Shown piece by piece: positions 1 to 36,341 of a DNA stretch of 36,341 bases. The stretch is from positions 1-36,341 of IMG/VR virus record IMGVR_UViG_3300030104_003674, one strand, 5' to 3'. Position numbers and translations under genes: made by a program. The DNA comes from a virus. Each line of letters opens with the position of its first letter. The stretch's first letter is position 1. Below the pieces are notes generated by a model. It was not told where the DNA came from and searched no databases. It saw only the letters and a program-made list of their open reading frames with translations.

Positions 1-45
1 GGTTGGCCTAAGGTCAACATAATTAGCCCTCCAGAGTGGGCGTAA
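1..45 (+). CDS. 3' end of a RecE-like exonuclease gene (partial, second allele or copy)
   Basis: The first 45 bases read in one frame as the tail GWPKVNIISPPEWA followed by TAA. The complete exonuclease gene near the other end of the window (34978-35766) finishes with GWPKVNIISPPNWD, so this is the end of a homologous gene that starts outside the window. The nucleotide sequences differ at several positions, including silent ones, so it is not a plain copy of the same bases. It is followed by the same leader and the same SSB gene as the copy at the right end. It could be the allele of a sibling phage joined by assembly, or a true duplicate. Confidence 0.75.
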   Translation, partial: GWPKVNIISPPEWA

Positions 46-79
46 ATAAGTAATTATCAACAAAAAAAGGAGAAAGATA

Positions 80-661
80 ATGCAACATAAAATGATGAAT
101 GTAGAGGCACTGTGGCCTAAAATCGACAGGCCATACAAATGGTCAACCGAGCAAAACAGAAGTGTTCCTACAGAAGCAACAGATCCAGAAGGCAAGTATG
201 AACTAAACCTGGTGATTACAGAAAATCAAGCCAAAGAGCTCGCCAAAGTAATGAAGGATGAGTTTAAGAACAAGAAGGAAAAAGGCTGGAAAGAATGGGC
301 GCCAAAAGGTTTGGACGATATCTTTAAGAAAGACGACGGCGTTTGGCAGGTTAAAACGGTTAAGAAAACTTACAGCGACCCAAGCAGCAAACCATCGCAA
401 TATATGCTCGACGGTACAAAATGCCCAGATGACTTTCAGCTCACCACCGGGTCAAAAATCCATGTGATGCTATTAGTCAAGCCTTGGAATTACGCTGGGA
501 AATCGGGCGTTACACTTCGTCCAACAGCCATTAAAGTTGTTGAGTTGCGAGAGCGGTTAGACGGCGGTGATCCATTTGCTGATCAAAGTGTAAAGGCAGA
601 GGTGAGCGATGATCCATTCGCACCTAATGCAAATGATTTTGACGACGAAATACCGTTTTAA
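80..661 (+). CDS. Single-stranded DNA-binding protein, T7 gp2.5-like
   Basis: 193 residues. The likely role is to coat single-stranded DNA during phage replication and recombination, working with the primase-helicase just downstream and the RecE-like exonuclease just upstream. The mostly beta-type body is compatible with an OB fold. The C-terminal tail is strongly acidic and ends DDEIPF, the kind of acidic, aromatic-ended tail that SSBs use to recruit partners. The start is well supported by AAGGAG seven bases before the ATG. The gene ends eight bases before the primase-helicase. A divergent, truncated copy lies at 35802-36341. The copies differ most in residues 20-40 and around the LLVKPWNYAG segment and are nearly identical toward the C-terminus. 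Assignment rests on composition, tail and context, not on a catalytic motif. Confidence 0.72.
   Translation: MQHKMMNVEALWPKIDRPYKWSTEQNRSVPTEATDPEGKYELNLVITENQAKELAKVMKDEFKNKKEKGWKEWAPKGLDDIFKKDDGVWQVKTVKKTYSDPSSKPSQYMLDGTKCPDDFQLTTGSKIHVMLLVKPWNYAGKSGVTLRPTAIKVVELRERLDGGDPFADQSVKAEVSDDPFAPNANDFDDEIPF
533..604 (+). repeat. 72-bp exact repeat shared with the right end of the window (36270-36341)
   Basis: Bases 533-604, inside the first SSB gene, are identical to the final 72 bases of the window, inside the second SSB gene. The base before the repeat differs (T at 532, C at 36269) and similarity falls away upstream. An exact overlap that stops precisely at the sequence end is what an assembler leaves at a circular or repeated junction, so this probably marks where the genome closes. 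Confidence 0.85.
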
Positions 662-669
662 GTTAAACG

Positions 670-2487
670 ATGAACGACTTTCCAAAACCTCATTGGGGGC
701 AGTATGGACGTGCCATCATCGAAAGGCTCCACCTTAAAGAAGGGCCAAAAGGTGAATGGCATGGTCCAAACGGCTGTCCGAACTGTGGCTGTAACGATAA
801 GCCCAGCACAAGGTTTTGGATATCAGAACACAATGGCCTGGTTCGGGTTCACTGTCGGCAATGCAATGACTTTCAAGCCATACAGCAAGCCCTTCAAGAT
901 GATGGACTGTGGCCTAAGTTTGAGCCAACCAACGTGGTACGCATGGACGACTTTAGCCAACCAGAGCCAGAACTAAATGGTGCAGCGATAAAGTTTGAGC
1001 CGTACCACAAGACAAAACAAATAGATCTTATTGGTGCAAAACTAGATAATAACGTGGTCGTGGTGCCATTGTTTAACGCTCAGAAAGAACGTGTGGGTGA
1101 GCAACGCATTACACCGGATGGACGAAAGAAGTTCAGCGCAGGGTTGGCAAAGGACGGTGCTTTCGGGGTGTGCGGTAAGATCGCCCCAGGCTTATGCTAT
1201 GTGGCGGAAGGCTGGGCTACCAGTGTCGCTGTGTATATGGCAACAGGGGTTAACACTGTGTTTGCTTTAGACGCTGGAAACCTGCCCAAAGTATGCGATG
1301 CACTGCAAGAAGTATTTCCCAAGTTAGAGCTGGTCATCGCAGCGGATAACGATGAGGCAGGCATAAAAGCGGTCAAGGCAAGCGGTAGGCCATACGCGAC
1401 GCCACGCTATAAAGGCGATGATTGGAACGACGTGTGGGTGCGCGATGGTAAAGACGCTGTTTGCCAAGGGTTAAGCAGGGTGGTTCGGCCAAAGGCGTTG
1501 TTTACCCATCTGGATGAATTACGGATCAGCAAACCAGATTGGCTCATAGATGGGCTTATCGAGCGCGAAACGTTGGCCATGTGTTTTGGTGCTGCTGGCT
1601 CAGGTAAGACATTTGCCGTGCTGGATATGGCACTGAGCATAGCCACAGGTAAGGATTATCACGGGCATAACGTGAAGCAAGGCACTGTGTTTTACATTGC
1701 TGGAGAAGGGCATAGCGGTTTTGCTAGGCGATCCGGTGCATGGAAGCAAAACTATGGCATTGGTGTGGGTGAGGCGGCGTTTTACAAGAGCAACAAAGCG
1801 GTCATCATGAGTGAGCCTGAAAGCGTTGCTGAATTGGTGGACGAGATGGCAAAGCTGGTTGAGGTGGCAGGCAAGCCGCAGTTGGTGGTCATTGATACAC
1901 TGGCGAGAAGCTTGGGCGGTGCGGATGAAAACGCAGGGAAAGACATCAATTTGTTCATAGTGGCGTGCGACGAGATACGAGAGCAATACGGCTGCACGAT
2001 TATGATTGTACACCATACAGGACACCAAAACAAAGAGCGAGGGCGTGGTGCTTCACAGATCAACGCGGCGTTGGATCATGAGTTTAGAATTGAGGCGTGG
2101 GATGAAACACGGGTTGCAATGACGTTCACTAAGCAAAAAGAAGACAAGATGCCAGAACCCAAGATGTTCGTGAAATTACCCGTGGAAATCATGACGGATG
2201 ACATGGAGGAAATTAACAGTATTGTCCTGGAATTTACCCCAGAAAAACCGATGGCGAAGGGCAGTGGTATGCCAAAAGGTCAGGCGGTTTTGCTGAAATT
2301 GTTCCGCGAATTGGCCGAAAATGGGGAGGTTGAACGGGACATTTTGAAAAATACGTATTTCGACCGTTTTGACACAGGAAACAAGGAATCCACCAAGAGA
2401 AAATTCAATCGGGACATTAGGTCTTTGGTGGAGGACGATGTGCTGATGCAAAATAATGGTGTAATATCAGAGACTTACAAGGATTAA
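670..2487 (+). CDS. Bifunctional primase-helicase (zinc ribbon, Toprim, RepA-like ATPase)
   Basis: 605 residues with three modules. Residues 36-65 hold a zinc ribbon (CPNCG at 36-40 and CRQC at 62-65) as in phage primases. Residues 175-265 form a Toprim domain, with the glutamate in AEGWATS (E180) and the acidic pair in ADNDEAG (D226, D228). Residues 290-500 form a RecA/RepA-type ATPase with Walker A GAAGSGKT (307-314), Walker B LVVIDT (D409) and a following VHHTGH motif. It would unwind DNA at the fork and lay down RNA primers. The C-terminal 80 residues look like a DNA-binding winged-helix region. No DNA polymerase gene is visible, so the host polymerase is probably used. The gene sits directly after SSB and directly before the GGGAC repeat cluster, a plausible origin. 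Confidence 0.9.
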   Translation: MNDFPKPHWGQYGRAIIERLHLKEGPKGEWHGPNGCPNCGCNDKPSTRFWISEHNGLVRVHCRQCNDFQAIQQALQDDGLWPKFEPTNVVRMDDFSQPEPELNGAAIKFEPYHKTKQIDLIGAKLDNNVVVVPLFNAQKERVGEQRITPDGRKKFSAGLAKDGAFGVCGKIAPGLCYVAEGWATSVAVYMATGVNTVFALDAGNLPKVCDALQEVFPKLELVIAADNDEAGIKAVKASGRPYATPRYKGDDWNDVWVRDGKDAVCQGLSRVVRPKALFTHLDELRISKPDWLIDGLIERETLAMCFGAAGSGKTFAVLDMALSIATGKDYHGHNVKQGTVFYIAGEGHSGFARRSGAWKQNYGIGVGEAAFYKSNKAVIMSEPESVAELVDEMAKLVEVAGKPQLVVIDTLARSLGGADENAGKDINLFIVACDEIREQYGCTIMIVHHTGHQNKERGRGASQINAALDHEFRIEAWDETRVAMTFTKQKEDKMPEPKMFVKLPVEIMTDDMEEINSIVLEFTPEKPMAKGSGMPKGQAVLLKLFRELAENGEVERDILKNTYFDRFDTGNKESTKRKFNRDIRSLVEDDVLMQNNGVISETYKD

Positions 2488-2490
2488 TCA

Positions 2491-2606
2491 CAGGTGGGAC
2501 AAAACGGGACAAAGCGGGACAAAATGAAAATGTCCCACCTGACAAAAACAGATAGGCGGGACGGGACGGGACAAATGCCTATAGGCATGTCCCATGTCCC
2601 ACCTGA
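2491..2606 (+). repeat. GGGAC/GTCCC repeat cluster with a 14-bp palindrome: candidate replication origin
   Basis: Six GGGAC units lie on the plus strand, at 2496, 2506 and 2516 (exact 10-bp spacing) and at 2558, 2563 and 2568 (head-to-tail, 5-bp spacing). Three GTCCC units follow in the opposite sense (2532, 2589, 2596). CAGGTGGGACA at 2491-2501 is the exact inverse of TGTCCCACCTG at 2531-2541 and 2595-2605. The perfect palindrome ATGCCTATAGGCAT sits at 2575-2588 between the converging repeats. The 10-bp spacing puts sites on one face of the helix, as in iterons. It lies just after the primase-helicase and overlaps the start of the next reading frame. A translational or transcriptional operator is an alternative. 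Confidence 0.6.
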
Positions 2607-2811
2607 TGTGCGAAGGTTTGAATTAGATTATGCTGAATTAAATTTAAAAGATTTTTCCGACATGCTGGAAGAGATAAACGATTTGGCTGAACTTGCTGGA
2701 ATAGCCAACCGCAGGAAGGTGCTGAACGCGCCAAACTTGAAGCGATACTCGGATGACCAGCGAAAACTAATATTGAGCAGAAAATACGAACTACAAAGAA
2801 AGATAAAATAA
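2494..2811 (+). CDS. Small early protein of unknown function, start uncertain
   Basis: The longest reading is 105 residues from a GTG at 2494; in-frame ATGs at 2524 and 2575 would give shorter proteins. None has a convincing ribosome site, and the whole 5' third is made of the GGGAC repeat cluster. The conserved-looking part is therefore probably only the last 75 residues, a charged helical segment ending in YSDDQRKLILSRKYELQRKIK. The stop overlaps the next gene's start (TAATG), which argues that the 3' part is translated. I do not recognise the family. One possibility is that the protein binds the repeats at its own 5' end. Confidence 0.55.
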   Translation: MGQNGTKRDKMKMSHLTKTDRRDGTGQMPIGMSHVPPDVRRFELDYAELNLKDFSDMLEEINDLAELAGIANRRKVLNAPNLKRYSDDQRKLILSRKYELQRKIK

Positions 2812-3188
2812 TGAACGCAAAACTGAGTTGGGCAGAATGGGAACATCAAGGCCAGGATCTTATGGCAAAAGTCATGTTGGAGTTTGAACGGCGCAGCGCA
2901 AAGTTGCGGCATGGAATGCGACCCTGTACACATCGCGCAACATTGCCTTGCGATATCAAACCATTGCCGCGCACAAGCTGGCCGAAAAATGGTGATGCTG
3001 TTGTTGAGGCGTTTAAGCAACTTGGCGCTGCAACAAGTAATGATATTGCGGATCATTTGGAAATGGATCATGCGCTTGTTGTAAATACGATTAACAGCCT
3101 CATTGTCAAAAATGTATTACGTAAAATAAAGATTATTGGCCGCGCAGCAGAACGCAATGGGCGTTGGTTGTTGGAGTTGAGGCCATGA
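2811..3188 (+). CDS. Winged helix-turn-helix protein
   Basis: 125 residues. The C-terminal half (about residues 60-115) reads as a winged helix: AVVEAFKQLGAATSNDIAD, then HALVVNTINSLIVKNVLRKI, then a basic hairpin leading to GRWLLEL. This resembles MarR-like or replication-associated DNA-binding domains. The N-terminal 55 residues are basic and contain two cysteines. It is coupled to its neighbours on both sides by TAATG and ATGA overlaps, so it belongs to the early operon. A role in early gene control or in loading replication proteins at the adjacent repeats is possible, but this is inference from position. Confidence 0.6.
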   Translation: MNAKLSWAEWEHQGQDLMAKVMLEFERRSAKLRHGMRPCTHRATLPCDIKPLPRTSWPKNGDAVVEAFKQLGAATSNDIADHLEMDHALVVNTINSLIVKNVLRKIKIIGRAAERNGRWLLELRP

Positions 3189-3442
3189 AGGTAGACGACT
3201 ATTTAAGCATTTCGCAAAAAATCCTGGCACAACGTGGGAAAGAATACGGCGATTTTAACAGGCTGCACCAACAGATTGCCAAACGCTTTAGCCTGGCACT
3301 AGGTCAAGAGATAACGCCGTACCAGGCCGCGCGGCTCTTAATGGAGCTGAAGCTTGCCAGGTTGGACATGGGTTGGAAGCAAGACAGCCTAATAGATTTA
3401 ATTGGTTATGCTTCTATTGCCGGAGCGTTAGCAGATGACTAA
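3185..3442 (+). CDS. DUF6378-like small phage protein
   Basis: 85 residues, starting at the ATG that overlaps the previous stop (ATGA). The segment ILAQRGKEYGDFNRLHQQIAK matches the pattern RGxxYGDF that I associate with DUF6378, a short helical protein common in early regions of proteobacterial phages. Its function is unknown. The rest is predicted helix, with a MELKLARL segment and a final DLIGYASIAGAL helix. The next gene starts inside its last codons. A start at 3164 is also open, but it would overlap the previous gene more and has no better ribosome site. Confidence 0.65.
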   Translation: MKVDDYLSISQKILAQRGKEYGDFNRLHQQIAKRFSLALGQEITPYQAARLLMELKLARLDMGWKQDSLIDLIGYASIAGALADD

Positions 3443-3947
3443 GAAGCCACGGCAACCGCGCGACTTGCCGTCCGACTTTGGCACGCCGGAACGTTTGAAG
3501 AAGGCCGACGCAGAGGAAGCACGGTTTGAGCGAACAGGTAAAGAGCTTGGCGCAAAGAAAAGGTTGCGGATTGTCAACCAAATGCCGCTCGATAGGTATT
3601 ACACAAGGCAACAGATAAACCGCAGGCAATACGAAGCTGGTAAACTATTGTACAGCATTTGGTATAGAGCAGGCCAAAGCCAGCGGATTGCGTCAAATTA
3701 TGCGGCTGTTATCGTGGATGGTGGCTCTGGTGACTCTCAGGGCGCAGGAGAGGCGTTCTCAGAGTACATAAGGGCGTTGCGGTATGTAGGAGTCGATTTG
3801 TCAAAGGTCGCGCAGTGGGTCGTTATAGAGGGCATGAGCGCGAACGATTGGGCAAAGGAAAAAGGCCACGACCCTAAAGGAGGAATTGTGGCCTTGCGTT
3901 TGTGCCTGGATGGGTTGGGCGACTATTTTAAGATGTCGAGGGATTAG
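3435..3947 (+). CDS. DUF6456-like protein, possible transcription regulator
   Basis: 170 residues. The N-terminus is basic and low in complexity. Residues 55-165 contain YYTRQQINRRQYEAGKLLYS followed by SEYIRALRYVGVDLSKVAQWVV and a C-terminal segment ANDWAKEKGHDP...LRLCLDGLGDYF. This order resembles DUF6456, found in phages and alphaproteobacterial regulators. Position at the end of the early operon would suit a late-gene activator, as with Q or RinA genes, but no direct evidence supports that. It ends 48 bases before the convergent minus-strand operon. Confidence 0.55.
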   Translation: MTKKPRQPRDLPSDFGTPERLKKADAEEARFERTGKELGAKKRLRIVNQMPLDRYYTRQQINRRQYEAGKLLYSIWYRAGQSQRIASNYAAVIVDGGSGDSQGAGEAFSEYIRALRYVGVDLSKVAQWVVIEGMSANDWAKEKGHDPKGGIVALRLCLDGLGDYFKMSRD

Positions 3948-3994
3948 TTGGGTTTTGTTCCAAAGTCATAGTATTTCCCTTCTTTATTATATTC

Positions 3995-4171
3995 CTAATC
4001 TTCTTCTACATAAGGTGAACCATTTACAAAAAAATCAAATACATCATACATTGATAAAAAGCCAAATTCTTGCTCAAACTTTTCTGCTGCCTGTTCACAA
4101 GCTTCGTTGGAATTAGAGCTTAGAATGTCATAAGTTTTTTCCATTTTTATTAATACTTTATATTTTTTCAT
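3995..4171 (-). CDS. 58-residue acidic small protein, last full gene of the minus-strand operon
   Basis: Short reading frame read directly from the sequence: MKKYKVLIKMEKTYDILSS... ending GSPYVEED. Its ATG overlaps the stop of the upstream gene (TAATG on the minus strand) and GAGGGAAAA lies six bases before the ATG, the same ribosome-site style as the other genes in this operon. The product is small, acidic toward the C-terminus and rich in aromatic residues (FGFLSMYDVFDFF). No family is recognised. Size and setting resemble host-takeover or anti-defence proteins, but that is only analogy. Confidence 0.6.
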   Translation of the reverse strand: MKKYKVLIKMEKTYDILSSNSNEACEQAAEKFEQEFGFLSMYDVFDFFVNGSPYVEED

Positions 4172-4407
4172 TACACTTTTCCCTCTTTTGGTGGCGTCAT
4201 AACAACGTGATTATCCTCATCAAATAAAATCATAATACCATCCTCAGGAATATCTAAACATGATACCCCTCTCTCAATTATAACGTCATTATGTGGATGA
4301 CTTTCATCTAGCACCTCTAAAGCGTCGCCAATAGTTTTATTGGTTGTTTTAGTGCCTTTAATAATAACTATATTTTCAACTGGTGGGCAATCTGGACAAG
4401 CACTCAT
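4171..4407 (-). CDS. 78-residue acidic protein of unknown function
   Basis: Starts MSACPDCPPVENIVII and holds a CPDC pair near the N-terminus, which could bind metal or be redox active, although only two cysteines are close together and a third is at residue 50. The rest is a beta-rich acidic segment (HNDVIIERGVSCLDIPEDGI, then MILFDEDNHVVMT). A GAAGGGAAAAA ribosome site precedes it, and its start overlaps the stop of the upstream gene by four bases. The pattern suggests a small single-domain protein. Function not recognised. Confidence 0.65.
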   Translation of the reverse strand: MSACPDCPPVENIVIIKGTKTTNKTIGDALEVLDESHPHNDVIIERGVSCLDIPEDGIMILFDEDNHVVMTPPKEGKV

Positions 4408-5165
4408 GATATTTTTCCCTTCTTTATTTTGCTGTCTAAAATTTGTTCTGGGCTATCACCTTTTTTTAATCGTTTAGAGATATTTGAATAATCCCAGCCT
4501 TTTGATTTAGAAAAAACTTTTACACTAGAATAAATCTCTTTATCTCTAGGAATAATTACTGCCTTGCAGTTTGGTTTTAGTTCACCAATTAAATTATATC
4601 CGCTTCTTACAAGTTCTTCCAACGCGCTGTTGTTTTGTTTCCACTCTGGGTCTTTATAGCCGAAAGCAACTTCCACCGCTTTTCCTCTGGCGATGTACTC
4701 TACCACAGTTGAAAACGCATTTAATTTTATTTCGTTAAAATGTTCTTGCAAATAAAGATAACCCTCTTTTATTGAGCTAAAAGATTTTCTTTCACCATTT
4801 GGTAAAGTTAAATAAATTGGCTTCTTTCTGGGTCTTACTTGTTTTTCCAGCGCTTTTTCTGGCGTTATTTTTTCCTTATATATTCTTTTTTGTAAAGTTT
4901 TTACATCAATATTAAATTTGTTAAAATTAGATTTTGCTAACTGTGCAACGCTGTCAAATGACACACCATGCGCTGCTAACTTTCTATTAAGCTTTCGTGC
5001 AATTTCCCTTTGCTTGCCTTCAATAGAATGTTTGATTGCTGTAGGTACGTCAAAACCTTTCTTTCTGTGATAAAACAGTAAAGTCGTATAAGCTATACCA
5101 GCTTCTTTAGCTAAAGTTGCTAATGGTTTTTCTTTAACAGTTTCTATATTTTCTATTACTTCCAT
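4404..5165 (-). CDS. Protein of about four helix-turn-helix-like repeats
   Basis: 253 residues when started at the ATG that overlaps the upstream stop (TAATG). A start eight codons earlier at 5189 is possible but lies inside the upstream gene. The protein contains related segments: LAKEAGIAYTTLLFYHRKKG then DVPTAIKH; FNKFNIDVKTLQKRIYKEKI then TPEKALEK; SSIKEGYLYLQEHF through YIARGKAVEVAFG; and FSKSKGWDYSNISKRLKKGD then SPEQILDS. Each has a turn followed by a basic recognition-like helix and an acidic closing helix, as in repeat HTH/NUMOD-like DNA-binding arrays of phages. It is likely to bind DNA at an extended site. No nuclease motif is seen. It is the largest gene of the minus-strand operon. 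Confidence 0.6.
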   Translation of the reverse strand: MEVIENIETVKEKPLATLAKEAGIAYTTLLFYHRKKGFDVPTAIKHSIEGKQREIARKLNRKLAAHGVSFDSVAQLAKSNFNKFNIDVKTLQKRIYKEKITPEKALEKQVRPRKKPIYLTLPNGERKSFSSIKEGYLYLQEHFNEIKLNAFSTVVEYIARGKAVEVAFGYKDPEWKQNNSALEELVRSGYNLIGELKPNCKAVIIPRDKEIYSSVKVFSKSKGWDYSNISKRLKKGDSPEQILDSKIKKGKIS

Positions 5166-5377
5166 TATATTTTCCTTTTTTCTAACCATTCCATTGCTTG
5201 TTTTTCATTAATTAATGGTCTTTTTGATTTTTCATACTTCACGCAACATTCTAGTGTTTGCTCTAAAAGTTCTTTAGTGCTTGGTGCAAGGTTTCCATTT
5301 TGATAGGCTGCGGTAACAAGAAGCTCTACAAGTGTGCGTTGCTTTTTTCTAATACCTGGAAAAATTGTTTGTGCCAT
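5165..5377 (-). CDS. 70-residue helical protein of unknown function
   Basis: Begins MAQTIFPGIRKKQRTLVELL, with AAAAGGGAA upstream as ribosome site. A longer frame runs further upstream but that part overlaps the coding strand of a 34-residue membrane peptide, so the shorter start is preferred. The protein is helical and charged, with CC in the middle (TLECCVKYEKSKR). It is translationally coupled to the next gene by TAATG. No family recognised. Confidence 0.6.
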   Translation of the reverse strand: MAQTIFPGIRKKQRTLVELLVTAAYQNGNLAPSTKELLEQTLECCVKYEKSKRPLINEKQAMEWLEKRKI

Positions 5378-5394
5378 TGGTTTAATTCCCTTTT

Positions 5395-5499
5395 CTAAAA
5401 TAATAATACAAAATAAACCGCACCAAATATCACAGCACATCCTAGAATGTCGGAGACTGAGACTTGCTTGATGCGGTGGATTAATTCACGGTAGGTCAT
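5395..5499 (-). CDS. 34-residue single-span membrane peptide
   Basis: Short reading frame found by reading the minus strand between two larger genes. It starts MTYRELIHRIKQVS and continues into a hydrophobic stretch, DILGCAVIFGAVYFVLLF, that fills the C-terminal half. The ATG overlaps the stop of the upstream gene (ATGA), as for the other genes here, and the stop is followed closely by the ribosome site of the next gene. The basic amphipathic N-terminus plus one hydrophobic helix suggest an inner-membrane peptide. It could act on host membrane functions or superinfection, but no function can be read from sequence. Confidence 0.55.
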   Translation of the reverse strand: MTYRELIHRIKQVSVSDILGCAVIFGAVYFVLLF

Positions 5500-5810
5500 G
5501 CGGCTTCAAGCTCGTCTTGCATTTCGTTTAATGCGTCTTGTGATCTAACAAGCAAAGTTGCATAAGCTATTCTGCAAGCGATTTGGCCAAAACTATCACC
5601 ATCTTGAGCTATACCGCCGCAATCTTCTAGCCACTCTTCGCCGTCGTTGGTGTTTTGCTCTGAACAAAATTTTATTCCTTTATAATGATATATGGACACT
5701 TCGTGACCGTCACATGATTGGTGTAAATATTCTTGCGCTGTATCAAAGCAACCTCCAGATTCTGCTAAGGCTTCTTTGGCGATGTCTTTTGCTTCTTTGT
5801 ATAAATTCAT
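5496..5810 (-). CDS. 104-residue acidic, cysteine-containing protein
   Basis: Start chosen at MNLYKEAKDIAKEALAESGG because GAAAGGGAAAG lies just upstream; a longer frame exists but has no ribosome site and overlaps the upstream gene. An N-terminal helix is followed by a region with five cysteines at wide spacing (GGCFDT, QSCDGH, KFCSEQ, EDCGGI, QIACRI). The content of H, D and E is high, and the C-terminus is a helix ending NEMQDELEAA. The pattern HEVSIYHYKGIKF suggests a small alpha/beta fold. Product not recognised. Confidence 0.6.
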   Translation of the reverse strand: MNLYKEAKDIAKEALAESGGCFDTAQEYLHQSCDGHEVSIYHYKGIKFCSEQNTNDGEEWLEDCGGIAQDGDSFGQIACRIAYATLLVRSQDALNEMQDELEAA

Positions 5811-5832
5811 TGTCTTTCCCTTTCTTAAATAT

Positions 5833-6063
5833 TTAATAACAATAATGACTTGATGGTTTGTAAGTCGCGGCGAGTTTAAGAAACACTCTACAAGCTCGGT
5901 CAACGCCATGAGTTTTTACACCGCTTTTAAATTGGTTAAGTGTTATATTGCGGCCTTTATCATTCTTAAGCTGTACACATTCATTCTGTTTGGTGGCTGT
6001 ATCATGGATAACCAACCATCCTTTATAATAATCTACTTCAAAGTTTTCTGTCGTATAATACAT
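5833..6063 (-). CDS. 76-residue protein, first gene of the minus-strand operon
   Basis: Starts MYYTTENFEVDYYKGWLVIH, with AGAAAGGGAAAAC upstream as a clear ribosome site. The N-terminal half is beta-rich and aromatic, the middle basic (KNDKGRNITLNQFKSGVKTH), and it ends in a helix. It is the promoter-proximal gene of the operon and lies about 30 bases downstream of a predicted promoter that overlaps a repressor-like palindrome. No family recognised. First position suggests an immediate-early product. Confidence 0.65.
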   Translation of the reverse strand: MYYTTENFEVDYYKGWLVIHDTATKQNECVQLKNDKGRNITLNQFKSGVKTHGVDRACRVFLKLAATYKPSSHYCY

Positions 6064-6094
6064 TTTGTTTTCCCTTTCTAACTAATATACTCGT

Positions 6095-6122
6095 AATATA
6101 TTCATAAATGAATACAAGTCAA
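6095..6122 (-). promoter_or_regulatory. Promoter for the minus-strand operon with an operator-like palindrome in the spacer
   Basis: On the minus strand, TTGACT (6117-6122) and TATATT (6095-6100) are separated by 16 bases. The palindrome TATTCATAAATGAATA occupies 6099-6114, almost filling the spacer. The same palindrome type lies in the CI/Cro region and before the integrase operon. Repressor bound here would block RNA polymerase directly, so the operon is probably silent in lysogens. Confidence 0.6.
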
Positions 6123-6140
6123 GAGATAAAATGAATATTA

Positions 6141-6170
6141 TTGAATTTTTTTTTACTTTATTTATATATA
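6141..6170 (+). promoter_or_regulatory. Possible promoter for the small terminase gene
   Basis: TTGAAT (6141-6146) and TATATA (6165-6170) are separated by 18 bases in a very AT-rich stretch. Transcription would begin near 6177. That makes the ATG at 6172 unusable and fits the start at 6193, which has a good ribosome site. The AT-richness makes chance matches likely. Confidence 0.35.
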
Positions 6171-6192
6171 AATGCAAAACAAAGGAAAACAG

Positions 6193-6552
6193 ATGGTTAG
6201 CATAGTTAAGAATAAAGGTGGACGTCCACCAGGCAGCGGACACGGGCAGCAGATCGTTACACGCATTAGAAAAGAGATTTTAGGGGCTTTTGACATTGTA
6301 AAGCGTAAAAATAGGCCTATCGACGTGCTACTTGCTGAACAATTAGAGAAGGACGCAGCGCAAACACTCAATAAACTAAGCTCTTTTCTACCTAAAGACG
6401 TTAATATAACTGGTGGTGGTAGTGAGTTCAGCTTGGCATTGTCGGAAGTAGCTGAGAGAATTGCAGAGAATAACCAACTCTTACGTGATGCCTCTTTGGA
6501 AGAGGCGGAAAACATGAAGCAAGTTATTGATATTAAAGCAGAAAAGCAATAA
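6193..6552 (+). CDS. Terminase small subunit
   Basis: 119 residues from the ATG at 6193, which has AAAGGA seven bases upstream; the in-frame ATG at 6172 has none. The N-terminus NKGGRPPGSGHGQQ is the glycine/arginine/proline opening typical of many phage small terminases. It is followed by helices containing KLSSFLPKDVNITGG, a common phrase in this family. The protein would recognise the packaging site and hand DNA to the large subunit. The C-terminal 40 residues are a charged helix. Unusually, a 356-base gap rather than an overlap separates it from the large subunit. Confidence 0.75.
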   Translation: MVSIVKNKGGRPPGSGHGQQIVTRIRKEILGAFDIVKRKNRPIDVLLAEQLEKDAAQTLNKLSSFLPKDVNITGGGSEFSLALSEVAERIAENNQLLRDASLEEAENMKQVIDIKAEKQ

Positions 6553-6574
6553 TTGTTCCTGGAATTGTTCCTGG
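6551..6574 (+). repeat. Tandem 12-bp repeat AATTGTTCCTGG, two exact copies
   Basis: AATTGTTCCTGG occurs at 6551-6562 and again, immediately adjacent, at 6563-6574, right at the small terminase stop codon. The same 12-mer occurs in the attP region at 31374-31385. Shorter relatives lie at 31334, 31621 and 31633, the last two inverted and also 12 bp apart. It is likely to be a protein binding site; which protein is unknown (integrase, Xis or terminase). Confidence 0.6.
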
Positions 6575-6908
6575 GTTGGGCAAAAAATCCACAGAATGGC
6601 CGGATAGCTTCCATTTTTACCCCCCCGTGTCGCTCTTCATGGGGGCGGATATATATGTATATACCACCCTCTCTGCCCGATCCTCCTCCACACCCCCCCC
6701 TATAACGAATATATTACCTATTGACATGCGGCCTGCTGAATTATATAGTTATAGTATGATGAGCTAATCCGCTCAACAGCAGGCTATTAGGTTTTCCCTC
6801 CCTTTCCTCAACCCTGTTAGAGCCACAAGCACATCTTTTTCATATTACTCTCCTTTCCTACTCTCGGCCTCCCCTAGGGGGGCCACCTTTTTAGCGGAAA
6901 CTTCACCT
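6575..6908 (+). other. Non-coding gap between terminase genes; possible packaging site and regulatory region
   Basis: No convincing gene is seen; the 63-codon frame here has no ribosome site and low-complexity content. Visible elements are a 7-C run (6620-6626) facing GGGGG (6641-6645), able to form a hairpin around GTGTCGCTCTTCAT; an 8-C run at 6693-6700; a strong promoter at 6721-6749; the 8-bp inverted repeat GCCTGCTG/CAGCAGGC (6731-6738, 6777-6784); and the palindrome CCCCTAGGGG (6871-6880) shortly before the large terminase ATG. GC-rich palindromes next to terminase genes often mark cos or pac sites, but the sequence alone cannot decide. Confidence 0.45.
6721..6749 (+). promoter_or_regulatory. 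Strong sigma70-like promoter for the structural operon
   Basis: TTGACA (6721-6726, perfect -35) and TATAGT (6744-6749, five of six) have the ideal 17-base spacer. GCCTGCTG at 6731-6738 lies in the spacer and its inverse CAGCAGGC at 6777-6784 lies just downstream of the expected start, so a regulator could loop or block here. The promoter would drive the large terminase and everything after it. Confidence 0.65.
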
Positions 6909-8318
6909 ATGGCAAAACAAAAGAAACAGCCAGACCTCGCCGACACGCTTCTTAAGCTTCACGGTGATCCTGTACTTTTTGTCCAAACCGTTCTTCAGGC
7001 CGAACCTCAAGAATGGCAATCGCGTGCCTTGCGTAATATTGTGACCAACGACCGCCTATCGATCCGCTCTGGGCATGGCGTGGGTAAAACGAGTTTTTTA
7101 TCTTGGGTTATTCTTTGGTGGGTCTGTACGCATTACCCGTGTAAAGTTGCCTGCACAGCTAACAGCGCATCACAGCTAGAGCAGGTGTTATGGCCTGAGA
7201 TATACAAATGGATGCAGCGGATGCCCAAGGGGTTTCTGCAAGAGTTGGACTTTAAGTCCGACAAAATAGTTATAAAGAGCGCACCTGACAGCTTCTGCGT
7301 GGCTCGTACATCTCGAAGAGAAAACCCTGAGGCTCTACAAGGCTTCCACTCGCCAAACATGCTATTTATCATAGATGAGGCTTCTGGTGTGCCTGATATT
7401 ATATTTGAGGTCGGACAGGGTGCTATGTCCACGAAGGGCGCAAAAACTGTCATGGTGGGCAACCCCACGAATGGCACGGGCTTTTTTGCGGATGCCTTTG
7501 ATAAAAATGCAGAGCGGTGGAAGAACATGACGGTTTCCTGTGAGGAAGCCACCTCTGTTGACCCTGCGTTTATCGAGGACATGAAACGGCAATACGGTGA
7601 GGACAGCAATATCTACCGTGTGCGCGTCTTGGGTTTGCCCCCTGAGTCAGACGATGACTCCCTTATATCGCGCCATTTGGTAGAAAGCTCAGTTGGACGT
7701 GATGTCGAACCAATGACTGTAGCTCCCATTTGGGGCTTGGATTTAGCTAGGTATGGCTCTGACAGAACGGCTTTAGCCAAACGCCAGGGTAACGTGTTAA
7801 TCGAGCCGATCAAGCACTGGCAGGGTAAAGACCTGATGGAAACTGTCGGTCTTATTCTTGCTGAATATGAGGCGACCCCTTATATGGACAGGCCCAGCGA
7901 GATTTGCTGCGATAGTATTGGCGTAGGTGCTGGTGCTGTTGATAGATTGCGTGAGCTAAACCTACCAGCGCGCGGCGTGAATGTCGCTGAAAGTCCATCT
8001 ATGGGTACGCGTTATCAGCGTTTGCGTGACGAACTTTGGTTTAAGTGTCGTGAATGGTTTGAGGCGCGAGATTGTTTAGTGCCAGATCAACAAGAGTTAA
8101 TACATGAATTAACAGCCCTTCGTTTTAAGGTTTTATCGAGTGGTAAATTTAAAGCTGAAGGTAAAGACGAGATGAAAAAACGTGGTCTTAGGTCGCCAGA
8201 CTTAGCCGATGCGTTTGTTTTAACATTTGCTGCACAAGCGGTTCGCGCTGCTGGTTCAGTAAGTTCTTACGGTTACAAAGCGGAGTTAGACTACGGAAAC
8301 AGCAACTGGATAATCTAA
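6909..8318 (+). CDS. Terminase large subunit
   Basis: 469 residues, full length for the family. The ATPase half has Walker A SGHGVGKT (54-61) and Walker B MLFIIDEA (D156, E157). The RNase H-like nuclease half has the first acidic residue in WGLDLARYGSDRT (D278), the second in ICCDSIGVG (D335) and the last group in SPDLADAF (D431, D434). All catalytic carboxylates are present. It pumps DNA into the prohead and cuts it. The ribosome site is weak (GCGGAAAC), suggesting modest expression. The stop overlaps the next small gene (TAATG). Confidence 0.95.
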   Translation: MAKQKKQPDLADTLLKLHGDPVLFVQTVLQAEPQEWQSRALRNIVTNDRLSIRSGHGVGKTSFLSWVILWWVCTHYPCKVACTANSASQLEQVLWPEIYKWMQRMPKGFLQELDFKSDKIVIKSAPDSFCVARTSRRENPEALQGFHSPNMLFIIDEASGVPDIIFEVGQGAMSTKGAKTVMVGNPTNGTGFFADAFDKNAERWKNMTVSCEEATSVDPAFIEDMKRQYGEDSNIYRVRVLGLPPESDDDSLISRHLVESSVGRDVEPMTVAPIWGLDLARYGSDRTALAKRQGNVLIEPIKHWQGKDLMETVGLILAEYEATPYMDRPSEICCDSIGVGAGAVDRLRELNLPARGVNVAESPSMGTRYQRLRDELWFKCREWFEARDCLVPDQQELIHELTALRFKVLSSGKFKAEGKDEMKKRGLRSPDLADAFVLTFAAQAVRAAGSVSSYGYKAELDYGNSNWII

Positions 8319-8503
8319 TGTGGATACCTATCATTTTAGTGTGTGCGAATAGCTTATGTTCGGGCATTGGTGGGCCAGTTTACCATGATTTAGCGACCTG
8401 TAACGACGCAATGATAGAAGTGGGTGCGCCCTATATTCGGGCGAAATACCCCCATTACGAAATTTTAGACATGCAATGCTTTAGCTGGGGGGTGAGTTCA
8501 TAA
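8318..8503 (+). CDS. 61-residue protein with a hydrophobic N-terminus
   Basis: Starts MWIPIILVCANSLCSGIGGP, a short hydrophobic stretch that may be a weak signal or membrane anchor, followed by VYHDLATCNDAMIEVGAPYI. Similar 60-residue proteins with spaced cysteines sit beside terminase genes in other phages, but I cannot name a family. Coupled to the terminase by TAATG and to the next gene by TAATG. Four cysteines suggest disulfides if exported. Confidence 0.55.
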   Translation: MWIPIILVCANSLCSGIGGPVYHDLATCNDAMIEVGAPYIRAKYPHYEILDMQCFSWGVSS

Positions 8504-8697
8504 TGATGAGACAAATGTATATTAGACGTTATTCCAATCCCAACCCAGGTAAGATGGAAGAGATTGCCGACGTTATAGAGGATGAAATTATGCCAAATAT
8601 GAAAGCTAAAAAAGCAAGAAAAACCAAGCGCAAAGATGGTCGTACTTCTTATGTTAGTAAAAAGAAAAATAGAACAAAAGGTAAAAGCTATGCCTAA
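8503..8697 (+). CDS. 64-residue highly basic protein
   Basis: The C-terminal half is almost entirely lysine, arginine, serine and threonine (KAKKARKTKRKDGRTSYV onward), so it probably binds DNA or RNA. The N-terminal half is MMRQMYIRRYSNPNPGKMEE. A GGGGGGTGAG ribosome site precedes the two adjacent ATG codons. It sits between terminase and portal and overlaps the portal start by eight bases. It could be a packaging or internal head protein; not recognised. Confidence 0.55.
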   Translation: MMRQMYIRRYSNPNPGKMEEIADVIEDEIMPNMKAKKARKTKRKDGRTSYVSKKKNRTKGKSYA

Positions 8698-10693
8698 AAT
8701 GGATGACATAAACTTTCGTTCTATTGTTCAAGGCGAAATACAAAGTGCAGTGAACTTTTACGAAAGTGAGTTTTCCGCTGACCGGACCGATATATTACAG
8801 TTTTACCTTGGAGAGCCTCTTGGCAATGAGGTCGAAAACCGTTCACAAGTTGTTGCTACTGAAGTTTCAGACACAATAGAATATATTATGCCGTCCTTAA
8901 TGAAGATGTTCGCGTCTTCCAAAGAGTTTGTGCGCTTTGAGCCACGCGGCCCCGAAGATGTTGAGGCTGCAAACCAAGCTACTGATCTTGTAAATTTTGC
9001 TATAAACAACGACAACCGTGGCTTTCGTGTTATTCACAACTGGTTTAAAGACGCGCTTTTGTTCAAGCAGGGCGCTGTCAAAATGTACTGGGAAGAGAAA
9101 GACACCACAGTCAACGAAAGCTATGAAGCCTTAACTGAAGACGAACTCACCTTGCTGGTAAGTGACCCAGCCATAGAAATCCTATCTCAAGAAGTGCAAG
9201 AGATAGGCATGGTTGACCCTGAGGGTAACGAGGTTCCAATGGAGCGCACCTACTCTGTTGAAGTTCGGCGCATAAAAAAGTCAGGCTCCGTTAAAATAGA
9301 CAACATACCGCCAGAAGAATTGATCTTCTCTCGTCGCGCCACGTCACTTGATGATTGCACCTTTATAGCCCATCGTGCGGCTGTAACTGTTGGTGAGTTA
9401 ATCGAGCAAGGTTATGACGAAGATATTGTTATGCGTTATGCTGGGTCAGACGATTTGGATGATGAAGTAGAACGACAAGCGCGATTTGAAGAAATTGAGT
9501 CTGGCGCTAAGTTTAACAGCCTTGACGCTTCGATGCGCGAGGTTATGGTTACTGAGGCTTATATTAAAGCTGATTATGATGGCGATGGTATTGCCGAGTT
9601 GCGCCGAGTGGTTGCGCTTGCCGATGGTTCCGAAATACTTGAGAATGAGCCGTTTGACCATGTGCCATTTGCACTGCTGTCACCTATTTTAATGCCACAC
9701 CGTATGGTGGGCAGAAGTGTTGCTGAAATGGTAACAGACCTACAGGTCATTAAGTCCACCATCATGCGACAAATGCTAGACAATTTATATTTAACGAACA
9801 ACAGCCGAGTTGGGGCTGTAGAAGGACAGGTTAATCTTGATGACTTACTTTCGTCACGCCCTGGTGGTATTGTTAGAATGCGTGCGCCAGGCATGGTTCA
9901 GCCTTTGGCGGTTCCTCAAATTGGACAGTCTGCGTTTGCGATGCTTGAATATGTGGATCAAGTGCGTGACCAGCGTACAGGTTTTTCTAAGGCGTCTATG
10001 GGTCTCGATCCAAGCACGCTTCAAAGCACTACGGCAAGTGCCGTCAATGCTACTATCCAAGGTGCGCAACTTAAAATTGAAATGATCGCCCGTGTCTTTG
10101 CTGAAACTGGTTGCCGTGATTTAGCGAAAGGCGTTTTACATTTGCTGCAAAAGCATCAGGACAGTGAACGTGTTGTGCGTATTCGTAACGAGTTTGTAGC
10201 CATAGACCCCCGTGCTTGGGATAACGAGTTTGACCTATCTATAGAGGTGGGCTTGGGCAATGGACGAGAAGACGAGAAGATGGGCATGTTGTTACAGGTC
10301 GCCGGAAAGCAAGAACAAATCTTGCAACAGTTTGGCCCTGTTAATCCAGTTGTTAAACCTTCACAGTATATCAATACACTTAAACGTATTATTGAAATGG
10401 CTGGTTTTACAGACACAGATCAATTCTTTTCTGGTGGTGAGCAAGTTGATCAGGCTCTTATGCAACAAGCCCAACAGCAAGGGCAAGGCGGTGCAGAACA
10501 AGCTAAGATGGCCGAGTTCCAAGCTGAAATGGAGCTTAAGAAGCAGAAGATGGAAGCAGAACTTGCGCTTGAGCGTGAGAAAATGCAGGCAGAGCTTGAG
10601 CTACGCAGATTTGAACTTGAGGCAGAGTTACAGCTTCGCCAACAGAAATTAGCCTTTGGTGGTAATGTTTCGGACAACCTACCAAGAGCATGA
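8690..10693 (+). CDS. Portal protein (P22-like)
   Basis: 667 residues from the ATG at 8690 that overlaps the previous stop; the upstream extension is out of place. The order SAVNFYESEFSADRTDILQFY, then EVSDTIEYIMPSLMKMFASS, then a long alpha/beta core with QSTTASAVNATIQGAQLKIE, is typical of P22-type portals of short-tailed phages. The C-terminal 70 residues are a glutamine- and glutamate-rich coiled coil (MAEFQAEMELKKQKMEAELA onward), the barrel helix region. The protein forms the 12-mer ring at the packaging vertex. AAAGG lies nine bases upstream of the start. Confidence 0.88.
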   Translation: MPKMDDINFRSIVQGEIQSAVNFYESEFSADRTDILQFYLGEPLGNEVENRSQVVATEVSDTIEYIMPSLMKMFASSKEFVRFEPRGPEDVEAANQATDLVNFAINNDNRGFRVIHNWFKDALLFKQGAVKMYWEEKDTTVNESYEALTEDELTLLVSDPAIEILSQEVQEIGMVDPEGNEVPMERTYSVEVRRIKKSGSVKIDNIPPEELIFSRRATSLDDCTFIAHRAAVTVGELIEQGYDEDIVMRYAGSDDLDDEVERQARFEEIESGAKFNSLDASMREVMVTEAYIKADYDGDGIAELRRVVALADGSEILENEPFDHVPFALLSPILMPHRMVGRSVAEMVTDLQVIKSTIMRQMLDNLYLTNNSRVGAVEGQVNLDDLLSSRPGGIVRMRAPGMVQPLAVPQIGQSAFAMLEYVDQVRDQRTGFSKASMGLDPSTLQSTTASAVNATIQGAQLKIEMIARVFAETGCRDLAKGVLHLLQKHQDSERVVRIRNEFVAIDPRAWDNEFDLSIEVGLGNGREDEKMGMLLQVAGKQEQILQQFGPVNPVVKPSQYINTLKRIIEMAGFTDTDQFFSGGEQVDQALMQQAQQQGQGGAEQAKMAEFQAEMELKKQKMEAELALEREKMQAELELRRFELEAELQLRQQKLAFGGNVSDNLPRA

Positions 10694-10944
10694 CAGATTT
10701 AAGAGACGAACAAGACCGAGGAGCTAAGGCTTCTGCGGTAATGAACAACCCTCTTGTAAAAGAGGCATTTGGGCAAATACGTGAAGCGTATGTCGATGAT
10801 TGGTCACACACTGATCCGTCAGACACCGCCAAGCGTGAGCAGCTTTTTTATTTGATGAAAGCACTAGAGGCTTTTGAAGGGCATTTTGAGAGTGTCATAC
10901 GGACAGGCAAAATGGCTTCACAACAAGTAAACGAGTTAAATTAA
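10690..10944 (+). CDS. 84-residue head-module protein
   Basis: A helical, charged small protein beginning MTDLRDEQDRGAKASAVMNN and containing YVDDWSHTDPSDTAKREQLF. Genes of this size and composition sit between portal and scaffold in SU10-like and P22-like podoviruses and are thought to be head-assembly accessories. It overlaps the portal stop by four bases (ATGA). No cysteine and no hydrophobic segment. Exact function unknown. Confidence 0.6.
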   Translation: MTDLRDEQDRGAKASAVMNNPLVKEAFGQIREAYVDDWSHTDPSDTAKREQLFYLMKALEAFEGHFESVIRTGKMASQQVNELN

Positions 10945-10969
10945 CCCTTAAATAATTGGAGATTTTATT

Positions 10970-11920
10970 ATGTCTGGTACTCCTGAGGAATCCAGCTTAT
11001 CACAGTCTGATGCTGTGAACTTACTTTTGAATACCCAAGCCCCTGAAGAGGTAAGCGAAGAAGTTCAAGAGTCTACTGCCGAAGCTACAGTAGAGACACC
11101 TGAACCAGAAGAAGTAGAGGTTGAAGCCGCTGATGACAGCCAAGCTGAAACTGAAACGGAAGAGGTTGAGGACGACGATGAGGAAGAATACGAAGAAATT
11201 CAGACTTATCGCGTAAAGGTTGATGGTGAAGAATTTGAAGCAACTCAAGAAGAGTTAATCAAGAACTTTCAACTAGAAAAAACGGCCCAGAAAAGACTAC
11301 AAGATGCCGCTGAACAGCGTAAGGTTTTAGAAGCGGAAAAGGCGTCTACTGAGCAAGCTCGTACTGAGTACGAGACGGCCCTTAATACGTTGGCTCAAGA
11401 ATTAAAACAGAATACCCAGCCTAAAGATCAGGCATATTGGGATAACCTGTATGAGTCAGACCCACTGGAATATGTACGACAACGTGATACAGAACGTGAT
11501 GCGCAAGCAAAACAACAGACTGTACTTGCTGAACAGCAACGGCTGCAACAGCTACGGTTAGTTGAAGAACAGAAGAAGCTTTTGGAGTTGGTTCCTGAGT
11601 GGAAAGACCCAGAAGTAGAAGCTAAAGAAAAAGCTGCCATAGTTACTTATGCACGAAGTCGTGGTTTTACTGATGCAGAACTAGGTGCTGCTACAGACAG
11701 TAGAATTATAGACATGATGCGGAAAGCTCATCTTTACGACAATTTGCAATCGCAAAAACCTATTGCAAAGAAAAAGGTAAAGACAGCGCCGAAGATGGTT
11801 AAAAGTGGGCAACCTAAAAACAAGGGCGACTCTGCAACAGAGCGAAAGCGTAAGGCTTTTGATAGACTGAGTAAATCTAATAGTCGTGAAGCGGCTATAG
11901 ATTATCTTTTAACCAAATAA
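10970..11920 (+). CDS. Scaffold protein
   Basis: 316 residues. The first 75 are extremely acidic (EEVEVEAADDSQAETETEEV onward). They are followed by a short structured part (TYRVKVDGEEFEATQEELIK) and then long coiled coil (residues 95-215). The C-terminus is basic (KPIAKKKVKTAPKMVKSGQP onward). Acidic coiled-coil proteins with a basic C-terminal helix immediately before the capsid gene are classic scaffolds, with the basic end contacting capsid subunits. ATTGGAGA precedes the start and AGGAGG precedes the following capsid gene. Confidence 0.8.
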   Translation: MSGTPEESSLSQSDAVNLLLNTQAPEEVSEEVQESTAEATVETPEPEEVEVEAADDSQAETETEEVEDDDEEEYEEIQTYRVKVDGEEFEATQEELIKNFQLEKTAQKRLQDAAEQRKVLEAEKASTEQARTEYETALNTLAQELKQNTQPKDQAYWDNLYESDPLEYVRQRDTERDAQAKQQTVLAEQQRLQQLRLVEEQKKLLELVPEWKDPEVEAKEKAAIVTYARSRGFTDAELGAATDSRIIDMMRKAHLYDNLQSQKPIAKKKVKTAPKMVKSGQPKNKGDSATERKRKAFDRLSKSNSREAAIDYLLTK

Positions 11921-11943
11921 TTTAACTTTTTAGGAGGCCAATA

Positions 11944-12891
11944 ATGGCTGTTTACACAAGTAGTTCCGCCGTTGGAGCAAGGGAGGATTTGTCAGACGTA
12001 ATTTACAGAATCGATCCTGACGAAACACCTCTATTTTCTAACGCGAAAAAAGAAACCACAAAGGGTATATACCACGAGTGGCAAATCCAAGAATTAGCAG
12101 CAGCAGTTGACACAAATTATGTCAACGAAGGAGCTGATTTTTCATATGTAAACCCAACTGCAACAACAAGAGTTGGTAACTATCACCAAATCTCAGTTCA
12201 AGCAGCGAGCGTTTCCAACACTCTCGATGTAGTCGATAAGGCTGGACGGGATAAGGAAACGGTGATGACAAAAGTCCTCAAGGGGCTTGAAAATCGACGG
12301 GATATCAACAAAAGTTTGTACAAAAACGAAGCAAGCTCTAGTTCTGACCCACGTAAAGCTGGTAAGCTCATTACCTGGATTTCAAACGTAGACGCTCCAT
12401 CCGACATGGCTGCTGCTGCGAATGGTAATGGTACAGCGGCTGCTGACCTTACAGGTACTGCTGCTGCATTGACTTTGGCTAAAATCGACGCTGCTATGCT
12501 TGCTGCATACAGTGACGGTGGCGCACCAAACATGTTGCTTATGTCGCCAACAAACAAGCAGAACTTCTCTGGCTTATCTTCTGGCTCAGTAGCAACTAAC
12601 CAGTTACACATGACTGCACCAAAAGAAGCAGCAATTATCGGCTCAGTGAGCTTGTACTTGTCAGACTTTGGTGAGCTTTCAGTAACTGTGGATCGTCAGT
12701 GTCCAAACTCTGAAATGTATTTGCTTGATACTGAGTACCTATGCGTAGGTCACTTACCAGGCAGAATGTTCAGCGTTTCAGATGTAGCTCCAGGTGGAGA
12801 TGCAACACGTTTCGGCATCGTGTCAGAATGGACTTTAATTGTAAAAGCTCCAAAAGCACATGCTGCGGTTATCGGACTTAACGGTTCATAA
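11944..12891 (+). CDS. Major capsid protein, SU10/DUF5309 type
   Basis: 315 residues. The opening MAVYTSSSAVGAREDLSDVI, then YRIDPDETPLFSN, is the hallmark of the DUF5309/SU10 capsid family with the HK97 fold. Residues 60-100 give the extended loop region, and the end (VSEWTLIVKAPKAHAAVIGL) forms the P-domain strand. A perfect AGGAGG lies just upstream, fitting the very high expression needed. A terminator directly follows, giving an abundant short message. No accessory protease gene is seen, in line with the family not needing one. Confidence 0.9.
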   Translation: MAVYTSSSAVGAREDLSDVIYRIDPDETPLFSNAKKETTKGIYHEWQIQELAAAVDTNYVNEGADFSYVNPTATTRVGNYHQISVQAASVSNTLDVVDKAGRDKETVMTKVLKGLENRRDINKSLYKNEASSSSDPRKAGKLITWISNVDAPSDMAAAANGNGTAAADLTGTAAALTLAKIDAAMLAAYSDGGAPNMLLMSPTNKQNFSGLSSGSVATNQLHMTAPKEAAIIGSVSLYLSDFGELSVTVDRQCPNSEMYLLDTEYLCVGHLPGRMFSVSDVAPGGDATRFGIVSEWTLIVKAPKAHAAVIGLNGS

Positions 12892-12914
12892 TCATTAATA
12901 CTTTAAGAATTACG

Positions 12915-12940
12915 AGGGGCAGCTTTGGTTGCCCCTTTTT
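12915..12940 (+). terminator. Rho-independent terminator after the capsid gene
   Basis: AGGGGCA (12915-12921) pairs with TGCCCCT (12930-12936) across an 8-base loop, followed by a run of five T. This is a clean intrinsic terminator placed directly after the capsid gene. Later genes would be reached by partial read-through, reducing their level relative to capsid. Confidence 0.85.
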
Positions 12941-12954
12941 ACTTGGAGAGAAAC

Positions 12955-13275
12955 ATGAAAAAACTACTCGCTAATGACCCGAAAAAGGGCAAGCAAACCT
13001 ACTTTCATTCTGACGTGGACGGCAATTATGTCACCACAAAGTTTAACGTAGACCCAATTATATCAAATGCAAAAAGTGAAGCTGCTGATTGGCGCCCTAA
13101 GTCAATGATTGGCAACACCCAAAAGCATTTGCAAAAGGTCGCTGATATTCCAGCACCTATTTATTACGAACTTATTGAAAAGTTTGGTCAACCGCGTGAC
13201 AATCCTAAAGCTTGGAAACGCTGGCTAAACGATTATGACAACAGATTTTTTAGAACAACTGGTGGTACGATCTAA
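12955..13275 (+). CDS. 106-residue head/tail-associated protein
   Basis: Start chosen at MKKLLANDPKKGKQTYFHSD because TTGGAGAGA lies just upstream; a longer frame would run through the terminator hairpin. The protein is basic and rich in aromatic residues, with KAWKRWLNDYDNRFFRTTGG near the end. Position after capsid and before the adaptor suggests a head-completion or capsid-associated role. The next gene overlaps its last base. No family recognised with confidence. Confidence 0.6.
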   Translation: MKKLLANDPKKGKQTYFHSDVDGNYVTTKFNVDPIISNAKSEAADWRPKSMIGNTQKHLQKVADIPAPIYYELIEKFGQPRDNPKAWKRWLNDYDNRFFRTTGGTI

Positions 13276-13898
13276 TGGCAATCACAACTTACTCAGAGCT
13301 TAAAACTGCTGTTGCAAATTTCTTGGCACGTTCTGATCTAACGACACAAATACCAGATTTTATTACTCTTGCTGAAGCACGCATGAGCCGTGAGTTAGAA
13401 ACCCGAACACAAGAAAAACGAGCGCAAGCAAGTACAGCAGCAAGTGATGAGTATATTTCACTGCCAACCGATTTACGCAAAGTCAGACATGTACGAATTA
13501 ACAGTGACCCTGTTTGCGTGCTGGACTATGCAGCCCCACATGATTTCTATGAGACTTATGGCTCAAGCGGTGGCGGTAAACCTAAATTCTACACTGTCAT
13601 AGGTGCAGAGATTGCTCTACGCCCAGTGCCTGACGCCGTTTATACCGTTGAAATTATCTATGGTGAAACTGTTTCAGCTTTATCTGACAGCTCTGCCACA
13701 AACACTATTTTAGCACGTCATCCAGATGCTTACCTTTATGGTGCATTAAGTGCAGCCCATACGTACCTAATGGATGAAGCGAGAGCTGGTCAATACGATG
13801 CTCTTTTTACTCGAATTATCGACGAGATTAAACGCGATACAGAACAGCAGCGTTACGGCGGTGCTTTATCCATGAAAACAGATTACCGAGGAGTTTAA
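13275..13898 (+). CDS. Head-tail adaptor (P22 gp4-like connector)
   Basis: 207 residues. MAITTYSELKTAVANFLARS, DLTTQIPDFITLAEARMSRE and the later LPTDLRKVRHVRINSDP, with a C-terminal helix LARHPDAYLYGALSAAHTYL, form the pattern of the phage adaptor (gp4-like) family in short-tailed phages. It would bind under the portal ring and extend the channel. The tyrosine-rich final helix is usual in this family. Overlap by one base with the preceding gene. Confidence 0.8.
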   Translation: MAITTYSELKTAVANFLARSDLTTQIPDFITLAEARMSRELETRTQEKRAQASTAASDEYISLPTDLRKVRHVRINSDPVCVLDYAAPHDFYETYGSSGGGKPKFYTVIGAEIALRPVPDAVYTVEIIYGETVSALSDSSATNTILARHPDAYLYGALSAAHTYLMDEARAGQYDALFTRIIDEIKRDTEQQRYGGALSMKTDYRGV

Positions 13899-13901
13899 AT
13901 T

Positions 13902-14291
13902 ATGTCAGCGATGAGCGACTATCTCGAAAACAAAGTGCTTGACCATGTTTTAGGCACAACTGCTTACACACACCCGTCACAGACATACATTGGTTTGGCT
14001 AATGGTAGTTTTGCTGATACTGGAAGTGGTTCAAGCGAGTTAAGCGGTAACAACTACGCAAGAGTGGCAATCAACTTTGATGCAGCTTCTGGCGGTACAA
14101 CAGATAATTCTGCTGCTGTAGAATTTGCGGCTGCTACTGGCAACTGGAACTCGGTTTCACACTTTGGCCTGTTTGACGCCTCTTCTGGAGGCAACCTGCT
14201 TATTCACGGTGCTTTTACTGCCGCCAAAACAATTACGACAGGCGATATTTTAAGAATTGCTGCTGGAGAACTAGACGTAACGGCAGCGTAA
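13902..14291 (+). CDS. Virion decoration or small fibre protein
   Basis: 129 residues, starting MSAMSDYLENKVLDHVLGTT and containing TYIGLANGSFADTGSGSSEL, then NNYARVAINFDAASGG. This matches a widespread small phage protein usually annotated as tail fibre or head fibre, in which the YLENKVLDHVLGTT opening and VSHFGLFDASSGGNLLIHGA segment are constant. It is all-beta and probably decorates the virion. Its place between adaptor and tail hub fits. The exact virion location is not established here. Confidence 0.7.
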   Translation: MSAMSDYLENKVLDHVLGTTAYTHPSQTYIGLANGSFADTGSGSSELSGNNYARVAINFDAASGGTTDNSAAVEFAAATGNWNSVSHFGLFDASSGGNLLIHGAFTAAKTITTGDILRIAAGELDVTAA

Positions 14292-14292
14292 C

Positions 14293-14991
14293 ATGGCAGA
14301 GATACTTGGCCCAACCCTAGAGCAACTCGATGCCTGGGGCAGCATGGATGCTCTGGATGCGTTTGGCACGCTGGAGCAACTTGATGATCTAAACCTGTTT
14401 GAAGCGTCATCCGCTGTTTCATTTTCTGGAACAGCCTCTGGTGCAGCAATAAAAGTACGCACAGCAAGTGCAAGTGTAACAACGGCGGCAACAGTTGCTG
14501 GCGCTGGAATACGTGTACAGCAAGTAAGCGCGAGTGTAACAGGTGCAAGCAGTGTAACAGCTTCAGCGCAATTTACAGTTGCAATGTCAGGCAGCGTTTC
14601 TATCGCTGCAACTGTTTCTAGTGTTGCAACAAGAATACAACAGTCAAGCGCGAGTGAAAACGTTAGCTTGGCAGTCACAGGCAGTGGCACATTATTACAT
14701 GGCATGTCTAGTGCAGTAGATATAGCCGCAACATCAACAGGCATAGCGCAGTTTACAGTAAACGTTGCTTCGACAGCAAGCGCAACGATAACAACAGAAG
14801 CAATTTCTGAAAAATTAGGCGAAGCTTGGGCAGACAAAGATACGTCTGATACTTTGTTTAATGATTTAGCTACTGGATCAGAAACTTGGTTAGACATATC
14901 GTCTGGCAGTGATACTTGGTCAGACATATCGGCTTCAAATTTAGCATTTACTCAGACTAGCTCTGGGTCAGAAAATTGGAATAGACTATGA
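14293..14991 (+). CDS. Repeat-containing virion protein (20-22-residue beta repeats)
   Basis: 232 residues. The N-terminus holds a short internal repeat (LEQLDAWGSMDAL, then GTLEQLDDL). Residues 40-165 are about six repeats of 20-22 residues with the pattern SVxxAATVxxxxxRIQQxSA, rich in alanine, serine, valine and threonine. The last 45 residues contain a tryptophan motif twice (SETWLDISSGSDTWSDIS, then SENW). The repeats suggest a beta-helix or fibrous stalk. It is coupled to the tail hub gene by ATGA. Similar genes lie upstream of tail hubs in other short-tailed phages, but the role is unproven. Confidence 0.65.
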   Translation: MAEILGPTLEQLDAWGSMDALDAFGTLEQLDDLNLFEASSAVSFSGTASGAAIKVRTASASVTTAATVAGAGIRVQQVSASVTGASSVTASAQFTVAMSGSVSIAATVSSVATRIQQSSASENVSLAVTGSGTLLHGMSSAVDIAATSTGIAQFTVNVASTASATITTEAISEKLGEAWADKDTSDTLFNDLATGSETWLDISSGSDTWSDISASNLAFTQTSSGSENWNRL

Positions 14992-16448
14992 TACCTTTTG
15001 GCGAATGGCTACCAGATCAGTCAGATTTTCAAAACCCAGGTGCAACCGTTGCTAAAAACGTTATTCCAGCAGTGCGAGGTTATCGTCCGTTTCAAGGTTT
15101 AACAACTGTTTCTGCGGCGGCTGACAATAGGCTTCGCGGTATTTACGCTACAAAATTAGCAGATGGCACGGTAAACATTTTTGTTGGTGACGAGGCAAAG
15201 CTTTATAAGCTAGACAACTCTGATTTTAGCTTGGACGCTGTTGGCACAGGTTTTACTTGTAACAATGATATGAACTGGGATTTTGTTCGGTTTGGCGATG
15301 ACGTTATAGTTGGCGGTTCAGATGCTGATGTGCTTCGCAAATACACTGTTAACTCAAGTTCATCTTTTGCTGCAATTAGCGGAGCGCCTGCTGCAAGACA
15401 TGTCGCTGTGGTTCGAGATTTTGTTGTAACAGCAAATGTAACTTATAGTTCTGCCTCGCATAGAAGCAGGGTGCGTTGGTCGCAAATTAATGATGGTGGA
15501 ACTTGGACTTTAGGTGCAAACCAAGCAGACTTTCAGGACATACCTGATGCTGGACATATTACTGGCTTAGTCGGTGGTGAGTTTGGCGTTGTGTTATTAG
15601 AACATGCGATTGCTAGAATGCAATACGTAGGTTCACCATTAATATTTACGTTTGAAAAGGTCGAAACAGGGCATGGGTGTAACTATCCAAACAGTATTGC
15701 TTCACTTGGTCCAACTCAAGTGTTTTACTTGGCAGACGATGGTTTTTTTATGTTTGACGGCCAACGTAGTATTCCGATTGGCGCTGAGAAAGTTGATACG
15801 TTTTTCTTTGATGATTTAAAATTTAATTCTACAGATAGAATTAGCTGTACAATTGATCCTGTAAATCAAATTGTTATCTGGAGCTACCCATCAATTAATA
15901 GCACAACTGGTGATCCTGATAAAATGTTAGTATATAATTATGCTGTGCAGCGTTGGTCCTTAGTAGAGTTAGAACATGAGTTTATAGGGTCATCTTTAAC
16001 ACCAAGTTTTACTGTAGAAAGTTTAGACACATTAAGCTCAAGTATAGATGATCTTACAGCCTCACTTGACAGCAGATTTTATGCTGGTGGGTTTTTATCT
16101 CTTTCTGTAAGTAAAGACAAAAAACTAAACACGCTTACTGGTAATACTTTAGACGCCACTTTAGAAACTTCTGAGTTTGAGCCAGCGGCCATGCGTCAGT
16201 CTTTGTTAAAAGGTGTAACGCCCTACATTACGTCAAAAGACTCGACCCCTACAGTCACTGTGCAAGTGGGTTCTAGGTCACGACAAGTTGATGATGCAAG
16301 TTATACTGATAGTGTTACAATTAACGAAGACAATAATTGCCCAGTTCGACAAACTGGTCGATATCATAGAATCAGAGTGAATGCTACTGGTGCATGGCGC
16401 TATGCTCTTGGTGTTGATGTTGACGCTGTTGGCATGGGCAAGAGATGA
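14988..16448 (+). CDS. Tail hub protein (P22 gp10-like)
   Basis: 486 residues. Opens MIPFGEWLPDQSDFQNPGAT and VIPAVRGYRPFQGLTTVSAA, a pattern common in podovirus tail-hub/stabilisation proteins. It goes on as an all-beta, propeller-like protein (KLYKLDNSDFSLDAVGTGF; VRFGDDVIVGGSDADVLRKY; FYLADDGFFMFDGQRSIPIG). Its job would be to close the portal-adaptor channel and carry the receptor-binding apparatus. It is full length. ATGA overlaps at both ends show tight coupling in the tail cluster. Confidence 0.78.
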   Translation: MIPFGEWLPDQSDFQNPGATVAKNVIPAVRGYRPFQGLTTVSAAADNRLRGIYATKLADGTVNIFVGDEAKLYKLDNSDFSLDAVGTGFTCNNDMNWDFVRFGDDVIVGGSDADVLRKYTVNSSSSFAAISGAPAARHVAVVRDFVVTANVTYSSASHRSRVRWSQINDGGTWTLGANQADFQDIPDAGHITGLVGGEFGVVLLEHAIARMQYVGSPLIFTFEKVETGHGCNYPNSIASLGPTQVFYLADDGFFMFDGQRSIPIGAEKVDTFFFDDLKFNSTDRISCTIDPVNQIVIWSYPSINSTTGDPDKMLVYNYAVQRWSLVELEHEFIGSSLTPSFTVESLDTLSSSIDDLTASLDSRFYAGGFLSLSVSKDKKLNTLTGNTLDATLETSEFEPAAMRQSLLKGVTPYITSKDSTPTVTVQVGSRSRQVDDASYTDSVTINEDNNCPVRQTGRYHRIRVNATGAWRYALGVDVDAVGMGKR

Positions 16449-16768
16449 CTGATTTTAACTATGTAAAGTTACCTGCTGCTGGCGCAAACCCACGGCAGAC
16501 AGCTCAAGCTGTTAATCTTTTGATTGACGGTAAATTCAATTCTACTGGCAGTGTTACTTTAGCTGCAAGTGCAACGACAACTGCGGTATCTGATTATCGC
16601 GCAGGCCCAGACAGTGTTATACTTCTAACACCTATGACTGCAAACGCTGCGGCTGCTTATGCTGCTGGCACTATGTTCGTATCTGCAAGAGCGAAGCAAA
16701 GTTTTACTTTAACTCACGCTTCAGACTCCCAGACCGATAAAACTTTCACTTACATTGTTATTGGATGA
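16445..16768 (+). CDS. 107-residue tail-associated protein
   Basis: Starts MTDFNYVKLPAAGANPRQTA and then shows a beta-rich body (DSVILLTPMTANAAAAYAAG). Small proteins with this QTAQAVNLLIDGKFNSTG phrase lie after the tail hub in related podoviruses. It may be a fibre or hub accessory. It overlaps both neighbours by four bases. No catalytic motif. Confidence 0.6.
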   Translation: MTDFNYVKLPAAGANPRQTAQAVNLLIDGKFNSTGSVTLAASATTTAVSDYRAGPDSVILLTPMTANAAAAYAAGTMFVSARAKQSFTLTHASDSQTDKTFTYIVIG

Positions 16769-17181
16769 AATTTAGACTTATTCCCTCTGATAAGCTCCCT
16801 TTAGTTTGGCATCACATTGCCCCACTTTTGGATAAAGCTGTCAGTCTTTCGCCGCAAAAAATAGTTATTCAAGACGTTTTAAATGCTGCTCTGCATGGAG
16901 TGTATTTTATTTGGGTCGCGGTCGACGAGGAGAAGGGTGAATTTGTAGGTGTCGTCACAACAAGAATTTTAACTTACCCACGATGTCGCGCATTGGCGAT
17001 GGATTTTATTGGTGGGTCACGAATGAAAGAATGGCTACCTGAAGCGCAAAAAGCTGTTGAAGAACACGGCAGGCGTAACGGTTGCAAATTTTTAGAAGGA
17101 TACGGGCGTCGCGCTTGGTCAAGGTACCTTGAACCTCTTGGCTGGGAGCAAGCTTACATCACATACCACAAGGATTTATAA
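16765..17181 (+). CDS. GNAT-like internal virion protein (gp13-like)
   Basis: 138 residues resembling the acetyltransferase-fold proteins found before ejection-protein genes in T7-like and other short-tailed phages. The central strand-helix GEFVGVVTTRILTYPRCRAL, the helix WLPEAQKAVEEHGRRNGCKF and the closing YGRRAWSRYLEPLGWEQAYI follow GNAT order. The usual acetyl-CoA loop (Q/RxxGxG/A) is not clear (GGSRMKEW is in its place), so it may have lost catalysis and serve a structural role. The GNAT fold is an inference from the pattern. Confidence 0.6.
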   Translation: MKFRLIPSDKLPLVWHHIAPLLDKAVSLSPQKIVIQDVLNAALHGVYFIWVAVDEEKGEFVGVVTTRILTYPRCRALAMDFIGGSRMKEWLPEAQKAVEEHGRRNGCKFLEGYGRRAWSRYLEPLGWEQAYITYHKDL

Positions 17182-17182
17182 C

Positions 17183-18721
17183 ATGGGCAAAGGCGGCGGA
17201 AGCGGTACTAGTTTACCAGCCAACATGGAAAATGCGATGAACGAGGCATACTCGCAGTACAATCCATTTTTATCAACATTTTCAACATTGGAAAATTTCA
17301 ATCCACAGGCTTACTCTGGGCCAACTATGGCTGATCTTTCTGGATTGCAACAGTCTGCCATTAGTGCAGCAGAAGGTTTAGCAGATAGACCGTCTTATCT
17401 AACCACAGCTCAACAGGGTTTAGAAAACATTGCTCAAGGCAATACAGGTATAGGCTTTGATCAAAGTCCATTAGGAGCTTTGCAAGGCGCGCAAGCTGAC
17501 CTTTCTGGATTGCAAGGGTTAATTGGGGCAGCAAACCCAGCGCTTAGTGGCTTACAAAATTTAGCAACAACAACGGCTGACACTAGCCAATTACAAAACC
17601 TTGTTGGACAGCAAAACGCTGCAACTGGGTTACTCTCTAACATGGCGTCAGGCAGCACAAATCCATTTCTTCAACAACAGTTAGCTAATGCAATACAAGG
17701 TGCAGTTGACAAAACGACCTCCCAATATGCTCTTGGTGGAAGACTTGGATCTGATAGTTTCGCAGGTGCTTTAGGCGCAGGCATAACAAATGCAGCATTA
17801 CCAACATTAACACAAAACCTACAACAAGACCAAGCAAACCAACTTGCTGCTGCACAAGCTCTTGGTTCAATATCAGGTCAAGAAAACCAACAACAAATTA
17901 ACTTGGCAAATTCTTTACTTGGCGCTCAACAGCAAGATCAAGCAAACCAGTTGGCTGCAACACAGGCGCTTGGTCAGTTGTCGGGTCAAGGCTTATCACA
18001 GCAGGCAGATATTGCTCAAAACTTAGCAGCACTACAACAATCTGGTATCGGTCAACAGGCTGATATAGCGCAAGACCTAGCAGCATTGCAATTAAGCGGC
18101 TCTCAGGCTTCAGCACAAGCACAACAAGCAGCACTTGGTCAACTTCCTGGTCTACTTGGCGCAGATCAACAAATTATTAACACATTGCAAAATGTTGGTG
18201 GATTGCAGCAAGCACCAGCACAGGCATTACTCGATGCAGCACAACAGCAACAAGCAGCACAGAACGTACTGGATCAAAACCAAATTAATGCGCTTCTTTC
18301 AGCGTCCGGTATGTCTTCAGGTCTATACGGCAATGCCGTACAGAATGCACCACCCAGCGCACTTAGCCAAGGTATCGGCGGTGCAGCTACAGGTGCAGGC
18401 TTAGCAGGCGCATTGCAAATACCAGGAGTTACAGCAGGTAAAGGCGCACTCGCAGGGGGTGGACTTGGATTACTAGGGTTGCTCTCAGATCGTCGCTTAA
18501 AGAAAAACATAGAGGCAATCGGCAAGCATCCAAATGGCTTAACCATGTACACCTGGGAATGGAACGATACAGCCAAAGAAGCTGGCTTTGATGTTTACCC
18601 AACCTCAGGATTTATCGCACAGGAAGCTGAAAAGATTTACCCAGAGCATGTCTTTGAGCATGGGTCAGGTTATCTAATGATCGACTATGTTGCGCTTGAA
18701 GGTAGAAGGAGTGCAGCATAA
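17183..18721 (+). CDS. Internal/ejection protein with a C-terminal S74 (ICA) domain
   Basis: 512 residues from the ATG at 17183, which has AAGGA nine bases upstream; the 18-codon extension lies inside the previous gene. The N-terminus is glycine-rich. Residues 150-400 are glutamine- and alanine-rich repeats (LGSISGQENQQQINLANSLL; QQQDQANQLAATQALGQLSG), probably helical. Residues 435-505 form an S74-type intramolecular chaperone core: SDRRLKKNIE has the Ser435-Lys440 pair used for self-cleavage, followed by YPTSGFIAQEAEKIYPEHV. S74 is usual on fibres, so its place here is unusual. The protein may be an ejection protein or part of the tail. Confidence 0.65.
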   Translation: MGKGGGSGTSLPANMENAMNEAYSQYNPFLSTFSTLENFNPQAYSGPTMADLSGLQQSAISAAEGLADRPSYLTTAQQGLENIAQGNTGIGFDQSPLGALQGAQADLSGLQGLIGAANPALSGLQNLATTTADTSQLQNLVGQQNAATGLLSNMASGSTNPFLQQQLANAIQGAVDKTTSQYALGGRLGSDSFAGALGAGITNAALPTLTQNLQQDQANQLAAAQALGSISGQENQQQINLANSLLGAQQQDQANQLAATQALGQLSGQGLSQQADIAQNLAALQQSGIGQQADIAQDLAALQLSGSQASAQAQQAALGQLPGLLGADQQIINTLQNVGGLQQAPAQALLDAAQQQQAAQNVLDQNQINALLSASGMSSGLYGNAVQNAPPSALSQGIGGAATGAGLAGALQIPGVTAGKGALAGGGLGLLGLLSDRRLKKNIEAIGKHPNGLTMYTWEWNDTAKEAGFDVYPTSGFIAQEAEKIYPEHVFEHGSGYLMIDYVALEGRRSAA

Positions 18722-20409
18722 TGGCAAATGGATTATTAAGCAAATTTAACAACACAATGGCAGGCTTACCGATGAGTGCTAACTTAGGTTTACTCAACTT
18801 TGGAGCAAGTTTACTTGACGGTGGAAAAATAGGTAATGCTGTGCAGGCTGGTCTTGGTACGTACCGAAGTTTAGCCGACATGGAAGAAGAAAAGAAACGC
18901 CGTTTAGCAATACAAGGTTTACTAGCAGACGGTAATTATACTGACCAAGAAAGAGCATTAATAGAAGCAAGTGCAAACCCAGTGCCAGTTGCGTTGCAAA
19001 TTAAAAAAAGCAAAGAAAGTCAAGCAAATTTCTCAACTTTAAATCCAAACGAATTAAAGGCATTGGGTTTCCCAGAAGGAAGTATTGTTCAAAAAAATAG
19101 TTTAACTGGTCAACTTGATGTTGTGGATAAAGCAACAGTTACAGACAGAAAGATTATCGAAGGTAAGGACGGTTTTAAGTATTACGCTGATACTGGTGGC
19201 AGAGTATTTCCTAATATTAAAGATAAACCCGAAGGAACACGTTGGGGAATGCCGCAAGAACAATATAACGATCTTAGCTCAGACGGTAAGAAGATTGTTG
19301 ACAATCTTGGTTTGCAAGGAATTAAATTTGGAACGCCTGAATTTAACATTGCAGCAAAAGATTTAGTTACGAACACCCAAGAGGGTTGGCAAATAATTAA
19401 TCCTGAAAGTGATCAATATAAACTTGCTATAGAACAAGCTTTTCCTAATGGCGCACCAAAAGAACTTGGCGGTGTTTTGATGGGTAAAGGTAACGATATT
19501 AAATTTGTTAAACTTCAGTCAAGCAAAACTAACGTCAATGTTAATCTTGGTGGTAAGAGCCTAGAGGTAATTACAAAAGAATTAGCTAAACAAGGTAGAG
19601 AAATAATATTTGACGCAAATGGACTACCCCAGAGAGATAAAAACAATCAAATTATGACGCGAGTTATTCCTGGAGGAAAAGCGGATTTAGAAATTCAAGA
19701 AACAGAAAAAAATAATTTAGAAATAAAAAAGAGAAATTTTAAATCAGCGCAAACAAAAGAAATTGAAAAAAATACCATAAACAGAAGCATTGAAAGTATT
19801 TTTGATATTCTTGCCCCTAAAAATGCCGACGGAGTGCGCGTCCCTAAAACTGAAAAGGGTAACTTATCAAGACTTATAACTGGGGATCTTCCAGAAGCTG
19901 GTGTAGTCGGCGAAGGCTTTGCAAATTTAGGTATGTTTTCAAGCCAAGAATCACGAGATATCCAATTATTGTTAAAACCTATTAAAGCCTCAGTTGGTTT
20001 TGGAAGGTTACAAAGAATGCGTAGTGAAAGTAAAACAGGTGGGGCATTAGGTAATGTTTCAAATGTTGAACTTGAATTACTCCAAAACTCTCTTGAGGCA
20101 ATAGATCAAGGTTTAAGCCCAGAAAAACTTTATGAGAACCTACAAAATGTTCAAAACATTTATACTAAAATCCTTAATGACCCCGTGGCTAATACTTTGT
20201 TGGCTGCCAATTCTGAGGAAGAGTTTGACAGGTTATTAAAGTTACTTGACGAGAAAGGTCAAATTCCTGGCTCAAATAATGTGGGTAATAATGAATATTC
20301 CAAGATGACAAGAGCAGAGTTAGTTAAGGTTCTGGTTGAAACTGATTTAAAATCTTTAACGCCAAAACAAACAAGTGCGTTGCTCAAAAGATGGGAAGAG
20401 GTAGAATAA
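18721..20409 (+). CDS. Large internal virion/ejection protein
   Basis: 562 residues, starting on the TAATG overlap. The N-terminus (NLGLLNFGASLLDGGKIGNA) contains a glycine-rich amphipathic segment like those that enter membranes in ejection proteins. The rest is charged and mainly helical (LGNVSNVELELLQNSLEAID and LKSLTPKQTSALLKRWEEVE). It lies between the S74 ejection-type protein and another large internal protein, as in T7 gp14-gp15-gp16 order, though no lytic transglycosylase motif is seen. Identification rests on position and composition. Confidence 0.55.
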   Translation: MANGLLSKFNNTMAGLPMSANLGLLNFGASLLDGGKIGNAVQAGLGTYRSLADMEEEKKRRLAIQGLLADGNYTDQERALIEASANPVPVALQIKKSKESQANFSTLNPNELKALGFPEGSIVQKNSLTGQLDVVDKATVTDRKIIEGKDGFKYYADTGGRVFPNIKDKPEGTRWGMPQEQYNDLSSDGKKIVDNLGLQGIKFGTPEFNIAAKDLVTNTQEGWQIINPESDQYKLAIEQAFPNGAPKELGGVLMGKGNDIKFVKLQSSKTNVNVNLGGKSLEVITKELAKQGREIIFDANGLPQRDKNNQIMTRVIPGGKADLEIQETEKNNLEIKKRNFKSAQTKEIEKNTINRSIESIFDILAPKNADGVRVPKTEKGNLSRLITGDLPEAGVVGEGFANLGMFSSQESRDIQLLLKPIKASVGFGRLQRMRSESKTGGALGNVSNVELELLQNSLEAIDQGLSPEKLYENLQNVQNIYTKILNDPVANTLLAANSEEEFDRLLKLLDEKGQIPGSNNVGNNEYSKMTRAELVKVLVETDLKSLTPKQTSALLKRWEEVE

Positions 20410-20411
20410 TT

Positions 20412-21938
20412 ATGGCAGAAAATAACCCTGATTTAGAAACTCTTTTACTTCTCCAGGCTCAACAAAAAGTAATAAATAATCAACAATCTGGCCCAGCTCT
20501 TAACCCTAACACTGGAATGCCAGAAGGTTATTTTATTGATCCCAGAACAGGTCAGGCGGTAAACAGAGATGCTCTGTCCAAAAAACCATCTAGTCTTCTT
20601 GAAAAAATAGCTTTGCCAGCAGGTCAAGGACAGTTCTTGGGTTATTCCGACGAGCTTTTTGGACTTTTAAACCAATTCAATCCATTTATGAAAGGCACAA
20701 AAGATCAGAAAAAACAATTTGGCACGGAATACGCTAGAGCAAGACAAGAAGCTACAAGAAGAGATGCTCCTGTTGTTTCTACAGCGTCTGAAATTGGTGG
20801 TGCTATACTTAGCCCTCTTGCTAAATTTGGACAGGCAAAAACTTTATTAGGGCAAGTTGCTAAATCTGTACCTCTTGGAGCAATAGGCGCTGGTATTTAT
20901 GGTTCTGGCACTGCTGAAGGTAATGTTGACCAACGGGTTGAGGAGGGATTGGATGCTGCACCATATGGAGCCGTTTTTGGTTTTATTTCTCCCGTCGTAG
21001 TTAATTCAATCGGAAAACTTGGAAATACTACTTATAAAACTTTATTTAATCGCTCTGTTAAAAAACCAACAGTTAAAAATCTATTAGACTTAAAAAACTT
21101 TGCTTATAATAAATTAGAAACGTCAGGTCATACCTTTTCTGGGAAAGAAATAGACAATCTGGCTTTGCGTATTATGAGCGTTATGGATGAAGTAGACTAT
21201 TCGCCAGAAGAAAAACATATTCAATCTGCAATTAATTTATTTAACCGTCAAACTGTTGGCGAAGGTAAAAAGCTTACACTTCCACAAGTCGATAAGCTAC
21301 GTCAGCGTTTGTACAGCATTTACCAAAAAGGGTTTGACGGTAGTAACCAGTATGATCCTAGAATTTATGAAATGATTGAGCAGGTTGACGATATGATCGC
21401 CTCTCACGGAGATGCTTCGACGTTGTATAAAGCAGCCAGAGAAGCGCATGGTCGGTATAAAAAATCTCAACTTATAGAGGACGCTTTTGAAAGAGCGGAA
21501 AGACAAACAGCAAGGTCAGGTTCTGGAGGAAATATACTTAATAATTACAAAGCAGCAGTGAATAGAATACTTAATAGCAAGCAAAAAAAATATTTTACTA
21601 AAGATGAAATTGAAGTCATGGACAAAATGGTTCGTGGTGATGTTGACCAACAAATGCTTAGATTAGCAGGTAAAGTTTCCCCAAGTGGTAATGGTTTAAT
21701 GCTTATGTTAAATGGTTTGGCTGTATTTCAAAACCCTGGATTTCTTGCCATGTCTCTTGGTGGTGCAGCCGCTAAAAAATCTGCTGAAAACATACAGAAA
21801 AAAGACATTTTAGACCTAGAAAACTACATAGCAACAGGCATTAAACCAAAAATAAAACGTAAATCAGGATTTGCTCCATTGGCCGCTTCCGCAGTTGCTA
21901 ATCAGTCAAAGGAAATCAATAAAAAGGAACGCTACTAA
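20412..21938 (+). CDS. Third internal virion protein
   Basis: 508 residues from MAENNPDLETLLLLQAQQKV; the longer frame overlaps the previous gene and the ATG at 20412 is preferred. Residues 130-190 are glycine/alanine-rich and hydrophobic (GAIGAGIYGSGTAEGNVDQR), a likely membrane-active segment. The rest is basic and helical, and a second hydrophobic patch near 435-460 (NGLAVFQNPGFLAMSLGGAA) precedes a lysine-rich tail. Such proteins enter the host envelope during DNA delivery. No enzyme motif visible. The stop overlaps the tail fibre start (TAATG). Confidence 0.55.
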   Translation: MAENNPDLETLLLLQAQQKVINNQQSGPALNPNTGMPEGYFIDPRTGQAVNRDALSKKPSSLLEKIALPAGQGQFLGYSDELFGLLNQFNPFMKGTKDQKKQFGTEYARARQEATRRDAPVVSTASEIGGAILSPLAKFGQAKTLLGQVAKSVPLGAIGAGIYGSGTAEGNVDQRVEEGLDAAPYGAVFGFISPVVVNSIGKLGNTTYKTLFNRSVKKPTVKNLLDLKNFAYNKLETSGHTFSGKEIDNLALRIMSVMDEVDYSPEEKHIQSAINLFNRQTVGEGKKLTLPQVDKLRQRLYSIYQKGFDGSNQYDPRIYEMIEQVDDMIASHGDASTLYKAAREAHGRYKKSQLIEDAFERAERQTARSGSGGNILNNYKAAVNRILNSKQKKYFTKDEIEVMDKMVRGDVDQQMLRLAGKVSPSGNGLMLMLNGLAVFQNPGFLAMSLGGAAAKKSAENIQKKDILDLENYIATGIKPKIKRKSGFAPLAASAVANQSKEINKKERY

Positions 21939-24900
21939 TGGCTAAAACTAAAATCTCAGAATACGACGCAACGGCTGGTAACAATACTGACATCGATAGC
22001 ATTAACATTGCTGAAGGTATGGCCCCTTCCAACGTCAATAATGCAATTAGAGAGCTTATGGCGCACCTAAAGGACATGGACGCTGGCACACAGGCATTAA
22101 CATCACCACAGCTAACCTCTGTGGATATAAACGGTGGCTCAATTGATGGTGCTGTGATCGGCGCAAACTCAGCGGCTGCAATAACTGGCACGACAATTAC
22201 TGGCACAAGCTTGGTTATTGGTGGCGCAAATATTAACGAGAACGACTTTGAGTCAATTGACGGTATTACCGCTGGTACAGTGGCAGCGTCTAAGGCAGTT
22301 ATCGTAGACACCAACAAAGATGTAACCGGGTTTAGGAATGTTACACTTACTGGTGAACTTGATGCAGGCTCACTAGACATTTCAGGAGACATTGATGTAG
22401 ACGGTACAACTAACCTTGATGTGGTAGATATTGATGGTGCTGTTGATATGGCAAGCACTCTTGCTGTCGGTGGTGTAGTCACTGCTAACGCTGGTGTGGT
22501 TGTTGACAACATTACAATTGATGGCACTCAAATAGATTTATCCTCTGGCGATTTAACAATCGATGTTGCAGGAGACATCATTTTAGACGCTGACGGTGGT
22601 GATGTTTACTTTAAAGACGCTGGCACAACAGTCTTTCAGTTTAAAAGTGGCTCAAATGCTGACATTTATAGCTTAGTTGCAGATAAAGATTTAAGAATTA
22701 TAGTTAACGATGGCGGTAGTAATGTTAATGCGTTAGTGTTTGATGCTTCAGAAGCAGGTGCGGCTACGTTTAATGATAAAATTACAGCCGCTGGTGTGGT
22801 TGTTGATAACATTACAATAGACGGTAACGATATTTCTACTACTAACACTAATGGTGCTTTAACTATAACACCAAATGGCACAGGTGATTTACAAGTAAAT
22901 TCTGACAAAATAAAAGTAAGAGCTACTGAAGGTGAATCTGCGGCTATAATGTTAGCGGCTGATGAACAAGATGACGCTGGAGATGCTTGGCAGATAATAG
23001 CAAACACTGATAACACCTTTGCTATTCAAAATGATATTAGTGGTGCATCAGATGTAACGCATTTTTCTATTACACCTAACGCAACAGTTGCTAATTCAAC
23101 AGCAGCTTTTATAGGCAACATAACTGTAGCTAACGCATTAACTTTCTCTGGAGATTTAATTTCATCAACATCAGGTACATCTAACTTTAGAGCAGGTGTC
23201 AACGCAGGTGCTAACATAGCCTCAGGTGGTAACTACAACGTAGCTGTAGGTGACGAAGCTGGTAATGATATAACAACAGGTGATTATAATACATTTGTAG
23301 GTTACGCAGCAGCAGACAAAATAAGCACAGGCGAACTTAATACAGGACTAGGAGCTTTCGCTTTATCTGCTGACACTTTAGGAAGTAGGTCTGTAGCTGT
23401 TGGTGCTTCTGCATTAGAAGCTCAAAACTTTACTACTGCCACAACTGCCTACAATACAGCCGTTGGTTATGGAGCTGGTCAAGCAGTAACCACAGGCATT
23501 AATAATGTTTTGATAGGTGGTCTAGCAGGTGATGCTTTAACTGACGCTGATAATAATGTAGCTATAGGTCAATTTGCTTTAAGTACAGACACTTTAGGAA
23601 GTAGGTCTGTTGCTATTGGTAGAGCAGCCTTAATAACACAAAATTTTACTACAGCTACTGATGCATATAACACAGCAGTTGGTTATGGTGCAGGTTATTC
23701 AGTAAGTACAGGTGTACAGAATACTATTATCGGTGGACTAGCAGGTGATGCTATGACTACCGCTAATGAAAATACTATTGTGGGTTATAATTCAGGTAGC
23801 GCACTCACAACAGGACTTCAGAATACTTTTCTAGGAGCTAAGACTGGTGATGCAAGCACAGTAGGAACTCGTAATACTGCGTTAGGTTATGATGCATTGT
23901 CGCTTGATACAAAAGGCAGTAGAAGCGTTGCTGTTGGGTCAAACACACTAGCTAATCAAAACTTTACTTCAACTACTAACGTTTACAACACTGGCGTGGG
24001 CTATGGAGCAGGACAAGAAATAACCACAGGTTCAGGTAATACCTTTATAGGTGGTCTCACTGGTGATGCTTTAACAGTAGGAAATGACAATGTAGCCTTG
24101 GGTTTAAATGCTTTAAGTGCAGACACAAATGGTAGTGGTAGTGTTGCTATAGGAAACGTAGCACTACAAGACCAAAACTTTACTTCAGCTACAAATGCTT
24201 ACAACACAGCTATAGGTAGGTCAGCAGGTAGAGATATTACAACAGGTCTTCAAAACACGGTTGTAGGTGCATTAGCTGGTGATGCTTTGACTGACTCAGA
24301 TTATAATATAGCTTTAGGTTACAACTCACTTAGTTCAGATACATTAGGAAGTAGGTCTACTGCTATAGGTTATTCAGCTTTACAAGCTCAAAACTTTACA
24401 AGTGCAACAGATAGTTACAATACAGCAATTGGATTTCATGCAGGCTATGCAGTAAGTACAGGAACAGCTAACACCTTTGTTGGTGGTTTGTCTGGTGATG
24501 CTACTACAACTGGCGCAAACAATACAGCAGTTGGAAAGTCGGCTTTAAGCTCAGTTACTACTGCTAGTAATAATACGGCTTTGGGAAATGATGCAGCATA
24601 TCTTTTAACTCTTGGAGCGGATAATGTAGCTGTAGGTAAAAATGCGTTAGAAGGTGATACTAAAGGTAGTAAAACTGTTGCTATAGGTAGGTCAGCTTTA
24701 GCTACTCAAAACTTTACCACAGCCACTGATACTTACAATACAGCAGTAGGATATTATGCAGGTAATGCATTAACTACAGGCACGCTTAATACTACTTTAG
24801 GTGGACTAGCAGGTGACCAAATAACTACAGGTGTTAGAAATATTTGTATTGGTTATGACGCAGGTAAAGCATTAACCACAGGTAGTAAAAATATTCTTAT

Positions 24901-25423
24901 AGGTGCTGAGTCTTCTATTAATTCAGGCAGTGTAGATAACGTTATAGTAATGGGTTATGACGTGGAATCTGTTGGTGCCAATAACTTTACTTTTGGAAAT
25001 GGTAATACAGATTCTAACATTGCATTCGGCGCAACAACAATAACAACTCCTTCAGACGTAAGACTTAAAGAAGATATTCAAGATGAAACGGTAGGCTTAG
25101 GTTTTATAAATGACCTTAGACCTGTTACATTCCAATGGAAAAAAGAAAAAGATATTCCATCTGATATGAAAGCGCACGTTGCTGACTCTGAGGTCAGGGC
25201 CATGAATGGAAAATATAATCATGGGTTCATAGCACAAGAAGTAAAAGAAGTTATAGACAATCATAACATGAAAGACGGTTTTGACATGTGGTCTGAAGAT
25301 GAGACTGATGGAAGACAACGCGTTGGGCCAGCCGCGCTAATGCCAATCATGGTTAAGGCGGTACAAGAACTATCAACCAAACTAGATGCAGCACTTGCGC
25401 GCATTGAAGAACTAGAAGGATAA
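21938..25423 (+). CDS. Tail fibre with beta-roll repeats and C-terminal S74 chaperone domain
   Basis: 1161 residues. Residues 1-60 form a virion-attachment region (ISEYDATAGNNTDIDSINIA then NNAIRELMAHLKDMDAGTQA). Residues 60-420 are GSI/VDN-rich beta repeats (VVVDNITIDGTQIDLSSGDL occurs in similar form twice). Residues 430-1020 are left-handed beta-roll repeats of the VAVGxxAL/NTAVGYGAG kind seen in trimeric adhesins. From residue 1039, SDVRLKEDIQ gives the S74 Ser1039-Lys1044 pair, then FIAQEVKEVI and a final coiled coil. S74 domains trimerise the fibre and cut themselves off. The fibre would recognise the host surface. Confidence 0.85.
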   Translation: MAKTKISEYDATAGNNTDIDSINIAEGMAPSNVNNAIRELMAHLKDMDAGTQALTSPQLTSVDINGGSIDGAVIGANSAAAITGTTITGTSLVIGGANINENDFESIDGITAGTVAASKAVIVDTNKDVTGFRNVTLTGELDAGSLDISGDIDVDGTTNLDVVDIDGAVDMASTLAVGGVVTANAGVVVDNITIDGTQIDLSSGDLTIDVAGDIILDADGGDVYFKDAGTTVFQFKSGSNADIYSLVADKDLRIIVNDGGSNVNALVFDASEAGAATFNDKITAAGVVVDNITIDGNDISTTNTNGALTITPNGTGDLQVNSDKIKVRATEGESAAIMLAADEQDDAGDAWQIIANTDNTFAIQNDISGASDVTHFSITPNATVANSTAAFIGNITVANALTFSGDLISSTSGTSNFRAGVNAGANIASGGNYNVAVGDEAGNDITTGDYNTFVGYAAADKISTGELNTGLGAFALSADTLGSRSVAVGASALEAQNFTTATTAYNTAVGYGAGQAVTTGINNVLIGGLAGDALTDADNNVAIGQFALSTDTLGSRSVAIGRAALITQNFTTATDAYNTAVGYGAGYSVSTGVQNTIIGGLAGDAMTTANENTIVGYNSGSALTTGLQNTFLGAKTGDASTVGTRNTALGYDALSLDTKGSRSVAVGSNTLANQNFTSTTNVYNTGVGYGAGQEITTGSGNTFIGGLTGDALTVGNDNVALGLNALSADTNGSGSVAIGNVALQDQNFTSATNAYNTAIGRSAGRDITTGLQNTVVGALAGDALTDSDYNIALGYNSLSSDTLGSRSTAIGYSALQAQNFTSATDSYNTAIGFHAGYAVSTGTANTFVGGLSGDATTTGANNTAVGKSALSSVTTASNNTALGNDAAYLLTLGADNVAVGKNALEGDTKGSKTVAIGRSALATQNFTTATDTYNTAVGYYAGNALTTGTLNTTLGGLAGDQITTGVRNICIGYDAGKALTTGSKNILIGAESSINSGSVDNVIVMGYDVESVGANNFTFGNGNTDSNIAFGATTITTPSDVRLKEDIQDETVGLGFINDLRPVTFQWKKEKDIPSDMKAHVADSEVRAMNGKYNHGFIAQEVKEVIDNHNMKDGFDMWSEDETDGRQRVGPAALMPIMVKAVQELSTKLDAALARIEELEG
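23423..24730 (+). repeat. Six-copy DNA and protein repeat in the tail fibre
   Basis: The phrase QNFT..T..YNTAVGYGAG (variants) begins at 23423, 23639, 23957, 24173, 24389 and 24707. Spacings are 216, 318, 216, 216 and 318 bases, that is 72 or 106 residues. The longer spacing equals the shorter plus one 34-residue module. The DNA is also nearly repeated, for example TTAGGAAGTAGGTCT occurs three times. Recent duplication or slippage is likely. Confidence 0.85.
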
Positions 25424-25427
25424 AAAA

Positions 25428-25697
25428 ATGGCAAGAGAAGCAGATCAAATAGCACAAGATTACTCAGCAATGTTGGGCAGTGTAAGTGTCATAACAGAAG
25501 TTATAGCGACACACGATAAAGGTAATTCAGCAACAAGTGAAGATTTCTGTAGTGATATGACAACAGCAGAAAAGAAAGAGCGTGTCGCTAGAAGTAAAGG
25601 TTACTTAGATCACATGAAAGCGTTAGATGATTGGGGTAGTGAAGACATGACTCCGGTAACCAATGCTATCAATGCGGCTACAACATTTATAGGATAA
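25428..25697 (+). CDS. 89-residue protein of unknown function after the fibre
   Basis: Starts MAREADQIAQDYSAMLGSVS close behind the fibre stop, and holds MTTAEKKERVARSKGYLDHM followed by a C-terminal segment NAINAATTFIG. Helical and soluble. Proteins of this kind, following tail fibres in marine phages, have no assigned role; chaperone or fibre accessory is possible but unproven. Confidence 0.6.
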   Translation: MAREADQIAQDYSAMLGSVSVITEVIATHDKGNSATSEDFCSDMTTAEKKERVARSKGYLDHMKALDDWGSEDMTPVTNAINAATTFIG

Positions 25698-25722
25698 TTT
25701 AATTACAACAAAGGGAACTAAA

Positions 25723-25968
25723 ATGACTGACAAAAAAACAAAAACCTCAGTTAATAAAACTAAAGTCAATATAAATGATAATGAATATTTTTTTGAAGAC
25801 ATGAGTGAAAAAGCAAAAATGCTACTTCAACATTGTCAAGATTTAGATAGAAAAATTTCTAACATCTCATTCCAGATGGATCAGATGGTGATCGGCAAAG
25901 AAGCTTTTGTTAATCTTTTAGCAAAAGAAGTCGAGACACCCCCTGAAGAAACAGCGAAAGTCAACTAA
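25723..25968 (+). CDS. DUF6447-like small protein
   Basis: 81 residues. The N-terminus is basic (KKTKTSVNKTKVNINDNEYF) and residues 28-65 are a helical pair (MSEKAKMLLQHCQDLDRKIS). The order short beta hairpin INDNEYFFEDMSEKAK plus helices is that of DUF6447, common near tail and lysis genes in marine phages. AAGGGAAC precedes the ATG. Function unknown. Coupled to the next gene by one base. Confidence 0.6.
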   Translation: MTDKKTKTSVNKTKVNINDNEYFFEDMSEKAKMLLQHCQDLDRKISNISFQMDQMVIGKEAFVNLLAKEVETPPEETAKVN

Positions 25969-26213
25969 TGTCAGACCTTAAAATTTCTACGGAGGAACTT
26001 GAAGCTATGCTAGATCGCTCTGCAAAAAGAGCATTGGCAAGCATTGGTCTGACTGATGAAAATGCTGCGAGAGATATCGGCGAAATGAGAGGTTTACTTG
26101 AAGCCTGGAGAGACACCCGAAAGTCAATCTGGAGTACCGTAACTCGCATTACAACTGGTGCAATTTTACTCTTCATCGCTGGAGCAGTTTGGATGCAGTT
26201 CGGTGGTAAATAA
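25968..26213 (+). CDS. DUF6127-like single-span membrane protein
   Basis: 81 residues. The soluble N-terminal part EELEAMLDRSAKRALASIGL, then RDIGEMRGLLEAWRDTRKSI, and a C-terminal transmembrane helix ITTGAILLFIAGAVWMQFGG match DUF6127. This family is often found near lysis genes in alphaproteobacterial phages and is sometimes taken for a holin-like or lysis accessory protein. Orientation would be N-in with a short C-terminal tail. Coupled by TAATG to the next gene. Confidence 0.65.
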   Translation: MSDLKISTEELEAMLDRSAKRALASIGLTDENAARDIGEMRGLLEAWRDTRKSIWSTVTRITTGAILLFIAGAVWMQFGGK

Positions 26214-26818
26214 TGAAAAAACTTATACTTGTAGCAGCCTGGGGCTTTTTAGGTCTGCTGTTTTTATTGGTGGTTGTGCCAATGGTTTTAGCGGAAGGTT
26301 GTGATAGTACAACAAACAGCAATTGCATTGAGACAAACAGCAACACAACTTCTACTGTAAATTCTAATTCAACGTCTGAAACAACAGTTAAGTCTCCACC
26401 GCCTAGCGCAATGGCTCCTAACATCAACACAAGTAACAGCGATCTCTGTACCGTTGGTGTAAGTGGTGCTGTGCAGACGCAAATCTTGGGTATCTCAGCA
26501 GGTAAGACTGTGCGAGACATGAATTGCGAAATGCTGAAAAACGCTAAAACACTGTACGATATGGGCATGCGCGTGGCAGCCGTATCAACTATGTGCCAAG
26601 ATTTACGAATTTGGAAGGCGATGGCAGCAAGCAACACATACTGCCCAATTAACGGAAAAATTGGCGAAGAAGCAAAGAAAGCTTGGGAAGATAACCCCCA
26701 TTTGGTGCCGGGCTATATTGCTGGAAAAAAAGAGCCTTGGAGTAATGATGACAAAAATACTGCAAAAGGCGCTGTTAGCGTCGGTGGTCTGTTGTTGGGG
26801 CTTCTCCTGTTACTCTGA
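26213..26818 (+). CDS. Exported protein of the 26-29 kb cassette
   Basis: 201 residues. An N-terminal hydrophobic helix (LILVAAWGFLGLLFLLVVVP) is followed by an asparagine/serine/threonine-rich low-complexity linker (residues 30-70). A conserved-looking domain follows (CTVGVSGAVQTQILGISAGK; MNCEMLKNAKTLYDMGMRVA; AVSTMCQDLRIWKAMAASNT), then a glycine-leucine C-terminal hydrophobic tail. Cysteines at intervals suggest disulfides outside the cytoplasm. The domain is one I associate with marine phages but whose role is not known. It overlaps the next gene by 71 bases. Confidence 0.65.
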   Translation: MKKLILVAAWGFLGLLFLLVVVPMVLAEGCDSTTNSNCIETNSNTTSTVNSNSTSETTVKSPPPSAMAPNINTSNSDLCTVGVSGAVQTQILGISAGKTVRDMNCEMLKNAKTLYDMGMRVAAVSTMCQDLRIWKAMAASNTYCPINGKIGEEAKKAWEDNPHLVPGYIAGKKEPWSNDDKNTAKGAVSVGGLLLGLLLLL

Positions 26819-27638
26819 CAATATCTTTGGCAATACAGAAAACGCTGCGTCCGAGGCTTACAACTGGACAATGAATAATTTACTGCCAGCCCAGAGTGGC
26901 CTCACGGTAGAGGGCGTGTTTCACCGATATACACTAACTAAAGACCCAACCAAAGATGCAACCGTGTCTATCACCAATAAGAAGGTGGGTAGTGACGAAT
27001 ATATCTACAATTATGTGGACGATTGGAACAAGATACCTGGTGGCACTAAAGTCGCTTATGATGCTGTACCAAGCTTGCTAGGCAACTTGTTTGGCGATGG
27101 TGAAATAAAAGTCAATGGTGATGGGTCGCTATCTGACGTTACAATATTGTATCACTTTAAATATGACCCGTGTGATAATCCTCTAACAAATCCAGAATGT
27201 CCTGGGTTTGACGATGCTATGCTAAAATACTTACTGGATAACAATCTGATTGACAGTGAGCCAGACGTGAATGATCCATTTTATGACGAATGGGTGCAGT
27301 TTCAGTTAGACCAAAAAGCTGAACAAGAAGAAGAACAAGAGTTATCGGAAGAAGAGCTAGAGGAAGAGCCAGAAGAAGAGATTAGCATAGAAGACATGCT
27401 TTCCGTTGCAACTGCTGCTGAACAAATATCCAACCCTGAACAACAAATAGCAATGATGGAACAACTAAGTGCTGCTGGTATGTTAGACGCTTATTCTAAA
27501 ATAACGATTGACGGTGGCGTTTACGAGGAAACAATCGTTCTGGATGGTGGTGAGATTAAAGACAATTACAGAGCTTTTCGAAATTTAAGTCAAGACAAAC
27601 TGCATGATAAAATCGTGCGATCGCAATTTAAGGAGTAA
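26748..27638 (+). CDS. Exported, acidic protein
   Basis: 296 residues from the ATG at 26748, which has GGAG five bases upstream; the open frame extends further 5' but that part lies inside the previous gene. The first 25 residues (MTKILQKALLASVVCCWGFS then CYSD) resemble a signal peptide and possibly a lipobox (GFSC). Residues 150-175 contain DPCDNPLTNPECPGFDDAML. Residues 205-235 are a run of glutamates. The C-terminus has beta segments (ITIDGGVYEETIVLDGGEIK). It may be a periplasmic or surface protein; no named family is certain. Confidence 0.6.
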   Translation: MTKILQKALLASVVCCWGFSCYSDNIFGNTENAASEAYNWTMNNLLPAQSGLTVEGVFHRYTLTKDPTKDATVSITNKKVGSDEYIYNYVDDWNKIPGGTKVAYDAVPSLLGNLFGDGEIKVNGDGSLSDVTILYHFKYDPCDNPLTNPECPGFDDAMLKYLLDNNLIDSEPDVNDPFYDEWVQFQLDQKAEQEEEQELSEEELEEEPEEEISIEDMLSVATAAEQISNPEQQIAMMEQLSAAGMLDAYSKITIDGGVYEETIVLDGGEIKDNYRAFRNLSQDKLHDKIVRSQFKE

Positions 27639-27640
27639 TT

Positions 27641-28135
27641 ATGTATTTCAAAACAATTATAGCTTTAGCACTTTCTGCCAGTGCAGCTTGGGCTGTAAAC
27701 TCACCGATTAACGGTTCGGTGCAGGCCAACTGTTCAATATATACTACTACACCAGGCGAGTATGGAAATCCTAGCCCGTGGAAATTAAGTACAACTGCTG
27801 CTGATGGTGGTGTGGAAGCAATCATACGTGTAGATATAGCTGCTGCTAACTACTACAAAACAAAGTTTACACACCCAAACAGTTTTAGCTCATCACCTAC
27901 CTTAAACGATGCCGTGGCATGGACTGGAAGCACAACAGTAAGTTCACACTCTGTATCAGGCATGTCAGCTTATGAAGCAGCTAAAGTCGTTGTAAACAAC
28001 ACAACAACATTTAACATGACGTTGGCTGGCTCAACTTGGTTTAAGGTAGCGTCAACAGCTAGTTATGGTTCAACGAAAGCATTACCAGCAGGCAATTACA
28101 CGGCAATGATCGTAGCGGAATGTATCGCCAAATAG
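27641..28135 (+). CDS. Exported beta-sandwich protein, pilin-subunit-like
   Basis: 164 residues with a clear signal peptide (MYFKTIIALALSASAAWA, cut after AWA). The mature part is all beta: NCSIYTTTPGEYGNPSPWKL, a hydrophobic middle with VEAIIRVDIAAANYYKTKFT, and a final strand LPAGNYTAMIVAECIAK. One cysteine near the N-terminus and one near the C-terminus could form a disulfide closing an immunoglobulin-like fold, as in fimbrial or spore-coat U subunits. AAGGAG lies six bases before the ATG. The next gene encodes a chaperone-like protein, which fits a subunit-chaperone pair, but this is inference. Confidence 0.6.
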   Translation: MYFKTIIALALSASAAWAVNSPINGSVQANCSIYTTTPGEYGNPSPWKLSTTAADGGVEAIIRVDIAAANYYKTKFTHPNSFSSSPTLNDAVAWTGSTTVSSHSVSGMSAYEAAKVVVNNTTTFNMTLAGSTWFKVASTASYGSTKALPAGNYTAMIVAECIAK

Positions 28136-28494
28136 CACTTATCTTTATGTTGCTGGGCTTTCAGGCTCAAGCACATGAGATGACACCTGCTTATCCAAAA
28201 TTTAAACAATCATATATCGACGGTGTGTCAGTTACAAAGATGTCGTTATTTAACAGACGTAGCGATGCTTCTTATTACGAGATTGGTGTGTTCAGCAAAG
28301 ATTGGAAAGAAGTTCCATTTGCATCAACGCAAAAGGTTATAAAAGTTAAGTACACTAAAAGATACCCGTTTGACGTTTATGTGAGAAACTCAGATTTAGA
28401 GAACGTGCAGTATATCTGTACTATTTCAAAAATCCTAAAAAGGGCAGAGCAAATAAGTCAAGTATCGTCTAGGATTTGTTCTAAAGTTAAATGA
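28120..28494 (+). CDS. Exported immunoglobulin-like protein, possible chaperone
   Basis: 124 residues with a short signal peptide (MYRQIALIFMLLGFQAQAHE, cut after QAQA). The mature part (KMSLFNRRSDASYYEIGVFS, then DWKEVPFASTQKVIKVKYT) runs like the N-terminal domain of PapD-type chaperones: strand, loop, strand, basic segment and closing strand DVYVRNSDLENVQYICTISK. Only one domain is present, where PapD has two. Two cysteines could form a disulfide. It overlaps the upstream subunit-like gene by 16 bases, implying coupled synthesis. Similarity is from pattern only. Confidence 0.5.
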   Translation: MYRQIALIFMLLGFQAQAHEMTPAYPKFKQSYIDGVSVTKMSLFNRRSDASYYEIGVFSKDWKEVPFASTQKVIKVKYTKRYPFDVYVRNSDLENVQYICTISKILKRAEQISQVSSRICSKVK

Positions 28495-28901
28495 AATTAT
28501 GGTTATTTATTATAATTGTTATGCTTGTGACAGGGTGTAGTATCGTGAGTGTATTTGCTGACAGCACAAGCAACTCACTAAGCCTATCCCTGCCCAACGG
28601 TGGATCAAACTATCAGTCAGATAGTTTTAGAGCTGGTGACTTGGATTGCAGTAATGCCATTGGTTCAGCGACCAACATTGAATTTGGTGTGACCAGCATT
28701 ATCCAGGGTGGTACGATTAGCAGCGACCGAGTTGGCGATATTGGCGTTTACAGCCGTATCACAATCCCATTGGGCGCCAGAACAAAGAACCGCATAGATT
28801 GCAACAGATTGTATGAACTTGAGCTTCAAAAGAAGCAACTCGAAGTGCTGAAATTACAGCAAGAAATAAACCAGTTGAAAAACTTGGCGTTTGAGAATTG
28901 A
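28491..28901 (+). CDS. Exported protein or lipoprotein with coiled-coil tail
   Basis: 136 residues. The N-terminus MKLWLFIIIVMLVTGCSIVS holds a lipobox (VTGC), or alternatively cleavage after VFA. The middle is beta-rich (SLSLSLPNGGSNYQSDSFRA; then GVYSRITIPLGARTKNR) with a pair of cysteines. The last 35 residues are a coiled coil (LYELELQKKQLEVLKLQQEI). This layout occurs in marine phage genomes next to the other exported genes. It starts on an ATGA overlap. Role unknown; it may anchor or multimerise the exported set. Confidence 0.6.
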   Translation: MKLWLFIIIVMLVTGCSIVSVFADSTSNSLSLSLPNGGSNYQSDSFRAGDLDCSNAIGSATNIEFGVTSIIQGGTISSDRVGDIGVYSRITIPLGARTKNRIDCNRLYELELQKKQLEVLKLQQEINQLKNLAFEN

Positions 28902-28908
28902 GGTAACG

Positions 28909-29451
28909 ATGGCGGAGATCGAGTACAAAGGTATCAAGCTAGGTGGATCAAAACTCATTTTACTTATACCTCTTTGCGGTACACTTATTGGTGGCTTGTG
29001 GGGCGGCTTTGAGGTTTATCAGCGTTACCTTCAGATGGAAAAAAAGATACAGAGCTACACAGCGCCAAATCTCACTGGCATAAATCAATCTCTTGCTGTG
29101 CTGGAAACAGACAGTGAAGCCTTAAAACAGGTCGTCAGAGAGCAGGTCAACGCGCTAAAAGAAATCGTCAGCCAACTGCAAACAGATGTTTACGATATTA
29201 AGTTAGAGTTAAAGCAAGACTTAACCAAGATGTCTGACCGGATTGAAGTGCAGCTTAATAAGCAAGCTGACAACTTAGATCAACAAGAGACACGCAATCG
29301 AGATAACGTGAAAATTGTACGCGGTATTATATCTGCCTTTGAAATTAGAATAGACGCCAAGGTAGACCGATTAGATCAAAAGATTGATACATTAGAAGCA
29401 GATCTTGATGATAAAATCAGGATGGCTTTGAGCAACCCCCTCAACAACTAG
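28909..29451 (+). CDS. Membrane-anchored coiled-coil protein
   Basis: 180 residues from the ATG at 28909 (GAGGT upstream). Residues 13-35 form a transmembrane helix (LILLIPLCGTLIGGLWGGFE). Residues 50-175 are one long coiled coil (LKQVVREQVNALKEIVSQLQ; RLDQKIDTLEADLDDKIRMA). Such proteins can span the periplasm, so a spanin-like or virion role is possible. It is the last gene before the lysis set and the last of the exported run. Confidence 0.6.
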   Translation: MAEIEYKGIKLGGSKLILLIPLCGTLIGGLWGGFEVYQRYLQMEKKIQSYTAPNLTGINQSLAVLETDSEALKQVVREQVNALKEIVSQLQTDVYDIKLELKQDLTKMSDRIEVQLNKQADNLDQQETRNRDNVKIVRGIISAFEIRIDAKVDRLDQKIDTLEADLDDKIRMALSNPLNN

Positions 29452-29460
29452 GATATTACA

Positions 29461-29703
29461 ATGATTACACCAGAACGACTTTCTGCGTGGCGAATTGTGC
29501 CGCGTTTACTGATCCTTTGTTACATGCTTGTTTTTTATCAGACAACGCAGTGGTTTATGGCAATGCCCGACCCGAATAATGCCCAGGCTGGATTTGTGTC
29601 TGTCATCGTTGGTGCAGGTGCAGCGTGGTTCGGGATTTACGTTAACGGCACACGTTCAAGTGTCAGTGTCACTCAGAAAACCGAAGTAAAGGACAAAGTA
29701 TGA
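29461..29703 (+). CDS. Two-span small membrane protein, holin candidate
   Basis: 80 residues. Hydrophobic helices at about 15-33 (LLILCYMLVFYQTTQWFMAM) and 42-60 (AGFVSVIVGAGAAWFGIYVN), with a charged, serine-rich tail (SVSVTQKTEVKDKV). Small two-helix proteins beside an endolysin are often holins (class II). A second, larger membrane protein follows after the mini-protein, so which one forms the lesion is open. Its stop overlaps the start of the cysteine-repeat peptide. Confidence 0.6.
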   Translation: MITPERLSAWRIVPRLLILCYMLVFYQTTQWFMAMPDPNNAQAGFVSVIVGAGAAWFGIYVNGTRSSVSVTQKTEVKDKV

Positions 29704-29792
29704 TGACCTGTAAATGCAGAGAGAAATGTATCTGTCAGGATACCTGTGCGTGTGTTGACCAATGTATCTGCAAGCGAAGAAAGGGTAAGTGA
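29700..29792 (+). CDS. 30-residue cysteine-repeat mini-protein (CxC repeated every six residues)
   Basis: Short reading frame read directly from the sequence: after MMT come CKCREK, CICQDT, CACVDQ and CIC, then KRRKGK. Eight of 30 residues are cysteine, arranged as four CxC pairs exactly six residues apart. It overlaps the holin candidate's stop (ATGA) and its own TGA overlaps the ATG of the next gene (TGATG), so it is coupled on both sides. The regular CxC pattern suggests metal binding, as in metallothionein-like peptides; a disulfide-rich toxin is less likely because there is no export signal. Expression is not proven by sequence. Confidence 0.6.
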   Translation: MMTCKCREKCICQDTCACVDQCICKRRKGK

Positions 29793-30256
29793 TGCTGTCA
29801 CTGCTAGGAGCCGCATTAGGATTTGGTACGTCTGTACTACCAAGTGTCATTGATTTATTTCAACAACGTCAGAAAGATGCACAAGAGCTTAAAATGCTTG
29901 AGGCCAAGGGCAAGTACGCGGCAGAATTATCTTCTCTGAAGCTAAATGAACTTAATACTAAAGCAGATATTGCAGAGGCCGAAGGCATATATAAAAGTAT
30001 GGCGGCAGCAAATGCTAAATCAGGCTTTGCGGCAGCTTTGAGCGGTTCTGTACGCCCTGTAATAACATATCTATTCGTTGGTTTCTTTTTATTGGTTAAA
30101 ATAACGACCTTGATGTATGCGATGAATAACGGTGCAGACTTTAAAGATGCTCTTAATGAGGTGTACTCGGACGACGTAAATTTACTCTTTACAAGCATAA
30201 TTTCATTTTGGTTTGGGAGCCGCCAGTTTGCTAAACTGAGGAATAACGCAAAATGA
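29792..30256 (+). CDS. Holin-like membrane protein
   Basis: 154 residues from the ATG at 29792 (the GTG one codon earlier is less likely, since the ATG overlaps the preceding stop). A hydrophobic N-terminal segment (LLGAALGFGTSVLPSVIDLF) is followed by a charged helix (QRQKDAQELKMLEAKGKYAA). Two strong transmembrane helices come at residues 90-110 (VITYLFVGFFLLVKITTLMY) and 130-145 (LLFTSIISFWFGSRQFAKLR). This matches a holin family of proteobacterial phages. It is directly coupled (ATGA) to the muramidase. Confidence 0.7.
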   Translation: MLSLLGAALGFGTSVLPSVIDLFQQRQKDAQELKMLEAKGKYAAELSSLKLNELNTKADIAEAEGIYKSMAAANAKSGFAAALSGSVRPVITYLFVGFFLLVKITTLMYAMNNGADFKDALNEVYSDDVNLLFTSIISFWFGSRQFAKLRNNAK

Positions 30257-30771
30257 GAAACAACTTTGACCAGTGTATGAAATGGGTGCTGCACCACGAG
30301 GGCGGTTTTGTAAATCATCCTGATGACCCAGGTGGAATAACTAATCATGGTGTTACTAAAAAAGTATATGAAGAGTGGGTTGAACGTGAAGTGTCTGAAC
30401 AAGAGATGCGTGACTTAACGCATGAAGATGTAGCCCCAATATACAAAAAGAATTACTGGGATAGGCTTCGGGCAGACGATCTTCCTTCTGGCGTTGATTT
30501 TTGCACTTTCGATTGGGGTGTGAATAGCGGAACAAGCAGATCAGCAAAAGCACTACAACGTATGGTGGGTGTTACTGCTGACGGCGGTATTGGCCCTGTC
30601 ACACTGCAAGCTGTGGCAAACCATGAACCGCAAGACTTAATTGAGCAAATGCACTATGTACGAGATCAGTTCTACCGCTCTCTGTCCACGTTTGGCACGT
30701 TTGGCAATGGCTGGACGCGACGCAACAATGAAACAAAAGATCAAGCGCTGAGTTTAATGAGGGTGGAATGA
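30253..30771 (+). CDS. Endolysin: GH108 N-acetylmuramidase with peptidoglycan-binding C-terminus
   Basis: 172 residues. The N-terminal catalytic domain has the family motif EGGFVNHPDDPGGITNHGVT (catalytic Glu16). Residues 100-165 form a peptidoglycan-binding type 3 domain (LQRMVGVTADGGIGPVTLQA). The enzyme cuts the glycan backbone of peptidoglycan. No signal peptide is seen, so release depends on the holin. All neighbours are coupled by ATGA overlaps, making a holin-endolysin unit. Confidence 0.9.
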   Translation: MRNNFDQCMKWVLHHEGGFVNHPDDPGGITNHGVTKKVYEEWVEREVSEQEMRDLTHEDVAPIYKKNYWDRLRADDLPSGVDFCTFDWGVNSGTSRSAKALQRMVGVTADGGIGPVTLQAVANHEPQDLIEQMHYVRDQFYRSLSTFGTFGNGWTRRNNETKDQALSLMRVE

Positions 30772-30965
30772 TGAGAAAAGCTTTTACCGAGGAGCAACTA
30801 GCGCACATGTTTATGGTCGCAGACAAGGTTGTTGATCGGGCTAACAGAAATATTCCTGTAGATCGTTGGGCGACGACAGACGAAATGAAAGATTTTGTAT
30901 TGGCATACGAATGGATGCGAGTAGCGACTATATCTTTGACCAACGCAATTACTGAAGACGGATAA
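30768..30965 (+). CDS. 65-residue protein of unknown function
   Basis: MMRKAFTEEQLAHMFMVADK and a C-terminal helix VLAYEWMRVATISLTNAITE. It is soluble, helical, and coupled at both ends. It lies between endolysin and the PD-(D/E)XK gene. No family recognised. Confidence 0.5.
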   Translation: MMRKAFTEEQLAHMFMVADKVVDRANRNIPVDRWATTDEMKDFVLAYEWMRVATISLTNAITEDG

Positions 30966-31345
30966 TGTTTCAAACTGGTCGCACAGGAGAGTATCTTGCT
31001 GCGTTCTTGTTGTCTGACCACTACAATATAGAAAGCTCGATTGTGACAACAACGGGCGATGATTTATGGTGCAAGCTTCCAGATGGGCGATTAGTAAAGA
31101 TCCAGGTTAAAACTGCCTCTGCACCCATAAAAGGCAGAAACAAGTATTTCTTTCAAACCTCCACACTAAAGACCAGCGACTTCTATTGCTTTGTCTCTCT
31201 TGATAAACAATTTTTTTTAATGAAGCCCATTAAGTGGTTGCGTAAACGTGAAGGCGTTCGATTTTCGCCAAGCCAGTTTACTTTAGAAAAAATGCACCAA
31301 AGCGTAAAAGAGTGCCTAAGCATCAAGCCTACAAATTGTTCCTAA
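30965..31345 (+). CDS. PD-(D/E)XK-fold nuclease-like protein, variant active site
   Basis: 126 residues. The motif order E9 (TGEYLA), D33 (GDDLWCKLPDGR), then Q47-x-K49 in KIQVKT follows the small PD-(D/E)XK endonuclease family (PF11645-like), with glutamine in place of the second acidic residue, as occurs in several QxK subfamilies. It is likely to bind and possibly cut DNA. A role in resolving or in host DNA degradation is possible. It is the last gene before the attachment site. Confidence 0.65.
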   Translation: MFQTGRTGEYLAAFLLSDHYNIESSIVTTTGDDLWCKLPDGRLVKIQVKTASAPIKGRNKYFFQTSTLKTSDFYCFVSLDKQFFLMKPIKWLRKREGVRFSPSQFTLEKMHQSVKECLSIKPTNCS

Positions 31346-31445
31346 GATCAATAGTTTTGAGGAACTTGGAAAAAATTGTTCCTGGTGGCTTGACAATGAA
31401 TCTCACACTAAATAACGTAAGTAATTGATAGAGTGAGATAAAAGA

Positions 31446-31490
31446 TGGCGACCCCGAGAGGATTCGAACCTCTAACCTGCCCCTTAGGAG
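31446..31490 (-). other. attP core: 3' part of tRNA-Arg(CCU), anticodon loop to CCA
   Basis: On the minus strand the 45 bases read as tRNA positions 32-76. They give the anticodon loop CTCCTAA (anticodon CCT), the 3' anticodon stem GGGGC, variable bases AGGTT, the T stem AGAGG with loop TTCGAAT and its partner CCTCT, the acceptor strand CGGGGTC, G73 and an encoded CCA. The 5' half is missing: the adjoining base run does not pair with GGGGC. Integration by recombination in this core would rebuild the host tRNA gene. Confidence 0.85.
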
Positions 31491-31597
31491 AAAGCAAGTT
31501 TTTAAAGGGTAAAAAGTAAGGGTCAAAACAAAAACCTCACAATATCAATTAGTTAAGCCAAGGCACATACGTGTTTTGGTATTTTTTTAAACAGAGG

Positions 31598-31672
31598 TAT
31601 TCATAAATGAAAGCATTTACAGGAACATTTTTAGGAACAAGCTTGACTTAATGATGCCTCTATGAATAAAAG
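31598..31672 (+). promoter_or_regulatory. Operator-like palindrome and possible promoter of the integrase operon
   Basis: TATTCATAAATGAAA at 31598-31612 matches the 6099-6114 palindrome at 15 of 16 bases apart from its right edge. A second half-site TATGAAT lies at 31661-31667. TTGACT (31643-31648) with TAAAAG after an 18-base spacer is a weak promoter upstream of the gene at 31689. The repressor could thus control the integrase operon. Confidence 0.45.
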
Positions 31673-31688
31673 TGAATAGGAAAGTCAC

Positions 31689-31967
31689 ATGGAAAACGAT
31701 AATAAAGAAGCAGTAAAAATAACAGAAATTGGTGCAGATAGCTTTTCGCAGCTTACAGAAATTAGACGCGTGTTTAACGACGTAGCTCAGTTCGAAGCGC
31801 TATTTGGTAAAGAACGGTATGACATGATACAAGAGGCTTTTATCAAAATCATGGTGCCGTTTGAAACAGAAGTCATAGAGGGAATTTACGATGCCATTGA
31901 TATTGAAGTTGGACAACCTGAGATTGATCGACGATCCTGCACGCGGAATGCTGGTTCGGTTTGTTGA
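31689..31967 (+). CDS. Small protein preceding the integrase, possible excisionase
   Basis: 92 residues, with AGGAAAG just upstream of the ATG. It is acidic and helical (MENDNKEAVKITEIGADSFS; YDMIQEAFIKIMVPFETEVI). Its last 25 codons overlap the integrase start in another frame. Such genes next to integrases can be excisionases, but Xis proteins are normally basic, so this is a loose suggestion. The operator-like palindrome lies 80 bases upstream. Confidence 0.5.
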   Translation: MENDNKEAVKITEIGADSFSQLTEIRRVFNDVAQFEALFGKERYDMIQEAFIKIMVPFETEVIEGIYDAIDIEVGQPEIDRRSCTRNAGSVC

Positions 31968-33018
31968 TCCGAAATCAGGTAAGGAAGTAAAAAGAAAAGT
32001 ACCACAAGGGCGCGACCCTGTGGAATATGCCAAGTCTCAGCACGAATTGTTGGGGCTAGGCTACTCACCCGTAAAACAATCCGGTATGAAGCTTAAAGAA
32101 AATGTTGAGAAATATTATGCTGAACTTGATCGGCATGTTGAAAACTTTGTAAGTGGCAAAAATACAGCAGATAGTAAAATTAGACCTAAACGCCGAAAAA
32201 ATGTTTTAGCGCATATTAAACTACATATTTTACCAGAATTGGGTGAGGTTCCCATCGATGAGATAAAGGCTGTCCACGCTAACAGACTTCAGCATAAACT
32301 TAAGAAGGATCTAAAAGGTCAAAGTATAAAGCCAGTCATACAGACACTAAGCAGAATGTTGCGCTTTTTTTATCACACAGGTTTAATTTCAAGCGTGCCA
32401 TTTCATGCAGAAGATATTGAGCGGCTACCAAACCAACCCATTAATAAAGCACATGTGCCAAGCAAAGCTGATGTTGAAGCTGTGCTAAATTGTTTCGACG
32501 AACTTTGGATGGAAGTGATGGTGCGCTTGGGTGCTGAAACTGGGATGCGAATTAGTGAAATATTAGCCTTGACTTGGGGCGACTTAGGCAGGCATGTAAT
32601 TGCGATTACAAGCTCTACTGTCGATAAGAAAATTAATCCAACCAAGTCACTTACGTCCAACAGAGAAATAAAACTAAGCGCAAAATTGATATCGCAACTT
32701 GCTGAATTAAAGTTAGGCAGAAACCAAACAAAAAAGAAAGACTTTTTATTTACAAATGAGAATGGCCTATTGTTTACATCAAGTGATGCTATAAAGCGCG
32801 TTTTAAAGCCTGCCATTTGTCGCGCTAATGTCAAGGAATTTGGCTGGCGTGGGTTGCGCTCGTTTTACATCAATGAACTGATGGATCAAAACATCATGCT
32901 GAACCATGTGCAAAAACTCGCTGGGCATGAGTTAGGTTCAAATGTCACCGAAAAGCATTACCGCCGAGTAAAGCAACAAGACGTACTAAAAGATGAGTAT
33001 GTGATTAGCCTAGGCTAA
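31891..33018 (+). CDS. int: Tyrosine-type integrase
   Basis: 375 residues; AGAGGGA lies seven bases before the ATG. Residues 60-160 form the arm/core-binding region (HIKLHILPELGEVPIDEIKA). The catalytic domain has R220 (ETGMRISE), K252 (PTKSLTSNREIK), R323 (WRGLRSFY), H346 (LAGHELGS) and nucleophile Y357 (KHYRRV). The position usually filled by histidine in HxxR is arginine (R320), a noticeable change. It would recombine attP in the tRNA-Arg fragment, 400 bases upstream, with the matching host gene. Convergent with the repressor gene. Confidence 0.88.
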   Translation: MPLILKLDNLRLIDDPARGMLVRFVDPKSGKEVKRKVPQGRDPVEYAKSQHELLGLGYSPVKQSGMKLKENVEKYYAELDRHVENFVSGKNTADSKIRPKRRKNVLAHIKLHILPELGEVPIDEIKAVHANRLQHKLKKDLKGQSIKPVIQTLSRMLRFFYHTGLISSVPFHAEDIERLPNQPINKAHVPSKADVEAVLNCFDELWMEVMVRLGAETGMRISEILALTWGDLGRHVIAITSSTVDKKINPTKSLTSNREIKLSAKLISQLAELKLGRNQTKKKDFLFTNENGLLFTSSDAIKRVLKPAICRANVKEFGWRGLRSFYINELMDQNIMLNHVQKLAGHELGSNVTEKHYRRVKQQDVLKDEYVISLG

Positions 33019-33037
33019 AAGGGGTGCTTAACCCCTT
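33017..33037 (-). terminator. Terminator between convergent integrase and repressor genes
   Basis: AAGGGGT (33019-33025) pairs with ACCCCTT (33031-33037) around a 5-base loop. On the minus strand the hairpin is followed by TTTT, so it should end repressor transcription just at its stop codon. On the plus strand it lacks a T-run. The preceding palindrome AGCCTAGGCT spans the integrase stop. Confidence 0.5.
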
Positions 33038-33681
33038 CGCCTTTGGCTGCCAACGATGACGTGAACTTCGTAAAGCTCACTTAAACTGAAGTTTATCGTT
33101 TTGTTGGACTTTAGGTCTTTCACAGAGATTTGCATTTCGCCCACCTCTACGATTTCTCTAATAATGCCGACAAGTCGTCCTTCTAGCTGAAACAAGAGTA
33201 TTGCGTCATCGCCCTTCATTGGTGTTAAATTTGGGTCAACATACAGGATGTCACCAGAATTATATCTTGGCTCCATTGATGCGCTGTACGTTGTGACGGC
33301 GTAAGCTTTGTCGGAGTATTCCAAAAAACTAGGCTTCCTGATCTGCGCTTGCGCTGCTTCTGATCTTATGACGACCCCATCCCCCGTTGGAAAGTCTTTG
33401 TTCATTTGTTGTGCCTCTGTATAGTGAGGGATAAAAATAGCAACGCCTGGTGAATTGAAAGACTGAAAAGCAGGTTTTATTTTTTCGTCTAACTCATCTG
33501 TAATGTCTTCAACACTACAGTTTAAAGCTTCCGCGATACGTATAAGCTTATCGTGCGATGGCTTTGCTATTTCTCCCTTTTCATATTTGCTGATTTGACT
33601 TTGACTTACACCAGAGCGTTTGGCTAATTCTGGTTGGCTAACTCTAAATTTTGTTCGTATGTCATATATTTTAGTGTACAT
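33028..33681 (-). CDS. cI: CI-type repressor, HTH plus S24-like domain
   Basis: 217 residues. Residues 6-60 form an HTH_3 domain (QPELAKRSGVSQSQISKYEK). Residues 125-210 form the S24/LexA-like dimerisation domain, with Ser135 in SASMEPRYNSGDILYVDP. The partner lysine normally found near residue 174 is not present (VGIIREIV has isoleucine there), and there is no Ala-Gly cleavage site in the linker (QAQIRK). Self-cleavage may therefore be lost. It lies divergent from the cro-like gene. AAAGGGA precedes the ATG. Confidence 0.82.
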   Translation of the reverse strand: MYTKIYDIRTKFRVSQPELAKRSGVSQSQISKYEKGEIAKPSHDKLIRIAEALNCSVEDITDELDEKIKPAFQSFNSPGVAIFIPHYTEAQQMNKDFPTGDGVVIRSEAAQAQIRKPSFLEYSDKAYAVTTYSASMEPRYNSGDILYVDPNLTPMKGDDAILLFQLEGRLVGIIREIVEVGEMQISVKDLKSNKTINFSLSELYEVHVIVGSQRRRG

Positions 33682-33992
33682 TTTATTTTTCCCTTTATCG
33701 CGAGTTTAATAAATGGGTCAGCGAATCGACCCAGTAGAACAAAGACTTTTGTAACATCATACCTTGCCTTTAAAAATTTACGTAATATTTTATGCAATTC
33801 AATTATTAAGAGTAAATTTGGTGGCGCGGTTTGCCTAAACCCAAGTCCTCCGACTACTCTTCTGTTATTTTTCCCTTGCAATTTTCTTGCACGCTTTATC
33901 ACGCTTTTCTTTCTGTTCACATTAATTAAAAATGCGTTAAGATCAAAACCCCAGCTTATTTCTGGAAATTTATCTGTTGTGCGCGTTAACAT
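33624..33992 (-). CDS. Basic protein upstream of the repressor on the same strand
   Basis: 122 residues. It has the strongest ribosome site of the region (AAAGGAGG, seven bases before ATG) and follows the CI-side promoter, yet it overlaps the repressor start by 58 bases in another frame. It is rich in basic residues (KKSVIKRARKLQGKNNRRVV) and has a short hydrophobic segment near residue 60. It may be a leader gene of the repressor operon or a small immunity gene. It is not recognised, and the amino acid makeup is unusual, so the coding call is uncertain. Confidence 0.45.
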   Translation of the reverse strand: MLTRTTDKFPEISWGFDLNAFLINVNRKKSVIKRARKLQGKNNRRVVGGLGFRQTAPPNLLLIIELHKILRKFLKARYDVTKVFVLLGRFADPFIKLAIKGKIKCTLKYMTYEQNLELANQN

Positions 33993-34032
33993 CTTTACCT
34001 CCTTTTGTCTAAATTACTTGAATAGTTTACCT

Positions 34033-34061
34033 TACATAAATTCATATATGAATATTGTCAA
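34033..34061 (-). promoter_or_regulatory. Repressor-side promoter with a perfect palindromic operator
   Basis: On the minus strand TTGACA (34056-34061) and TATGTA (34033-34038) lie 17 bases apart. The perfect 14-base palindrome ATTCATATATGAAT fills the spacer (34040-34053), the same layout as the minus-strand operon promoter near 6100. TAGTTTAC occurs on either side at 34023-34030 and 34063-34070 as a direct repeat. The promoter would make the repressor message and be under self-control. Confidence 0.6.
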
Positions 34062-34110
34062 GTAGTTTACGCTAGGTCAGTTAATTCCGATTAAAATATT
34101 CTTTTTACGG

Positions 34111-34141
34111 TTGACCTGATTAATATATTCATATATGGAAT
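34111..34141 (+). promoter_or_regulatory. Cro-side promoter and operator
   Basis: TTGACC (34111-34116) is a good -35. The region 34126-34141, TATTCATATATGGAAT, is an imperfect operator palindrome that overlaps the -10 (TATATG, 15-base spacer, or TATGGA, 17). It lies 31 bases before the cro-like gene. Two operators, one on each side of the divergent genes, fit a bistable switch. Confidence 0.5.
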
Positions 34142-34171
34142 TGGAAAACAATAAAAAAGAGCAGTAAAGTA

Positions 34172-34405
34172 ATGCAATTATTCGAGTATCTAGTAGATCA
34201 CGACATTTACCAAAAAACCTTTGCAGAGAAAATAGGCGTTAGCCAGCCAACTCTTTCGCGTTATCTAGTCGGGGAAACTATTCCCAGTGTGGTAACAGCG
34301 ATTAAGATTGAACAAGTCACTGGTGGAGCTGTAAAGCCTAAGGATTGGTTAACCGTCGTGGAAGATTTCGATAATTGGGACGCAGGCGCGGTGATTGATG
34401 GTTAA
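34172..34405 (+). CDS. Cro-like DNA-binding protein
   Basis: 77 residues. Residues 12-45 form a helix-turn-helix (YQKTFAEKIGVSQPTLSRYL) of the YdaS/Cro class. The acidic C-terminus (TVVEDFDNWDAGAVIDG) is short. It is the first gene of the rightward early operon, opposite the repressor, and overlaps the resolvase-like gene. It probably turns down repressor and early genes. Confidence 0.8.
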   Translation: MQLFEYLVDHDIYQKTFAEKIGVSQPTLSRYLVGETIPSVVTAIKIEQVTGGAVKPKDWLTVVEDFDNWDAGAVIDG

Positions 34406-34811
34406 TGGTAGAAACAAAGGTTCATCATACGAGCGTGAAATAGCGCATGACCTGTTCGACCAGTTGGGTATGAACTTTAAGCGCGACCTTGATCAATACA
34501 GAGCAGCGGACCACGGTGATCTTATATGTGATGACCCAGACTTTCCATTTGTAATAGAGTGCAAGCGCTATGCGAGTGGTTGTATGGTGCGTCCAGCCTG
34601 GGTTGAGCAAGCCCAGAAAGCGGCCAAAGCCGTCAGCAAATTTCCAGCAGTAATTTACAGATATGACCGAAAGACCACAAGAGTGAGCCTTCCCTACTCG
34701 GCTCTTGCTGAGGCGTTCGGTGGTCAGTGCGACGAAGCCGAAGAGGCGGATATTACCTTCCAAGGGTTCTGCTTTGTCGCACGAGAAATCATGGCAGGGA
34801 GACAAACATGA
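34398..34811 (+). CDS. Holliday-junction resolvase-like PD-(D/E)XK nuclease
   Basis: 137 residues from the ATG that overlaps the cro-like gene's end. Opening KGSSYEREIAHDLFDQLGMN (Glu12/Glu14), then D41 (HGDLICDDPDFPF) and E54-x-K56 (VIECKRY) give the full Hjc/Hjr-like active site. The protein would cut branched DNA made during recombination-driven replication, next to the exonuclease and SSB. The function assignment is by fold pattern. Confidence 0.75.
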   Translation: MVNGRNKGSSYEREIAHDLFDQLGMNFKRDLDQYRAADHGDLICDDPDFPFVIECKRYASGCMVRPAWVEQAQKAAKAVSKFPAVIYRYDRKTTRVSLPYSALAEAFGGQCDEAEEADITFQGFCFVAREIMAGRQT

Positions 34812-34981
34812 GTGAAAAACAGCAACCAGAGATTTACGTGATGGCGATCCGTCGTAAAGCGGAAATCTTAAAACTAGACGCAGAGAGAGCGCCAAGACGC
34901 GCAACAATGGGCCAACGCGCGGAAGAAATTATCGCGCTGTGTGATTTGCTCGAAGGCAAAATACAGGAAATAGTAAGATGA
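34808..34981 (+). CDS. 57-residue early protein
   Basis: Starts at an ATGA overlap: MSEKQQPEIYVMAIRRKAEI followed by a helix ending IIALCDLLEGKIQEIVR. Charged and helical; may be an accessory of the recombination genes. The longer frame would lie inside the upstream gene. No family recognised. Confidence 0.6.
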   Translation: MSEKQQPEIYVMAIRRKAEILKLDAERAPRRATMGQRAEEIIALCDLLEGKIQEIVR

Positions 34982-35766
34982 CAATTAAACCAGGGTTACA
35001 CCTCGATATAACAAATGAAGACTATCATGCAGCGGAAGGTATATCTTCTAGCTTTTTAAAGAAATGGGCGACATCAACGCCAGCTCACGCAACAGCAGAG
35101 AAAGAGTTGGGTGACAGCCCAGCATTGCAGATCGGCACGGCAGTACACGCAATGGTGCTTGAGCCAGAGAAAGACCTAGTATTAGAAGGGCCAGACAATA
35201 GGCGCGGTAAGGTTTGGACTGAGTTTAAAGAGCAAGCCGCATTCTTAGGTAAAACACCGTTGACATCTGGCGACTTTGCACGCTGCAAGGCGATGGCAGA
35301 TGCGCTGATGTCCAACACAGAGTGCGCCAGTTTGCTGACAGACAAGGATCGCATTTGTGAAGCGAGCGTGTTTAGCAAGGATAAAAAAACAAAGCAAATC
35401 ATAAAGGCGCGGCCTGACCTGTACATCCAGAAGAAAAAGATCGTGGTGGATGTCAAGACGTGCCAGGACGCATCGCCTTCAGGCTTCCCAAAACAGCTCC
35501 ACAATCTCAATTATTTTATTCAAGCAGCGTTTTACAAGAAAGTTTTGGAGATTGAAAAATTGCCCGTTGAGAAGTTTGTATTTCTCTGCGTTGAAAAGGA
35601 GCCGCCCTATGCGTGCCTACCCCATATTTTAGACAAGGAATACATGGAAATTGGTATGAGTAGAGTGGAACATACTTTGGAAGAAATTATGCATTGTAGG
35701 GCGACAAAGATATATCCGACAGGATGGCCAAAGGTCAACATAATAAGCCCACCAAACTGGGATTGA
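34978..35766 (+). CDS. RecE/YqaJ-like PD-(D/E)XK exonuclease
   Basis: 262 residues. The typical family features are IGTAVHAMVLEPEKD (His57), E128 (CEASVF), D147 (KARPDLYIQ), D158-x-K160 (IVVDVKT) and the helix motif QAAFY (Q182, Y186). These match the DUF3799/RecE C-terminal exonuclease family. It would resect double-stranded ends to give 3' single strands for SSB-assisted annealing. The C-terminal segment GWPKVNIISPPNWD is conserved with the fragment at the window start. It directly precedes the second SSB copy. Confidence 0.85.
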   Translation: MTIKPGLHLDITNEDYHAAEGISSSFLKKWATSTPAHATAEKELGDSPALQIGTAVHAMVLEPEKDLVLEGPDNRRGKVWTEFKEQAAFLGKTPLTSGDFARCKAMADALMSNTECASLLTDKDRICEASVFSKDKKTKQIIKARPDLYIQKKKIVVDVKTCQDASPSGFPKQLHNLNYFIQAAFYKKVLEIEKLPVEKFVFLCVEKEPPYACLPHILDKEYMEIGMSRVEHTLEEIMHCRATKIYPTGWPKVNIISPPNWD

Positions 35767-35801
35767 GACAAGTAATTATCAACAAAAAAAGGAGAAAGAT
35801 A

Positions 35802-36341
35802 ATGCAACATAAATTGATGAATGTAGAAGCACTGTGGCCTAAAATCGACAGACCATATGTTTTTAACTCTAAAATAGGAGAAAGGGGCGGTAGTGAGCCG
35901 ACTGATCCTACTGATAAGAGTGGAAGCTATGAACTTCACTGTGTCCTAACAGAAAAACAGGCCAAAGAACTCGCCGAAGCGATGAAGGAAGAGTTTAAAA
36001 ACAAGAAACAAAAAGGTTGGGAAGCATGGACGCCAAAAGCGTTAGGCGATATCAGCAACTTTAAAGAAGATGACGGCGTTTGGCGTGTAAAAACAGTGCA
36101 TAAGACCTATGGCGACCCACGCAGCAAACCATCACAATACATGCTCGACGGTACGAAATGCCCAGATGATTTTCAGCTCACCACAGGGTCAAAAATCCAT
36201 GTGATGCTTCAACTGGCGCCGTGGAGTGTATCTGGAAAATCGGGCGTCACACTTCGTCCAAAAGCGGTCAAAGTTGTTGAGTTGCGAGAGCGGTTAGACG
36301 GCGGTGATCCATTTGCTGATCAAAGTGTAAAGGCAGAGGTG
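35802..36341 (+). CDS. SSB, second divergent copy (partial, cut by window end)
   Basis: 180 codons, open at the window end. It begins MQHKLMNVEALWPKIDRPY, with the same AAAAAAAGGAGAAAGATA leader as the copy at position 80. The N-terminus differs (VFNSKIGERGGSEPTDPTDK in place of KWSTEQNRSVPTEATDP) and it is five residues longer over the shared part. From 36270 it is identical to 533-604. Joining the ends there would give an intact SSB with this N-terminus and the first copy's C-terminus. Confidence 0.75.
   Translation, partial: MQHKLMNVEALWPKIDRPYVFNSKIGERGGSEPTDPTDKSGSYELHCVLTEKQAKELAEAMKEEFKNKKQKGWEAWTPKALGDISNFKEDDGVWRVKTVHKTYGDPRSKPSQYMLDGTKCPDDFQLTTGSKIHVMLQLAPWSVSGKSGVTLRPKAVKVVELRERLDGGDPFADQSVKAEV
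36270..36341 (+). repeat. 72-bp exact repeat, right copy
   Basis: Identical to bases 533-604. It ends exactly at the last base of the window, which favours an assembly or circular-junction origin. The left neighbour base differs, and earlier homologous sequence has many differences. Confidence 0.85.

Follow-up and report, generated by a model that had tools for sequence, protein, structure and literature searches.

The described systems closest to the locus analysed here are the chaperone-usher (CU) pili, in which adjacent genes encode a subunit (FimA/PapG-type) and a chaperone (PapD/FimC/Caf1M) with Ig-like folds. In archaic CU pili, the donor strand at the N-terminus of the subunits is short and its residues alternate, and the chaperones place the carboxylate anchor in domain 2 (PMC4654587). 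Among marine phages, the nearest parallel is provided by the curli/type VIII secretion clusters of pelagiphages, for which roles in aggregation ('sibling capture') and in superinfection defence have been proposed (PMC7029224, PMC9599517). Finally, the spanins (Rz/Rz1, u-spanin) bear comparison with one product of the locus. No paper on phage pilin/chaperone pairs or on usher-less systems was found in the literature.

The window, that is the whole stretch of DNA under analysis, is an IMG/VR virus record of 36,341 bases which may be incomplete. Its PHROG matches (primase/helicase, terminase, portal, major head protein, integrase and repressor) suggest a temperate tailed phage, whose head protein shares no more than 53% identity with any of the phage records searched. 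As originally predicted, six consecutive genes on the + strand between positions 26213 and 29451, hereafter g1 to g6, encode exported or membrane-anchored products, and all the ORFs and overlaps are present. g1 (26213..26818, phrog_20531, function unknown) is an exported Cys-rich protein of helical type; it starts with a signal peptide, and its C-terminal tail is hydrophobic. g2 (about 26748..27638) is an exported modular protein made up of a beta-rich head, a CPG[YF] motif with two Cys, an acidic linker and a conserved C-terminal region of ~68 residues; its ATG sits within the end of g1, 26748 being the better start, and it has no obvious lipobox. g3 (27641..28135), 2 bases downstream, resembles a secreted pilin subunit and overlaps by 16 bases (28120..28135) with g4 (28120..28494), a secreted single Ig-like domain. 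g4 in turn overlaps by 4 bases with g5 (28491..28901, phrog_37374), the secreted partner of g3 and g4, which combines an N-terminal SLSLSLP strand, two conserved Cys and a C-terminal coiled coil ending in FEN. Seven bases further on, g6 (28909..29451) consists of an N-terminal membrane anchor and a long coiled coil ending in NPL, bearing out the membrane-anchored coiled coil first described; 28909 is its better start, the TTG at 28891 being less likely. An N-terminal hydrophobic signal or anchor is present in all six products, versus 2 of the 36 other main ORFs of the window by a crude test of the same kind. Furthermore, in the homologue alignments the cysteines of mature g1 to g5 are conserved and even in number, which supports the export of these five proteins. 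Judged from the sequences, export and disulfide formation are strongly indicated. The cassette has no nucleotide-level match in the phage genomes searched, neither Pfam nor NCBIfam yielded a credible family for the window proteins or their cellular homologues, PDB sequence searches with the g1–g5 alignments gave nothing significant, and PADLOC returned weak coiled-coil matches to g6 and nothing more.

The conservation of the cassette was assessed by searching IMG/VR with g3, g4, g5 and g1, which gave about 200 loci, and by profile searches of all their ORFs. All six genes occur together in at least 187 loci, representing at least 105 distinct DNA cassettes; these counts are lower bounds since the best 80 matches per scan were taken. 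The order and strand of g1 to g6 are identical in 105 of 105 distinct complete cassettes, at median pairwise identities of 38–58%, a conservation far beyond chance. A further 59 loci are partial, 54 of them on account of contig ends; the other five are a Photobacterium locus and four loci with only g1, g6 and sometimes g2. Pairwise gene distances correlate across the cassette (0.70–0.91), g6 being the loosest co-inherited member. The six genes are thus found together in marine phages and constitute an accessory cassette inherited as a unit. They are not scattered among related phages, but the two halves of the cassette do separate in more distant phages and in bacteria.

Indeed, the cassette joins two modules that are also found apart, {g1,g2,g6} and {g3,g4,g5}. 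A g1 relative occurs in the cultured Pelagibacter phages HTVC202P and Mosig and in the Roseobacter phage CRP-207, with genes for an exported protein and a g6-like coiled coil after it; g3 to g5 are undetectable there. Similarly, four IMG/VR loci contain only g1, a long g2-type protein and g6. These long g2-type proteins (523–883 residues) have differing N-terminal heads, and the g2 profile matches their C-terminal 68 residues (hhalign E 1e-13) and their CPGY motif (E 1e-8). Conversely, relatives of g3-g4-g5 occur without g1, g2 and g6 in T5-like Vibrio phages (Bennett gp148-150), in K251 g3 and in the T4-like phage 1.081.O, in D479 and in 2.275.O, as well as in bacteria, namely on a Photobacterium chitinilyticum contig (chromosome) and on plasmids of Vibrio nigripulchritudo, Mesorhizobium and Vibrio sp. 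THAF190c. Two of the bacterial loci, those of Photobacterium and V. nigripulchritudo, also contain a longer subunit-like gene and a gene for an EAL-domain protein next to g3-g4-g5. When the profiles of the phage and distant groups were compared with signal peptides removed, the E values were 1e-24 for g5, 5e-10 for g4 and 7e-6 for g3. With tblastn against phage records, g3 and g4 found no match, while the g1 and g5 queries found the two sub-modules. Taken together, the presence of the six genes in many unrelated marine phages and of a three-gene core in a few bacteria points to an undescribed cell-envelope device.

The window cassette does lie between tail fibre and lysis genes, as originally described, directly upstream of 3TM holin-like and lysozyme-like genes, but this location is not general. 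Elsewhere the neighbours include a DnaB-like helicase, a carbamoyltransferase, the major head protein, an exonuclease and an esterase, and in some cases tail fibres or holin/lysozyme. A holin/lysozyme relative is present within 4 kb in 28 of the 105 distinct cassettes and absent in 26 that have long enough flanks, in a count that used five seed families only and may miss some lysis genes. The position between tail fibre and lysis genes was accordingly rejected as a defining feature: the cassette is tied to neither one phage type nor one site. These figures bear directly on the main rival explanation, according to which the cassette aids lysis by disrupting the outer membrane, as a spanin-like substitute, with g6 acting like an i-spanin and g1 and g5 as its envelope partners. 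Like spanins, g6 is predicted to be a membrane-anchored periplasmic coiled coil encoded near a holin and an endolysin; its membrane segment and a coiled coil of sufficient length to cross the periplasm fit the inner-membrane part. Besides the lysis genes next to the window cassette and to the 28 others, a holin-like gene adjoins the g1 relative in Mosig, and no Rz/Rz1 pair was recognised. I nevertheless regard this explanation as unlikely, considering the 26 cassettes mentioned above, the bacterial chromosomal and plasmid loci in which {g3,g4,g5} are found without phage lysis genes, and the lack of conservation of the g5 lipid anchor. Moreover, lysis needs neither a subunit/chaperone pair nor variable g2 heads, and the cassette differs from spanins in comprising six genes, several for soluble disulfide proteins, often away from lysis genes and with a core that is also bacterial. 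The location after a tail fibre gene in the window, and between head and head-tail adaptor genes in K251 g3, might instead suggest that the products are virion parts, of the tail or as decoration, matured through the periplasm. This is very improbable: Sec signals and disulfides are ill-suited to virion assembly in the cytoplasm, and homologues lie next to rIIA/rIIB in D479 and outside phages altogether.

The AF2 model of g3, built from 48 sequences (pLDDT 88), is an Ig-like sandwich that runs from residue 31 to a last strand, 158–163, at the C-terminus, where the fold stops; residues 19–30 are loose. The best PDB match found by Foldseek is the pilin domain of PapG bound to PapD (E 1.7e-3, prob 1.00), and FimF, CfaB, FimG and CsuA/B come further down the list. 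By contrast, the VIA ranking places Ig domains of MSCRAMMs and integrins first rather than pilins, with no decisive Z. The mature N-terminus (VNSPINGSVQANC) has invariant or near-invariant I/V23, G25, V/I27, C31 and I/V33, with strict hydrophobic alternation at 23/25/27, and therefore presents the alternating N-terminal strand of a CU subunit. The pattern is that of FimF (IRGYVRDNGCSV), except that g3 is one residue shorter ahead of the Cys. A motif of this fimbrial type, hydrophobic-x-G-x-hydrophobic-x(3,4)-C, was defined after inspection and is present in 48 of 48 g3 proteins, all of a single family, versus 9 of the 13 fimbrial subunits of E. coli and 1 of the 1776 background ORFs; among the distant g3-like proteins, its exact form occurs in 1 of 11 (Mesorhizobium). 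The proposal that g3 is subunit-like is partly supported by its predicted fold, its N-terminal motif and the pilins among the Foldseek matches, VIA preferring other Ig domains. With signal peptides left in, hhalign related the g3 family to pilins at 75%, a result rejected because it vanished once the signals were removed. Compared without signals against the profiles of E. coli pilins and chaperones, neither g3 nor g4 shows any significant similarity.

The AF2 model of g4 (pLDDT 78) is likewise an Ig-like domain. Foldseek alone returned only generic Ig domains. Upon re-ranking of these matches by VIA, however, the first 23 rows are taken up entirely by CU chaperones, alone or in complexes, among them FimC, SfaE, Caf1M, SafB, DraB and PapD, with 90–96 aligned residues and Z scores of 6.5–7.5, a Z below 8 being not decisive. 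In this comparison, residues 22–124 of the model cover about 5–114 of FimC, the G1 strand included. C100 and C120 are invariant and face each other in the predicted F1-G1 hairpin; a disulfide at this place would presumably recall the FGL chaperones. With respect to the carboxylate anchor (Arg8 and Lys112 of PapD), g4 has a basic residue at 122, and usually at 124, at the end of G1; at the A1 position there is Tyr25 and no conserved or clear counterpart of Arg8. g4 ends at the G1 strand (124 residues), as do nearly all its homologues, instead of continuing into a second domain, and the distant members end in RLYWP or LLYPK, like CU chaperones at the hinge between domains 1 and 2. PF00345 does not match g4, and hhalign of g4 with chaperones gives an E of 0.046. 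The original description of g4 as chaperone-like is therefore partly supported by the predicted fold, ranked nearest to the N-domains of PapD, FimC and Caf1M, for a protein with one domain and no match to the sequence family. The absence of sequence-level matches to chaperone or pilin families and the middling Z scores of both proteins would also fit a different explanation, in which nothing but ordinary small secreted proteins of Ig-like fold is encoded by g3 and g4, the two are not related through a donor strand, and the resemblance reflects convergence on a common fold. Such convergence seems improbable, as CU chaperones and their complexes occupy all 23 top rows for g4, above generic Ig domains, the N-terminal motif is universal in g3 (48/48), and the two genes are again neighbours in bacteria and in phages that are only distantly related.

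The absence of an usher gene, noted originally, was confirmed: PF00577 found none in the window (36 kb, possibly incomplete) or in eight module-bearing records, nine in all, while an E. coli control was positive; the chromosomes of the plasmid hosts lay outside this search. The locus resembles CU pili in its adjacent subunit-like and chaperone-like genes, the predicted Ig-like folds of their products, a predicted g3 fold that ends at the last strand, the alternating N-terminal strand with its motif and a G1 strand predicted at the right place in g4. It differs from them in that g4 has one domain instead of two, that there is no usher and no Pfam-level similarity, that a third, probably obligate partner, g5, is present, and that the cassette is borne by phages; moreover, the Cys pairing of g3 must differ, C31 and C161 being its only cysteines. 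The archaic CU pili (CsuC-CsuA/B, SCPU) come close in the short alternating N-terminal strand, and 6fqa chains appear in the fold lists of both g3 and g4; g4 nevertheless has no domain 2, there is no usher, and PF05229 has no match in the window. With the pelagiphage curli clusters, the cassette would share the nature of a multi-gene exported adhesive structure of marine phages that moves between phage families (PMC7029224, PMC9599517). The protein families are different, however: no CsgG/CsgF/CsgA-like gene was recognised, no curli family is among the Pfam/PHROG matches of the six genes, and no outer-membrane pore was identified.

g5 accompanies g3 and g4 throughout, and the marine members have an invariant L-x-L-x-L strand at the mature N-terminus. 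Its original description as a lipoprotein-like coiled coil is correct as to the coiled coil and the export. The lipobox, on the other hand, is absent in many homologues, whose signals are of a plain FA|DS type; a lipoprotein was consequently rejected, and "periplasmic or surface protein" describes g5 better.

I propose, with a little more than even confidence, that the cassette encodes a late-expressed periplasmic or surface assembly that is built by donor-strand complementation without an usher and mounted by g5 and g1/g2/g6 in the envelope of the infected cell. All products would pass through Sec, and g1 to g5 would fold with disulfides in the oxidising periplasm, as their sequences strongly indicate. 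The predicted folds and the N-terminal motif support the next step: g3 would be a subunit whose Ig-like fold is incomplete, and g4, a PapD-like chaperone of half the usual size, would insert its G1 strand into the gap until another donor strand takes its place. That strand could be either the short N-terminal strand of g3 (V19-x-S21-x-I23-x-G25-x-V27) or the SLSLSL strand of g5; displacement of g4 would leave either a short fibre or a capped subunit, for which g5 would serve as obligate partner or anchor. g1, g2 and g6 may form a membrane-anchored, periplasm-spanning mount, through the g6 coiled coil, together with a head-bearing protein, presumably g2, the N-terminal head of which differs from one relative to another. 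As a result, the infected cell would have an altered surface or outer membrane, and the product would stay outside the virion. What is supported of the minimal pilin/chaperone system first envisaged is an exported assembly that resembles such a pair, without an usher, in predicted fold and motif and not through a sequence-level family match.

By analogy with what has been proposed for pelagiphage curli, adhesion/aggregation or the exclusion of other phages may be the likeliest purposes (PMC7029224, PMC9599517). Lysogenic conversion, also suggested originally, is not borne out: an integrase is present, but no promoter or terminator sets the cassette apart, the signal counts around it being equal to those of shuffles, and g3-g4-g5 are also found in T4- and T5-like phages, which are presumably lytic.

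A broader hypothesis, possible but doubtful at present, is that of a widespread usher-independent donor-strand system with a half-sized chaperone, a subunit of minimal length and g5 replacing the usher as anchor or exporter. Its core would be a cellular module (Photobacterium, Vibrio, Mesorhizobium) that in marine phages has been joined to a second export module and would remodel the surface of the infected cell. The small {g3,g4,g5} module of Vibrio phages with cultured hosts makes the system directly testable. If the hypothesis is true, function could be suggested for the PHROGs unknowns phrog_20531, 25895, 37374 and, weakly, 25455, and donor-strand assembly would need neither an usher nor a two-domain chaperone. 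An abundant group of marine phages would then assemble a dedicated structure in the envelope of the cells they infect, and the curli clusters already reported from phages would be joined by a second fibre system unrelated to them.

Immediately upstream of the cassette, the window carries a DUF6127 protein gene (25968-26213, + strand; E 1.8e-19) whose product has a C-terminal transmembrane segment, and further upstream the tail fibre gene (21938-25423, + strand), whose product contains numerous repeat units of the N-T-A-[VI]-G-Y-G-A-G type and, at its C-terminus, a putative domain similar to the S74 self-cleaving chaperone. A close relative of the DUF6127 protein is also encoded 5' of the cassette in loci L055 and L001; elsewhere other genes hold that place. 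In several cassettes, genes for small porin-like exported proteins of 100-153 aa, with terminal strands such as VGVGFNF, immediately precede g1, the first cassette gene (locus coordinates: L108 3262-3597; L199 5530-5877; L207 4891-5352; L225 1556-1864). These proteins are a possible outer-membrane partner of the cassette; a gene of this type is absent from the window.

The position of g2, the modular exported protein, is occupied in L209, L211, L230 and L235 by long relatives (523-883 aa) with differing N-terminal heads and a variable number of C..LY...CPGYA.AY repeats followed by an acidic or proline-rich linker.

Between the cassette and the holin-like gene, which it abuts, a 30-aa ORF (29700-29792, + strand; MMTCKCREKCICQDTCACVDQCICKRRKGK) contains eight cysteines in CxC/CxxxC spacing and overlaps the 3' end of gene 29461-29703.

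In Photobacterium and V. nigripulchritudo, an EAL-domain gene lies directly 3' of the bacterial module (L174 8381-9148; L252 6371-7093), hinting that the cellular version is under c-di-GMP control.
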